This document shows positions 1 to 39,774 of a stretch of DNA of 39,774 nucleotides, one piece after another. The notes beneath the pieces are model-generated. The model saw only the letters and a program-made list of their open reading frames with translations. It did no database searches and had not been told where the DNA came from. The stretch comes from a bacterium (GTDB lineage: Bacteria; Patescibacteriota; Patescibacteriia; UBA9934; GWF2-40-263). Both the position numbers and the translations under genes were made by a program. Location of the stretch: contig JAGVFR010000010.1 in NCBI GenBank assembly GCA_020057555.1, positions 1 to 39,774 of the forward strand, in the 5' to 3' direction. Position 1 is the first letter of the stretch. Each line of letters starts with the position of its first letter.

Positions 1-48
1 CATTGATCCGGCTATTTCAGCCAGAGCATTACCGAGCATGTCAGACAT
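1..48 (-). CDS. N-terminus of an unidentified protein (partial, runs off left edge)
   Basis: Only the first 16 codons are present; the protein begins MSDMLGNALAEIAGSM. The start at 48 is chosen because AAAGGAG lies 7 bases upstream, one of the best ribosome binding sites in the window. A second in-frame ATG at 120 keeps the frame open and lies only a few bases after the predicted transcription start of the promoter at 131-159, so a leaderless longer form is possible. Too little protein is visible for a function. Confidence 0.55.
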   Translation of the reverse strand, partial: MSDMLGNALAEIAGSM

Positions 49-130
49 GGTCAGTCTCCTTTTGACGCGCGAAGCATCTCTTTTGCCAGTGGGCTTCTCA
101 ACATTTGTGAGATTTACCATGGCAAAAAAC

Positions 131-159
131 AAGATATCAAAAAAAACCTATTTTGTCAA
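131..159 (-). promoter_or_regulatory. Sigma70-type promoter for the left-edge gene
   Basis: Read on the minus strand, a perfect -35 TTGACA (154-159) is followed by a 17-base spacer and a -10 TATCTT (131-136). Transcription would start near 124, giving a leader of about 75 bases before the ATG at 48, or almost none before the ATG at 120. Confidence 0.7.
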
Positions 160-166
160 TAGAACA

Positions 167-187
167 TGGCTAAAATATAGCCAAAAT
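167..187 (-). promoter_or_regulatory. Paired ATTTTRGC boxes / inverted repeat upstream of -35
   Basis: On the minus strand, ATTTTGGC and ATTTTAGC occur 11 bases apart, ending nine bases before the -35 hexamer. TGGCTA (167-172) and TAGCCA (178-183) form a perfect 6-bp inverted repeat. The same paired arrangement recurs at 34450-34467 upstream of another promoter, so this may be a regulator site; UP-element-like AT-richness is the alternative. Confidence 0.4.
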
Positions 188-194
188 CTTACTT

Positions 195-3100
195 TCACGT
201 CACTTTCACATTTTGCCGTCCAACCAAGGCCGCAATCTCGTCCACCATCTCATCAGAAATCAAAACAGAATAATCAGTTTCGATTTGTCTAACTCGCCCA
301 CCGGATTCAACAAGCAAACAAACTGAAGTCTGACCGGGCGATCTTTGTAATATCTCGCGCAATTGTGACACTAACTCCGGAGCTGGATTTCCTTGAAGCG
401 CGATCGAAAGTGTTCCGATTATTACAGGAGCTTGAACAACGACAGTTTTTGGATCAGCCCATTGACCTTGAGAAAGCATTTGGACAAGTTGTGGAAGTTG
501 ATCTTCCGTATACCCAATAAGTCCATTTGCCAATAAACTCAATTCACCATTTCGTCGAGACACTTTCGCGGAAACAAGTGTTAGTTGATCGAGTTGTAAT
601 GAAGATTTTGATCGAGCAAAGACTTCAGGGAAAAGCACAAGTTCCACAATACTTGTTGCATCTTCAACACTTACAAATGCCATTGGCTCTCCTTTTTTTG
701 TAATTATTTCTTTTATAGCTGTTATAACTCCACCACAATGAATCAATTTACTGCTTGGATGATCTTTGACTTTCGCGCACGGAACAATTAGCGTCCCCAA
801 AACACTCGCGCTTTGTTCAAATGGATGCGCGCTAAGATAAAGACCTAACAATTCTTTTTCCCATGCAAGAAGTTCTTGGATTCCTGCCGGTTCTGTTTCA
901 CGAAGTGTGATTGCGGAGTCCATCACGGTCGGGGATAATGAAAACAAACTTTGTTGGTTTGATGAAATCTCTTTTTGAATAGATTTATTGTGCATCAAAA
1001 TTCTATCAACGTTCTCAAAAAGTTGACGTCTCTCTCCAAAACGATCAAGTGCTCCGGATTTTATAAGAGCCTCAAGCGACTTTTTATTAAACGCGTGATG
1101 GGAGATGCGTCCTGCAAAATCAGATAAATCTTTGAACAACCCATTGTTTTTTCTTTCTGTAATAATTGACGCGACAACTTCTTCTCCTAAATTTTTCACG
1201 ACAAGCAAACCAAAACGAATCTGTTTGTCATTCATGAAAGTAAAATCCTTCCTTGATTCATTTATGTCAGGAGACAAAACATCAATTCCAAGGCGTTCGC
1301 ATTCGTGAACTGCTTCAGCAATTTTTTCTAAATCACCAGCCTCGGCAGTCATGAGCGCTGTCATGTATTCGGCTGGAAAATTAGCTTTCATGTACGCGGT
1401 TTGATAAGCGACCATTCCGTAACTCGCGGCATGGCTCTTGTTAAAACCGTAAGCCGCAAACGGTTCGATAAGTTTCCAAAGCTGACGAGCCTTGTCGTCC
1501 GAAAGTCCGTGCGCAACAAACCCTTCAAGCAATTTTATTTTTTGCATTGCCATTTCAGCTGGAATTTTCTTTCCCATTGCTTTACGAAGTTTGTCAGCTT
1601 CAAGCCATGAGTAACCAGCCAAATGAATTGCAGTAAGCATAACATCGTCTTGATACACAATGACTCCGTATGACATTTTCAAAATCGGTTCCATGCGCGG
1701 ATCAAGATATGAAATAAGCGACGTATCGTGTTTACGTTTGATGTATTCAGGAATTGATTCAATAGGGCCAGGACGATAAAGCGCGACCATCGCCATCAAG
1801 TCCTCAACACGCTCCGGCTTCAAATCCATGAGATACTTTGTCATTCCTTCTCCATTCAACTGAAACACACCCATTGTGTGGCCTTTTGCAAGAAGGTTAA
1901 AAGTCTTTTTGTCGTTGATTGGAATGCGTTCAATATCAATCTCGATTCCTTTCAATTTTTTCACAAGAGCAACCGCGTCTCCCAAAATCGACAAATTTCG
2001 AATTCCAAGAAAATCCATTTTAACAAGACCGGCTGTTTCAACAGCGTGCATTTCATATTGAGTGATAACTTTTCCTTCACGAGTATCGATTTGAAGCGGA
2101 GTGAAATCCGTAAGATCAGTTGGCGCAATGACTGCTCCTGCCGCGTGAATTGAAACATGGCGAGCACATCCCTCGATTTGTTTTGCAAGATCAATAATAC
2201 GTCGCACGTTTGCGTCAGTATCGAATTTCTTTTTTAGATCAGGCGCTTCATTGAGCGCGCGAGTGAGTGTCATTGGAAATCCTTGCGAACCCATTGGAAC
2301 AAGTTTTGCAATCTCATCTACCATTGGATATGGAAACCCAAACGCGCGTCCGACATCGCGAACAGAACCACGCGCGAGCATTGTTCCAAAAGTACAAATC
2401 TGTGAAACTTTTTCCTTTCCGTATTTGCATCGAACATAATCCAAAACTTCATCACGACGGTTATCAGCAAAGTCAGTATCAATATCAGGAGCTGACGGAC
2501 GTTCCGGATTCAAAAAACGTTCAAATGGCAACTCGTAAGTTAAAGGATTGATCGATGAAATTCCTATTCCGTAACTCACAAGCGATCCTGCGGCTGAACC
2601 ACGCGTTGTTGTAACAATTCCATTTGATCTTGCCCAATTGATAAAATCAGAAACAATCAAAAAGTATGGACAAAAACCTTTTTGATCAATGATTTCCAAC
2701 TCATACGCGAGACGTTGTTTCATTACGTCCGTAAGAGGACCTTCTTTTTCTGCGAGTTGTTGTTCAGCGCGTTGCGTTAAAACTTGTCTGAATGTTTGCC
2801 CTTCCGGAATTTCAAATTTAGGAAAATTCCATTTTCCAAGTTCAAGTTCAAGTTGACAACGGTCCGCAATGTGACGAGTATTTTCAATCGCTTCTGGAAC
2901 ATCGGCAAAACGTTCTTCCATATACTGCGCGCTCACCATTGACGCGTCAAAATCGTATGGATTGATTCTCTCAAAATGTTCAAGTGTCTTTCCGCCTTTA
3001 ATACAATTCAAAATTTTCCAAGCCTCAGCATCTTGCGGCTTGAGATATAAAGTATTTTTCGTCGCGACAATCGGCACATTCATCTTTTTCCCAAGTTCAA

Positions 3101-3689
3101 TCAGTTGCGCATTCGTACTTTCTTGTTCTGCAATTTCTGGCCGATCAACAAGTTCTAGAAAAAAATTCCCATCACCGAATATCTCGACATACTCTTTAAT
3201 AAGTTGTTCCACCCTCTCGGCCTTCTTGGTCATCTCGGTCATTCCTCTTATTGCTTCATCAATCTCACCTTGATATCCACCTGAAAGTGCGATCAATCCT
3301 TTTGAATACTGACGCAAAACTTCCAAATCAATTCTTGGCTTGTAATAAAATCCTTCAAGAAATCCGATTGAGGAAAGATGAATCAAATTTCGATAACCTT
3401 CTTCGTTTTGCGCAAGACAAACAAGACGAAATGATTTTGTATCAATGTGCGCGCGTTTCAAATGACGTCCTTCGCGCGAAAGATAAAAATCAACTCCAAT
3501 GATTGGTTTGATTCCTGCGTCTTTTGCTTTTTGATAAAATTCCATCACCCCATACATCGCGCCATTGTCAGTGAGTGCAACAGCGTCCATTTCGCATGCT
3601 TTAACATGCGAAATAAGCTCTTTAATTTTCGGAAGAGCTTCAAGAAGCGAATAATGAGAATGGGTGTGAAGGTGGACGAAGCGAGACAT
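195..3689 (-). CDS. dnaE: DNA polymerase III alpha subunit
   Basis: Replicative polymerase catalytic subunit, 1164 aa, full length for bacterial DnaE. The N-terminal PHP domain opens with RFVHLHTHSHYSLLEA. The polymerase core carries the paired aspartates in PDIDTDFADNRRDEV and the third aspartate in KMDFLGIRNLS. A helix-hairpin-helix region and an OB fold (KKGEPMAFVSVEDATS) follow near the C-terminus. The reading frame extends upstream to 3758, but the start at 3689 is preferred because homology begins there; the extra codons are a low-complexity leader containing a microrepeat. No Shine-Dalgarno sequence precedes the start. It is separated from the upstream small membrane protein gene by a terminator at 3770-3801, so it probably has its own promoter; a weak candidate (TTGATT, 17 bases, TAACCT) lies in the gap. 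Confidence 0.97.
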   Translation of the reverse strand: MSRFVHLHTHSHYSLLEALPKIKELISHVKACEMDAVALTDNGAMYGVMEFYQKAKDAGIKPIIGVDFYLSREGRHLKRAHIDTKSFRLVCLAQNEEGYRNLIHLSSIGFLEGFYYKPRIDLEVLRQYSKGLIALSGGYQGEIDEAIRGMTEMTKKAERVEQLIKEYVEIFGDGNFFLELVDRPEIAEQESTNAQLIELGKKMNVPIVATKNTLYLKPQDAEAWKILNCIKGGKTLEHFERINPYDFDASMVSAQYMEERFADVPEAIENTRHIADRCQLELELGKWNFPKFEIPEGQTFRQVLTQRAEQQLAEKEGPLTDVMKQRLAYELEIIDQKGFCPYFLIVSDFINWARSNGIVTTTRGSAAGSLVSYGIGISSINPLTYELPFERFLNPERPSAPDIDTDFADNRRDEVLDYVRCKYGKEKVSQICTFGTMLARGSVRDVGRAFGFPYPMVDEIAKLVPMGSQGFPMTLTRALNEAPDLKKKFDTDANVRRIIDLAKQIEGCARHVSIHAAGAVIAPTDLTDFTPLQIDTREGKVITQYEMHAVETAGLVKMDFLGIRNLSILGDAVALVKKLKGIEIDIERIPINDKKTFNLLAKGHTMGVFQLNGEGMTKYLMDLKPERVEDLMAMVALYRPGPIESIPEYIKRKHDTSLISYLDPRMEPILKMSYGVIVYQDDVMLTAIHLAGYSWLEADKLRKAMGKKIPAEMAMQKIKLLEGFVAHGLSDDKARQLWKLIEPFAAYGFNKSHAASYGMVAYQTAYMKANFPAEYMTALMTAEAGDLEKIAEAVHECERLGIDVLSPDINESRKDFTFMNDKQIRFGLLVVKNLGEEVVASIITERKNNGLFKDLSDFAGRISHHAFNKKSLEALIKSGALDRFGERRQLFENVDRILMHNKSIQKEISSNQQSLFSLSPTVMDSAITLRETEPAGIQELLAWEKELLGLYLSAHPFEQSASVLGTLIVPCAKVKDHPSSKLIHCGGVITAIKEIITKKGEPMAFVSVEDATSIVELVLFPEVFARSKSSLQLDQLTLVSAKVSRRNGELSLLANGLIGYTEDQLPQLVQMLSQGQWADPKTVVVQAPVIIGTLSIALQGNPAPELVSQLREILQRSPGQTSVCLLVESGGRVRQIETDYSVLISDEMVDEIAALVGRQNVKVT

Positions 3690-3717
3690 AGGGAAAGGGC
3701 TAAAAGGACCAAGATGG
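3690..3717 (-). repeat. Pyrimidine-rich leader microrepeat abutting the dnaE start
   Basis: On the minus strand the 28 bases before the dnaE ATG read as a pyrimidine-rich string containing TCTTGGTCCTTTTAG. It is nearly identical, and equally spaced, to the leader of the small membrane protein gene (4118-4145). It matches the complement of the 9-base tandem units inside pheT. Confidence 0.6.
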
Positions 3718-3769
3718 CATGAAGGAAGACAGCTTGAGGTTACCATTTTCGAGTCCATGAATCAAAATC

Positions 3770-3801
3770 AAAAAGAGGACGTTGTATCTTTTGTCGTCCT
3801 C
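3770..3801 (-). terminator. Rho-independent terminator after the small membrane protein gene
   Basis: GAGGACG (3775-3781) and CGTCCTC (3795-3801) form a 7-bp stem, followed on the minus strand by TTTTTGATTTTG. It lies between the small membrane protein gene and dnaE. Confidence 0.75.
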
Positions 3802-3805
3802 TTCC

Positions 3806-3837
3806 TTTGCTACTTTTCTATTTTGCTACTTTTCTAT
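3806..3837 (-). repeat. Two tandem copies of a 16-base unit over a stop codon
   Basis: TTTGCTACTTTTCTAT occurs twice in perfect tandem. On the minus strand the upstream copy encodes the last residues (RKVA) of the small membrane protein, whose TAG stop (3818-3820) lies in the other copy. The unit resembles the AGTAG-type repeats at 16589-16697. Confidence 0.7.
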
Positions 3838-4117
3838 TTTTTTTCCCCTTTTCCAATCGTTTTTCAACAATATACTCCATTCCTTTTGCTGCTAATTGAA
3901 CCACGACTCCCAAAGACGAAGTGGCTGTTTCAAATTTTGCCTGAATACCAGAAAGCGCTGATTCAACCTTGTGCATCACCTCTTTTCCTTCATTCATGGT
4001 TTCATTCACGTTACGCAACATTGACGCCATCTGCCACAAGAGCCAAAAAATCGCGGCAGTGAGCCATAGCGCACAGAAAGCCAGAACAATGTACAAAATA
4101 TCTAAAGGTGAAAACAT
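3818..4117 (-). CDS. Small single-pass membrane protein with coiled-coil tail (DUF948-like)
   Basis: A 99-aa protein. Residues 3-30 (roughly SPLDILYIVLAF to FWLLWQM) form one long hydrophobic segment. An amphipathic, heptad-like helix follows (NVNETMNEGKEVMHKVESALSGIQ), then a lysine-rich end. This architecture resembles DUF948-type proteins, which have no assigned reaction; the family link is inference from shape. The start at 4117 is chosen because it precedes the membrane segment directly; the frame runs up to 4141. The gene lies 29 bases after pheT in the same direction and is followed by a terminator. The 3' end is made of a tandem 16-base repeat, so the last residues are probably repeat-derived. 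Confidence 0.75.
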   Translation of the reverse strand: MFSPLDILYIVLAFCALWLTAAIFWLLWQMASMLRNVNETMNEGKEVMHKVESALSGIQAKFETATSSLGVVVQLAAKGMEYIVEKRLEKGKKNRKVAK

Positions 4118-4145
4118 AGAAGAAAGGACTAAAAGGACCAAGAGG
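4118..4145 (-). repeat. Pyrimidine-rich leader microrepeat before the small membrane protein gene
   Basis: The minus strand contains CCTCTTGGTCCTTTTAG directly after the pheT stop and ending at the next ATG. It is the sister of the dnaE leader at 3690-3717. Its complement (AAAAGGACCAAGAGG) is present as a perfect 15-base match inside the pheT coding strand. Confidence 0.6.
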
Positions 4146-4146
4146 T

Positions 4147-6540
4147 CTATGAACGAAGTATAGCATGAAATTCTTCTTTCAGCACGTAACGAATTTTTTC
4201 GACTTCTTGATCAACTTCTTTTGATTCTAATGTTCGTTCATTAGATCGAAATGATAAATGAATCGCAAGAGATTTTTTTCCTTCGTCAACACTTTTGCCT
4301 CGATAAACATCGAACAACTCAATTCGTTCAAGAAGTGTCGAAGTTTTTTCCAACTTTTCAATAATCGTTTCGTATTCAGTTCGTTCATCAAGAACAAATG
4401 CTAAATCACGTTTCACTTCTGGAAATTGTGAAATTGGTTTGAATGATTTGATCGATGTACATTTCAAAAAAAATTCTGGTTCTCGAATGTCGATCAAAAC
4501 GCAAGTAACATCTAAACCAAAAATTTTCACAAATCTGTCGCTCACTTGACCAATCTCGCCAACACAACTTTTACCAATATAGATGCTTGCAAGTCGGCCA
4601 TCGTGATAATGCGCGATGTAGTCAGACGGATCGCGTGAACGCTCAACTGACCAATCATTAATCCCAAGTTCTCGCATTAGTCGCTCGAGTGCACCTTTTG
4701 CGCGCAAAAATAATTCACGTCCATCTTTTCCATAGCAAGCCATGATGAGATTTAATGGTTCATCAGGAAGATCGCCCTTTTTTGGAAGGTACACCGGCGC
4801 GATCTCAAACAAATCCGCTTCTGGAAAATGATGCTGGTTCTGTTCGATCGCTGTCAACATGCTTGGAACAAGTGACGGACGCATGAATTCAAATTCACTG
4901 CTTAATGGATTACGCAAAACAACCGCATCATCTTTTTTCAACCCATAAGCAGTATGCTGTTTTTCGGAGATAAACGAGTATGAATAAACTTCTGTAAAAC
5001 CAGCGCCTTTCAAAATTTCTTTTGTTCGACGTTGAAACTTAATCGCTTGATCTTCTTGAATCAGCTGAATTTCACCAGCCGGAAAAACAGATGGAAAATT
5101 TTCATATCCATACACACGAGCAATCTCTTCAATAAAATCAACTGATGCCTCAATGTCATGGTCGCGCCAGTAAGGGACGGCAATGGAGTGATTGGGCTCA
5201 ACAACAAATCCCAATCGTTCCAAAATCTCAACCATCTTTTTTTCTTCCATTTTAATTCCCATAAGCGTTTGGGCTTTTTGCGGATCAAAAGGAAACACGC
5301 GTGGTTCGTATGGTTTTGCTTGCTCTGTCATCATTGATGAAGCAACATTTCCTCCTGTCAATTCCACGATAAGTTCAATGGCGCGTGCGAGCGCTGGTTC
5401 AGTCGATTCTGTTGAAAGACCTTTTTCAAACAACAATTGCGAATCTGAATAAAGATTCAACGCGCGCGCTGTGCGTCGAACAGAAACAGGATCAAATGTC
5501 GCGCTTTCAATCAAAACACGCGTTGTGTTTTCTGTTGTTGCTGTTTCTTCACCGCCCATTACCCCTGCGATTGCAACAGGTTTTTTAGCGTCAGCGATCA
5601 CAAGCATGTCATGTGAAAATTCATAATCCTTTCCATCAAGCGCTTTCATCTTCTCACCTTTTTTTGCTTTGCGAACAATAATTTTTTCACCATCAAGTTT
5701 ATCAGCGTCAAACGCGTGAAGCGGTTGGCCATATTCATGCAAAACGTAATTTGTAATATCAACGACATTGTTGATCGGACGATGACCAGCAAGTAGTAAA
5801 CGCTTTTGCAACCACCATGGCGATGGGGCAACTTTAACGTTCTCAATCAAAATCACAGAATACTTTGGACAAAGTTCTGGTTCTTTCACATCAATCGTAA
5901 ATTTCTTGTCTCTTCCTCTTGGCCCTCTTGGTCCTTTTGGTCCTTTTAGACCTTCACCTGTAACCGCCGCCCCTTCCCTCGCCTGCCCAATAATACTCAT
6001 GCAGTCCACGCGATTTGATGTAACTTCAATATCAAAAACAACGTCATCAAGTTCAAGCGCTTTTACAATTGATGTTCCAGGTTTTGCATCAGTGAGTTCT
6101 GAAATATCCCAAATCTCGTGCTCTCCATGCGGTAATTTTTCAAAACCGATTTCCTCAACAGCACAAATCATGCCATGACTTTCTACTCCGCGAATTTTTG
6201 TTTTCACAAGTTCTACTAAGTCCCCTTCTCCATGCCATTTAACTTTTGCCCCAGGAAGTCCAACCACAACTCGTTGTCCTTGTGATAAATTCACTCCTCC
6301 ACAAACAATTTCTACTGTTTCTTTTCCAATGTCAGTCATTGCTATTTTTAACTTATCAGCATTTGGATGAGGTTTTACTTCTTTCACAAAACCAACAACT
6401 ATTTTTTCGAAACGTTCTGAAAGTTTATCAATTCGCTCAATAGAATTTCCGATCGCAGTTGTTTTGCGCGCGAATTCTTCCGGTGAAAAATTGGTATCAA
6501 GATATTCTTTAATCCAATTGTAGGAAGCTAGAATGTTCAT
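4147..6540 (-). CDS. pheT: Phenylalanyl-tRNA synthetase beta subunit
   Basis: Large subunit of the heterotetrameric enzyme that charges tRNA-Phe; 797 aa, normal length. The N-terminal tRNA-binding OB domain is visible (VGFVKEVKPHPNADKLKIA). The B3/B4 editing region (NVVDITNYVLHEYGQPLHAFD), the B5 domain (DFIEEIARVYGYENFP) and a C-terminal anticodon-binding domain (KPISQFPEVKRDLAFVLDE) follow. The start MNILASYNWIKEYL is typical. The gene follows pheS by one base, an obvious pheST operon. An oddity is a Gly-Pro-Lys/Arg run, GLKGPKGPRGPRG, near residue 203. It is encoded by four 9-base tandem units and sits in the linker between the N-terminal and B3/B4 domains; it looks like an in-frame microrepeat insertion. 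Confidence 0.97.
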   Translation of the reverse strand: MNILASYNWIKEYLDTNFSPEEFARKTTAIGNSIERIDKLSERFEKIVVGFVKEVKPHPNADKLKIAMTDIGKETVEIVCGGVNLSQGQRVVVGLPGAKVKWHGEGDLVELVKTKIRGVESHGMICAVEEIGFEKLPHGEHEIWDISELTDAKPGTSIVKALELDDVVFDIEVTSNRVDCMSIIGQAREGAAVTGEGLKGPKGPRGPRGRDKKFTIDVKEPELCPKYSVILIENVKVAPSPWWLQKRLLLAGHRPINNVVDITNYVLHEYGQPLHAFDADKLDGEKIIVRKAKKGEKMKALDGKDYEFSHDMLVIADAKKPVAIAGVMGGEETATTENTTRVLIESATFDPVSVRRTARALNLYSDSQLLFEKGLSTESTEPALARAIELIVELTGGNVASSMMTEQAKPYEPRVFPFDPQKAQTLMGIKMEEKKMVEILERLGFVVEPNHSIAVPYWRDHDIEASVDFIEEIARVYGYENFPSVFPAGEIQLIQEDQAIKFQRRTKEILKGAGFTEVYSYSFISEKQHTAYGLKKDDAVVLRNPLSSEFEFMRPSLVPSMLTAIEQNQHHFPEADLFEIAPVYLPKKGDLPDEPLNLIMACYGKDGRELFLRAKGALERLMRELGINDWSVERSRDPSDYIAHYHDGRLASIYIGKSCVGEIGQVSDRFVKIFGLDVTCVLIDIREPEFFLKCTSIKSFKPISQFPEVKRDLAFVLDERTEYETIIEKLEKTSTLLERIELFDVYRGKSVDEGKKSLAIHLSFRSNERTLESKEVDQEVEKIRYVLKEEFHAILRS
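5914..5949 (-). repeat. Four 9-base tandem units in frame within pheT
   Basis: Plus-strand units are TCCTCTTGG, CCCTCTTGG, TCCTTTTGG and TCCTTTTAG. On the coding strand they read as a collagen-like LKGPKGPRGPRG. The units match the leader repeats at 3690-3717 and 4118-4145 in the opposite orientation. Confidence 0.85.
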
Positions 6541-6541
6541 A

Positions 6542-7588
6542 TTAAAATTGCCTCACAAATCTCAAATCATTTTTATACAACACACGAATGTCATCAATTT
6601 TATTTCCTTCACGCATCATGAGAGTTCGTTCAACTCCCCAACCAAAAGCGAATCCAGAATAAACTTCAGGATCAAGTCCACCGGCTTTGATAACATTCGG
6701 ATGAACCATTCCAGCTCCGCCAAGTTCATGCCATCCTCCTTTGCACAAACGACAATTTCCATTTTCATTTCCACCACAGACTTCACACGTGATATCAACT
6801 TCAAAACTTGGTTCTGTAAATCTAAAGTGATGCGGACGTAAACGTGTGTGTCTATTGGGTCCAAAAAACGTCTTTGCAAAATAATCCAACATTCCCTTTA
6901 AGTGTACAACAGAAATCTTCTTATCAATCATCAAGCCTTCAAACTGATGAAACATCGGTAAATGAGTGACATCAATTTGGCGGCGATAACAACGATTGAT
7001 ATTTATAATGCGAATCGGCGGCTTTGTGGTTTCCATCACACGCACTTGGGAATTTGATGTGTGAGGTGTAAGAACAATTTTACCTTTTTTTTCTTCTGGC
7101 AAATCAACAAAAAACGTTTCCCAATCATCACGCGCTGGATGATCTTTGGGCATGTTAAGAGACTCAAACACGTAATAATCCCAATCAATTTCTGGAGCTC
7201 GCACAGATGTAAAACCGACTCGAGAAAAAATGTCAGTAATCTCTGCGATTGCTTGTGTGACTGGATGAAGATGCCCTTCTGGCGGAAATTTCCCGGGCTC
7301 TGTTACATCAATCCATTCGTCTGCAAGATGTGAACCAGGGTGAGACCATTCAAGCTCCGACTCTTTTTTTCCATAAGCAACCTCAAGCGCGTTTTTCACT
7401 TCATTTGCGAGTTTGCCAATTGCTTTTCGTTCTTCATCAGCAAGAGTTGCAACATCTTTGAGAAGTGCTTTAAGTTTCCCTTTGCGTCCCAAAAATTCAT
7501 TCTTAATTTCTTCAAGCGCGACACGATCTTTCACATCGTGTAAAATTTTTTCAAAATCTTTTTTTAGATTTTCTAGTTCGTGCTTCAT
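6542..7588 (-). CDS. pheS: Phenylalanyl-tRNA synthetase alpha subunit
   Basis: Catalytic subunit of PheRS, 348 aa. An N-terminal coiled-coil tRNA-binding arm (residues 1-90) precedes the class II core. Core motifs include HPVTQAIAEITDIFSRVGF, a motif 2 region (INRCYRRQIDVTHLPMFHQ) and the C-terminal FAFGWGVERTLMMREG. Between the FEVDI strand and GAGMVHPNVI lies a Cys-rich insertion, CEVCGGNENGNCRLCKG. It resembles a zinc ribbon found in a subset of bacterial PheS proteins in place of a shorter loop. The start codon overlaps the rseP stop by four bases (ATGA), indicating translational coupling, and pheT follows immediately. Confidence 0.97.
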   Translation of the reverse strand: MKHELENLKKDFEKILHDVKDRVALEEIKNEFLGRKGKLKALLKDVATLADEERKAIGKLANEVKNALEVAYGKKESELEWSHPGSHLADEWIDVTEPGKFPPEGHLHPVTQAIAEITDIFSRVGFTSVRAPEIDWDYYVFESLNMPKDHPARDDWETFFVDLPEEKKGKIVLTPHTSNSQVRVMETTKPPIRIININRCYRRQIDVTHLPMFHQFEGLMIDKKISVVHLKGMLDYFAKTFFGPNRHTRLRPHHFRFTEPSFEVDITCEVCGGNENGNCRLCKGGWHELGGAGMVHPNVIKAGGLDPEVYSGFAFGWGVERTLMMREGNKIDDIRVLYKNDLRFVRQF

Positions 7589-8694
7589 ATGAGTGATTTT
7601 ATTGCACCTAAAATTTCATCACCAAAACTTACAAAATCTTGATAAGTCACAAGAACAACAAGAACCATGAGCAACATAAATCCCAAATTGTGAACTGCTG
7701 TTTCTATTTTCGCATTGACGTTTCGTCCGCGCAACTTTTCAATAATCAAAAACAGCAAACGGCCACCATCAAGCGCTGGAAACGGCAACACATTTATAAC
7801 AGCTAAATTTATGGACAAGAGCGCTGTGAATTGTAAAAGGTGGATGATCCCAAGCGCCGCAACTTGTCCTGTCAAAACCGCGATTCCGACTGGTCCGGAA
7901 AGATCAACACCAACTCCGTGTCCTGCGATTAAACCGCCAATGATCCCGATGAACGCTGCAACGATCGCGTATGTTAGCTCAACTGTTGTGACGATCCCTT
8001 GCCAGATTGCCTGAAAGAAAGGATACGACACAAAACCAGTTAACTCAAACCCAAGTCCGACTCCTGTAATTTCTATTCCTTCAAGCGGCTTAGAAGTTAA
8101 AATAAATGTTTTTGAAGATTCATCTTTTGATTGTGTGACAAGTTCAATACCACTTGATCCTTTTTCTGAAATATAATCTCGCGCATCTTGCGCAGAATTG
8201 AACACTTGTCCGTTAATAGAAACAATGCGATCACCTTCATTTGCACCAGCTTCCTCTGCTGGGGATTTTTCCAAAACCGTCATGATCGTAAGTTCTGGCT
8301 GATTAACACGAGCAGACTTTGGCAAGTTGTTATCAACAATACTTGGAAGACCAACCATGAATCCGATTGAAAAAAGAATCGCCGCAAGCACGAGGTTCAT
8401 CGCGACGCCTGCAATTAAAACCGCAAAACGTTGCCAGATTTTTTTTGAAGCAAAACTATCAGAATCTCCTTTGTGATCGCCTGACTCACCTTTGATTCTC
8501 ACAAACCCACCAAGCGGAATCCAGTTGATGGAATAAGTGGTCTCGCCCTTTTTTACTCCGAACAATTTCGGAGGAAATCCAAATCCAAACTCTTCAACTT
8601 TCATTCCAGCTTTTTTCGCAACCAAAAAATGCCCAAGCTCATGAACAAAAACGAGCAGAGATAAAACAATGATGAAAATCAATAATGTCGCCAT
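7585..8694 (-). CDS. rseP: RseP-type intramembrane zinc metalloprotease (site-2 protease, M50)
   Basis: Membrane-embedded protease of the S2P family that cleaves transmembrane substrates such as anti-sigma factors or signal peptides; the substrate here is unknown. The zinc motif HELGH lies in the first membrane helix (residues 18-22). A single PDZ domain spans about residues 130-200 (EKSPAEEAGANEGDRIVSIN). The third zinc ligand motif is in NVLPFPALDGGRL near residue 310. At 369 aa it is shorter than E. coli RseP, consistent with one PDZ rather than two. It sits between tyrS and pheS in a compact minus-strand run, with an ATGA overlap onto pheS. Confidence 0.93.
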   Translation of the reverse strand: MATLLIFIIVLSLLVFVHELGHFLVAKKAGMKVEEFGFGFPPKLFGVKKGETTYSINWIPLGGFVRIKGESGDHKGDSDSFASKKIWQRFAVLIAGVAMNLVLAAILFSIGFMVGLPSIVDNNLPKSARVNQPELTIMTVLEKSPAEEAGANEGDRIVSINGQVFNSAQDARDYISEKGSSGIELVTQSKDESSKTFILTSKPLEGIEITGVGLGFELTGFVSYPFFQAIWQGIVTTVELTYAIVAAFIGIIGGLIAGHGVGVDLSGPVGIAVLTGQVAALGIIHLLQFTALLSINLAVINVLPFPALDGGRLLFLIIEKLRGRNVNAKIETAVHNLGFMLLMVLVVLVTYQDFVSFGDEILGAIKSLI

Positions 8695-8700
8695 ATCATT

Positions 8701-9906
8701 TTACAAAATCACTCTAACAAAATGTCTTTTTCCTTTTTGAATGAGAACGCCATCTTTTATTGGTTTGACAATCAGCTCCAGATCTTCAATCACTTTTCCA
8801 TCAAGTTTAACTCCACCGCCCTCAATCAAACGACGCGCGTCAGACTTTGATTTTGCAATTCCAGAACCAACCAAAACATCAACGATCGGCATTGCCGAAT
8901 CAATCTTGTGTTCTGGAATATCTTGTGGCACTTCGTGTTTCTGAAAAAGATCTTCAAATTTTCCCCGTGCTAAATCTGCATCCTTTGACGAGTACAAGGA
9001 ACGTACGATTTCCCATGCAAGTCTCGCTTTAATATCACGCGGATTCACCTCTTCACGAATGAGCGTTTGCGAAATCTGTCGTATTTCTTCAATTGAAACG
9101 TCTGTTAGAAGAGTAAAATAATTGATGAGTAATGTATCTGGAATCGACATCGTCTTCGCATACATCTCCTCTTTACTATCTTGAAGAGAGATAGAATTAC
9201 CGAAACTTTTTGACATTTTTCTCTCACCGTCTGTTCCAAGCAAAAGCGGAACAGTCATGATATCTTGCTCTTCCTGACCAAATTTCCTTTGCAAACGACG
9301 ACCCATCAAAAGATTCAATTTCTGATCATATCCACCAAGTTCAACATCGGCCTTCACCATAACGGAGTCGTAACCTTGCATAACTGGATACGCGATCTCT
9401 AAAGCGTTTAGAGGATTTTCAGAATCATTGAGCCGAGCACTAAAATCTTCTCTCTGCAGGATTTGTTGTACAGTCACGAGTGAAGTCAATGACAGATAAT
9501 CGGCAGCAGACATCGAATGGAACCATTCGCCATTGTGTCGAATCTCGAGTGTTTCCAAATTTAAAATCTTGCCAGCTTGATCAATATACGTTTTTTTATT
9601 TTCATCGATTTCTTTCCGCGATAAATTTTTACGCGCCTCGATTCTCCCTGAAGGATCACCGATCATGGCTGTCGCGTCTCCAATGATAAGGACAGCCTGA
9701 TGACCTGCATCTTGAAACTGACGAAGCTTTCGAAGAGGAACAGTATGGCCAAGATGCATGTGTGGCGATGTTGGATCGATTCCAAACTTAATCCGCAACG
9801 GTTCACCGCTCTGAAGTCGTTTCTCTAAATGCTTTTGCTCAATCACTTCCTGCACCCCACGTGTGAGCAATTCTTCGATTTTTTTTGGATCTGTGTCTAT
9901 TTTCAT
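8701..9906 (-). CDS. tyrS: Tyrosyl-tRNA synthetase
   Basis: Class I synthetase that charges tRNA-Tyr, 401 aa. The HIGH signature appears as PHMHLGH near residue 50 and the KMSKS loop as KMSKSFGN near residue 230. A C-terminal S4 RNA-binding domain (IAKSKSDARRLIEGGGVKL) completes the protein. The spacing of the motifs and the length match the TyrZ/TyrS2-like branch of bacterial enzymes. The gene is 12 bases downstream of the HAD phosphatase gene and 6 bases upstream of rseP, suggesting one transcript from about 10.69 kb leftward. Confidence 0.95.
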   Translation of the reverse strand: MKIDTDPKKIEELLTRGVQEVIEQKHLEKRLQSGEPLRIKFGIDPTSPHMHLGHTVPLRKLRQFQDAGHQAVLIIGDATAMIGDPSGRIEARKNLSRKEIDENKKTYIDQAGKILNLETLEIRHNGEWFHSMSAADYLSLTSLVTVQQILQREDFSARLNDSENPLNALEIAYPVMQGYDSVMVKADVELGGYDQKLNLLMGRRLQRKFGQEEQDIMTVPLLLGTDGERKMSKSFGNSISLQDSKEEMYAKTMSIPDTLLINYFTLLTDVSIEEIRQISQTLIREEVNPRDIKARLAWEIVRSLYSSKDADLARGKFEDLFQKHEVPQDIPEHKIDSAMPIVDVLVGSGIAKSKSDARRLIEGGGVKLDGKVIEDLELIVKPIKDGVLIQKGKRHFVRVIL

Positions 9907-9918
9907 AAACGCAAAAAT

Positions 9919-10689
9919 TTAAAGTTGCAGTAACCACTCTCGAATCACTTTTTTTGTATCCTCTGGCCCTTCAACGGAGATCGTTTCGATTCCGGTACGT
10001 TTAACTGGTTCATCATTGCCACCTTCGTACAACGCGTCCCCGACGAAAATCATCTTGTGAACGTCAATTCCTAAATGTTTTTCCATCTCACCAACACCAT
10101 ATCCCTTATCAATCCCCTTCATTGTAACATCAATGGAAGATTTTCCCGGAACCTTAATCTCAAACTCTGGAAGATATTCTTTTAGTCTCCCAACGATTTC
10201 CCATCGACGATCTGCCGATGATCCTTTGTAAGCATCCTTTAGTTCAATTGGAGCTTGTTGACCAAGAGCGGAAAACGTGATTTGCGTACCGCGATCTTCA
10301 ATTACTTCCCCATAAACAGTTTCTGGATGCTCGTATCCTATATCTTTGAAGGCCATTGCGAATGCTTCCTTAATCTTTGTACGCTGTTCCAATGAAAGCT
10401 CATGCGCGTACACGGTCTTCCATGCTCCATCTTCATAACGCAAAAACCTCGCGCCAGAAGTTGGAAACAATAGCAGTTTCGAGAAAAGACGCTCATAACC
10501 ATGAAGGCTCGTGAGTAATTGAACCTCAAACACAGGAAACCATCCACCTCCAATAACGGCTACCATGCGTTTTTCCAACAATCTTGAAAAAAAATCCACC
10601 ATTTCAGCATCCATTGGAGTTTTGCTTCTTGCCAATGTTCCATCAAGGTCAAAGACCATTAGTTGTTTTTCACTAATTGATGAAGTCAT
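9919..10689 (-). CDS. HAD-IIB family phosphatase, phosphomannomutase-like
   Basis: A 256-aa haloacid-dehalogenase-type hydrolase. Motif I is DLDGTLARS (residues 14-22), with the nucleophile and acid/base aspartates. The cap domain lies about residues 85-190. The C-terminal catalytic segment reads KGYGVGEMEKHLG, then FVGDALYEGGNDEPV, with the acidic motif IV. The GGND segment followed by a PEDT motif resembles eukaryotic-type phosphomannomutases, so a sugar-phosphate substrate is plausible, but a general phosphatase cannot be excluded. The gene is divergent from lemA. Two tandem 14-base repeats lie directly before its ATG and no Shine-Dalgarno sequence is seen. Confidence 0.8.
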   Translation of the reverse strand: MTSSISEKQLMVFDLDGTLARSKTPMDAEMVDFFSRLLEKRMVAVIGGGWFPVFEVQLLTSLHGYERLFSKLLLFPTSGARFLRYEDGAWKTVYAHELSLEQRTKIKEAFAMAFKDIGYEHPETVYGEVIEDRGTQITFSALGQQAPIELKDAYKGSSADRRWEIVGRLKEYLPEFEIKVPGKSSIDVTMKGIDKGYGVGEMEKHLGIDVHKMIFVGDALYEGGNDEPVKRTGIETISVEGPEDTKKVIREWLLQL

Positions 10690-10690
10690 A

Positions 10691-10717
10691 GGGAGATAAG
10701 AATGGGGAGATAAGAAT
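10691..10717. repeat. Tandem 13/14-base repeat between HAD and lemA promoters
   Basis: GGGAGATAAGAAT occurs at 10691-10703 and again at 10705-10717. On the minus strand it is a pyrimidine-rich leader abutting the HAD phosphatase ATG, parallel to the repeats found before dnaE and the DsbA-like gene. Confidence 0.75.
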
Positions 10718-10745
10718 TGACGATTTTGGCTTATTCACGTAATGT
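10717..10745 (+). promoter_or_regulatory. Probable sigma70 promoter of the lemA-htpX-clpC operon
   Basis: TTGACG (10717-10722), a 17-base spacer and TAATGT (10740-10745). The predicted transcript starts about 19 bases before the lemA ATG at 10771, with no recognisable Shine-Dalgarno sequence in between. Confidence 0.5.
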
Positions 10746-10770
10746 TTACTTAGAATTAACCAAAAAATAT

Positions 10771-11322
10771 ATGGAACTTATTTGGATTCTCGTCATTATA
10801 GTTGTAGTGCTCGCGCTGTGGCTTATTCTAACATATAACGGCCTAATCAGCTCAAGAAACAGAGTGGATGAAGCATGGTCAGACATTGAGGTTCAACTCA
10901 AACGCAGATACGACTTGATTCCAAACATAGTAAATACGGTGAAAGGTTATGCTTCGCATGAAGAAAACGTGTTTAGCAAAGTTACAGAAGCGCGCGCGTC
11001 AGCAATGGGAGCCCACTCAATGAAAGAGCACGCAAAAGCGGAAAACATGCTAAGCGAAACACTCAAGTCGCTTTTTGCGGTTGCTGAAAGCTATCCGCAG
11101 TTGCAAGCTTCGCAAAACTTCCTACAACTTCAACATGAACTCACTGACGCGGAAGATAAAATTCAAGCCGCGCGACGTTTCTACAATGCAAATACCCGCG
11201 ACTTCAATACAAAGCTGGAAGTCTTCCCAACAAATTTGATTGCCGGAACATTTGGATTTACGCGTCGAGAATTTTTCGATGCGCCTGATATTGAACTCGA
11301 AAAGCCGGAAGTTCAGTTCTAA
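10771..11322 (+). CDS. lemA: LemA family membrane protein
   Basis: A 183-aa LemA protein. It has an N-terminal membrane helix (ELIWILVIIVVVLALWLIL), then the conserved LemA body: a short NGLISSRNRVDEAWSDIEVQLKRR segment, RYDLIPNIVNTVKGYASHE, and a long helical bundle ending in the LemA-typical NTKLEVFPTNLIAGTFGF. The molecular role of the family is not settled. LemA is commonly encoded next to HtpX, as here (2 bases apart). The start at 10771 is preferred over the upstream ATG at 10717 because that one lies inside the promoter and adds non-hydrophobic residues before the membrane helix. Confidence 0.9.
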   Translation: MELIWILVIIVVVLALWLILTYNGLISSRNRVDEAWSDIEVQLKRRYDLIPNIVNTVKGYASHEENVFSKVTEARASAMGAHSMKEHAKAENMLSETLKSLFAVAESYPQLQASQNFLQLQHELTDAEDKIQAARRFYNANTRDFNTKLEVFPTNLIAGTFGFTRREFFDAPDIELEKPEVQF

Positions 11323-11324
11323 AT

Positions 11325-12203
11325 ATGTATTCGCAAATAACTGCGAACAAAAGAAAAACTTGGATTTTGATTTTTTCGTTCGTTGTAGTCATCGTATTGC
11401 TCGGATGGGTTTTTGGAGCTTGGGCTGGTGATGGACGATTTGGAATTATCACGGCTGTTATCATTGCAACAATAATGACCCTTGTTGGATATTACAAAGG
11501 TGATTCTGTCGCGCTCGCAGTTTCTGGCGCAAAAGAAATTCAAAAACAGGATAGTCCGGAACTTTATAGACTTGTTGAAAACTTAAGTATTGCTTCTGGT
11601 CTTCAAACACCAAAAATTTTCATCATTCAAGACAGCTCGGCAAATGCATTTGCAACTGGTCGCGATCCACAACACGCGTCAGTTGCAGTTACAACAGGTC
11701 TTTTGCAAATCATGGACAAACAAGAACTTGAAGGTGTTCTCGCACATGAACTTTCACACATTAAAAATTACGACATTCGTGTAATGACGATAGTCGTTGT
11801 GCTTGTGGGAGTTGTGATGCTTTTGTCGGATTGGATGTTACGCTCAATGTTTCATTCTGATCGCGACAGCAAAGCCGCCGGAATTCTTGTTCTAATTGGA
11901 ATTGCTCTTGCGATTCTCTCTCCGCTGTTTGCAGAACTTATCAAACTTGCAGTTTCACGTTCGCGTGAATATTTGGCAGATGCATCAAGCGCACTTCTCA
12001 CTCGTTATCCAGAAGGCCTTGCGCGAGCTCTGGAAAAAATCGCAATGCATGACCAACCAATGAAAAAAGCCAATCACGCAACAGCGCATTTATTTCTAGC
12101 CAACCCGTTTGATCCTCATGTTACAAAAAAATTCGAACATTTATTTTCAACTCACCCGCCGATCGAAAATAGAATTACAAAGTTAAAAGAAATGGCAGTC
12201 TGA
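11325..12203 (+). CDS. htpX: HtpX-type membrane zinc metalloprotease (M48)
   Basis: Membrane protease of the M48B family involved in quality control of membrane proteins; 292 aa, normal length. Two N-terminal membrane helices span about residues 11-55. The zinc-binding HELSH motif lies near residue 141 in LEGVLAHELSHIKNYDIR. Two further membrane segments follow, then the third ligand glutamate region SREYLADASSALLTRYPEG. The C-terminal STHPPIENRITKL is characteristic. It forms an operon with lemA upstream and clpC one base downstream, suggesting a protein quality-control transcription unit. Confidence 0.95.
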   Translation: MYSQITANKRKTWILIFSFVVVIVLLGWVFGAWAGDGRFGIITAVIIATIMTLVGYYKGDSVALAVSGAKEIQKQDSPELYRLVENLSIASGLQTPKIFIIQDSSANAFATGRDPQHASVAVTTGLLQIMDKQELEGVLAHELSHIKNYDIRVMTIVVVLVGVVMLLSDWMLRSMFHSDRDSKAAGILVLIGIALAILSPLFAELIKLAVSRSREYLADASSALLTRYPEGLARALEKIAMHDQPMKKANHATAHLFLANPFDPHVTKKFEHLFSTHPPIENRITKLKEMAV

Positions 12204-12204
12204 T

Positions 12205-14673
12205 ATGCCTTTCGACATCATTGATAAATTCTCAACTCATCTCAAAAACGTGCTCACTCGCGCGCTTTGTTTTGCTGTTGAAATGAACGAAAAAACAATC
12301 GAGCCTGAACATTTGCTTTGGGCGCTTGGAACTCAAAAAGGAAGTATTGGCGCTGAACTTCTCAAAAAAGCCGGCGTCAAACAACAGGAACTTCGTATGC
12401 TAGTCGGCGCAACACAACGCATCAAAACCAAACCAACACTTATTGACGATTCAACACTCAATCTTTCTGGTGATGCAAAACGCATTGTTGAAAAAGCAGT
12501 GCTCACAGCAAATATCTACGGACACAGATATGTTGGAACTGAACATTTGCTTTCAGGAATTATTCAAGTCGGAGGTTCAATAATTGATCAATTTTTTCTA
12601 TCGCAACAAACAGACATCAAATCGTTAAAACAACAACTATCTGTTGTTCTAAAAAACACTTCTAAATTTCCAGACCTTGCTGGCGCAATAGTTGGAGCTC
12701 CAGGAAAAAACCCTTCAACAACAATCGAAGAAGAACAAAACAAAATTCCTGCTCTTGAATTTTTCGGACGCGAATTAACAAATCCAGAAATTCAAAAAAC
12801 TATTGATCCGGTAATTGGTCGGGAACAAGAAATCGAACGACTCATGCAGATTCTGTGTCGTAGAACAAAAAACAACCCTTTGCTACTTGGTGCGCCTGGG
12901 GTTGGTAAAACAGCAATCGTTGAAGGATTGGCAAAAAAAATTGTTGAAGGGAACGCGCCGCCAGCGCTTCTTGATCGTAGAATTTTTTGCATTGATATGG
13001 CGCTCATGATTGCCGGAACAATGTATCGCGGAGAATTTGAAGGACGACTGCGACAAGTAATTGATGAAGTAAAAAAGAACAGTGACATTATTTTGTTTAT
13101 TGATGAAGTTCATACAATCATCGGAGCAGGAGCCGCGTCAGGATCAATGGATGCCGCAAACATTTTAAAACCGGCGCTTGCTCGCGGAGAAATTAGATGT
13201 ATTGGCGCGACAACTCCGGATGAGTATAAAAAACATCTTGAATCAGACAGCGCGCTTGAGCGTCGTTTCCAAACAATTTACGTTGAAGAACCATCTGTTG
13301 ACGAAGCGCAAACGATTCTTCAAGGTTTGGCTCCATACTACGAAACGTTTCACAATGTGCGAATTAGTCCTGACGCTCTGATTCAAGCCGTTAAACTTTC
13401 TGCTCGGTATCTTCAAGACCGTCAACTTCCAGACAAAGCAATCGATCTGATTGACGAGGCCGCTTCAGCATCACGCTTAAACAGCGCACCATCTGCTGAA
13501 TCCCAAACTCGCCGACGTTTGGAAAATGAATTGAACAGTGTTCGTGAAACAAAACGCCAAGCAGTGGTTGATGAACGATTTTTGGACGCGATTGAACTTA
13601 AAGAACGTGAGGATCACATGCGATTTGTGATTGAAACAGCAGAATCAGAAGAAGGTCAGAGTGTGGTTCCGATTGTCACAGGAAAAGATGTTGCAAAAAT
13701 TATCAGCCGCATGACAGGAATTCCAATTGGGGAATTAACGGAAGAAACTTCCACAAGTGCAAAAGAAATCGAACTTCGACTTTCAGAACGCATATTTGGA
13801 CAAAATCAAGTAATTACTTTTGTTGCGGGAGCGCTCGCGCGAGCAAAAACAGGAATTGTGCATCCAAAACGACCACTTGGATCGTTCCTATTTTTAGGTC
13901 CGTCTGGTGTTGGAAAAACAGAACTTGCAAAAGCGATGGCGCGAGAATTTTTCCATGATGAAAAAAACTTTGTGCGACTTGATATGTCAGAATATGCGGA
14001 AGGTTTCACTGTATCAAAGTTGATCGGCGCGCCAGCTGGTTATGTTGGGTATAAAGACCAAGCCAATCTAACAGACCGAGTTAAACAGCGACCTTATAGT
14101 GTTGTCCTGTTTGATGAAATGGAAAAAGCGCATCGTGATGTTCAAAATTTACTTCTTCAAATTCTTGAAGAAGGAGAACTCACGGATTCAACTGGACGAC
14201 GAGTAAATTTCAAAAATACAATCATTGTGATGACGTCAAATATTGGAATGGAGAAATTCGCAAACAGTTCAATCGGATTTGGAGGGTCTGGCGAAGACGC
14301 GAAAACATCTTTACATCAAGACATCAGAAAAGAATTGGAGGAAAGATTCCGCCCTGAATTTGTAAACAGAATCGAAACTTTGTGTATTTTTGATTCACTT
14401 CCAAGTTCTGTTTTAACGCAAATAATTGAAAAGGAATTGAAAGAATTGGTTTTAAGAGTAAAAGAACAACAAGCGATAAGTCTTTCATTCCATACAAAAC
14501 TTGCAGATCATTTATCTAAAAGTTTGGATACTCGACTTGGAGCAAGAAGTGTTCGACAAAAAATCCAAACAGAGGTGGAAACAAAGATTGCAGAGCGTAT
14601 GGCTAAAAAAGATCGCCCATCGCGTTTGCATGTGGATGTAAAAAATGAGAAAATTACAGTGAAGAAAATTTAA
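12205..14673 (+). CDS. clpC: ATP-dependent Clp protease ATPase subunit, ClpC type
   Basis: AAA+ unfoldase, 822 aa. The N-terminal double Clp-N domain is at residues 1-150. AAA domain 1 carries Walker A GAPGVGKTA near residue 228 and Walker B ILFIDEVHT. A short middle domain contains a UVR-like segment (LDAIELKEREDHM). AAA domain 2 carries Walker A GPSGVGKTE near residue 565 and VVLFDEMEKAH. The short middle domain points to ClpC rather than ClpB. An IGF tripeptide after TSNIGMEKFANSS, near residue 689, matches the loop that docks ClpP, so degradation rather than pure disaggregation is likely. No clpP lies in this window. It follows htpX by one base. Confidence 0.93.
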   Translation: MPFDIIDKFSTHLKNVLTRALCFAVEMNEKTIEPEHLLWALGTQKGSIGAELLKKAGVKQQELRMLVGATQRIKTKPTLIDDSTLNLSGDAKRIVEKAVLTANIYGHRYVGTEHLLSGIIQVGGSIIDQFFLSQQTDIKSLKQQLSVVLKNTSKFPDLAGAIVGAPGKNPSTTIEEEQNKIPALEFFGRELTNPEIQKTIDPVIGREQEIERLMQILCRRTKNNPLLLGAPGVGKTAIVEGLAKKIVEGNAPPALLDRRIFCIDMALMIAGTMYRGEFEGRLRQVIDEVKKNSDIILFIDEVHTIIGAGAASGSMDAANILKPALARGEIRCIGATTPDEYKKHLESDSALERRFQTIYVEEPSVDEAQTILQGLAPYYETFHNVRISPDALIQAVKLSARYLQDRQLPDKAIDLIDEAASASRLNSAPSAESQTRRRLENELNSVRETKRQAVVDERFLDAIELKEREDHMRFVIETAESEEGQSVVPIVTGKDVAKIISRMTGIPIGELTEETSTSAKEIELRLSERIFGQNQVITFVAGALARAKTGIVHPKRPLGSFLFLGPSGVGKTELAKAMAREFFHDEKNFVRLDMSEYAEGFTVSKLIGAPAGYVGYKDQANLTDRVKQRPYSVVLFDEMEKAHRDVQNLLLQILEEGELTDSTGRRVNFKNTIIVMTSNIGMEKFANSSIGFGGSGEDAKTSLHQDIRKELEERFRPEFVNRIETLCIFDSLPSSVLTQIIEKELKELVLRVKEQQAISLSFHTKLADHLSKSLDTRLGARSVRQKIQTEVETKIAERMAKKDRPSRLHVDVKNEKITVKKI

Positions 14674-14687
14674 TCTTTTTCTGTTTC

Positions 14688-15359
14688 ATGGCACTTCCCG
14701 CAATAGCCGCAACTGCTGGACGAGTAACTGCCAGTGCTGGACGCACGGCTGTTTCAGCTTCTGCAAAAAATGCGGCAACAACGCGTTCTGTTTCTCAAAT
14801 GAAAAGTCAGTTTCAGCAAACACGAAACAAAACACAGGAAAATGATGAGCAACAAGATTCCGATTCTGAAGAAGCCAACGCTGTCGCAAGTCCGACACAA
14901 CGGTTCAAACAAGCGATCGCATCAGCACGTAAATTCGGTTCATCTCAAACAAAAACAGAAGATGACGAAGAATCTAATGAAGAACAAGAACTAACGCAAG
15001 CGGCAATGAAAAAAGTTATTCCAAGAGGAGCGGCTTTTGTGGCAAATCACATTGCAACAGCACTTGAGCTAAGCACAGCCGGGACTGCCTTTATCATAAC
15101 TTGGCTCATCCGATTTATGTCGCTTGGATGGCTAAATGTGGAAATGATTTATGGACGTTGGATTGCAAAAGGAAAAAGCAAAGCAATCCCTCCGCTTTCT
15201 TGGGCTCCAATTCCAATGCCAATTGATAAAGACGCAAAAATCCTCCAAGTGATTATTATTATGGCAGATGTATTTTGCATAGTCATGGTATTATTAGTCT
15301 TCACATTGCCGATTCTTGTGTTAACTGCTCTCTTTGACAGTATTTCATCTATCTTATAA
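14688..15359 (+). CDS. Membrane protein of unknown function with acidic low-complexity N-terminus
   Basis: I do not recognise this 223-aa protein. The first 110 residues are rich in Ala, Ser, Thr, Gln and Glu (for example NDEQQDSDSEEANAV) and look disordered. Hydrophobic segments follow at about 118-145 (ALELSTAGTAFIITWLIRF) and 180-220 (VIIIMADVFCIVMVLLVF). It lies 14 bases after clpC and 5 bases before the beta-propeller gene, in an operon that later encodes a VirB2-like pilin. A role with the secretion-like machinery is therefore possible but rests only on neighbourhood. Confidence 0.75.
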   Translation: MALPAIAATAGRVTASAGRTAVSASAKNAATTRSVSQMKSQFQQTRNKTQENDEQQDSDSEEANAVASPTQRFKQAIASARKFGSSQTKTEDDEESNEEQELTQAAMKKVIPRGAAFVANHIATALELSTAGTAFIITWLIRFMSLGWLNVEMIYGRWIAKGKSKAIPPLSWAPIPMPIDKDAKILQVIIIMADVFCIVMVLLVFTLPILVLTALFDSISSIL

Positions 15360-15364
15360 ATAGT

Positions 15365-16588
15365 ATGTCTGAAAAAATAAAACGCATTCTTACACTAATA
15401 GGATTCGCGCTATCTGTAATAATAATTGCTTACGGCATTTATTATGCATTTTTTAAGACTAAACCGATAATCGAACCTGAAAAACAGCCGACAATAACTG
15501 AAGGAACTGGAGCGCTTCCAAGCGCGCAAGAAGGCGCGCCAAGTGTTGTTGAAGAAGGAGTGGCCGGAATTGAAGGTTTACAAACAGCTGACCAAGTTGC
15601 AAAAGGTGGTGTAACAGTTGCAACAGAACTGACGCAAGCATCGGTTTACAGCACAACTCTTTCATCAGAAGGCAGTGGAGTAAATTTTTACGATAATTCA
15701 GACGGAAAATTTTATAGCATTGATTCAACTGGAAAAGTTGTAGCACTTTCTGAACAAAAATTTCCATCAGTTGAAAAAGCGACTTGGAACAAGGATTCAA
15801 AAAAAGCAATTTTGGAATTTCCAGATGGATCAAATATCGTTTACGACTTTGATGCTGAAACTCAAGTAACACTTCCAAAACATTGGGAAGATTTTGATTT
15901 CTCGCCAACGACTGATGAACTTGCCGCGAAAAGTCTTGGGCTGGATCCTGACAACAGGTGGCTCGTACTTTCAAACTCTGACGGTTCAAACGTAAAAAGT
16001 ATTCAAGCACTCGGCGACAACGAAAGTAAAGTTCAAGTGAGCTGGTCGCCGAACGATCAAGTCGTTGCTTTTTCGGACACCGCAGAAGGACAAGGAAGTT
16101 TTGACAGAAAACTGATTGTCCCGCTTGGAAAAAACCATGAAAATTTCAAAGGACTCGAAGTTGAAGGGCTTAACTTTTCTTCAAAATGGTCACCAGACGG
16201 AAAACAACTTTTGTATTCAGTTTCTGGATCATACAGTAACTATCGGCCGTTGTTGTGGATTGTGGATGGCACAAGCGCAAGCATGGGAAAAAATCGTAAA
16301 AGTCTTTCTGTGAACACTTGGGTAGAAAAATGCACGTGGACATCAAGTGACGCAATTTATTGCGCGGTTCCACGCGATCTTCCGCCAAACGCAGGATTTC
16401 AACCAGCGGCATTTAATGATCTGGCAGATTCACTTTATAAAATCGATCTAACAACAGGAACGTCATCGTTGATAGCAATTCCAGAAGGAGATAAAACAAT
16501 GACAAACTTGGTTGTAACAAACGATCAATCGCTTCTTTATTACACAAACGCAATTAGCGGCCGTTTGGAATATATTAAATTAAAGTAG
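15365..16588 (+). CDS. Membrane-anchored beta-propeller protein (WD40/TolB-like repeats)
   Basis: A 407-aa protein with an N-terminal membrane anchor (residues 8-30, LTLIGFALSVIIIAYGIYYAF). A Pro/Glu/Gly-rich linker follows to about residue 85, then repeated beta-propeller blades. WSPDGKQLLYS is a typical WD40-like/PD40 blade motif, and related blades are VSWSPNDQVVAFSDTAEG and TDELAAKSLG. Such domains mediate protein-protein contacts outside the membrane; no enzyme motif is seen. The gene lies between a membrane protein and a DsbA-like gene. The only large gap in this operon, holding a repeat, follows it. Confidence 0.8.
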   Translation: MSEKIKRILTLIGFALSVIIIAYGIYYAFFKTKPIIEPEKQPTITEGTGALPSAQEGAPSVVEEGVAGIEGLQTADQVAKGGVTVATELTQASVYSTTLSSEGSGVNFYDNSDGKFYSIDSTGKVVALSEQKFPSVEKATWNKDSKKAILEFPDGSNIVYDFDAETQVTLPKHWEDFDFSPTTDELAAKSLGLDPDNRWLVLSNSDGSNVKSIQALGDNESKVQVSWSPNDQVVAFSDTAEGQGSFDRKLIVPLGKNHENFKGLEVEGLNFSSKWSPDGKQLLYSVSGSYSNYRPLLWIVDGTSASMGKNRKSLSVNTWVEKCTWTSSDAIYCAVPRDLPPNAGFQPAAFNDLADSLYKIDLTTGTSSLIAIPEGDKTMTNLVVTNDQSLLYYTNAISGRLEYIKLK

Positions 16589-16697
16589 TAGAGCAGCAAA
16601 GTAGCAGAGGGAAGACACAGACAAATTTTAGGAATCTGTTTTTCACTTCCCGCCCCCCCCTTACTACTTACTACTCCTCTACTTTACTACTAATTCT
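16589..16697. repeat. Imperfect inverted repeat of AGTAG-type microrepeats, with an 8-C run
   Basis: The 109-base gap starts with purine-rich AGTAGTAGAGCAGC words right after the stop codon and ends with their pyrimidine complement (TACTACTTACTACTCC) directly before the next ATG. A weak internal hairpin ACAGA/TCTGT followed by TTTTTC may terminate transcription. A run of eight C at 16653-16660 could be length-variable. Confidence 0.6.
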
Positions 16698-17345
16698 ATG
16701 AATCGCTGGCTTCCATTCATCATTATTGGTTTTTTTACAATCATAATTTTTCTTTTCTATTCTGTTTTCTTGCGCCCAGTTGATTTAGAACGACTTCAAA
16801 AAGAGCAACAAAAAATTTCAATAACAGAACCCACAGTTACGTTTGTAAACCCATCACGCGGAGCAAAAATTCCAAAAGTTACAATCATTGAGTTCGGCGA
16901 TTTTGAATGCGACGCGTGTCGTGATTTAATGCCGGCTCTTGAAACCGCACTCAAAACATATCCAGATGATGTCAGACTTGTTTGGAAAGATTTGCCAAAT
17001 GACTCGGCGCATGAACAAGCAATACCAGCTTCAGTAGCAGCGCATTGTGCTGACAGACAAGGCTCGTTTTGGCAATATCACGATGTGTTGTTTCAACGTC
17101 AGGGATATTTGTCAGAAGATCAATACGCGCAAATCGCGAGTGAACTAAAACTCGATACTGAAAGATTCACCGCGTGTGTTCAGGATCAAGACACACTTCC
17201 GATTGTGCAAAAAGACAAAGATGAAGGCCTCGCGCTTGGACTTGTCGCAACCCCAACAATTTTTGTTAATAAAGAAAAATTCGTGGGAGCTATTAATGTG
17301 GAAGAATTATTAAAAATCATTCAGCAAGAGCTTGTGAAACCGTAA
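16698..17345 (+). CDS. DsbA-like thiol-disulfide oxidoreductase, membrane-anchored
   Basis: A 215-aa thioredoxin-fold protein. The N-terminal membrane anchor or signal is at residues 5-25 (FIIIGFFTIIIFLFYSVFL). The active site CDAC, in EFGDFECDACRDLMP, is near residues 71-74. A helical insertion carries AVAAHCADRQGSFWQYHD. The cis-proline loop reads VATPTIFVN near residue 190. This is the DSBA-like thioredoxin_4 architecture (BdbD/DsbG-like), so it should oxidise or isomerise cysteines outside the membrane. The next gene encodes a Cys-rich exported protein, a plausible substrate. The start directly follows a pyrimidine-rich microrepeat and lacks a Shine-Dalgarno sequence. Confidence 0.9.
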   Translation: MNRWLPFIIIGFFTIIIFLFYSVFLRPVDLERLQKEQQKISITEPTVTFVNPSRGAKIPKVTIIEFGDFECDACRDLMPALETALKTYPDDVRLVWKDLPNDSAHEQAIPASVAAHCADRQGSFWQYHDVLFQRQGYLSEDQYAQIASELKLDTERFTACVQDQDTLPIVQKDKDEGLALGLVATPTIFVNKEKFVGAINVEELLKIIQQELVKP

Positions 17346-17347
17346 CT

Positions 17348-18922
17348 ATGCGACGAGTTTTTTTGACATTCGTTCTGCTTTTCACTTTTCTCATGCCAAC
17401 TCGCGTTTTCGCGACCTCAACTTGTTATTGTTATTTCGGAGAAAAAAACGATTGCGTGCAGACGACTATCGATGAAAACGCAATTATGGATGAATGCAAT
17501 CTTGCTTGTGAAACAAAATATCAAGGCACTTTCAAAAGTATAGATTTCTCTGATGAAGCTGGCAGCGCTAATGACGTTCTTGCATTAGTAGATTGTTCTT
17601 CCGCGCATGCTGACGCAAATGAAGCAGTCACAAAACCTTTTACAGGAGGTGTTATCCCAAAATTGAACGTTGATATTCCAACAGTTACTTTCACGCCAGT
17701 TCTTCAAAAAGGTGGAAATCTGTCAATCAACTTTTTGGGAGATTATATTCAGGGAGTTTATATTTATCTTCTCACAATAGCGGCTGTTATCGCTGTTGTT
17801 TACATAATGATCGGCGGTTTGAGATGGGTACTTGCCGCAGGAGGCGCATCGAACATCGGCGAAGCAAAAAAAATGATTCAAAATGCTGTGATTGGACTTG
17901 TTTTATTGTTAAGCGTTGTTTTGATTCTTAAAACAGTGAACCCTCAACTCGTAACATTTGATCCGTTTACACTTGAACGGATACAGGAGACCACAATTGA
18001 TGAAGCACAGCATGCGGAAAGTAACGCTGTTGAAGAACCAAGCGAACCAGCTCCAACACCGACTCCTGTACCGTCTCCGGCACCTGCACCAGAACCAGTT
18101 CCTGCACCAGCACCGACCCCATCTGCAGAAGAAGGAAAAAAAGTCACTCTCCCGTATTCAGATGGTGGAAGATTAAAAATGGAATATGTTCAATTACCTC
18201 TTGATGCTGGAGATGAATATATTACTCCGCCACGCGTCTGTACAATTCCAGTTCCGTCTGAACCAGTTTCATTAAGCGGTGTTGATATAGATACAAAATT
18301 TCTTGGTAATTTAGACTGTAACGTATCGTCGCAAACAAAAAATAAAAAACGTCCTGATAGTCAGATTCAAATGGTTGTTCTTCATCAAGGCTTCAAAAGC
18401 GATGGCGGTCAAAACGGAAGTATGTGGTTTCAAGACTATAATTATGGAAAAATTGTTGCATGTAAAACAAGCAAGTCCGGTGTTTTCAATTACAAAGCTT
18501 GTCAACGAAACGGACAAAAACTTGTAGTTCAACCAACCAAGAATCAAACACCAGTTTCTAGTCATTTTGCTGTTACTTTAGGCGGAACTATCTATCAATT
18601 AACTGATGTTGGTCATGTGACGAATAACTGCGGAGGTTGTGGCACAAACAAAACAGGAATTGGAATAGACCTCCAATACAACATAGAAAATGGAAAAAAT
18701 GTTTATTCAGAAGCACAATACAAAAGCGTTGCAAAACTAATCAAAGGCCTAAGTGAGAAATATAAATTTCAAATAAATGACGAAACAGTTAAAGCTCATT
18801 GTGAGGTTGGAAAACACACGGATCCGCCAGATTACGATCTCACTAAACTTGGAAAACTAATGGACGTAACTCTTGATATTGCCGCACACAGCGATTCACA
18901 GTGCAGCTGGATCGCGTCTTGA
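17348..18922 (+). CDS. VirB2-like pilin domain fused to a peptidoglycan amidase domain
   Basis: A 524-aa exported protein. A signal peptide spans residues 1-22 (ending RVFA). A Cys-rich segment follows (TCYCYFGEKNDC, DECNLACE). Residues 125-205 carry two hydrophobic helices with GGLRWVLAAGGASNIGEAKK between them, the typical TrbC/VirB2-like pilin layout. A Pro/Ala-rich linker spans about 219-255. The C-terminal part (about 335-515) resembles N-acetylmuramoyl-L-alanine amidases (Amidase_2/PGRP). It has the first zinc histidine in VVLHQG (near 345), a VSSHFAVTLGG strand, and HCEVGKHTDPPDYD near 483-492 for the remaining ligands. Amidases of this family cleave the glycan-peptide bond. The fusion suggests wall opening at the site of pilus or secretion assembly. 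It lies 2 bases after the DsbA-like gene, which may form its disulfides. Confidence 0.85.
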   Translation: MRRVFLTFVLLFTFLMPTRVFATSTCYCYFGEKNDCVQTTIDENAIMDECNLACETKYQGTFKSIDFSDEAGSANDVLALVDCSSAHADANEAVTKPFTGGVIPKLNVDIPTVTFTPVLQKGGNLSINFLGDYIQGVYIYLLTIAAVIAVVYIMIGGLRWVLAAGGASNIGEAKKMIQNAVIGLVLLLSVVLILKTVNPQLVTFDPFTLERIQETTIDEAQHAESNAVEEPSEPAPTPTPVPSPAPAPEPVPAPAPTPSAEEGKKVTLPYSDGGRLKMEYVQLPLDAGDEYITPPRVCTIPVPSEPVSLSGVDIDTKFLGNLDCNVSSQTKNKKRPDSQIQMVVLHQGFKSDGGQNGSMWFQDYNYGKIVACKTSKSGVFNYKACQRNGQKLVVQPTKNQTPVSSHFAVTLGGTIYQLTDVGHVTNNCGGCGTNKTGIGIDLQYNIENGKNVYSEAQYKSVAKLIKGLSEKYKFQINDETVKAHCEVGKHTDPPDYDLTKLGKLMDVTLDIAAHSDSQCSWIAS

Positions 18923-18925
18923 TTT

Positions 18926-20212
18926 ATGTTTGTTTGTACTCATTGCGACACACAGGTACAAAAATGGGCTGGAAGATGTTTTGAATGTCAGAAATGGGGA
19001 ACGCTTGTTGAGCAAGAAATAACAACTAAAAAATCCTCAACTGTCTCAAACGCTCGCGCAAAAGAATCAAAAAAACTATCTGAACTGTCAGGACAAAACG
19101 AACACTCGCGAATCCAAACACTTGAACCGGAAATAGACCGAGTGTTAGGAGGAGGGATCGTGAAAGGCTCTATTGTTCTTTTGTCTGGAGAACCTGGAAT
19201 TGGAAAGTCAACGCTTGTCGCTGAAATCGCAAAACGTTTTGTTGAACAAGGAAATCCTGTCCTGTATATCTCCGGTGAAGAGTCAGCACCGCAACTCAAA
19301 ACAAGATTCGATCGTTTGAACACAAAATTAGATCAACTTTTTTTTCTTGAAGCTAGTTCAGTTGAATCAATCGTTCAAACAATCGAAAAAGAAAAACCAA
19401 GTATTGTTGTGATCGATTCAATTCAAACTTTATTTTCAGATGGAATCGACAGCACTGCAGGAAGCCCGACAACAGTACGTTACGCGACTTCTGTTTTACT
19501 TGAACTTGCCAAACGAACTCATGTTTCGATATTTCTCATAGGCCAAGTCACAAAAGATGGAATGGTTGCTGGACCAAAAACTCTTGAGCATTTAGTTGAT
19601 GTTGTTTTGTCGCTTGATGGAAATTCATCGCATTCTTATCGTTGGCTTTCGTGTTCTAAAAATCGTTTTGGCGCAACAGACGAGGTTGGCGTATTTGAAA
19701 TGACACCAAGAGGCCTTGAACCGGTTACAAATCCATCAGCAAAATTTCTCGAAGAACGAGTCGCTGTGCCGGGCTCTGTAATTGCCGCGACTGTTGAAGG
19801 ATCACGCGTGTTTTTGGTTGAAATCCAGGCGCTTGTTGAAAAAACCGCTTATGGAATTCCTGTTCGTCGCGCGTCTGGATTTGATCAAAATCGTTTACAA
19901 ATGCTTATTGCGATTCTTTCAAAGCGAGCAGGACTAAAACTCGGAGAGCAAGATATCTACGTCAATGTGATCGGTGGAATGAAAGTAACAGAGCCAGCGA
20001 TCGATCTTGCTGTTTGTGCCGCGATAGCAAGTGCATCAAAAAATATTGCGTTTGAAGAAGCCACGGTTTTCTTCGGTGAAGTCGGACTAGGTGGAGAAGT
20101 CAGACGTGTAACATCATCGGAAAAACGCAGTGCTGAATCAAAGCGTCTAGGAATCAAAAAAATCTTTGGACCGGAAACCGGAAACGTAAATAAAATTTCA
20201 AATCTATTCTAA
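18926..20212 (+). CDS. radA: DNA repair protein RadA
   Basis: RecA-like ATPase that processes recombination intermediates, 428 aa. The N-terminal zinc finger is intact (CTHCDTQVQKWAGRCFEC). Walker A is GEPGIGKST near residue 90 and Walker B is SIVVIDSIQT. The RadA-specific KNRFG motif is present in CSKNRFGATDEVG. The C-terminal Lon-protease-like domain includes INVIGG-type YVNVIGGMKVTEPAIDLAV. It is slightly short at the C-terminus compared with E. coli RadA. It is the last gene of the plus-strand operon, and its end overlaps the recG end by nine bases in a convergent arrangement with no visible terminator. Confidence 0.96.
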   Translation: MFVCTHCDTQVQKWAGRCFECQKWGTLVEQEITTKKSSTVSNARAKESKKLSELSGQNEHSRIQTLEPEIDRVLGGGIVKGSIVLLSGEPGIGKSTLVAEIAKRFVEQGNPVLYISGEESAPQLKTRFDRLNTKLDQLFFLEASSVESIVQTIEKEKPSIVVIDSIQTLFSDGIDSTAGSPTTVRYATSVLLELAKRTHVSIFLIGQVTKDGMVAGPKTLEHLVDVVLSLDGNSSHSYRWLSCSKNRFGATDEVGVFEMTPRGLEPVTNPSAKFLEERVAVPGSVIAATVEGSRVFLVEIQALVEKTAYGIPVRRASGFDQNRLQMLIAILSKRAGLKLGEQDIYVNVIGGMKVTEPAIDLAVCAAIASASKNIAFEEATVFFGEVGLGGEVRRVTSSEKRSAESKRLGIKKIFGPETGNVNKISNLF

Positions 20213-22255
20213 GTGAGCGGCTTCAAACGTTGAACGAATTTTTTCTCGAATGAGTGGATATTTTTCAAGCTCTGGATCTTCGTTGAGCACTTTTGTTGTC
20301 CAATCAAATGCCGTTTTCATTATTTCAACGTCAGCCGGTGTTGCAAATTGAAAATCAGGAAAACCTGATTGAGCGTTTCCAAATATATTTCCCGCTCCGC
20401 GAAGTTCAAGATCTTTTTCTGCAAGTTCAAATCCGTTTTGCGTCTTTTCAAGAGTTCTCAATCGCTCAAGAGCGGTCTCACTCGCATCATCTGATAACAG
20501 ATAACAATACGAAACAAGATCACTTCTTCCAACCCTTCCACGAAGTTGATGCAGTTGAGCCAAACCAAACCGTTCCGCTCCAAATATCACCATAACAGTC
20601 GCGTTTGGAACATCCACTCCAACTTCAACAACAGTTGTTGAAACAAGGACATCTGTTTTTCCGTCTTTGAATTTTTGTATGGCTTCCTGTTTTTCATCAG
20701 ACTTTAGTCTTCCATGCAGAACTCCAACTTTGAATTCTTTAAGCGGACCTTTTTTAAGTTGCTCGCTAACATCAGTAACGCTTTTCGCGCCTTGTTTATC
20801 TGATGGATCAATAAGCGGGCAAACAACGTAAACCTGTTGTCCTTTTGCAATTTGGTCTTTCACATGTTGCCACATTCCAGCGCGATGATTCGCTGAAACG
20901 ATCGCAGTTCCAATCGGTTTTCGGCCTTTTGGAAGTTGTGAAATTACAGAAATGTCCAAATCCCCACAAACAGTAAGGGCTAATGAACGTGGAATCGGTG
21001 TAGCTGTCATTGAAAGCAAATGCGCGGAAATTTCTCTTCCATTTTCAAGCAGTGCGTGACGTTGCGCAACACCAAAACGGTGTTGCTCATCCACAATGAC
21101 AAATGCAAGATTTGGAATTTCAACCATCTCTTCAAGTAAAGCGTGCGTACCAACGACACAACGAATATCGCTATTTTTCAACTTTTGCAAAAGTTCATCT
21201 TTATTCACATCTTCATCACCAATTCGTTTTTGTGAACGTGTAAAAAGAGCGACACTATGAGGTGATAGAAACATGTTAAAAACTGCTCGTTGTTGCGCGG
21301 CAAGAATTTCTGTTGGCGCAAGATATACAACAGCGAGTCCATTTGAGAGAACACTGTTTGCGGCCATTGCCGCAACAACAGTTTTTCCAGAACCAACGTC
21401 CCCCTGAAGCAAACGATTCATTGGATTTTGTTTTGCCAAATCCTGAACTATTTCCCAAGCGGTTTTGCGTTGCGCAGAAGTCAGTTCGAACGGCAGTTGA
21501 GCAACAAATGTCTTCAAGACTTTTTCATCAATTGGAATCACATGAGACCTGCGTTTTTGTCGATCTTGCCTAGAACGCGCAAATAAAAGTTGATGTAAAA
21601 AAAGCTCGTCAAACTTTAGTCGCTCGATCGCTTTGGTCAAATCTTTTTGATTTTCCGGGAAATGCACGTTTCGAATCGCTTGCGACAAATCTGTGTAATC
21701 CGCTTTTCTTCTAATAGATTCTGGGACCCAATCAACAAGCTCGTTTGTAGCAGACAGAGCGCTATTGATTGCCGTGCGCAAGCGCTTCATTGTGAGCGAA
21801 CCAGACAAACCATAAACAGGAACGATCCTGCCTGTATGAACTCGTTTTCCTTCTGGCTCAAACACAGGATTCATTAGCGCTTTTCCAAATCGAAAATCAA
21901 TTCTTCCAGAAAATGAAAGCTTCATGCCGGGACGGAGTGTTTCGGTTAGATATTTTTGATTGAACCAAATGATTGGAAGTGATCCTGTTTCGTCCTCAAT
22001 AACCGCGTCAACAATTGTCATTCGACGACCTTTTGCTTGACGAGAATCAATCGAAACAATAGAACCAATCACTGTCACAGTCTCTCCAACTTTTACTTCG
22101 GCTATTGGTTTGATGTTTGAAAAATCGTCATAACGAAACGGAACATAAAACAAAAGATCATAAACAGAGAAAATGCCCATGTTTTTGAGATCTTTGACTG
22201 CTTTCCCGCCAATGCCTGGAAGTTCAGAAACGGAAGAATTGAGATGATGTGCCAT
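20204..22255 (-). CDS. recG: ATP-dependent DNA helicase RecG
   Basis: Branched-DNA helicase that reverses stalled forks, 683 aa, full length. The N-terminal wedge/OB domain is at residues 1-240 (ELPGIGGKAVKDLKNMG, then VGETVTVIGSIVS). Helicase motif I is QGDVGSGKTVVAAMA and the DEQH box is VIVDEQHRFGVAQR. Motif III is SMTATPIPRSLA and motif VI is QLRGRVGRSDLVSYC. The C-terminal region resembles the translocation domain (FELAEKDLELRGAGNIFG). It is transcribed toward radA. The tRNA-region terminator at 22281-22309 lies just upstream, so it probably has its own promoter. Confidence 0.97.
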   Translation of the reverse strand: MAHHLNSSVSELPGIGGKAVKDLKNMGIFSVYDLLFYVPFRYDDFSNIKPIAEVKVGETVTVIGSIVSIDSRQAKGRRMTIVDAVIEDETGSLPIIWFNQKYLTETLRPGMKLSFSGRIDFRFGKALMNPVFEPEGKRVHTGRIVPVYGLSGSLTMKRLRTAINSALSATNELVDWVPESIRRKADYTDLSQAIRNVHFPENQKDLTKAIERLKFDELFLHQLLFARSRQDRQKRRSHVIPIDEKVLKTFVAQLPFELTSAQRKTAWEIVQDLAKQNPMNRLLQGDVGSGKTVVAAMAANSVLSNGLAVVYLAPTEILAAQQRAVFNMFLSPHSVALFTRSQKRIGDEDVNKDELLQKLKNSDIRCVVGTHALLEEMVEIPNLAFVIVDEQHRFGVAQRHALLENGREISAHLLSMTATPIPRSLALTVCGDLDISVISQLPKGRKPIGTAIVSANHRAGMWQHVKDQIAKGQQVYVVCPLIDPSDKQGAKSVTDVSEQLKKGPLKEFKVGVLHGRLKSDEKQEAIQKFKDGKTDVLVSTTVVEVGVDVPNATVMVIFGAERFGLAQLHQLRGRVGRSDLVSYCYLLSDDASETALERLRTLEKTQNGFELAEKDLELRGAGNIFGNAQSGFPDFQFATPADVEIMKTAFDWTTKVLNEDPELEKYPLIREKIRSTFEAAHLE

Positions 22256-22280
22256 AACAAACTCATCTTATCAACAAAGT

Positions 22281-22309
22281 CAAAAACAAAAAACACGTCT
22301 TTGCGTGTT
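22281..22309 (-). terminator. Rho-independent terminator after the tRNA-Arg region
   Basis: AACACG (22292-22297) pairs with CGTGTT (22304-22309), and the minus strand continues TTTTGTTTTTG. It begins four bases after the CCA of the outer, interrupted tRNA-Arg-like gene. Confidence 0.7.
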
Positions 22310-22474
22310 CTGTGGTGCGCTCGACAGGGTTCGCTCGGCGAGGATAGCGAGCAAAGAATAAAACAAGGTTTGATTCCTTCAAGCGACACAGCCGTCCTGT
22401 CAGGTCGTTAGACATGACAACACCTGTGTCCTACAGCTCCGCAAGCTGTCGCTCTATCACGAGACGGAGCGAGA

Positions 22475-22613
22475 GAAACAAAAATGTCCATTCGTGTGTT
22501 TCTGGTGCACCCGACAGGGTTCGAACCTGTGGCCTACAGCTCCGCAAGCTGTCGCTCTATCCAGCTGAGCTACGGGTGCGAGTTAAAAACAAACGAATGA
22601 ACATTTTTGTTTC
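22475..22613. repeat. 20-bp inverted repeat flanking tRNA-Arg
   Basis: GAAACAAAAATGTCCATTCG (22475-22494) and its complement (22594-22613, one mismatch) bracket the intact tRNA-Arg. The arms could pair in RNA or DNA to present the tRNA in a loop, or be the ends of the inserted segment. Confidence 0.75.
22503..22579 (-). tRNA. tRNA-Arg (anticodon GCG)
   Basis: A complete 77-nt cloverleaf with encoded CCA (22503-22505). The acceptor GCACCCG pairs with CGGGTGC. The anticodon stem is ACAGC/GCTGT around loop TTGCGGA, giving anticodon GCG (reads CGC, and CGU by wobble). The T arm is ACAGG TTCGAAC CCTGT. Most bacteria read these codons with an A34-modified ACG tRNA, so a GCG tRNA-Arg is slightly unusual. 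It sits inside the pieces of another tRNA-Arg-like gene and is flanked by inverted repeats. Confidence 0.95.
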
Positions 22614-22671
22614 CGAGCGAGGCGACGTGATCTGATTCAATCAGATCCAGCTGAGCTACGAGCGCAAAAGC

Positions 22672-23187
22672 TCACAATTTATACATTCGACGGGCTATAT
22701 CTGTCAACCGTTCTTCCTTTCGATTTAAATTTTCTGCGCAAAACGGCAATAATGACGAACGAACTTGGTTTGGATCTATTTCTTCAAGAGGAACAGAAAG
22801 CATTGGATGCCACCTGTTTTGAAAATCAACGTACAAAATCTTTGTAACTGGCGGATCGTAAATAATCGAAAAATCGCGAATCGCATCAAAATCATAATAT
22901 GTATCATCAATCAAAACCCCTGTTGATGTGATCACAACTGGTATACGATCCGGCTCTTTGAAACTTGAAATAAGCATTATCACTCCGACCATTAAAATAA
23001 TAACAGCAAACAAAAAGTTGGCTGTCGCAATAGCATACACAATTAGTACTACACCAATAATTATGGCAACGACATACCAAGTCCTAGAACGTTCATGTTG
23101 CGGATATTCATCCACTTCCCATTCAAGAATTGGTTCACCTATATCAATAGATACTTCTGTTTGTGATGATAGATTTTGTTCTTCCAT
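22672..23187 (-). CDS. Two-helix membrane protein with PH-like domain, unknown function
   Basis: A 171-aa protein. An acidic N-terminus (DIGEPILEWEVDEYP) is followed by two adjacent membrane helices at about residues 36-75 (WYVVAIIIGVVLIVYAIA, FLFAVIILMVGVIMLIS). The C-terminal soluble domain (IPVVITSTGVLIDDTYYDFDAIRDFSI) has the beta-rich look of bacterial PH-type domains. I cannot assign a function. Its predicted promoter places the transcript start within a few bases of the ATG. The interrupted tRNA-Arg lies six bases downstream, so the mRNA and tRNA may be co-transcribed. Confidence 0.85.
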   Translation of the reverse strand: MEEQNLSSQTEVSIDIGEPILEWEVDEYPQHERSRTWYVVAIIIGVVLIVYAIATANFLFAVIILMVGVIMLISSFKEPDRIPVVITSTGVLIDDTYYDFDAIRDFSIIYDPPVTKILYVDFQNRWHPMLSVPLEEIDPNQVRSSLLPFCAENLNRKEERLTDIARRMYKL

Positions 23188-23196
23188 ACAACTGGA

Positions 23197-23225
23197 ATTT
23201 TAACATGATCCTTGATTATTCTCAA
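23197..23225 (-). promoter_or_regulatory. Promoter for the PH-like membrane protein gene
   Basis: On the minus strand TTGAGA (23220-23225), a 17-base spacer and TAAAAT (23197-23202). The predicted start is near 23190, only about 3 bases before the ATG, suggesting a leaderless or near-leaderless mRNA. It overlaps the divergent tRNA-Ser promoter. Confidence 0.6.
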
Positions 23226-23240
23226 AGGATCACGTATCCT
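23212..23240 (+). promoter_or_regulatory. Promoter for tRNA-Ser(GCU)
   Basis: TTGATT (23212-23217), a 17-base spacer and TATCCT (23235-23240), ending ten bases before the tRNA 5' end. It overlaps the minus-strand promoter at 23197-23225. The inverted pair GATCCTT/AAGGATC lies between them. Confidence 0.5.
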
Positions 23241-23250
23241 GCTGACGTCT

Positions 23251-23345
23251 GGAGAGGTACCCAAGAGGCTGAAGGGGGGAGATTGCTAATCTCCTAGGTC
23301 GGCGTTAAAACCGGCGCGAGGGTTCAAATCCCTCCCTCTCCGCCA
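23251..23345 (+). tRNA. tRNA-Ser (anticodon GCU)
   Basis: A 95-nt class II tRNA with encoded CCA (23343-23345). The acceptor GGAGAGG pairs with CCTCTCC. The anticodon stem is GGAGA/TCTCC around loop TTGCTAA, giving anticodon GCT, and a long variable arm (GTCGGCGTTAAAACCGGCGC) follows. The T arm is GAGGG TTCAAAT CCCTC. Its last 21 bases and the following hairpin are duplicated 175 bases downstream. Confidence 0.95.
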
Positions 23346-23388
23346 GTTCAATGAAGCCAACTGCTTGGCTTTGTTGAACTGGACACAG
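23325..23388 (+). repeat. 64-bp direct repeat copy A: tRNA-Ser 3' end plus hairpin
   Basis: It runs from the T loop of tRNA-Ser through CCA into a hairpin whose arms AGTTCAA/TTGAACT and GAAGCCAA/TTGGCTTT pair around CTGC. It is identical to 23500-23563. Confidence 0.9.
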
Positions 23389-23499
23389 GTAGAAAGGAGG
23401 AATTTGAACGCCGGAGCCATATGCCACCGACTCTGACAGGAGGCGGCATGGCGAGGTGGTGGCCAGACCATCGAGGCGGAAGCCGAGATGAGTCAAGGC
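23389..23499. other. 111-bp GC-richer insert between tRNA-Ser 3' repeats
   Basis: Between the two 64-bp direct repeats lies a stretch that looks more GC-rich than the surrounding AT-rich DNA. It has several short complementary words (GCCACC / GGTGGTGGC) and, on the minus strand, a T-arm-like GGCGTTCAAATTCC. There is no convincing gene. Long minus-strand reading frames across it are tRNA antisense artefacts. Confidence 0.6.
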
Positions 23500-23563
23500 C
23501 AAATCCCTCCCTCTCCGCCAGTTCAATGAAGCCAACTGCTTGGCTTTGTTGAACTGGACACAG
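23500..23563 (+). repeat. 64-bp direct repeat copy B: duplicated tRNA-Ser 3' end plus hairpin
   Basis: A perfect copy of 23325-23388 without the tRNA 5' part upstream. The arrangement resembles the attL/attR duplication left by elements that integrate into tRNA 3' ends, although the insert is only 111 bp. Confidence 0.9.
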
Positions 23564-23597
23564 AGTATAAATGGGTAGATGTTCACAATTAAAACAT

Positions 23598-23683
23598 GGA
23601 GGGGTGCTCCGAATGGTAAGGAACCAGTCTTGAAAACTGGCGCCCGAAAGGGCTTGCAGGTTCGAGTCCTGTCCCCTCCGCCA
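23598..23683 (+). tRNA. tRNA-Ser (anticodon UGA)
   Basis: An 86-nt class II tRNA with encoded CCA (23681-23683). The acceptor GGAGGGG pairs with CCCCTCC. The anticodon stem CCAGT/ACTGG surrounds loop CTTGAAA, giving anticodon TGA. The variable arm is GCCCGAAAGGGC and the T arm is GCAGG TTCGAGT CCTGT. It is followed by a terminator at 23705-23727. Confidence 0.95.
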
Positions 23684-23704
23684 AATTGTACTTTCAACGA
23701 AAAT

Positions 23705-23727
23705 AAAACGCGTCCAGCGTTTTTTTG
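23705..23727. terminator. Bidirectional rho-independent terminator (tRNA-Ser / ComF)
   Basis: AAAACGC (23705-23711) pairs with GCGTTTT (23717-23723), with a T run on the plus strand and ATTTT on the minus strand. It separates tRNA-Ser(UGA) from the convergent ComF-type gene. Confidence 0.75.
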
Positions 23728-24429
23728 TTACAAATTCCCCTTCGCGATTACCAGCCCCCAAACGCGCTTCACACCATTATCTTTCAAACATCGAGCGGCC
23801 GCGTCCATTGTGGCGCCAGATGTAAACACGTCATCACACAACACAACTTCTTCTGGAATTTCAATTGCTTGTGGGTTAATACAAAACAATCCATCGAGCT
23901 CGCCGAGTTTTCTTACTTCATGAGATTTTTGCGCTTGTGAAGCAGTCTGACGAGTGCGGACAAGCAAATCAAAAACTGGTTGATTATAAATCTGTCCACA
24001 CCAATCAGCTAAGACTCCTGCTTGATCAAAACCACGCGCGCGACATTTGAAACGATGCAAAGGAACCGGCGCAAAAACTGGTTGTGAAAATGGAGGTTGA
24101 AGCGCTGGCGCGGCTCGAACAATCCATCGAAACAAAATATCATTGACTGTCTTGTCGCCAATATATTTCCATTGATTGATTGCTTCGCGCACGACAGGAT
24201 TTCCATAATGCACGAACACTGACAACCCATCCAAAAAACTTTCACCTTTACAATCAACGCAAACAAACTGAAGCGAACCTTTTCCGCAAAACGGACAACC
24301 AAATCGAACTGGTGCTGGCCACCAATTTATCGAGCACGTTAAACACCAAAGGGTGCCCTCTGCGTGACACCCTAAACAAAATCTCGGGAATAAAGAATCT
24401 ATTGCCAATTTGCTGATGAGACTTTCCAT
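23728..24429 (-). CDS. ComF family protein (phosphoribosyltransferase-like)
   Basis: A 233-aa ComF/GntX-type protein. The N-terminal double zinc-finger region has four CxxC pairs: CLGC, CLTC, CPFC and CVDC. The phosphoribosyltransferase fold follows, with the PRPP-loop signature VVLCDDVFTSGATMDAAARC near residue 190 and PVPLHRFKCRARGFDQA near residue 120. ComF homologues act in natural DNA uptake and processing; the reaction is not defined. Here it is the last gene of the VirB-like operon, overlapping the preceding gene by 31 bases. This supports a link between that machinery and DNA import. Confidence 0.92.
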   Translation of the reverse strand: MESLISKLAIDSLFPRFCLGCHAEGTLWCLTCSINWWPAPVRFGCPFCGKGSLQFVCVDCKGESFLDGLSVFVHYGNPVVREAINQWKYIGDKTVNDILFRWIVRAAPALQPPFSQPVFAPVPLHRFKCRARGFDQAGVLADWCGQIYNQPVFDLLVRTRQTASQAQKSHEVRKLGELDGLFCINPQAIEIPEEVVLCDDVFTSGATMDAAARCLKDNGVKRVWGLVIAKGNL

Positions 24430-24974
24430 ACACCTTCAAGCCTAACAAGTTCAAGCAAGATTTCTTGATTTTCAACACTTACATTTTGTGGAGAATCTTT
24501 TGCGATTTCTCTTTGCGTGTTCAGTCGAATTGTCGCAAACCCTTTTGCTTCATCCATTTTTTCTACGGTCACTGTCAGAACTTTTGTTGTCACACCATAG
24601 TAGGTTTCAGGAAGAATGGACTTCGCGATAAAATTTTTCGTTTCTTCCGCAAAAGTATCAGTCATGAGCGGAAGCACATCAATCAAATTCTGAAAATTAG
24701 CTTCGTTTGAATAACTTCCATAACGCTCAACAAACATTTTCGCGACAGATGTTACACCAGCGGCCAGATTGCGCGTGTCTTGTTCTTGTTTGAGTTGTTG
24801 TTCTTTGAGAGTCGACACTATTTCTGTTTCATCAATTTGAGAAGTTTCAACTTCTTTTCCAACTTCTGGTGATTTTTCTGATCTAAACAAAAACCACAAG
24901 AGCCACAAAATCAACAACAAGAGAACAAGTGCAATCAAACCAATAACTGTAAAACGCATTTTTCGTGTTGTCAT
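24399..24974 (-). CDS. Single-pass membrane protein in the VirB-like operon, possibly VirB8-like
   Basis: A 191-aa protein with a short basic cytoplasmic N-terminus, one strong membrane helix (residues 8-30, IGLIALVLLLLILWLLWFLF) and an extracytoplasmic domain. That domain ends with beta-strand-like repeats (YYGVTTKVLTVTVEKMDE, GFATIRLNTQRE, EILLELVRLEGVWKVSSANW). The topology and terminal strands resemble NTF2-like/VirB8-type domains, but no diagnostic motif is visible and this is inference. Its start overlaps the VirB4 stop by four bases (ATGA). Confidence 0.8.
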   Translation of the reverse strand: MTTRKMRFTVIGLIALVLLLLILWLLWFLFRSEKSPEVGKEVETSQIDETEIVSTLKEQQLKQEQDTRNLAAGVTSVAKMFVERYGSYSNEANFQNLIDVLPLMTDTFAEETKNFIAKSILPETYYGVTTKVLTVTVEKMDEAKGFATIRLNTQREIAKDSPQNVSVENQEILLELVRLEGVWKVSSANWQ

Positions 24975-26953
24975 AATTCTTTAGCTTCTTTTTCAATATC
25001 AAATTTCTCTGCTCCTTCTTTCTCAACTTCTTCCTTTACTTCCGACTTCTCCTTCTTCTCTGCTTCCTCAAATTCTTTCTTTGCACGTTCTATATCAATT
25101 AATTGCTGTGGACTTGTTGTGACAAGCTGATCTTCTGTATAAGAAGCTACAACTTTGATTGCCGCGTGCTTCTGTCCAGCAAAGAAAATTCCTTCTCCAA
25201 CACCAGATTCCAGCAAAAGATATTTTTCTCCATCCGTAAGATTGAATGTTTTTTGAATGAGATCAATTGCTGATGGTGATTGTTTTAACAAAAGTTGCAA
25301 AGCGGAGTTAGTTACAATTGCTTGTCCATATGGTGAACGCAAAAAGTCGTTCACATCTTGAGTAATGGTCGTAACTCCAAGCCAATACTTTCGCGCACGT
25401 TTTACCAAAGCAAAAATAAATTTTGCCGAGTCGTCGTTTCCCATCAGCCACCATGCTTCATCAATAACTAGAATTCTTTTCTTACGTTCACTTCGCGTAA
25501 CATTCCAAATATAATTTATAATTGTGTAAATACCAACAGGTCGTAATTCATCTTCAAGATCTCGAACAGAAAACACAACAAGTTGATTTTTCATTTCAAC
25601 TGTTGTTGGTGAATTAAGCAAACCTGAAAATGTTCCGTCAGTATATTTTTCCAAACGCGCGACAATCGCTTCCGCGCCTTCCATTCCCTCAAGCACATCT
25701 TGAAAATCCTGCATGATCGGCGCTTCGATTTCAGCAAGCGATGTGAGATCGGGTGTGATATCTTTTTTCGCGTATGTTTCAATAAGAGCGCGATCAAGAA
25801 TAGAATCTTCCTCTGGCGTAAATCCCAATTTCCCTTCCTCACCGATCGGTGTGCCAATCATGATTCGCAACAGCCCCTTGAGAGTTATAACCGCGCTTCG
25901 AATAATATCATCAACTTTTGTTCCCTCTCCAACCGCTCGCGGTAAATCAAACGGATTCACTTTCGCATCAGACGCAAGTGAAACATTGATGTATGTTCCA
26001 CCAACTGCATCTGACAAATGTTTATATTCCATTTCAGGATCAATCACAATCACATCCGTTCCCATCATGAGAGATCGTAAAATCTCAAGCTTAACAGTGT
26101 ATGATTTTCCAGCTCCGGAACTTGCAAACACAACTGCGTTTGCGTTTTGCAAACTAAAACGATCAAACAAAATCAAAGAATTATTGTGACGATTGATTCC
26201 ATAAAGAATTCCATTGTCTGATGTGAGATCCGAACTGATGAACGGAAAAGAAGCCGCGATCGGCGACGTGTTCATGTTATACGTAATCATGAGCTCGTCA
26301 TTTCCAAGTGGAATTGTTGAATTGAAACCTTGTTCAGCCTGATAAAATCCAGCTTTTGTATAAATAAGCTTGCTTCCAAATAATGATTCAACCTCTGAAC
26401 TAAAACGATCAAGTTCCTCTTCGCTCTTCGCGTAAATTGTGACGTAAAAAGCAAATTGAAAAAAGTGTTCAATTCCTTGAGTGATCGCGTCACGCAGAGC
26501 TTCAATGTCACGCAAAGCAGTTTCAGAAAGAGGATCGCGAGGAGCGCCTCTTTCAGCGTCACCATAAACTTTTGCTTCAAGCACACCGACTTTTTTCTGA
26601 AGTTGCTTGAGAATTATATTCGCCTTCAATGGATAGAAAAACATTCCAACATCAAATGTTTTGTTGAGATTGATAAGCGTTGCTGACCAACCAAGTCCGA
26701 TATGTCGTGGATATGTAATAACGAAAATCGTGCGCACAAAAACTCCGGACAAAAGTAGTGATCGTGGTCGAACCTCAAACGCCGCTGGTGAAATTATGTC
26801 TTTTACAGTTACAACTCCTTTATGATAAATCCGCTCCTCTTCAAGAAGTTCGCGCTCTTTCTTTAACTTCACTTCCTCTGGTTTGATCTTTTGTTCTTTT
26901 GAAGGAGGAGGTGCTGGTAAAGATTCTTTGATTTTTCCAATTTCAATCGCCAT
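24971..26953 (-). CDS. VirB4/TraC-type secretion ATPase, C-terminal ATPase part
   Basis: A 660-aa ATPase that would power the type IV secretion-like machine at the inner membrane. It has Walker A SSGAGKSYTVK near residue 280, the following DPEMEYKHL motif typical of VirB4/TraC, and Walker B RILVIDEAWWLMG near residue 500. The late motif WLGVTTITQDVNDFL is also present. The C-terminus is rich in Glu and Lys. The N-terminal VirB4 domain is partly encoded by the separate upstream gene (26958-27641). The start at 26953 (MAIEIGK) is chosen because it follows the upstream stop by four bases; an ATG at 26983 would overlap that gene by 26 bases. No Shine-Dalgarno sequence decides between them. Confidence 0.92.
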   Translation of the reverse strand: MAIEIGKIKESLPAPPPSKEQKIKPEEVKLKKERELLEEERIYHKGVVTVKDIISPAAFEVRPRSLLLSGVFVRTIFVITYPRHIGLGWSATLINLNKTFDVGMFFYPLKANIILKQLQKKVGVLEAKVYGDAERGAPRDPLSETALRDIEALRDAITQGIEHFFQFAFYVTIYAKSEEELDRFSSEVESLFGSKLIYTKAGFYQAEQGFNSTIPLGNDELMITYNMNTSPIAASFPFISSDLTSDNGILYGINRHNNSLILFDRFSLQNANAVVFASSGAGKSYTVKLEILRSLMMGTDVIVIDPEMEYKHLSDAVGGTYINVSLASDAKVNPFDLPRAVGEGTKVDDIIRSAVITLKGLLRIMIGTPIGEEGKLGFTPEEDSILDRALIETYAKKDITPDLTSLAEIEAPIMQDFQDVLEGMEGAEAIVARLEKYTDGTFSGLLNSPTTVEMKNQLVVFSVRDLEDELRPVGIYTIINYIWNVTRSERKKRILVIDEAWWLMGNDDSAKFIFALVKRARKYWLGVTTITQDVNDFLRSPYGQAIVTNSALQLLLKQSPSAIDLIQKTFNLTDGEKYLLLESGVGEGIFFAGQKHAAIKVVASYTEDQLVTTSPQQLIDIERAKKEFEEAEKKEKSEVKEEVEKEGAEKFDIEKEAKEL

Positions 26954-26957
26954 AAAT

Positions 26958-27641
26958 TTACGAAGCTTCAACTCGAATTTCATCCAAACTTGTTAGTTTC
27001 TCTTCCTCAAACAAATCAGGATTATAAACATTATAATATAGTTCAATCAGACTTTGTGTATCTAAACGGACGGACGCAAGCCCCATGCTATTCAGCTCAC
27101 CCTGAACAACATCAACTCTACGCATCAGTTGTTCAAGACGATCAGCAAGCTGTTTTTCATTCAATTTCGCTGATGCGGCCGGCGACAAAGATTCAGACAA
27201 GCGAGTCCAAAAATTTTTTCTCTTGTTTGATAAAGGATCATAAGGCAGAACAACATAAAAACGTTTTTGCATTATCTGTCCAAGTTCTACAAGTTCACCA
27301 ACGAACGTTCTGTAATCAGAAATTTGAGCTCGTAACAAATCATTTTCTGATTTTTGTTCCTGTTCTTTAAGTGCGTTCATATACGCATCAATATTCATTC
27401 GACGAGACTGAATAACAATCTGAATTGGAAATTCAAGACTGTTCAAAAACGACATGTACGCTTGAATGATCGCTTCTTGTTCATCTTCAGACTTGAGCGC
27501 AAAATTTATACTTGAAACAAGCAAAACCGCCCGCACGGTTCCATCTTTAAGCATCACCATGTCATCGCGAATCTCGGCAATATCAAGATAACTCACTGTG
27601 TTTGGACCTGGCTTTGGTTTGGCAAGTTTTTTAGATTGCAT
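26958..27641 (-). CDS. TraC/VirB4 N-terminal domain protein, separately encoded
   Basis: A 227-aa protein with no membrane helix. Its start (YLDIAEIRDDMVMLKDGTVRAVLLVSSINFALKSEDEQ) and the FPIQIVIQSRRMNIDAYM segment resemble the N-terminal domain of VirB4/TraC-type ATPases, which contacts the membrane partners. It lies three bases downstream of the PrgI gene and four bases before the ATPase gene. This suggests that an ancestral VirB4 has been split in two, as is common for this cluster in Patescibacteria; that comparison is from memory. There is no Walker motif, as expected. Confidence 0.85.
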   Translation of the reverse strand: MQSKKLAKPKPGPNTVSYLDIAEIRDDMVMLKDGTVRAVLLVSSINFALKSEDEQEAIIQAYMSFLNSLEFPIQIVIQSRRMNIDAYMNALKEQEQKSENDLLRAQISDYRTFVGELVELGQIMQKRFYVVLPYDPLSNKRKNFWTRLSESLSPAASAKLNEKQLADRLEQLMRRVDVVQGELNSMGLASVRLDTQSLIELYYNVYNPDLFEEEKLTSLDEIRVEAS

Positions 27642-27644
27642 ACG

Positions 27645-28076
27645 CTATTCTTCTGGTTTATAAATTCCACCCGTATTTACAACAAGTGACAATTCGTTCA
27701 GACGCGAAACAGAAATTGGCTCTTTGCGCGGCTGAACCTTTGGTAATTCTGGAGGAGCCTGTTTCATATAAATCTTTAGCTCCGAATCTGTATACACTTT
27801 ATACCAAACTCGTAATTTTGGCTTCTTGAATGTCTGGATAATATTGAGAATAAAAAAATGGAAAACTTGGCCGTTAACTTTTGCAAATGCAAGTGTTCCA
27901 GCAATTATTACAATCGGAACTCCGACAAGCAAAAATGCAACAAACGACAAAAGTTTGAAAAGCCCAAATTCAAGCAGTCCGGCAATCATGAGAATAATAA
28001 ATTGACGCGCCGTAATTGGGCCGAAAATTTGATCTTCCGCGTCAATAAATTGTGGAACTACGAATTGGTTTGGCAC
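27645..28076 (-). CDS. PrgI family (VirB3-like) membrane protein
   Basis: A 143-aa protein. The N-terminus MPNQFVVPQFIDAEDQIFGPITARQF matches the PrgI family pattern. Two adjacent membrane helices follow at about residues 28-68 (IILMIAGLLEFGLFKLL, VGVPIVIIAGTLAF), then a basic tail. PrgI/VirB3 proteins anchor the VirB4 ATPase at the membrane in conjugation systems of Gram-positive bacteria, and the two VirB4-part genes follow directly here. Confidence 0.9.
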   Translation of the reverse strand: MPNQFVVPQFIDAEDQIFGPITARQFIILMIAGLLEFGLFKLLSFVAFLLVGVPIVIIAGTLAFAKVNGQVFHFFILNIIQTFKKPKLRVWYKVYTDSELKIYMKQAPPELPKVQPRKEPISVSRLNELSLVVNTGGIYKPEE

Positions 28077-28088
28077 ATCAGTATTTTA

Positions 28089-29333
28089 TCAAAAACGAAT
28101 CTCGGAGTTTAACTTCATAAGAGCATCATACTCACCGCGTTTTAAATTTCCAAGCATTGCATCTATCCCCTTTCCAGTCACCAATGCTTGTTGCGTAACA
28201 ACAGTACATTGTTTAAACAATGGTGATGCTCTAAATGATTGAAGACCTTGAACGAATTTCTCATACCCCTGCTCCTCCAGCAGATCGAGCATGTCTTTTA
28301 TTCTTTGAACTGCTTGAATTGGATCTTGGGATAATCTTCGAAAACGTTCTAAATCAATTGAACGGAGTTCGTCAGATGGACCTGCGAGGCGGCGCGTAAA
28401 CTGAACATCTTGAACAAATGGTTTTGAGTTTTGAGTTTTGGTTTGTGCTTGTGGAATTATTTTTTCAACAGCTTGTTTAACTTTTTGTGTATCAATTCTT
28501 GAAGCTTGTTGTTCTAAATGATGTTGAATCGAGGTCGCGACTGTTGCGCGCGAAAGTGCAGGAGCAGAAGGAGACATTGATTCAGTTGGAACTTTCCCAG
28601 TAACCGCGGCATATCGTTTGTCAAACAGTTGAGATTCTTTTTGTCTCATCTGTTCTCGCTCAACTTCTTTTTGTTGTTTTTGTATTTGTTGATTTTTTTG
28701 TTCATCGTCGAAAATTTTTCGTTTACTTCCGCGAAAAACTTCGACATTTTGTTCAATAGTCTTCACAAATTTTTCTAACTCTTCACCTGTAACTCCGAGT
28801 CCGCCTTTTTCAACTGATCGTTCTAACATTGCGCGAGTTTCGTTTATTCCACGAATTTCGCGAACGCGCGTAGCTACAATTTCTCGACAGCGACCCATTA
28901 AGCTCTGATTTTTCATCACGCTAGAAATTTGAAGACAAATCTGCGATACGACTTCTTCAATTGAATTTGATGAAGACTGAATAATTGCTTGGTGAGGATT
29001 CAATGCTTTTACGCGATTGCTAAGACCGGGAATTTTATCCATTATCGGCGTAAAAACGTTAACAGAAACTTCAGACAATAAACCAAGAATTTTTTCTTCT
29101 GTTAAACCAAGATGTTCCTTCAAGTTTTTCTTAAATTGATCTTCAGAGTAGACTCCTGAAACAAACCTGAAAATCTCAGCGCCAAGAATTGAGGTCTGAT
29201 CAATGTTCAACCCAAATTCAGTCGCAATTTTCTGTTCCTCTTCAATCTCTTCGTTTGAAAGAAAATATTCTGTTGCTTCTTGCGAAAGCGGTTGGGTGAT
29301 TTTTGAAATGTTTGTTTGCTCTGTCATGGACAT
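28089..29333 (-). CDS. Unrecognised helical protein in the VirB-like operon
   Basis: A 414-aa soluble, mostly helical protein with no membrane segment and no motif I recognise. The first 130 residues are acidic (TEYFLSNEEIEEEQKIATEFG). A Gln/Lys/Glu-rich coiled coil spans about residues 200-240 (QQIQKQQKEVEREQMRQKE). The C-terminal part contains QDVQFTRRLAGPSDELRSID and a helical end. It lies two bases after the VirB6-like gene and 12 before PrgI, so it is probably a structural or regulatory partner of the secretion machine. This is context only. Confidence 0.75.
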   Translation of the reverse strand: MSMTEQTNISKITQPLSQEATEYFLSNEEIEEEQKIATEFGLNIDQTSILGAEIFRFVSGVYSEDQFKKNLKEHLGLTEEKILGLLSEVSVNVFTPIMDKIPGLSNRVKALNPHQAIIQSSSNSIEEVVSQICLQISSVMKNQSLMGRCREIVATRVREIRGINETRAMLERSVEKGGLGVTGEELEKFVKTIEQNVEVFRGSKRKIFDDEQKNQQIQKQQKEVEREQMRQKESQLFDKRYAAVTGKVPTESMSPSAPALSRATVATSIQHHLEQQASRIDTQKVKQAVEKIIPQAQTKTQNSKPFVQDVQFTRRLAGPSDELRSIDLERFRRLSQDPIQAVQRIKDMLDLLEEQGYEKFVQGLQSFRASPLFKQCTVVTQQALVTGKGIDAMLGNLKRGEYDALMKLNSEIRF

Positions 29334-29335
29334 CT

Positions 29336-32182
29336 TTATGCTTGCTTACTACGTTCGCTCACTAATTTCCTAACTTCTTTTGCCGCGATTCGAATTTTTG
29401 CAGTTTCTTGTTCAAGTTGGTTCATTTTATCTCCCAATTCTTTAACTTCAATAATTGACGCTGGATTCACTGCAGCATTTTCGCTTAGCTTATCTTGAAA
29501 CTGTTTTCCGACTTGCGTCTTTTTCACTTCCAAATCTTCAATCTGTTTTCTAATAGGTCTTTGCTCTTCTAGAGTTGCCTTACCAGCTGTGGCAGATAAA
29601 TCCTGATCAAGAGCTTGCATCTGATCATCAATGTTTGCCATCTCACCTGACAGACGATCAAGCGCCGCTTGTCCTTCTGAATCAAGTTTCGCGCGTGCCT
29701 GACTCAATTTGTTGTTGTATTGTGAAACAGCATTTTCAAGTTCAATATTTTTATTTCTATGTTGTTCCCATAATTGAACTTCTGCGTTTTCAATTCTAGG
29801 CGTTTCAGCGTTTGCAAAATTCGCTCGAACAAAATCAGCAGGATTTTTTTCACGCCAAACAGGAGGAACACGACCGAATTTTCCTTCTTCACCTGACACA
29901 CTACCTGTGTCAGAAGCTTCTTTGTGTTGAATATCAATATTTTCTATCATTCTTTGAGTTCCAACAGTTGATTTTTTACTAATCTGTTCTTCCATCAGCT
30001 TAAATTGAAGTTTATCCTTGATTGCATCTAATGTTTGTTTTGCATGGAATCTTTCTTCATTCTTTTGTTCCAATGTTTGACCTTTCCTTAGGGGTTTCTC
30101 GTATTCTTCCTTTACTACTGAAACGATTGCGTTTACTCGTTTCATGTCGCCTTCTTCAATTGCAAGACTTGCGGCGCGCTGTGCTGAATCAGACCCACGA
30201 CCAACAACGCCTTCTGAAGAAAGCAAACGCAAATCCGCATCACTAACTGGAGCAGATTGTCCTTCCCAAGCTTTTCTTTTGTCCTCACCAAAATGTCCTT
30301 GCGCAATAGCTTCGGCCGCTGACATTGTTCTTTCAACATTCTTTTTCCTTTTTTTCATCTTTCCGTCTTTCCCAACAACTTCTTCCTCTTCTTGAACATC
30401 AACTTTAACTTCCATGCCTGCCATTTTTTCCCGAACTTTTTTGTCAAACAAGGCGCTTGAATCTAAACCTTCAATATCAGCTTTATCCTTTAACAAATCA
30501 GACGCGCCAGTCATGCTGGCGTATTTCATTTTAAACTTTTTGAGTTGATCTGTTGTTTTGGCATCACCTTGAAAATCCGATTCCATTGTAGCCCCATACT
30601 TTTCCCAAAGTTTGTTCAAACTTCCGGATTTCACCAATTCTTTTTGCATTTCTTCATCGCCAAGAGCTTCCTTAAACAATGCTTGAGCTTCGTGTTTGCC
30701 GCCTACTGTTTTAGCACCGCTCTGTGCAAATCTTTCTAACTGGCTAAGTTTGGTTGCTTTTGAATCGTCTTTATATTTTTCTCCAGCTTTCGCGATTTCT
30801 GCGTGACGCTCACCAAGAAGTGCTTGCGCGTTACGTGAAGCAGTCACTCCAAGTGTTTTACCTAAAACTCCTGTTCCAGCCGCACCAGCGACTTTTTGCC
30901 ATGCGCGCGCACGGCCTCGTTGTGTGAGCAGTCCTGCAACAGGCTTACTCTCTAACCTTCCACCTACCTCTCTTGCGCCAAAACGTCCAACAGCTCGAGT
31001 ACCGGCCCCAACCTTTCTTCCTGTCCACCCAACACCTTTCATTACTCCGCCTTTTGCAACTCCAAGCATGGCTGGCCCAGCAGCCACAGCTTTTCCAAGC
31101 TGTGCACCGATAAACTTTGCTTTTGATGCTGAACAAAACTTTTGCGCTGTGTCCATTCCAACCATAATCATTGCAGAACCAACAACAAGACTCATGAAAC
31201 TTTGCAGTTCAAAAATTTTCGTCAAAAAGCTAGCTGAATTGCCCAAATCAACTGTGCCAGTATCAAAACCTTGAGCTGTTGATCCGGCTCCGGCAACAGC
31301 AAGCGCAAGCCATAAGAAAAAGGTGATAATTGGACCAATCGCAACTAGACACTTAAAATTTGTCCACCAATCCGAATACGCGCTCGATCCAAGAATTGGA
31401 GCTCCACCAACAAACCACGCAAGCGGCGCAAGAACAATCGCAACCCACAAAGCAACAATTCGATACAATAAAATTCCAAACATTAAAAGTAAAATCGTGA
31501 GAATCCATGCAAGAATAAAAACAGCAGCAATACTTGCAAACGCAAGTCCCCATGATTCAACTCCTTGTCCTCCAGATTGGAAGGCAGATGCACCGCCTGA
31601 AAACGCGGAAATTTTATTAAGACCAAAAAGCTGGATTATATTTCCTGCCGCAATTTCGCTTAAAGCATTTGCAAACGTAAGCATGACAACTTGTCCAAAA
31701 TCAATCATGAGTCCTGCAAGGGTTTTGGAAAAATTTATGAGAATTGCAAATATCATCAGACGCGGAACTTGAGACTGCCATTTAAATTTACTACTACCAA
31801 AAATAGTTCCAAACGCGATAACGATAAGAACGATCACGAAAAACATGTTCACTGTGTCGCGCATAAGCGCCCAACCATATACAACAACAGGAGCATTGGA
31901 AAAATCATTGTAAAGCATGACCGGAATCAGATATTCAATAACCGTAACTATAAGTCCAGCCAATAAACCGGCAAAAAGATTACCAACACTTGCAATTAAG
32001 TTCGCAATATCATCTCCTGATGGAATCGGCCACGCTAGCGCTGGTTTAACAAATGAAAAAATTCCCATTGAAATCACAAATATCAAAAAACCAACGCGTC
32101 CATATTTACGCGCTGAAAATTTTTCGTATCGCGCCCGAAGCCACAAAAGAGCCGCTGTTACACGTGAGTGCGACGGTTGCAT
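29336..32182 (-). CDS. VirB6/TrbL-like polytopic membrane protein with long coiled-coil tail
   Basis: A 948-aa protein. The N-terminal 350 residues hold about eight hydrophobic segments (for example FLIFVISMGIFSFVKPALA, NMFFVIVLIVIAFGTIFG, FILAWILTILLLMFGILLY). This is the arrangement of VirB6/TrbL channel components. A Gly/Ala-rich stretch follows. From about residue 460 a charged, helical region runs to the end, with heptad-like segments (NAVSQYNNKLSQARAKLDSE) and KDGKMKKRKKNVERT near residue 600. It is the first gene of the secretion-like operon. An extended -10 promoter lies 11 bases before the ATG. Confidence 0.85.
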   Translation of the reverse strand: MQPSHSRVTAALLWLRARYEKFSARKYGRVGFLIFVISMGIFSFVKPALAWPIPSGDDIANLIASVGNLFAGLLAGLIVTVIEYLIPVMLYNDFSNAPVVVYGWALMRDTVNMFFVIVLIVIAFGTIFGSSKFKWQSQVPRLMIFAILINFSKTLAGLMIDFGQVVMLTFANALSEIAAGNIIQLFGLNKISAFSGGASAFQSGGQGVESWGLAFASIAAVFILAWILTILLLMFGILLYRIVALWVAIVLAPLAWFVGGAPILGSSAYSDWWTNFKCLVAIGPIITFFLWLALAVAGAGSTAQGFDTGTVDLGNSASFLTKIFELQSFMSLVVGSAMIMVGMDTAQKFCSASKAKFIGAQLGKAVAAGPAMLGVAKGGVMKGVGWTGRKVGAGTRAVGRFGAREVGGRLESKPVAGLLTQRGRARAWQKVAGAAGTGVLGKTLGVTASRNAQALLGERHAEIAKAGEKYKDDSKATKLSQLERFAQSGAKTVGGKHEAQALFKEALGDEEMQKELVKSGSLNKLWEKYGATMESDFQGDAKTTDQLKKFKMKYASMTGASDLLKDKADIEGLDSSALFDKKVREKMAGMEVKVDVQEEEEVVGKDGKMKKRKKNVERTMSAAEAIAQGHFGEDKRKAWEGQSAPVSDADLRLLSSEGVVGRGSDSAQRAASLAIEEGDMKRVNAIVSVVKEEYEKPLRKGQTLEQKNEERFHAKQTLDAIKDKLQFKLMEEQISKKSTVGTQRMIENIDIQHKEASDTGSVSGEEGKFGRVPPVWREKNPADFVRANFANAETPRIENAEVQLWEQHRNKNIELENAVSQYNNKLSQARAKLDSEGQAALDRLSGEMANIDDQMQALDQDLSATAGKATLEEQRPIRKQIEDLEVKKTQVGKQFQDKLSENAAVNPASIIEVKELGDKMNQLEQETAKIRIAAKEVRKLVSERSKQA

Positions 32183-32192
32183 AACTTACGTA

Positions 32193-32201
32193 ATTATAAC
32201 A
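32193..32201 (-). promoter_or_regulatory. Extended -10 promoter of the secretion-like operon
   Basis: TGTTATAAT on the minus strand is a perfect extended -10 element; no good -35 is seen. The predicted start is about 4 bases before the ATG at 32182, so the mRNA would be essentially leaderless. Confidence 0.6.
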
Positions 32202-32207
32202 GAAAAA

Positions 32208-32238
32208 CAAAAGAAAAACCTGTGCGTTTGTGCACAGG
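32208..32238 (-). terminator. Rho-independent terminator after the M23 lipoprotein gene
   Basis: CCTGTGC (32219-32225) pairs with GCACAGG (32232-32238), and the minus strand continues TTTTTCTTTTG. It separates the M23 gene from the secretion-like operon promoter. Confidence 0.85.
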
Positions 32239-32248
32239 CAAGAAAGTT

Positions 32249-34192
32249 CTAAGGACTACATTCAACTGCAGTCCCGATTTTGAGCAAAGCCGAACATCCT
32301 GAAGCTGGACCGTCAGTCGCAGACCATGTTGTTAGATCTGCTTTTGTGTAAACGACGCCTTTGTATTCGATCACAATACTTGCGTCTGGATCAAGACTCG
32401 CGGTTGAATCGTTTCCAGCGCAAAGCCAGGCATAGGCAGGACTGCCTTCGCTTACGTTTAGCCTGAAACCACAGACCCCTTCTGGAACTTGATCGAATGA
32501 CATGGACACATCGTTGTCCGAATCGAACGCGGATTTGTCCCACCATCCACCAAGCACAGATTTGTTACTGTACATTTGAACGTTGAGCATCCGATCTGCC
32601 GAATTTGGATAGCTTACGGTGAAAGAGGCAGATGTTTTGTCAGGAGATTCCTCGACTCGCTGACGCTCGCTCGGGATGACAGGTGAATATGCTTCCTCCT
32701 GCTGTTCCTCTGCTTCAGCCTCTTCGTCATCCTCCTGAAACCCAGCCATCTCAAACTCACCAGAGTTGTCCTGATCAGAAGGTGGTTCGTACTTAGCCAC
32801 AAACATGGAATGGCCACACGTCTCCACTATCTCACTTGAAATGCAGTACATGCCGCTAACACAACCGCCGACAAATGGTTGAACGGACTTTATCACACCG
32901 TTTTCAACCTCAATGATCGGTCGCTGTCCGAAATTCATCTTAAGAAATGTTTTCCAATCCTTGATTGGCATTGCCGCGTTTTGAGCCGCAACATACACAT
33001 CACTCTTGGAATACTCCTTCAAAAGTGTGCCATTGCGGAATTGAGCTTTTCCGCTTATCTCTCCCCATTGAGAAAGATACGGATCCCACCACGCAACTTT
33101 TGGCGGCGGATTTGCGGCCGTGTAGGACAATCCCCAGGATCGAAGCACTGATTCCCATCCAACATCGTTCACTTTGATTCGATATCGATCCCACTGGTTT
33201 GGCGCTCCGACAACAAGCCAAAGTGTTCCGATCGGATCTCGAAATGCCGCGACAAGTCCTTTTTCACTGAACGGAATGCCCATCTGATAGCATTCGAGTT
33301 CTTCATCAGAGATCATAACGAGATTTGAGAAATCATACACATGGCTCCAGAACACTTCCTCATTTTTGAACCAACGCAGTTCGCCATCTTCAATCAGGTA
33401 AACCTTTGCGTCTTGCGCGGTCTTAACGATTGTTCCATTTGGATGTCCAAACGCAACCGGAAGCGCTGACTGATAGTACTTCCCAACAGGTTCATAATCT
33501 CCTTTCTGGCCAGTTCCAAGCCCACACACAAACTGTCCGCTCGTGAGTGTCTTTTCTTCGCCGTAAGAATCGGAAATGATGTAAGTCGTGGAAATCGACT
33601 CGCCGTTTTCCGCCGGAAGCCTTGCATCTCCTTTGTGAAGACCGATGTGCACATGGTCACCGGTGCACAATCCAGTGCAACCCTCGATACCGATAAGTTG
33701 TCCAGCAGTTACTTCACATCCGTCGCACGCAAGAATCTCATCCAAGTGCGCGATGACAACGTAGTAACCATCTCCGATGTCAATGCAAATGTGATTTCCA
33801 AACCCGCTTCCGGTTTCAGCTTCAGTGTGAACATGCACGATTCCGGAAACTGGCGCGTACATTTCTTCACGTTCTGAGTTTGAAGTGTCGAAATCAAGGT
33901 CGTAACGCGTGCAATTTTGTTTGTGGCTATAGTCTCCAGAAACTCCTTGCGTGCACAAAAGCAGAACGCCCTTTGGAAACGGCATTTGCAACTCGGTGTA
34001 GCTACCGCCACCTTTGTTGGAATCGTGGTTGAATGGTTCGACAGGATCTGCGGCCGACTCATCGTCCACTTTCATCTCGTCATAAGATGACTTGTTGATT
34101 GTTGGCTTTGCGCCAACGCGTTGGAAACATCCACCTAGAACAAACACGATCAGAACCGGCAGAAACATTCTGCTCTGGAACTTGGTGAACAT
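32249..34192 (-). CDS. M23 (LytM-type) metallopeptidase lipoprotein with repeated C-terminal modules
   Basis: A 647-aa lipoprotein. The signal peptide ends in lipobox LGGC (Cys 22). The M23 peptidase domain spans about residues 70-200. It has the H-x7-D zinc motif (H90 and D98, in HKQNCTRYDLD), a conserved histidine in VVIAHLDEI (H149) and the HxH motif in GDHVHIGLH (H180, H182). Active M23 enzymes cut peptidoglycan cross-bridges. Several extra cysteines (CDGC, EGCTGLC) suggest disulfides. Residues 240-430 hold three related modules beginning GTIVK, GTLWL and GTLLK, each followed by a WF/Y-type strand, perhaps for wall binding. Near residue 510 the peptide VIPSERQRVEESP marks a dispersed palindromic repeat. 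AGAGGTG precedes the start. It has its own promoter and a possible leader peptide. Confidence 0.9.
   Translation of the reverse strand: MFTKFQSRMFLPVLIVFVLGGCFQRVGAKPTINKSSYDEMKVDDESAADPVEPFNHDSNKGGGSYTELQMPFPKGVLLLCTQGVSGDYSHKQNCTRYDLDFDTSNSEREEMYAPVSGIVHVHTEAETGSGFGNHICIDIGDGYYVVIAHLDEILACDGCEVTAGQLIGIEGCTGLCTGDHVHIGLHKGDARLPAENGESISTTYIISDSYGEEKTLTSGQFVCGLGTGQKGDYEPVGKYYQSALPVAFGHPNGTIVKTAQDAKVYLIEDGELRWFKNEEVFWSHVYDFSNLVMISDEELECYQMGIPFSEKGLVAAFRDPIGTLWLVVGAPNQWDRYRIKVNDVGWESVLRSWGLSYTAANPPPKVAWWDPYLSQWGEISGKAQFRNGTLLKEYSKSDVYVAAQNAAMPIKDWKTFLKMNFGQRPIIEVENGVIKSVQPFVGGCVSGMYCISSEIVETCGHSMFVAKYEPPSDQDNSGEFEMAGFQEDDEEAEAEEQQEEAYSPVIPSERQRVEESPDKTSASFTVSYPNSADRMLNVQMYSNKSVLGGWWDKSAFDSDNDVSMSFDQVPEGVCGFRLNVSEGSPAYAWLCAGNDSTASLDPDASIVIEYKGVVYTKADLTTWSATDGPASGCSALLKIGTAVECSP
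32638..32682 (-). repeat. Dispersed palindromic repeat inserted in the M23 gene
   Basis: On the minus strand the segment begins CTGTCATCCCGAGCGAGCG and ends GTCGAGGAATCTCC. It is recognisable as a widespread bacterial palindromic repeat that often yields the in-frame peptide VIPSERQRVEESP, as it does here, in a low-complexity linker. Confidence 0.7.
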
Positions 34193-34214
34193 GATTCACC
34201 TCTTTCTAGAAGCG

Positions 34215-34271
34215 TCAACCGCCTCGTTCAGCGCGCGAGGCCTTCGCGCACCTACTCGAGTTGGTTGACAT
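34215..34271 (-). CDS. Possible 18-residue leader peptide upstream of the M23 gene
   Basis: A short frame, MSTNSSRCAKASRAERGG, with a perfect AGGAGG (34279-34284) seven bases before its ATG. It ends 22 bases before the M23 start. It contains a hairpin (GCGCGA/TCGCGC around AGGCC) that could control the downstream gene. It may be a regulatory leader or a translational coupling peptide; chance is not excluded. Confidence 0.4.
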   Translation of the reverse strand: MSTNSSRCAKASRAERGG

Positions 34272-34410
34272 TGCAGCGCCTCCTATTCACTGCGTTGTCA
34301 ATCAAGAAAGATCGAAAATCCGTATTGTCGATTCCTGAAACGTCTGCAATCTATATTACAGTCCCGTTTCGTTCGTCGATCAGAACAGAAATTTTTGACG
34401 ATCTATCATC

Positions 34411-34439
34411 ATAAAACCAAACATTTTGATGTCTGTCAA
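34411..34439 (-). promoter_or_regulatory. Sigma70 promoter of the M23 lipoprotein gene
   Basis: On the minus strand TTGACA (34434-34439), a 17-base spacer and TTTTAT (34411-34416). The start would be near 34404, leaving a leader of about 210 bases that holds the possible leader peptide and hairpins. Confidence 0.65.
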
Positions 34440-34449
34440 CCAATTTTTT

Positions 34450-34467
34450 GCTAAAATAAGCTAAAAT
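34450..34467 (-). promoter_or_regulatory. Paired ATTTTAGC boxes upstream of the M23 promoter
   Basis: Two identical ATTTTAGC words on the minus strand, repeated with a 10-base period, end ten bases before the -35 hexamer. The same arrangement is found at 167-187. Confidence 0.45.
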
Positions 34468-34506
34468 TTCTGTCATGTCAAATCAACATAACAAAATAAA
34501 ACAAAC

Positions 34507-34543
34507 AAAAAAAGGCGAAGGTTAGTTAAAATTTCCTTTCGCC
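34507..34543 (-). terminator. Rho-independent terminator downstream of serS
   Basis: GGCGAA (34514-34519) pairs with TTCGCC (34538-34543) with further G-C pairing inside, and the minus strand continues with seven T. It lies about 140 bases past the serS stop, after a long inverted repeat. Confidence 0.75.
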
Positions 34544-34576
34544 AAGTTTATTTCATCTTGATGTGTATAACATTTG

Positions 34577-34702
34577 GAGATTCCTCAAAACTAGCGACCT
34601 TTCGACTTACGGGGACCCCACAAATATCTCACCGAAATTTTCATTACGCCTCGACATTTGTTTCCCCGTGCGTCAAAATCTCATCTAGTTTTGAGAAATC
34701 TC
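34577..34702. repeat. Long imperfect inverted repeat overlapping the serS 3' end
   Basis: The outer arms 34577-34594 and 34685-34702 are 18 bp with one mismatch (CTCAAAACTAG / CTAGTTTTGAG at the core). Inner pairings include ACGGGGA/TCCCCGT and ACAAAT/ATTTGT, so nearly the whole 126 bp folds back. The right arm encodes the last serS codons (EISQN) and the stop. It could be a MITE-like insertion or a structured RNA; no gene is seen inside. Confidence 0.7.
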
Positions 34703-35947
34703 ATCCTTTCCCATAAACTGTTGCAACACTTTTGGAACAACAACGCTTCCGTCTTCTTGTTGATAATTTTCCAAAATCGCAATTAATGTTCTCCCAATCG
34801 CAAACGCAGTTCCGTTCAATGCATGAGCACATTCGTTTTTCCCTTTTCGACGAACTCTGATATTCAACCGACGCGTTTGAAAATCAGTTGTGTTTGATGT
34901 TGAGTGAGTTTCACGATATGCGTTTTGCGATGGCATCCATGTTTCAATATCATATGTTCGAGCTGATGGGGTTCCAGTATCGCCGGAACACAATTTCATT
35001 ACACGATATGGAAGTCCAAGACCTTGCATTAAACGTTCTTCAATTGAAAGTAAAAGCTCATGCTCCTCGTCCGATCGTTCTGGTGTTGTAAAACTAAACA
35101 TCTCGATTTTGTCGAATTGATGAACCCGCAAAATTCCACGAGTATCTTTTCCATAACTTCCTGCTTCGCGGCGATAGCACGGCGAAAAACCCGCGTATCG
35201 AAGCGGCAACTGTTCTTCATCTAATATTTCATTCATGTGCATTGGTCCAAGCGCTTGTTCTGATGTTCCGATCAAAACCATTGGATCATTTTTCAAATGA
35301 TAAATTTCCTCCTCCCCACCATGTTGCAAATACCCCATTGCTGACATTGCTTCAATCGCAATTAGATGCGGTGGAATAACTGGGATAAATTTTTCTTTAA
35401 GAAGTTCAGAAAGCGCATATTGAATTAAAGCAAACTCTAACAAAACAGCATCGCCTTTTAAATAAACAAACCGCGCGCCGGAAACTTTCGCGGCTCGCTC
35501 AACATCAATGATTCCAAGTTTTTCACCAAGTTCAAGATGGTCTTTTGGTGTGAATGAAAATTTTGTTGGTTCACCAAACACTCGAACTTGTTCATTTTTT
35601 GATTCATCGGTGCCAGTTGGAACATCATCTCGCAAAATGTTTGGGTATTTGAAAAGCTCGGCACTTAGCAAAGACTCGGCTTGAGCGAGTTTTTCTTCCC
35701 ACTCTTTTGTCTTCTCTTTGATCTGTTTGCCTTGCTCAATTATTGCCGGACGATCTTCTGTTGATGCTGTTGAAACTGTTTTAGAGAGTTCATTCGCTTT
35801 TGTGCGAAGTTCCTGAACCTGTTCCAAACTTTCGGCTCGGTCTTTTGCGTGTTTTACCGCAAACGAAACATCTATTTCCTTTCCACGACGGGCATTATTT
35901 TCAGCCACTTTGTCTGGCTGTTCCAAAAGATATTTGATATCGATCAT
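34685..35947 (-). CDS. serS: Seryl-tRNA synthetase
   Basis: Class II synthetase charging tRNA-Ser, 420 aa. The N-terminal long antiparallel coiled coil (residues 30-105) grips the long variable arm of tRNA-Ser. Motif 2 is AGFSPCYRREAGSYGKDTRGILRVHQFDK (seen as RREAGSYG and RVHQFDK). Motif 3 is LNGTAFAIGRTLIAILENYQ near residue 385. Two tRNA-Ser genes lie elsewhere in the window. The final codons and stop are part of a long inverted repeat, so the C-terminus may have been altered by it. A terminator of the kinase gene lies directly upstream. Confidence 0.96.
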   Translation of the reverse strand: MIDIKYLLEQPDKVAENNARRGKEIDVSFAVKHAKDRAESLEQVQELRTKANELSKTVSTASTEDRPAIIEQGKQIKEKTKEWEEKLAQAESLLSAELFKYPNILRDDVPTGTDESKNEQVRVFGEPTKFSFTPKDHLELGEKLGIIDVERAAKVSGARFVYLKGDAVLLEFALIQYALSELLKEKFIPVIPPHLIAIEAMSAMGYLQHGGEEEIYHLKNDPMVLIGTSEQALGPMHMNEILDEEQLPLRYAGFSPCYRREAGSYGKDTRGILRVHQFDKIEMFSFTTPERSDEEHELLLSIEERLMQGLGLPYRVMKLCSGDTGTPSARTYDIETWMPSQNAYRETHSTSNTTDFQTRRLNIRVRRKGKNECAHALNGTAFAIGRTLIAILENYQQEDGSVVVPKVLQQFMGKDEISQN

Positions 35948-35989
35948 ACCCCGATATCATGCACGAAATGAGAGAAAATGTGAAGATAC

Positions 35990-36017
35990 AAAAAAAGACG
36001 AGGTAAAAACCCCGTCA
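35990..36017 (-). terminator. Rho-independent terminator after the kinase gene
   Basis: GACGAGG (35997-36003) pairs with CCCCGTC (36011-36017), allowing G-T, and the minus strand continues with seven T. Confidence 0.8.
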
Positions 36018-36028
36018 GAGAAAGACCA

Positions 36029-37582
36029 TCAGCGTACCTTACACAATTCGACACTGCTGTTGCAGTTGATGCGCGGTGATTCGCCAGAACGAACGATAAG
36101 ATTTGGAATACTGACTTGTTCTGCATCACGTCCAGTGAATTGGACAATGACTTTGTATGATCCAGGCACAACCTGACATGGAAGTTTATACTTTCCTGAC
36201 TGTCCAACAAGCCAAGCTTTGACAGAATCGTCATCTGGCGCTGAAAAGCCAACACGCACAGTTTCGATCGGTTTGATCGCTTCAGGTTCGATCATTTTCG
36301 GTTCAACCACTTTCGGTTCGATCGGTTTTGGCTTTTCGGGCTTGATAGTTTTCGTTTTTGAAATGGCTGATTCAATCTCGACTCTTTGATGTCGAACTTC
36401 TTGTTCCAACAGACGCAGATCATGGCCTTCGACAAGCTCAGGCAATAACGGAGTTGAAGACACCGGCAACCACCTGTCGTCCCCCTTAGAAATGGGGACG
36501 TTCGCTGGTTCGTTTGAGAAATACACGACAGCGCTAGCTATTGCAATGATCATTACCAGTACAAAAGCTAATAACCGAGCAAGCGCACCGCGTCGAGCTT
36601 TACGCACACGACGCAGATGTTCGTCGCTGTCGAAGCTATCAAACTCATCGGTTTGAGCAAAGCCCATGCCTGACGAATCCGATGGTGTTGGTTTTGGAAG
36701 AATTCGTAACGGATTCCCTTCTCCACCAAACAAGACTGTCTGTGAAGATTTCGGAAGTTCCGAAAGAGCTAACTGAAGAGCATCACGCAACTCGCGTACA
36801 CTGCCATATCGAGCTTCTGGCTTGAGAGCTGTTGCTTTGATGATGACGCTACATAAAGACTCCGGAATCCTGTTCATGAGCTCTGGCTTGTCTTCGATAG
36901 TTGGCGCGAAAAAGAATCCAATTGGCGGTTCTTCCCCGCGCATGATCGCCCAGAGTGTCACGCAAAGAGCATGAATGTCCGCGCGTTCATCAACCAAAGC
37001 CGCTCGGTCGATCTGTTCAGGAGCCATGTAGCCAAGACTCCCCATACCGATTCCGTCTTTGGTTTGCCGAGTTCTCGCATCATCCATGCGGGCAATGCCG
37101 AAATCGGTTATCTTTGGAAAACCATTCGGGGTGAGCAGTATGTTGTCTGGTTTGATGTCGCGATGGATAACGCCTTTTAAGTGCGCTTGTTCAATACCAG
37201 CGCACACAAGAACCATCACATTGACTGCGGTATCAGGCTGAAGAGCTCCATTGTTCTCAACGAAATTCCACAGATCTCCACCATCAACCCACTCAAGCAC
37301 GATGTATGGAAGTCCATCAATCTCATCAAGGTCGTAAACCTTGACGATCGAGGGATGTTCGATCTTGCGTATGATGCGCGCTTCCTTTCTGAAACGAGCA
37401 AGCACTTGAGGATTTTCGAGTTGATCAGGATTGATAATCTTGATCGCGACAGGAAGATCAAATCCTGTGTCAACCGCGTAGAAAACCGTCCCCATACCGC
37501 CTCTGCCAACCAGACGCTCAACACGGAAACGGCCACTGCGATGTGTTTCAAAAGCAGTTTTGATCGTTTCCAAATCAATCAT
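36029..37582 (-). CDS. Hanks-type serine/threonine protein kinase with membrane helix and extracellular domain
   Basis: A 517-aa transmembrane kinase. The glycine loop is VGRGGMGTVF near residue 25 and the ATP-binding lysine is in PVAIKII. The catalytic loop HRDIKPDNILL is near residue 140 and DFGIARMDD near 160, followed by a GSLGYMAPEQ activation segment; all catalytic residues are present. A single membrane helix lies near residues 330-352 (LARLLAFVLVMIIAIASAVVYF). The outside part has a Pro/Lys/Glu-rich linker (KPEKPKPIEPK) and a PEGA-like beta domain (PGSYKVIVQFTGRDAEQ). The start at 37582 is set by AGAGGT seven bases upstream; the frame extends to 37627. It overlaps the stop of the preceding secreted-protein gene by eight bases, so the two are translationally coupled. 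Confidence 0.93.
   Translation of the reverse strand: MIDLETIKTAFETHRSGRFRVERLVGRGGMGTVFYAVDTGFDLPVAIKIINPDQLENPQVLARFRKEARIIRKIEHPSIVKVYDLDEIDGLPYIVLEWVDGGDLWNFVENNGALQPDTAVNVMVLVCAGIEQAHLKGVIHRDIKPDNILLTPNGFPKITDFGIARMDDARTRQTKDGIGMGSLGYMAPEQIDRAALVDERADIHALCVTLWAIMRGEEPPIGFFFAPTIEDKPELMNRIPESLCSVIIKATALKPEARYGSVRELRDALQLALSELPKSSQTVLFGGEGNPLRILPKPTPSDSSGMGFAQTDEFDSFDSDEHLRRVRKARRGALARLLAFVLVMIIAIASAVVYFSNEPANVPISKGDDRWLPVSSTPLLPELVEGHDLRLLEQEVRHQRVEIESAISKTKTIKPEKPKPIEPKVVEPKMIEPEAIKPIETVRVGFSAPDDDSVKAWLVGQSGKYKLPCQVVPGSYKVIVQFTGRDAEQVSIPNLIVRSGESPRINCNSSVELCKVR
36426..36442 (-). repeat. Dispersed repeat encoding PELVEG in the kinase linker
   Basis: CCTGAGCTTGTCGAAGG on the minus strand yields the peptide PELVEG. 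This is a widespread dispersed bacterial repeat, inserted here in the extracellular linker after the membrane helix. Confidence 0.6.
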
Positions 37583-38465
37583 CTGGCGACCTCTCTTCTT
37601 CACCTCCGAAGCCGAATTGAAATCCAACTCCGATGCCTGATAGAACTACTGCAAGTCCACCTGTACCAACAGCTGTCCAACCAAATGCGTTAGCGCGGTC
37701 ACGATGTCCTGACAAGTCAGAATCAGGAGTTGACATCGAGTTGAACAGAGACTTTTCACGAAGCGCCAAACCATAGAACGTGCCTGCGACCAAAGTTGAA
37801 ACTCCTGCCGCAATGTACCACGTGATTGGTTTTTTCCATGTCGGTACTGTGTCAATTCCCAAGTCCTTGGCTGTTACACCAAGAATGTTCTGACCCCAGA
37901 TTGGCAATTTCTCACCAGGCTGGATGTATCGGGTTTCGATCCACGCACCTTTTGGGCCATAGACTTGAATGATGAATGGCGTTGATGAAAGCCGCGGTGC
38001 ATTTCGAACTCCTCCGACAATCGCGTATCCACCCTCTGGCGCAAAAACGGATTCTGAAATTCCATCTTCAACGCTTGCCGCTTTTGCGTAGAATTCGTGA
38101 AGTCGATGTCCGATCGGCGCCACTGACTCTGGAAGAGAGTAACCAGGTTCAAGTCGTCTTGCCGCGTGAAACTCCGCAATCACACGAGCGTCATTGTGAC
38201 GAGTAAATGCGTCGAGCGCCATGAGCCGATGAAAAGCCGCGGCGTCGGACGGGCTGATCGGTTCTGTAATACACACAATGATTTGTTCTCGCGCCCGTTG
38301 TGCATGCTGAAGCAATGCCGCAACGTTCATGTCAGCAAATGCGTTTTCGCCTTGAATTGCGGCTCCTTGGATTTCGGATGCGGCAACAGTCTTGGCGCAG
38401 TCAGCGTTTGCCGAAACTGCAATGGTTGACACCAACATGGCGCACAAAAGGCTGAAATATCGCAT
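37575..38465 (-). CDS. Exported protein with C-terminal membrane region, partner of the kinase
   Basis: A 296-aa protein with a clear signal peptide (MRYFSLLCAMLVSTIAVSA, cleavage near ANA-DC). A helical, TPR-like region follows (residues 30-120, ALLQHAQRAREQIIV, ARVIAEFHAARRLEPGY). A beta-rich part (residues 130-200) contains STPFIIQVYGPKGAWIE. Two hydrophobic helices come near the C-terminus (WYIAAGVSTLVAGTFYGLAL, AFGWTAVGTGGLAVVLSGIGVG). The set-up resembles secreted proteins encoded with Ser/Thr kinases in other bacteria; the function is unknown. The start at 38465 is supported by GGAGGT just upstream. Its promoter overlaps the end of the broken DGR reverse transcriptase. Confidence 0.85.
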   Translation of the reverse strand: MRYFSLLCAMLVSTIAVSANADCAKTVAASEIQGAAIQGENAFADMNVAALLQHAQRAREQIIVCITEPISPSDAAAFHRLMALDAFTRHNDARVIAEFHAARRLEPGYSLPESVAPIGHRLHEFYAKAASVEDGISESVFAPEGGYAIVGGVRNAPRLSSTPFIIQVYGPKGAWIETRYIQPGEKLPIWGQNILGVTAKDLGIDTVPTWKKPITWYIAAGVSTLVAGTFYGLALREKSLFNSMSTPDSDLSGHRDRANAFGWTAVGTGGLAVVLSGIGVGFQFGFGGEEERSPDD

Positions 38466-38502
38466 GTTACCTCCAGTCTCGCAATGTAAAGAGCGAGGAA
38501 CT

Positions 38503-38531
38503 TTTTTATCACAATTCCATCGCAAAGTCAA
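38503..38531 (-). promoter_or_regulatory. Promoter of the exported protein-kinase operon
   Basis: On the minus strand TTGACT (38526-38531), a 17-base spacer and TAAAAA (38503-38508). A small hairpin (CTCGC/GCGAG, 38478-38497) lies in the leader just before the ribosome binding site. Confidence 0.5.
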
Positions 38532-39013
38532 TGTAATGTAATTCACCTTGTAATCTACTTGTATTTCCATATTTCATAAGCCCTAAATAAGACTGAATTG
38601 TTTCCGAAGTTGAATATGCTTCAATTCTCCGTAACATCCGTCGTTTTGTAACAGTCCGTAATACTCGATGATCTGTAAAATTAACCCAACCAAGAAAATC
38701 AACACCTGAAGCGATTGTTTTCAAAAAGATTTTATTTGATGGACTCAAACAATTTTTTATCCTCCGACAGAAACACGAAATCATAAGTATATCGAACGAA
38801 GTATCTTATTTTGAGTTTGTGTTTCACAAATTGATCAAACCGATTCATATACACATTCGAAAAAATTGCAATCCGTAAATGCGATGCAATCAAATTCTTC
38901 TTGCTCATTCTTTTTGAAACAAACTCGATCGAACAAAACAAATTTATTGCATTATCCGAACCGCTTGCAGAGGTCGGAAGAATGCTTGGTGGTTGGCTTG
39001 GACAACTGACCAA
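38509..39013 (-). pseudogene. Remnant of a DGR-type reverse transcriptase
   Basis: Two minus-strand frames together cover the C-terminal part of a DGR-clade reverse transcriptase. The first (38732-39013) contains IFSNVYMNRFDQFVKHKLK and then YFVRYTYDFVFLSEDKK. The second (38509-38784) continues with ASGVDFLGWVNFTDHRVL, RTVTKRRMLRRIE and YLGLMKYGNT, the conserved thumb end. The N-terminal fingers and palm motifs are missing, a frameshift or deletion lies near 38740-38785, and the YADD box reads YTYD. ACT TAT GAT differs from GCT GAT GAT by one base in each of two codons and loses a catalytic Asp. It lies just downstream of the template repeat, the normal place for a DGR reverse transcriptase. 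Confidence 0.88.
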
Positions 39014-39068
39014 GTCTCCTCAAAAACAAAACTCTCCCAACAATACAGCGGGAGAGAAATGAAGAGAG

Positions 39069-39194
39069 TTGCGAGCATCGCCGCGGGATTCTGGTCATTC
39101 CAGTCATTGTCGAGCCAGTTGTAGTTCCAGTTCCACGCACCGTCGTTCCAGTACAGGTAGCGAACGTACAGGTTGCCATTCGGGTTGCGATAAA
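39069..39194 (-). repeat. DGR template repeat (TR)
   Basis: A 126-bp sequence, adenine-rich in AAC/AAT codons on the minus strand, aligns gap-free with 39558-39683. It holds 33 adenines; 21 are replaced in the variable repeat and no other base differs. Translated it reads like the target (YRNPNGNLYVRYLYWNDG), but it is a template rather than a gene: no promoter or full-length protein belongs to it. Confidence 0.95.
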
Positions 39195-39268
39195 TATATG
39201 AAACACCGTCCATGCCACCACCCTTCGAATACTCTCTGGGTTGAATCGAATTCGGTATCTTTAATACC

Positions 39269-39409
39269 TTAGTGTTTCATACCAAGTATCTTCATTTTTG
39301 GATGAAGGTTCTGCATACGCGACGCTGTTTGGAAACTTTCATCCCAAACACTCTGCACGTACGGATACCAGTTTCGGTGGCCAACGATTTTCAGCGTTGA
39401 CTGATTCAC
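39269..39409 (-). CDS. Possible 46-aa ORF or decayed accessory gene between TR and VR
   Basis: A GTG-initiated frame, MNQSTLKIVGHRNWYPYVQS and onward, ends MKILGMKH. GGAAG lies close upstream of the GTG. In many DGRs an accessory gene (avd) lies between target and TR, but this frame is far shorter than Avd and has no motif I can match. It may be a remnant. Apart from it and the terminator, the 39195-39546 gap shows nothing else clear. Confidence 0.25.
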   Translation of the reverse strand: MNQSTLKIVGHRNWYPYVQSVWDESFQTASRMQNLHPKMKILGMKH

Positions 39410-39436
39410 CTACTTCCAAAACAATTCTATCATGAA

Positions 39437-39486
39437 AACAAAAAGGCACCGTAACCTATGTTGACCTTCAACATAGGTTACGGTGC
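39437..39486 (-). terminator. Strong terminator hairpin downstream of the variable gene
   Basis: A perfect 19-bp stem (39446-39464 with 39468-39486) closes a 3-base loop; the minus strand continues CTTTTTGTTTTC. It ends the DGR target transcript before the TR. Confidence 0.85.
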
Positions 39487-39538
39487 AGTAAGTACAAAGG
39501 ACTAAGGATTTAAGTGCCGAACGCACAAGTAACTGAAG

Positions 39539-39552
39539 CCTTAGGGCTAAGG
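39539..39552. other. Small palindrome six bases past the variable repeat
   Basis: CCTTAG GG CTAAGG can form a cruciform directly downstream of the VR and over the stop codon of the target gene; no equivalent follows the TR. In the Bordetella phage DGR a hairpin at this position promotes retrohoming, so this is a candidate target-site element. Confidence 0.5.
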
Positions 39553-39774
39553 GACACTTGCGAGCACCGCCGCGGGACGCCGGTCATTCCAGCCACGGTC
39601 GAGCCAGTCGCAGCCCCAGTCCCACGCACCGCCGCCCCAGCACAGGCAGCGAACGCACAGGCTGCCATACGGGTAGCGATAAACCGTACCCCAGAAGTAG
39701 ATGTAGTGGGTATTCCCGTTCTCGTCGACCTTCCAGTCTTCGGGGATGATCTCGGGGTGAGCGATGAGGTAGTC
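39547..39774 (-). CDS. DGR target protein, C-terminal 75 residues (partial, runs off right edge)
   Basis: The final 75 codons of a gene whose start lies beyond the window. The fixed part reads EIIPEDWKVDENGNTHYIYF. The diversified C-terminus reads YRYPYGSLCVRCLCWGGGAW and ends PAAVLASVP. The Trp/Gly-rich pattern with variable residues spaced between fixed Trp, Leu and Asp residues is typical of the C-type-lectin-like binding domains used by DGR targets in Patescibacteria. Codon use here is clearly more GC-rich than in the housekeeping genes, suggesting different ancestry. Its ligand and location in the cell are unknown. Confidence 0.9.
   Translation of the reverse strand, partial: DYLIAHPEIIPEDWKVDENGNTHYIYFWGTVYRYPYGSLCVRCLCWGGGAWDWGCDWLDRGWNDRRPAAVLASVP
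39558..39683 (-). repeat. DGR variable repeat (VR)
   Basis: A 126-bp partner of the TR at 39069-39194. There are 21 mismatches: on the coding strand 17 are A to G, two A to C and two A to T. The 9 bases at its 3' end are identical to the TR and would be part of the initiation-of-mutagenic-homing region. Confidence 0.95.

Follow-up and report, generated by a model that had tools for sequence, protein, structure and literature searches.

The window, a stretch of 39,774 nucleotides from the genome of an uncultured member of Uhrbacteria, a bacterium with a tiny genome, contains a nested tRNA-Arg locus that runs from 22665 to 22313 on the minus strand (Table 1); the strand assignment corrects that of a preliminary description of this DNA. 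One outer tRNA-Arg(GCG) gene is divided into three blocks, interrupted by one insert in its D loop and by another in its T loop. The preliminary description had proposed a tRNA-Arg nested within the pieces of a second one, and this arrangement is borne out to the base. It had also proposed that the three blocks rebuild a tRNA: when joined, they are recognised by ARAGORN as a 76-nt tRNA-Arg(gcg), in which the T loop is one base short; its acceptor stem has no mismatch, and paired changes set it apart from that of the inner tRNA. The interruption of the T loop, put earlier at about 88 bp, indeed measures 88 nt. The intact tRNA-Arg does lie in the D-loop insert, bracketed by inverted repeats as described, although these arms extend to 27 nt (93% complementary) rather than 20. 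The transcript of the locus has a predicted fold with z = -7.4, and none of 100 shuffled sequences folded equally well.

Table 1. Components of the nested tRNA-Arg locus, in the direction of the minus strand (positions are those of the window)
Feature	Position	Strand	Length	Description
Outer tRNA-Arg(GCG), 5' block	22645..22665	-	21 nt	GCGCTCGTAGCTCAGCTGGAT; acceptor 5' strand to D loop, ends GGAT
D-loop insert, whole	22456..22644	-	189 nt	Palindromic element with the inner tRNA in the loop of its second hairpin
D-loop insert, left part	22614..22644	-		Hairpin P1 (pairs with target GAT), guide ATCACG, core TCGCCTCGCTCG
D-loop insert, P2 left arm and spacer preceding inner tRNA	22580..22613	-		
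Inner tRNA-Arg(GCG), complete	22503..22579	-		
D-loop insert, spacer and P2 right arm	22475..22502	-		
D-loop insert, right part	22456..22474	-		Core TCTCGCTCCGTCT, right end CGTGAT complementary to guide
Outer tRNA, middle block	22422..22455	-	34 nt	AGAGC...ACAGGT; D stem 3' strand, anticodon arm, T stem 5' strand
T-loop insert	22334..22421	-	88 nt	Second member of the same repeat family as the D-loop insert; P1 hairpin, guide, core, P2 hairpin, core GCTCGCTATCCTC, right end
Outer tRNA, 3' block	22313..22333	-	21 nt	CGAACCCTGTCGAGCGCACCA; ends ACCA
Terminator-like hairpin and T run downstream of outer tRNA	22290..22311	-		Hairpin begins at 22311

Alignment of the D-loop and T-loop inserts reveals a common layout, that of palindromic repeats of ~80-100 nt in which the elements follow one another 5'→3' as a hairpin (P1), a short guide, the core yTCGCyyCGyTCG, a second hairpin (P2), the core CTCrCTnnnCTC, and a right end whose sequence is the complement of the guide. 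P1 takes in the final bases of the left flank in many copies, and P2 shows many paired changes among copies. Genome G025 has a second D-type copy of ~80 nt (on C16) that is free of any tRNA; the inner tRNA therefore lies in the P2 loop of an element that is complete in all other respects. Covariance models trained on seven D-type and on four T-type sequences detect D-type copies in 18 of the 42 genomes of the family and T-type copies in 11, and further copies elsewhere in the phylum, in different families, classes and orders. The window's own genome has three detected copies, all in tRNA loci. Other families of the class also have the exact core of the T-loop insert (TGCGTCGCTCGG ... CTCGCTATCCTCG), located between protein genes, and two genomes (G149 and G329) contain five to seven similar copies at scattered positions. 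With copies in so many genomes and loci, the family behaves as a dispersed mobile repeat, and we conclude from these sequence comparisons that both inserts belong to it. The search of Rfam that the preliminary description had advised for the inserts matched no known RNA family, neither intron nor ribozyme. A pattern search of the whole collection with the D-type left end returned 80 loci, those outside Candidatus Uhrbacteria being apparently chance matches. In G001 (C50; L035, L052), two repeat copies are located within a larger duplicated stretch, at least one of them (L052) bounded by inverted ends, ATAGACCTCACACTATGAAAC / GTTTCATAGTGTGAGGTCTAT.

The repeats are strongly enriched at tRNA genes, and intergenic copies occur too: 27 of 43 copies in the family have an intact tRNA gene no more than 150 nt away (expected, 2.5%), a count that carries some bias in that ten of these copies trained the models, which contain a few tRNA bases. 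Insertions are found in the D loops of tRNA-Arg at GGAT^AGAGC, at the 5' terminus of tRNA-Gln at GGAT^CGTC (in many genomes), and, on the antisense strand, in the T loops of the tRNAs for Cys, His, Glu and Gly at (G)AT^CGAAC. The right end is usually a repeat of the insertion target, and the target sequence stands at the end of each unit of a tandem array. Where insertion is at the 5' end of tRNA-Gln, tRNA-Pro or tRNA-Gly, the right end duplicates the first bases of the tRNA, which therefore remains intact. The guide is complementary to the right end: among 51 automatically cut copies, guide and right end share a mean complementary run of 5.6, versus 3.5 in swapped pairs (0 of 2000 permutations), a value inflated somewhat by the choice of copies with a model that scores the guide helix (P3). 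The guide also changes with the target, both among Gln copies (GATCCGG/CCGGATC, GATCTCG/CGAGATC) and in further pairs of guide and right end (TATAGCCC/GGGCTATA, TATTTTC/GAAAATA); all of these pairs differ from one another in sequence.

Several neighbourhoods of such targets have unusual structures of their own. In G025 (C15:107000-109500, L243), positions ~780-1560 hold a tRNA-Glu(CTC) and then three tandem units, each comprising an antisense repeat in a T-loop remnant plus the tRNA 3' end, with the tRNA's own terminator in two of the three; a tRNA-Gly locus (L244) has the same arrangement in two units. Genome G005 contains two 76-nt tRNA-like genes with the Ser anticodons TGA and CGA (L037, L055), which are without a long variable arm and both have a repeat in the T loop. 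In the window's genome (G000), tRNA-Gln(TTG) is absent among the 45 tRNAs found; since tRNA-Gln is a favourite site of tandem repeats in relatives, an assembly break may explain this gap.

Another key observation concerns the identity of the tRNA that the element carries. The 45 tRNA genes detected in the window's genome amount to one per anticodon except for Met, and the inner tRNA is the sole tRNA-Arg(GCG) detected. Each D-loop insertion that we found includes an intact tRNA of the same anticodon. Inner and outer anticodons agree at all seven nested loci tested, at least five of which are independent, and same-anticodon nesting extends beyond Arg-GCG to at least four other cases: Arg-TCG, Arg-TCT, Leu-CAG and Pro-TGG. 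The degree of identity between inner and outer tRNAs ranges widely: it is 92-97% for the Arg-GCG pairs (the window, G014 and G036), 99% for Arg-TCG (G019), 99% for Pro-TGG (G002; here a T-type copy holds the tRNA in its P1 loop), 77% for Arg-TCT (G036), and 72% for Leu-CAG (G001; again in a P1 loop). For the Leu-CAG pair, the outer tRNA is the native orthologue and is 87% identical to the only Leu-CAG gene that the window's genome has; the inner one is nearer to another Leu tRNA, Leu-TAG (80%), and is therefore not a recent local copy. In the Arg-TCT pair, it is the outer tRNA that resembles Arg-CCT. The inner tRNA of G019 is likely to have arisen by local duplication, because inner and outer genes have the upstream flank TTTTxCCCTT in common. 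Lineage-specific bases are common to inner and outer tRNAs in the window, and likewise in G014, a pattern that suggests gene conversion within each pair.

When 95 relatives were searched at the DNA level, the nested locus was recovered in G014, G001, G036 and G025, and a half-deleted version, from which the outer 3' half is gone, in G002; recG and a gene for a small PH-like protein flank the locus in all of them. Five other relatives (G011, G030, G004, G003 and G012) have a plain single tRNA-Arg(GCG) between the same two genes. The comparison with insert-free relatives that the preliminary description had called for thus has its answer in these empty sites, and its concern that the assembly had collapsed across tRNA repeats is excluded by four separately assembled relatives with the nested structure and a fifth with the half-deleted one.

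The outer tRNAs have fared differently among these genomes. Joined outer blocks from the window, G014, G036 and G019 are still recognised as tRNAs. Those from G001, which has its D arm replaced and its anticodon loop occupied by a palindrome, and from G025, with an anticodon-loop palindrome and a broken acceptor stem, are not. The palindrome in question (L257, L255) reads CCTGCCTGCCGGTAGGCAGG or longer and differs from the repeat family. At the tRNA-Pro locus of the window's genome, the outer 5' half is gone; what is left is an intact Pro tRNA, half an element and a 23-nt tRNA remnant. Two further structures were seen at the Arg locus of relatives: a third tRNA-Arg copy downstream of the nested locus in G036 (C27, L254), which is 5'-truncated, begins TTGGAT|AGAGC and has its own terminator; and in G032 (C22, L264), directly upstream of tRNA-Arg(GCG) and between it and the PH-like gene, a large imperfect palindrome of ~310 nt with no relationship to the repeat of the window.

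The window and G014 agree at 31% of their 4-fold degenerate sites, a value near saturation, whereas identity is 91-95% for the cores of the D-loop insert, 95% for the outer 5' block, 88% for the outer middle block, and 82% for the P2 right arm. Such conservation of insert and outer blocks could mean that the structure as a whole is under constraint at the level of the host. Because independent insertions at other tRNAs (e.g., G019) have a core conserved to a similar degree, most of it is explicable by recent independent insertion, horizontal spread and gene conversion.

Bearing these patterns in mind, we considered whether the inserts might be introns, in which case the outer tRNA would be transcribed, and removal of both inserts, the inner tRNA being intron-encoded in the first, would yield two tRNA-Arg. 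The perfect outer acceptor stem with its paired changes relative to the inner one, the recognition of four joined outers as tRNAs, the conservation of insert cores and outer blocks far above that of 4-fold sites, and a pairing of guide, left flank and right end that resembles splice-site pairing all speak for this scheme. However, neither EndA (PF01974) nor RtcB (PF01139) was found in seven genomes of 92-98% completeness for which controls were positive, Rfam returned no intron or ribozyme, and the joined T loop here is one base short; furthermore, the core of the T-loop insert is present outside tRNAs. In our reading, the outer tRNA is inactivated and is rescued by the inner copy, because outer tRNAs have decayed in relatives (G001, G025, G002), EndA and RtcB were not found, some T-loop inserts (in the tRNAs for Cys, His, Glu and Gly) are antisense, and the intact same-anticodon tRNA that comes with each D-loop insertion found would be needless if the insert were spliced. 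From these sequence features, splicing of the outer tRNA is unlikely, so that the split or spliced tRNA raised in the preliminary description finds no support here, and we give the intron scheme as a whole very little chance of being correct.

Could the locus have arisen by ordinary decay, that is, by tandem or nested tRNA duplication followed by the gathering of unrelated hairpins in a spare copy, with no mobile family involved? The 99% identity and common upstream flank of the G019 pair fit this account, as do the lineage-specific bases common to inner and outer tRNAs in the window and G014, and the other palindromes inserted in outer anticodon loops. Yet the insert core is common to copies in many genomes and at other loci, the points of insertion are identical, and the inner Leu tRNA is not a local duplicate; the dispersed copies already disfavour decay, which we regard as improbable. 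Of the two origins offered in the preliminary description, it is the mobile segment carrying a tRNA into a tRNA that is supported, given a dispersed family, empty sites and other tRNAs affected alike; local duplication also contributed in some cases (G019). A further possibility is that the inserts are remnants of tRNA-targeting integrative elements, with the att sites of a tyrosine recombinase, lost internal genes, and tRNA pieces that represent att repeats. tRNA genes are classical attachment sites, several copies are flanked by duplicated tRNA 3' ends, and Gln copies are flanked by direct repeats of the target. Against this, the inserts contain no integrase or any other protein gene (the 189-nt insert holds a tRNA alone), att sites do not have a conserved two-hairpin core and guide, and the copies are a uniform 80-100 nt and occur in tandem arrays. 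We hold such an origin to be highly improbable.

Comparison with established systems helps to place the repeats. The ends of IS200/IS605 elements and their non-autonomous derivatives undergo guide-directed single-strand transposition (PMC6006769, PMC8266576). Like these, the repeats have hairpins at both ends, an internal guide complementary to the cleavage or target sequence, a right end that resembles the target, insertion 3' of a short target, and tandem insertion at one site; the complementarity of the guide to both target and right end carries some selection bias from the P3 helix. Unlike IS200/IS605, in which a guide tetranucleotide lies directly 5' of each end hairpin, the repeats have one longer guide between P1 and the core, 3' of P1 and 12 nt before P2, and it seems to serve both left flank and right end; moreover, the copies have no Y1 transposase gene inside or adjoining, their targets are mostly tRNA genes, and they carry tRNA cargo. 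REP and REPIN sequences, palindromes mobilised by RAYT, bear a hairpin of 20-40 nt with GTAG or CGTC as a tag at its foot (PMC3733652, PMC8266576). They too are short dispersed palindromic repeats, and many of the genomes studied here encode RAYT-like Y1 proteins, among them that of the window (G000:C13 and G000:C20). However, neither tag was found in our repeats, which have two hairpins around a conserved core in 80-100 nt and, in contrast to high-copy intergenic REPs, occur in few copies per genome, prefer tRNAs and have no link to the presence of RAYT.

Integrative elements that insert into tRNA genes and restore them, such as archaeal and bacterial elements with a tyrosine recombinase (PMC8371274), resemble the repeats in that an intact tRNA of the same identity is kept at the insertion or rebuilt from element-borne sequence; the repeats differ in being shorter than 200 nt and gene-free, in carrying a whole tRNA rather than a 3' end, and in their conserved hairpin core. 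Archaeal tRNAs with multiple introns at non-canonical positions (PMC4090602) similarly have several interruptions of one tRNA outside the anticodon loop, whereas in the window the 5' junction sits in the local hairpin P1 and the junctions do not pair as the bulge-helix-bulge of EndA introns; EndA and RtcB were not found, a complete tRNA lies within the insert, and outers are decayed. Bacterial group I introns in tRNAs are likewise structured inserts that pair with the 5' flank, but the repeats have no Rfam group I match (P3-P8 core), a far shorter core, a position outside the anticodon loop, and antisense and intergenic copies. In the open-licence literature we found no description of nested tRNAs or tRNA-targeting MITEs in bacteria that matches these tRNA-bearing palindromes. 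The repeats resemble miniature single-strand transposons and tRNA-restoring integrative elements, yet depart from each in defining features; among small mobile palindromes, both their niche and their cargo are unusual.

We consider it probable that these small, non-autonomous palindromic repeats insert at GGAT-like sites, very frequently in tRNA genes within this bacterial family, and that the D-loop copy carries a same-anticodon tRNA that rescues the broken Arg(GCG) gene. An ancestral tRNA-Arg(GCG) gene would have been hit twice, by one repeat in the D loop and by another in the T loop; the insertions would have inactivated the outer tRNA, the inner copy would have taken over its work, and the nested layout would persist through the rescue of an essential single-copy gene. 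Counting against this reading are the outer tRNAs that would still fold as tRNAs when joined (window, G014, G036, G019), the likeness of the Arg-TCT outer of G036 to Arg-CCT, the conservation between the window and G014, and the Y1 transposase counts given below. With less confidence, we hypothesize that the repeats move as folded single-stranded DNA in the manner of IS200/IS605: the guide may pair with the target and both ends, and the enzyme may act in trans. Candidate routes by which the tRNA reached the hairpin loop are local duplication in some cases and acquisition of a foreign tRNA in others. A more far-reaching proposal, which we put forward tentatively and regard as rather doubtful, is that of a gene-free, guide-directed palindrome specialised for tRNAs and equipped with same-anticodon cargo, each insertion of which replaces the host's isoacceptor gene with the element's own cargo, in some cases a foreign tRNA.

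As to the mobilising enzyme, the presence of Y1_Tnp has no association with the repeats (12 of 18 element-bearing genomes versus 16 of 23 others); the repeat ends are absent near the 30 Y1_Tnp loci searched, and no autonomous relative with a Y1 gene between the same ends was found there. These counts and flanks lend no support to a Y1 transposase as a partner in cis or by presence and absence. A reverse transcriptase (RVT_1) was likewise set aside as a partner: although present in nine of 12 element-bearing genomes, it is missing from three, and the one encoded by the window's genome, of ~400 aa (G000:C17:42500-44793, L269, 534-1736, minus strand), is probably the reverse transcriptase of a diversity-generating retroelement; similar proteins occur in most of the element-bearing genomes tested.

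One would expect an insertion in a single-copy tRNA gene to kill the cell, but these are the genes that the repeats favour. If a repeat brings in or retains, within itself, a same-anticodon tRNA, this would represent a new way for a selfish element to inhabit essential genes, and the cargo would offer a natural route to tRNA gene replacement. The nested layout would also be a source of false annotations of split or nested tRNAs in Patescibacteria. Finally, the repeats give a readable code of guide and target, in which the guide changes with the target, and a clear way to look for the enzyme responsible for their movement.

Follow-up and report, generated by a model that had tools for sequence, protein, structure and literature searches.

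A DGR relic with a closely matching template repeat in a Patescibacteria genome, and simple-sequence repeats at the avd and reverse transcriptase genes of related DGRs

The stretch of DNA analysed here (the window) is contig C6, 39,774 b long, of a genome assembly of 848,922 b in 30 contigs (96% complete). Parts of a diversity-generating retroelement (DGR) were found at its right end, where the 3' end of a target gene, a template repeat (TR) and a reverse transcriptase (RT) remnant lie on the minus strand (Table 1). The locus is a DGR relic rather than a complete DGR: an RT with a YxDD motif is absent, the remnant having lost its N-terminal half and carrying YTYD, and Avd is incomplete, with ~40 C-terminal profile positions left. 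A full-length copy of the target gene is located on contig C17 (L002:353-958, 90% DNA identity over 218 nt), and its protein product had no convincing match in Pfam or NCBIfam. Here and in many relative loci, avd is antisense between TR and RT (38897-39213 in the window), so that a TR-RT transcript would contain antisense avd. The TR leader and the spacer hairpin also recur in relative loci (31 and 27 matching rows, respectively, duplicates included).

Table 1. Features of the DGR relic at the right end of the window
Feature	Position	Strand	Evidence
C-terminal piece of RT remnant, ~62 codons, frame 2	38551..38733	-	tblastn, C17 RT residues 264-320, 41-42%; 71% to L068
RT remnant, palm piece with YxDD region (frame 1), ~49 codons	38738..38887	-	tblastn, C17 RT residues 197-245, 45%; 60% to L068
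YTYD replacing Y-x-D-D	about 38780..38791	-	sequence
Deletion junction	38887..38897	no strand	9 nt here vs ~820 nt in intact homologue; two blastn blocks with L131
Remnant of avd (accessory variability determinant), limited to its 3' part; divergent from RT	38897..39062	+	NF033474, bAvd and DivGenRetAVD matches
Hairpin just downstream of TR (spacer of TR transcript)	39032..39056	-	inverted arms, by eye
TR core, 126 nt	39069..39194	-	comparison with VRs
Conserved TR leader	39195..39320	-	DGR leaders of G002 and G110 78-80% identical in DNA; many others with weaker similarity
Variable region (VR) of target gene	39558..39683	-	21/33 A sites changed, 0/93 others
DGR target gene, 3' end, cut by contig end	39547..39774	-	ORF; full-length copy on C17

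Alignment of the RT remnant to the intact RT on C17 of the same genome (tblastn) placed positions 38881-38738 of the minus strand on residues 197-245 (45% identity) and positions 38733-38551, in a different frame, on residues 264-320. Residues 1-196 of 343 (C17 RT numbering) are missing, and a net deletion of ~50 nt, not a multiple of three, separates the two pieces. The catalytic motif reads YTDD in the C17 RT and YADD in a same-genus homologue. An earlier note on this DNA, made from the sequence alone, had described the cis RT as frameshifted, devoid of its N-terminal half and inactivated by loss of an Asp in a YTYD motif; all of this was borne out, and the window RT is dead on account of deletion, frameshift and the Asp-to-Tyr loss. 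The span assigned to the RT in that note, up to 39013, was too long: positions 38897-39013 match the 3' part of avd on the plus strand, and the 93-aa minus-strand ORF found there starts in antisense avd. The avd remnant covers NF033474 profile positions 64-103 at C6:38880-38999 (plus strand), and was recognised by Pfam bAvd (E=0.0011) and NCBIfam DivGenRetAVD (E=1.1e-5).

An intact same-genus DGR was available for comparison from Ca. Uhrbacteria isolate NC_groundwater_421 (G002), with a YADD-bearing RT and an avd in frame (L131); the intact RT locus L068 of this isolate is identical in sequence to L133. A blastn comparison of L131 with the window gave two blocks (query 346-878 and 888-1223, corresponding to subject 1449-1963 and 2785-3174), which meet at window positions 38887-38897, with ~820 nt between them in G002. 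Because the intact DGR aligns on both sides of the junction, the comparison shows a single ~0.8-kb deletion, which took the N-terminal parts of both avd and RT and joined what was left of avd, its 3' part, to the C-terminal remainder of RT. This joint loss had escaped the earlier description of a broken RT. It is most improbable that the deletion, the frameshift and YTYD are assembly errors: contig breaks at DGR repeats do occur in this assembly, but the junction is away from the TR/VR repeat, and three lesions together with partial loss of two opposite-strand genes make up a coherent deletion. The genes flanking the locus have orthologues in G002 and in a second genome, G001, whose contig ends there; no DGR was found beside the orthologues in G002. 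Since those orthologues adjoin no DGR, the cassette is apparently either not old at the window site or was lost in G002.

Over the 126-nt core, 21 of 33 adenines in the TR were changed in the window VR and none of the 93 other positions (chance of all 21 changes falling on A, 8e-16). Comparison with a VR on C17 gave 11/33 adenine and 1/93 non-adenine changes, and with the 3' part of a VR on C22 13/20 and 1/53, the latter beside a 3-nt insertion. The window TR is thereby shown to fit three VRs (C6, C17 and C22) with changes almost exclusively at A. The match outside adenines had rightly been noted before for the window VR; that the TR appears to serve at least three VRs had been missed. All three contigs end in or near DGR repeats. 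The C22 VR (L059, G000:C22, 1-328) is situated at the contig start, shortly before genes for a ribosomal protein and an elongation factor.

The earlier note had proposed a search for an intact DGR RT elsewhere in the genome. Across the 848,922 b, the only RT passing the RVT_1 cut-off was that on C17, a full-length enzyme encoded next to an intact avd. It belongs to a different sub-clade (41-45% identity to the window remnant) and has its own, different TR (TR2), whose VR is present for 25 nt before the contig end. The window TR leader and spacer had no blastn match at the C17 locus, and comparison of leader motifs between the two RT sub-clades revealed some resemblance by eye and weak word enrichment. 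A weak match to the window TR on C9 turned out to be a separate DGR with target, TR, avd and RT (L058, G000:C9:93000-98537, 2811-4568), also absent from the earlier description. The middle of its RT is deleted, with the start and the C-terminal part joined in frame, and its avd is intact and in frame, with a C10 tract. An automated in-locus TR search found none at C17 or C9; compared directly, the C9 TR/VR pair had 17/34 adenine and 8/126 non-adenine changes, drift that fits a system which died some time ago. The avd places tied to DGR copies or remnants in this genome are on C17, C9 and C6, with weak matches on C19, C23 and C18.

The earlier note had left a choice between recent diversification and an RT acting in trans, both in keeping with a TR and VR still matched outside A, and the trans option now has a candidate in the intact RT and avd on C17 and in window-TR matches to VRs on two other contigs. 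Trans use of the window TR is plausible; we give about an even chance that RT-Avd from elsewhere (C17 encodes the only intact pair in the assembly) still copies this template or did so until recently. Relative to L032/L068, the RT remnant showed ~13 more differences to five outgroups over ~216 first and second codon positions, and its branch was longer in a branch comparison (a rough estimate from 110 codons, with third positions set aside as saturated). If this excess, obtained by simple arithmetic, is post-death drift, ~5-6 changes would be expected in the 93 non-A sites of the TR, against 0 seen. Homing after the deletion is favoured because these sites are unchanged despite the apparent drift of the RT remnant, although relaxed selection before the deletion would mimic such drift. 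Action of the C17 RT on the window TR has against it the other sub-clade, the enzyme's own TR and the differing flanks, which make cross-recognition putative.

It is somewhat unlikely that the DGR is instead frozen, with avd and rt deleted recently, homing stopped and the last variants being fixed in the absence of trans activity. RT and avd are indeed gone, the C17 RT differs in both sub-clade and TR, and the remote VRs, otherwise matching the window TR outside adenines, carry one non-A mismatch each, with a 3-nt insertion in that on C22. A frozen state sits poorly, however, with an RT remnant that has apparently drifted by ~6% at first and second positions next to a TR with 0/93 non-A changes, and with C9, where the RT is likewise deleted and TR and VR did drift (8/126). 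Less probable again is a structural variant or missing contig, in which an intact cis or cognate RT exists in other cells or in an unassembled stretch and the assembly represents the deleted allele. The three VR-bearing contigs ending in or near DGR repeats, the 30-contig, 96% complete assembly and the variants with an intact RT at one DGR locus in the available part of Dore et al. 2024 (PMC10907252) all fit such a variant; against it, the assembly holds no intact RT of the window sub-clade and the remnant has several lesions rather than one fresh breakpoint. Trans use of DGR parts is already known, as far as the available text of PMC10907252 goes. Those portions on Thiohalocapsa PB-PSB1, and corresponding portions on cyanobacterial remote VPs (PMC7517822), describe incomplete loci and remote VRs that differ from a distant TR at few or no non-A sites, as observed here; unlike in the systems so described, several VRs here appear to be served by an RT-less TR, and the one intact RT in the assembly goes with a different TR.

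The C17 RT contains a G9 tract (C17:43519-43527) at residue ~180, just before GLPIGNLTSQ (GGGGGGGGG, in frame). Five close relatives of this RT (L041, L042, L043, L045 and L051) have G10 or G11 at the same site; four are split into two frames at the tract, and L051 is cut by its contig end. Another, L044, has G12 and is in frame. Length alone does not account for the frame of L040, which has G7 and is in frame, or of L046, which has G9 and is out of frame; further local differences in length must be present in both. In most of the group's remaining RTs, a run of G precedes the RT start by 20-60 nt; on the opposite strand it forms a C run close to where the divergent avd begins (peptide M...PPP...LPVLQKLK). 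In other loci, (GA)n, (AG)n, (CT)n, (TG)n or (ATTG)n occupies the same two places.

A repeat in the RT-avd interval was detected in 129 of 160 unique Patescibacteria RT loci, which are related by descent and so are not independent draws. It was placed at the avd start in 104, mid-RT in 22 and elsewhere in RT in 3; 30 had none at the thresholds used and one was at a contig edge. No locus had a repeat at both main sites, where ~14 would be expected under independence (104 x 22 / 160). The 160 loci, counted after leaving out duplicates and loci without the RT N-terminus, came from four sets: A, 100 loci from part of the RT match list (96 unique with RT N-terminus counted); B, a phylum sample of the best 30 of a longer list (29 unique); C, 20 loci chosen largely for a split match and hence biased to OFF; and D, 23 of 30 loci from named genomes (15 counted). 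Set A alone (n=96) gave 62 at the avd start, 12 mid-RT, 3 elsewhere in RT, 18 with none and one at a contig edge, and under slightly looser rules 23/30 loci of the phylum sample had a repeat. Repeat density was 58-fold higher inside the RT-avd interval (129 in 191,404 b) than outside (5 in 431,672 b), and 69 G/C runs of at least 8 were counted in 98 segments, against 1.6 expected. None of 21 control RTs had a repeat (Oscillospiraceae, Saccharibacteria, Tenericutes, Bacilli and Clostridiales loci, and 16 viral contigs). The viral contigs had been considered as a source of close alleles; their RTs proved distant (27-33%) and were kept as controls. Taxa with a tract include Uhr-, Staskawicz-, Yanofsky-, Harrison-, Taylor-, Nomura-, Vogel- and Doudnabacteria. 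In one relative (G009), four of the five G>=9 runs listed are 21-47 nt from its four RTs, and the genome studied here has three G>=8 runs, two at DGR avd or rt genes (C17 and C9) and a third that is intergenic in the window.

The reading frame of avd was surveyed in 97 loci with upstream DNA (including two duplicates, L040 and L117, both in the group without a tract): 64 had an avd tract, 29 did not and in 4 no avd was found. Among the 64, avd was in frame from an ATG (ON) in 24 and out of frame (OFF) in 40, a call made from ATG starts alone, so that some OFF avd may be made from GTG or TTG. Both wrong offsets occurred among OFF loci, with an otherwise long open body in nearly all. Mid-RT tract loci were in frame in 5 of 22 cases (L002, L037, L044, L211 and L227) and out of frame in 17, the latter inflated by set C. 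All tract lengths are single consensus values from assemblies. Alleles 84-90% alike differed in their tracts (G12 vs (ATTG)7, G10 vs G12, GA20 vs GA18, G10 vs G11), and two pairs, 85% and 89% alike, had equal lengths (G9/G9 and G11/G11). The avd-RT intervals of L068 and L098 are 89.6% alike over 384 nt, with G12 and (ATTG)7, respectively, at nearly the same place, where one repeat type has apparently been replaced by another.

The scan of avd-OFF loci recovered TR/VR pairs in 35 of 38 (606/1120 A and 42/3281 non-A changed, 1.3%), and that of avd-ON loci in 19 of 22 (327/627 and 23/1746, 1.3%). For RT tracts, pairs were recovered in 6 of 8 OFF loci (110/175 A, 4/576 non-A) and in 3 of 4 ON loci (50/85 A, 4/295 non-A). 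The TR finder demands A-biased pairs and would miss decayed ones, a bias answered in part by the equal recovery from ON and OFF loci. Judged by their equally fresh, A-only TR/VR pairs, OFF does not mean dead, and because frame-broken avd and RT genes at repeats have TR/VR as fresh as in-frame ones, equating a frameshift with decay is an unsafe rule in this group. The window RT was itself considered as a phase-OFF copy; this was rejected, its lesions being large deletions away from any repeat, and the copy is truly deleted as opposed to switched off.

We consider it very probable that DGR hypermutation in Patescibacteria is phase-variable, with most DGRs having exactly one slippage tract, in avd or rt, which would flip the mutator ON and OFF and leave a minority of mutating cells in populations. 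The repeat pattern recurs across relatives, and from it we infer slipped-strand phase variation and its reversibility. This reading is preferred because the repeat unit varies, there are two possible places in two genes needed by the DGR, the repeat occurs once per DGR, and about one third are in frame. The length of a repeat at the avd start, or in rt before GLPIGNLTSQ, sets the reading frame, and slippage during replication would turn mutagenic homing on and off within a lineage. The C17 RT is a G9 allele reading ON. For the window as a whole, an orphan template used in trans combined with a slippage-switched avd or rt is the explanation we lean towards with modest confidence; that the C17 RT, the sole RT left and tract-bearing, is the master switch for the orphan template and its three VRs is conceivable and on balance doubtful.

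Slippery runs can cause slippage, and the repeats could be recoding sites (programmed ribosomal frameshifting or transcriptional slippage), with genes that look OFF being expressed at all times; equally fresh TR/VR in OFF and ON loci would result from constant expression too. Recoding nevertheless predicts a constant offset and unit, whereas 0, +1 and +2 all occur with one and the same unit and the units differ (G, GA/AG, CT, ATTG, TG), one being a tetranucleotide, which makes it quite improbable. Alternatively, the 5' tract, which on the strand of the TR-RT transcript immediately precedes the RT start, could function as RNA within that transcript and play no part in the avd frame. With avd antisense between TR and RT, the tract does sit in that transcript; yet 22 loci have the repeat inside rt instead and none has both, avd homology reaches the tract, and ATGs precede it, so that such a role is highly improbable.

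Phase variation by simple-sequence contingency loci is known in Campylobacter, Neisseria and Haemophilus. The tracts described here resemble those loci in their G8-13, di- and tetranucleotide repeats, in their position in the 5' part of a gene or inside it, and in the mixed frames between alleles; unlike there, the switch would act on the mutator (the Avd or RT that a DGR encodes), rather than on a surface structure or methyltransferase. With DGRs of the BPP-1 type (target/VR, TR, Avd, RT), the present systems share A-only TR/VR changes, an Avd-family gene and an RT which in the relatives matches the solved RT 8ub7 (E=6.9e-37), which we take to be the BPP-1 DGR RT. They differ from that type in a divergent avd, antisense between TR and RT, in the deletion of RT and avd in the window, and in the frame-setting simple-sequence repeat in avd or rt of relatives.

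To our knowledge, there is as yet little understanding of how a cell restrains a mutator that targets its own genes. If the phase-variation reading is true, a slippage tract in the mutator's own gene would let OFF cells keep a working target and ON cells explore, without a regulator; many split- or dead-looking DGR genes in assemblies would merely be OFF, and DGR searches demanding an intact RT or Avd would miss OFF systems. The window locus by itself matters less than the repeat finding, and as a template without its own machinery and with freshly-copied-looking VRs it would make a clean case for a trans-use test. No report of DGR phase variation by repeats was found in the literature searched, which included the available portions of PMC8144416, PMC6642488, PMC10907252, PMC10053308, PMC7517822, PMC8987985 and PMC11868660; the surveys PMC5758913 and doi 10.1038/nmicrobiol.2017.45 may mention it.

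Several further runs were observed. The intergenic G/C run of 8 in the window (16653-16660) lies ~38 nt before a gene that is DsbA-like by eye (16698-17345). At the position of the avd tract, the second DGR of G002 (L025/L117, G002:C10:165385-166323) carries GGGGTGGGGG, a tract that is interrupted and perhaps locked. Further G runs in relatives varied in location; some were intergenic or on contigs that are GC-rich and may be foreign. One contig (L125, G024:C96) has three G10-G11 runs (at 1817, 2309 and 3108), each ~30 nt before a small ORF, for which promoter-type phase variation outside DGRs is possible.

Follow-up and report, generated by a model that had tools for sequence, protein, structure and literature searches.

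The question raised by this locus is whether two short repeats near the end of a contig, differing from each other at adenines, belong to a diversity-generating retroelement (DGR), and if so, which machinery could drive it. The window, i.e., the whole stretch of 39,774 nucleotides that was analysed, comprises all of contig C6 of a draft genome of 849 kb (96% complete, 30 contigs). The named relatives of the reverse transcriptase (RT) of this genome are mostly Candidatus Uhrbacteria and further Patescibacteria, and the host is a Candidatus Uhrbacteria-related patescibacterium. The features of the DGR, together with genes from the remainder of the window and related features on other contigs, are collected in Table 1. 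A phage origin of the DGR was considered and dropped, as a scan of viral contigs with the N-terminal half of the RT on contig C17 (RT17) found no relative.

Table 1. Positions of the features discussed in the text; plain numbers refer to the window, numbers after a colon to the named locus.
Feature	Position	Strand	Basis or remark
TR6, template repeat	39069..39194	(-)	the TR that best accounts for VR6 and for the VRs of C17 and C22; orthologous TR in G036:C76
VR6, variable repeat	39558..39683	(-)	C-terminal ~42 target residues; gap-free 126-bp match to TR6
Target gene, 3' end	39547..39774	(-)	75 codons, remainder past contig end; family alignment
Terminator-like hairpin after target gene	39446..39486	(-)	19-bp stem, then T-run; consensus scan, inverted self-match
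Hairpin CTCTCCC...GGGAGAG	39032..39056	(-)	just 3' of TR6; read from sequence; kept beside other repeat ends
avd6 remnant	38858..39062	(+)	C-terminal half only; Pfam bAvd E=0.0014
RT6 remnant, middle	38738..38884	(-)	matches RT17 residues 197-246, E=3.7e-8; YTYD replaces YxDD
RT6 remnant, C-terminal	38524..38736	(-)	matches RT17 residues 264-330; frame differs after 53-bp gap vs G036 RT
T4SS-pilin/amidase protein gene	17348-18922		
TraG-type ATPase gene	24971-26983		
M23 peptidase gene	32249-34192		
Ser/Thr protein kinase gene	36029-37627		
Complete target paralogue (C17)	L007:7353-7958		201 aa
RT17 (C17)	L007:12034-13068		sole RVT_1 match of the genome
RT17 tract	L007:12520-12528	(-)	G9, in frame
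VR22 (C22)	L008:92-220		3-bp insertion vs TR6
avd9 tract (C9)	L009:7280-7289		10-base G/C tract, in frame
TR orthologous to TR6 (G036:C76)	L075:386-512		region 86% identical
Left end of C30	L118:1-99		looks like end of a DGR repeat
G9 tract near RT C-terminus (G069:C23)	L155:2400		RT nt 911
Intra-RT tract carriers, all three frame states			RT17, L090-L096, L139, L147, L148, L171-L182, L199, L200, L218-L229

The two repeats, TR6 and VR6, are both read on the minus strand, start 489 bp apart and align without gaps over 126 bp. They differ at 21 positions, and in the minus-strand alignment all 21 are adenines in TR6, none being C, G or T. TR6 contains 33 adenines among its 126 positions. The other 105 positions are identical between the repeats, including all 93 of the 93 non-adenines, and the chance of 21 out of 21 mismatches falling at adenines is P = 8e-16. 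The homology stops at the ends of the repeats and the copies are therefore not paralogous genes; whole-gene paralogy was ruled out, the alignment failing beyond both repeat ends. The first-pass annotation had described this pair and read it as a DGR. Its coordinates, the gap-free alignment and the restriction of the differences to adenines were all reproduced, and neither of the findings that would speak for another explanation, non-adenine mismatches or whole-gene homology, was seen. The hairpin flank of TR6 recurs elsewhere, with a 92% match to C30:49-99 and 87% to one site in G023. The left end of C30, which has a hairpin of the TR6 type, looks like the end of a fourth DGR repeat, either a TR or a VR.

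VR6 forms the 3' end of an open reading frame which leaves the window at its right edge, as had been proposed. This frame and its complete paralogue on C17 place the VR in the 3' end of a protein-coding target, as is characteristic of DGRs. Within the taxonomic family, 15 of 43 genomes contain members of the target family, and a TR often follows a few hundred bp downstream. As to the C-type lectin fold of DGR targets, the protein had no convincing sequence match in Pfam, NCBIfam or PDB. The number of hairpins in the terminator scan was not above the shuffled expectation; the stem following the target gene is long, however.

TR6 accounts for three VRs, and three targets, in this genome. The VR on C17 has 12 mismatches to TR6, 11 of them at adenines and one G>A, and the VR on C22 has 23, with 22 at adenines; the three copies differ from one another at A sites. 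Deviations from TR6 in the targets of G008 are likewise mostly at adenines. In VR22 the insertion of 3 bp represents an in-frame length change within a VR. Contigs C6 and C22 stop at an identical point in the target gene (window:39774, L008:1), and ahead of the VR the target copies (L008:1, window:39774, L007:7570) agree almost completely over ~90 bases, because of which the two contig breaks look repeat-induced. The N-terminal target half found on C27 has only 74% protein identity to the C17 copy, and the contrast with the ~90-base near-identity suggests that conversion between targets extends past the segment matched by the TR.

The changes from TR6 to VR6 comprise 17 A>G, 2 A>T and 2 A>C, a bias which had been considered stronger than usual. 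This did not hold. In 38 TR/VR pairs from the window and its relatives, 642 of 673 mismatches were at adenines, a share that is partly due to selection of the pairs with an adenine-bias filter. The distribution of the 642 changes (433 A>G, 128 A>T, 81 A>C) is not affected by this filter in its A>G share. For the BPP-1 RT in E. coli, C opposite A makes up 59.3% of the misincorporations (PMC12875486), and C misincorporated opposite A yields A>G. On these two grounds the A>G bias is usual.

The reading as a DGR stood as far as the TR/VR signature is concerned, while the idea of a self-sufficient cassette did not, as the adjacent RT and Avd are deletion remnants. In an alignment to the G036 RT (L101), the first ~193 codons and a further 53 bp of RT6 are missing, and the catalytic motif is YTYD in RT6 versus YADD in G036. 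Over the segment that spans target, TR and avd, the orthologous cassette of G036 has 86% identity; its avd is longer, with the N-terminal part in frame. The match of avd6 to bAvd covers positions 67-105 of the 107 in the profile and lies under the curated cut-off. RT and Avd have been lost in cis by deletion, and most of the loss can be accounted for by one deletion spanning the point at which the 5' ends of avd and RT abut. The cassette holds no functional DGR-type RT, only remnants in cis, and is therefore classed as a DGR with decayed machinery and not as an autonomous DGR. Avd is in the same state, whereas intact bAvd genes are found on C17 and C9.

Could TR6 still be in use? RT17, the only intact RT of the genome, is adjoined by a bAvd gene (Avd17) and by its own TR17, and at the end of C17 another copy of the TR17 repeat begins. 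Of solved structures, the closest to RT17 is 8ub7, 'Reverse transcriptase' (E=1.4e-45), which we take to be the BPP-1 DGR RT complex. The cassette on C9 has a TR, a VR and Avd, and its RT core is deleted. In the C9 pair 17 of 28 differences are at adenines, so that ordinary drift is visible too, which accords with the deleted RT. If TR6 is still used, RT and Avd would have to be supplied in trans, and RT17/Avd17 was the only candidate found. If TR6 followed the established DGR pathway, its RNA copy would be reverse-transcribed by the RT-Avd complex with errors at adenines, and the adenine-mutated cDNA would take the place of VR6 in the 3' end of the target; RT17 and Avd17 would here act on TR6 in trans. 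The G036 RT of the RT6 type is ~49% identical to RT17, and specificity of RT-RNA recognition may speak against such a supply. In addition, an intact RT6-type gene may be absent from the 96%-complete draft and not from the cell.

The strongest competitor is that the DGR in the window is extinct, i.e., that no homing has taken place since avd and RT were deleted, with TR6 and its VRs now fixed in sequence and RT17 acting on TR17 only. RT and Avd are indeed broken in cis, and RT17 possesses a TR of its own. The pN/pS of the RT6 and avd6 remnants against G036 is about 0.18-0.28. As a drift clock for placing homing relative to the loss of RT6, the remnants retain an appearance of constraint; the deletion may therefore have occurred recently, and perhaps later than the VR pattern arose, in which case the identity at 93/93 non-adenines needs no later homing. 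What speaks against extinction is that TR6 and VR6 have no drift outside adenines and the VR on C17 a single non-adenine change. Moreover, the use of degenerate loci in trans has a precedent in Thiohalocapsa, in which degenerate DGR loci are served in this way (PMC10907252). We place extinction a little short of an even chance.

In RT17-like RTs of relatives, a break of the reading frame recurs at a fixed point. It is caused by a simple-sequence tract that lies after motif A (FDIKKFF) and before motif B (G[LIV]PIGN) and is either poly-G 7-12, (GA)7-12 or (CT)16. Among 108 distinct DGR RT genes, the second half of those with the tract was in frames 0, +1 and +2 in 7, 11 and 8 cases, respectively, i.e., 7/26 in frame, against 78/82 in frame and 4 out for those without it (Fisher p 6e-12), some of the loci having been chosen for short ORFs, which inflates the out-of-frame share. 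A frame-blind pattern search of 381 genomes of the class gave 12 matches, each in a different genus, of which 3 were in frame and 9 were not, and the reversed control pattern gave 0/381. In a tree of RT N-terminal halves the intra-RT tract fills one large clade including RT17, with five state changes overall. The poly-G pattern matched only G000 and G024 in a sample of the phylum, and intra-RT poly-G is therefore restricted. One RT (L198) is out of frame and lacks the tract; it carries an insert where the tract would be and has the look of a genuine pseudogene. The G9 tract in L155, close to the C-terminus of the RT, may represent a third location.

In most other patescibacterial DGRs a tract lies in the overlap of the 5' ends of divergent avd and RT genes. 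The avd start codon is upstream of the tract, and an in-frame ATG follows the tract in only 1/56; tract length therefore decides whether Avd is made. In 18/56 avd is in frame (ON) and in 38 it is OFF; the ON share is one third, which is what a freely slipping tract would be expected to give. A survey of 93 patescibacterial DGR loci gave 58 with a tract in the avd/RT overlap, 22 with an intra-RT tract, 0 with both and 13 with neither. Exactly one tract was thus present in 80/93 loci, and the exclusion of both positions has a Fisher p of 1e-12, computed without phylogenetic correction. The tract types overall were G7-15, (GA)7-20, (CT)16 and (GT)11. Strict tracts numbered 37 in 80 kb around RTs, compared with 2 in 504 kb of these assemblies away from RTs, and one of these two was also an avd tract. 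Of eight RTs from other phyla none was counted as having a tract, though one has T8 in the RT. Two alleles from different species, 88.5% identical, have G7 and G15, respectively, with a deletion nearby in one of them. The tract of avd9 lies just after the start codon, and about 58 loci related to avd9 have a poly-C/poly-G, GA or GT tract just after the avd start. In the cassette of the window the corresponding tract region at the avd/RT 5' ends is deleted.

The marks of contingency loci, a coding tract at a conserved site, the occurrence of all three frames and intact downstream sequence, were found with the relatives, RT17 and avd9. The tracts are best read, from their sequence and distribution, as slipped-strand ON/OFF switching of a hypermutator. 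A single simple-sequence tract in the machinery would by its length set the reading frame of RT or avd, and DGR activity in the group would be phase-variable through it. It is likely, in our judgement, that patescibacterial DGRs are phase-variable hypermutators, in which slippage at one tract toggles targeted hypermutation per cell, a two-tier bet-hedging where the mutator is first turned on and the target then mutated. RT17, the sole RT found that could serve TR6, would carry such a switch, at present ON.

Alternatively, the tracts could direct programmed recoding by ribosomal frameshifting or transcriptional slippage, giving a fixed fraction of full-length product and no switch in the DNA. 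Poly-G can slip in transcription or translation, and the out-of-frame alleles of the first poly-G cases were all +1; a programmed +1 frameshift in RT was dropped once +2 and in-frame tract alleles appeared. Recoding is unlikely given that frames 0, +1 and +2 are all found, that both locations are also taken up by dinucleotide tracts, with as many as 20 units, that the in-frame share of avd is that of a freely changing length, and that closely similar alleles differ as G7 and G15. Marginally less probable still is that the RT and avd genes found out of frame have become pseudogenes or owe their state to homopolymer errors in assembly. All assemblies are draft metagenomic, and G036 and G006 have contig ends at the tract or close to it. 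However, the out-of-frame C-terminal halves contain 2 stops in 2808 residues, retain YxDD in 19/19 and have a dN/dS of 0.03-0.11 (three pairs, dS high), the VRs beside them have adenine-only changes (e.g., 23/23, 21/21, 19/19), RTs without a tract are nearly always in frame, and strict tracts are concentrated near RTs with no match of the reversed pattern.

Slipped-strand switching thus remains our reading of the tracts. We regard the account as a whole, a bona fide DGR whose machinery was lost in cis, with a possible supply in trans and relatives that appear phase-variable, as very probably correct.

Among known systems, the CPR DGRs of 'clade 2' (Roux et al., 2021; PMC8144416) are alike in being cellular, in a CPR host, with TR, VR, RT and Avd and a small target in which no domain is recognisable, whereas the window cassette is without RT and Avd in cis. 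No mention of a frameshift or pseudogene was found in the text of that paper. Thiohalocapsa PB-PSB1 (PMC10907252) likewise has several DGR loci per genome, some with machinery missing or pseudogenised, and several targets per TR; diversification was measured in reads there, whereas here it is deduced from assemblies, and phase variation is not mentioned in that work. The BPP-1 DGR (bRT/Avd) has in common adenine mutagenesis, a bAvd-family protein and, in E. coli, the dominance of C opposite A (PMC12875486), while the present DGRs are cellular, with avd divergent from RT and overlapping it at the 5' ends, and with several targets per TR. The contingency loci of Campylobacter, Neisseria and Haemophilus are similar in their coding poly-G or dinucleotide tracts with states across three frames. 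They differ in that the gene switched here would be the RT or Avd of a targeted hypermutator and not a surface or modification gene, and in that switching is deduced from sequence. The open literature, a scope outside which most subscription papers fall, gave no description of a DGR in connection with phase variation, slippage, homopolymers, frameshift or simple repeats, and priority for tract-controlled DGR machinery is not certain. What is new is the tract-controlled machinery of the relatives and of RT17; the element in the window is itself of an ordinary, known DGR type.

The window alone is of modest value, adding to the known CPR DGRs a further one that has three targets and whose machinery has decayed. 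To our knowledge, it is largely open how cells restrain a retroelement which rewrites their own genes. If the reading of the tracts is true, a slippery tract in RT or avd would be a simple, heritable and reversible restraint on the DGR, and it would explain why RT and Avd genes of patescibacterial DGRs often look split or seem to lack a start codon.
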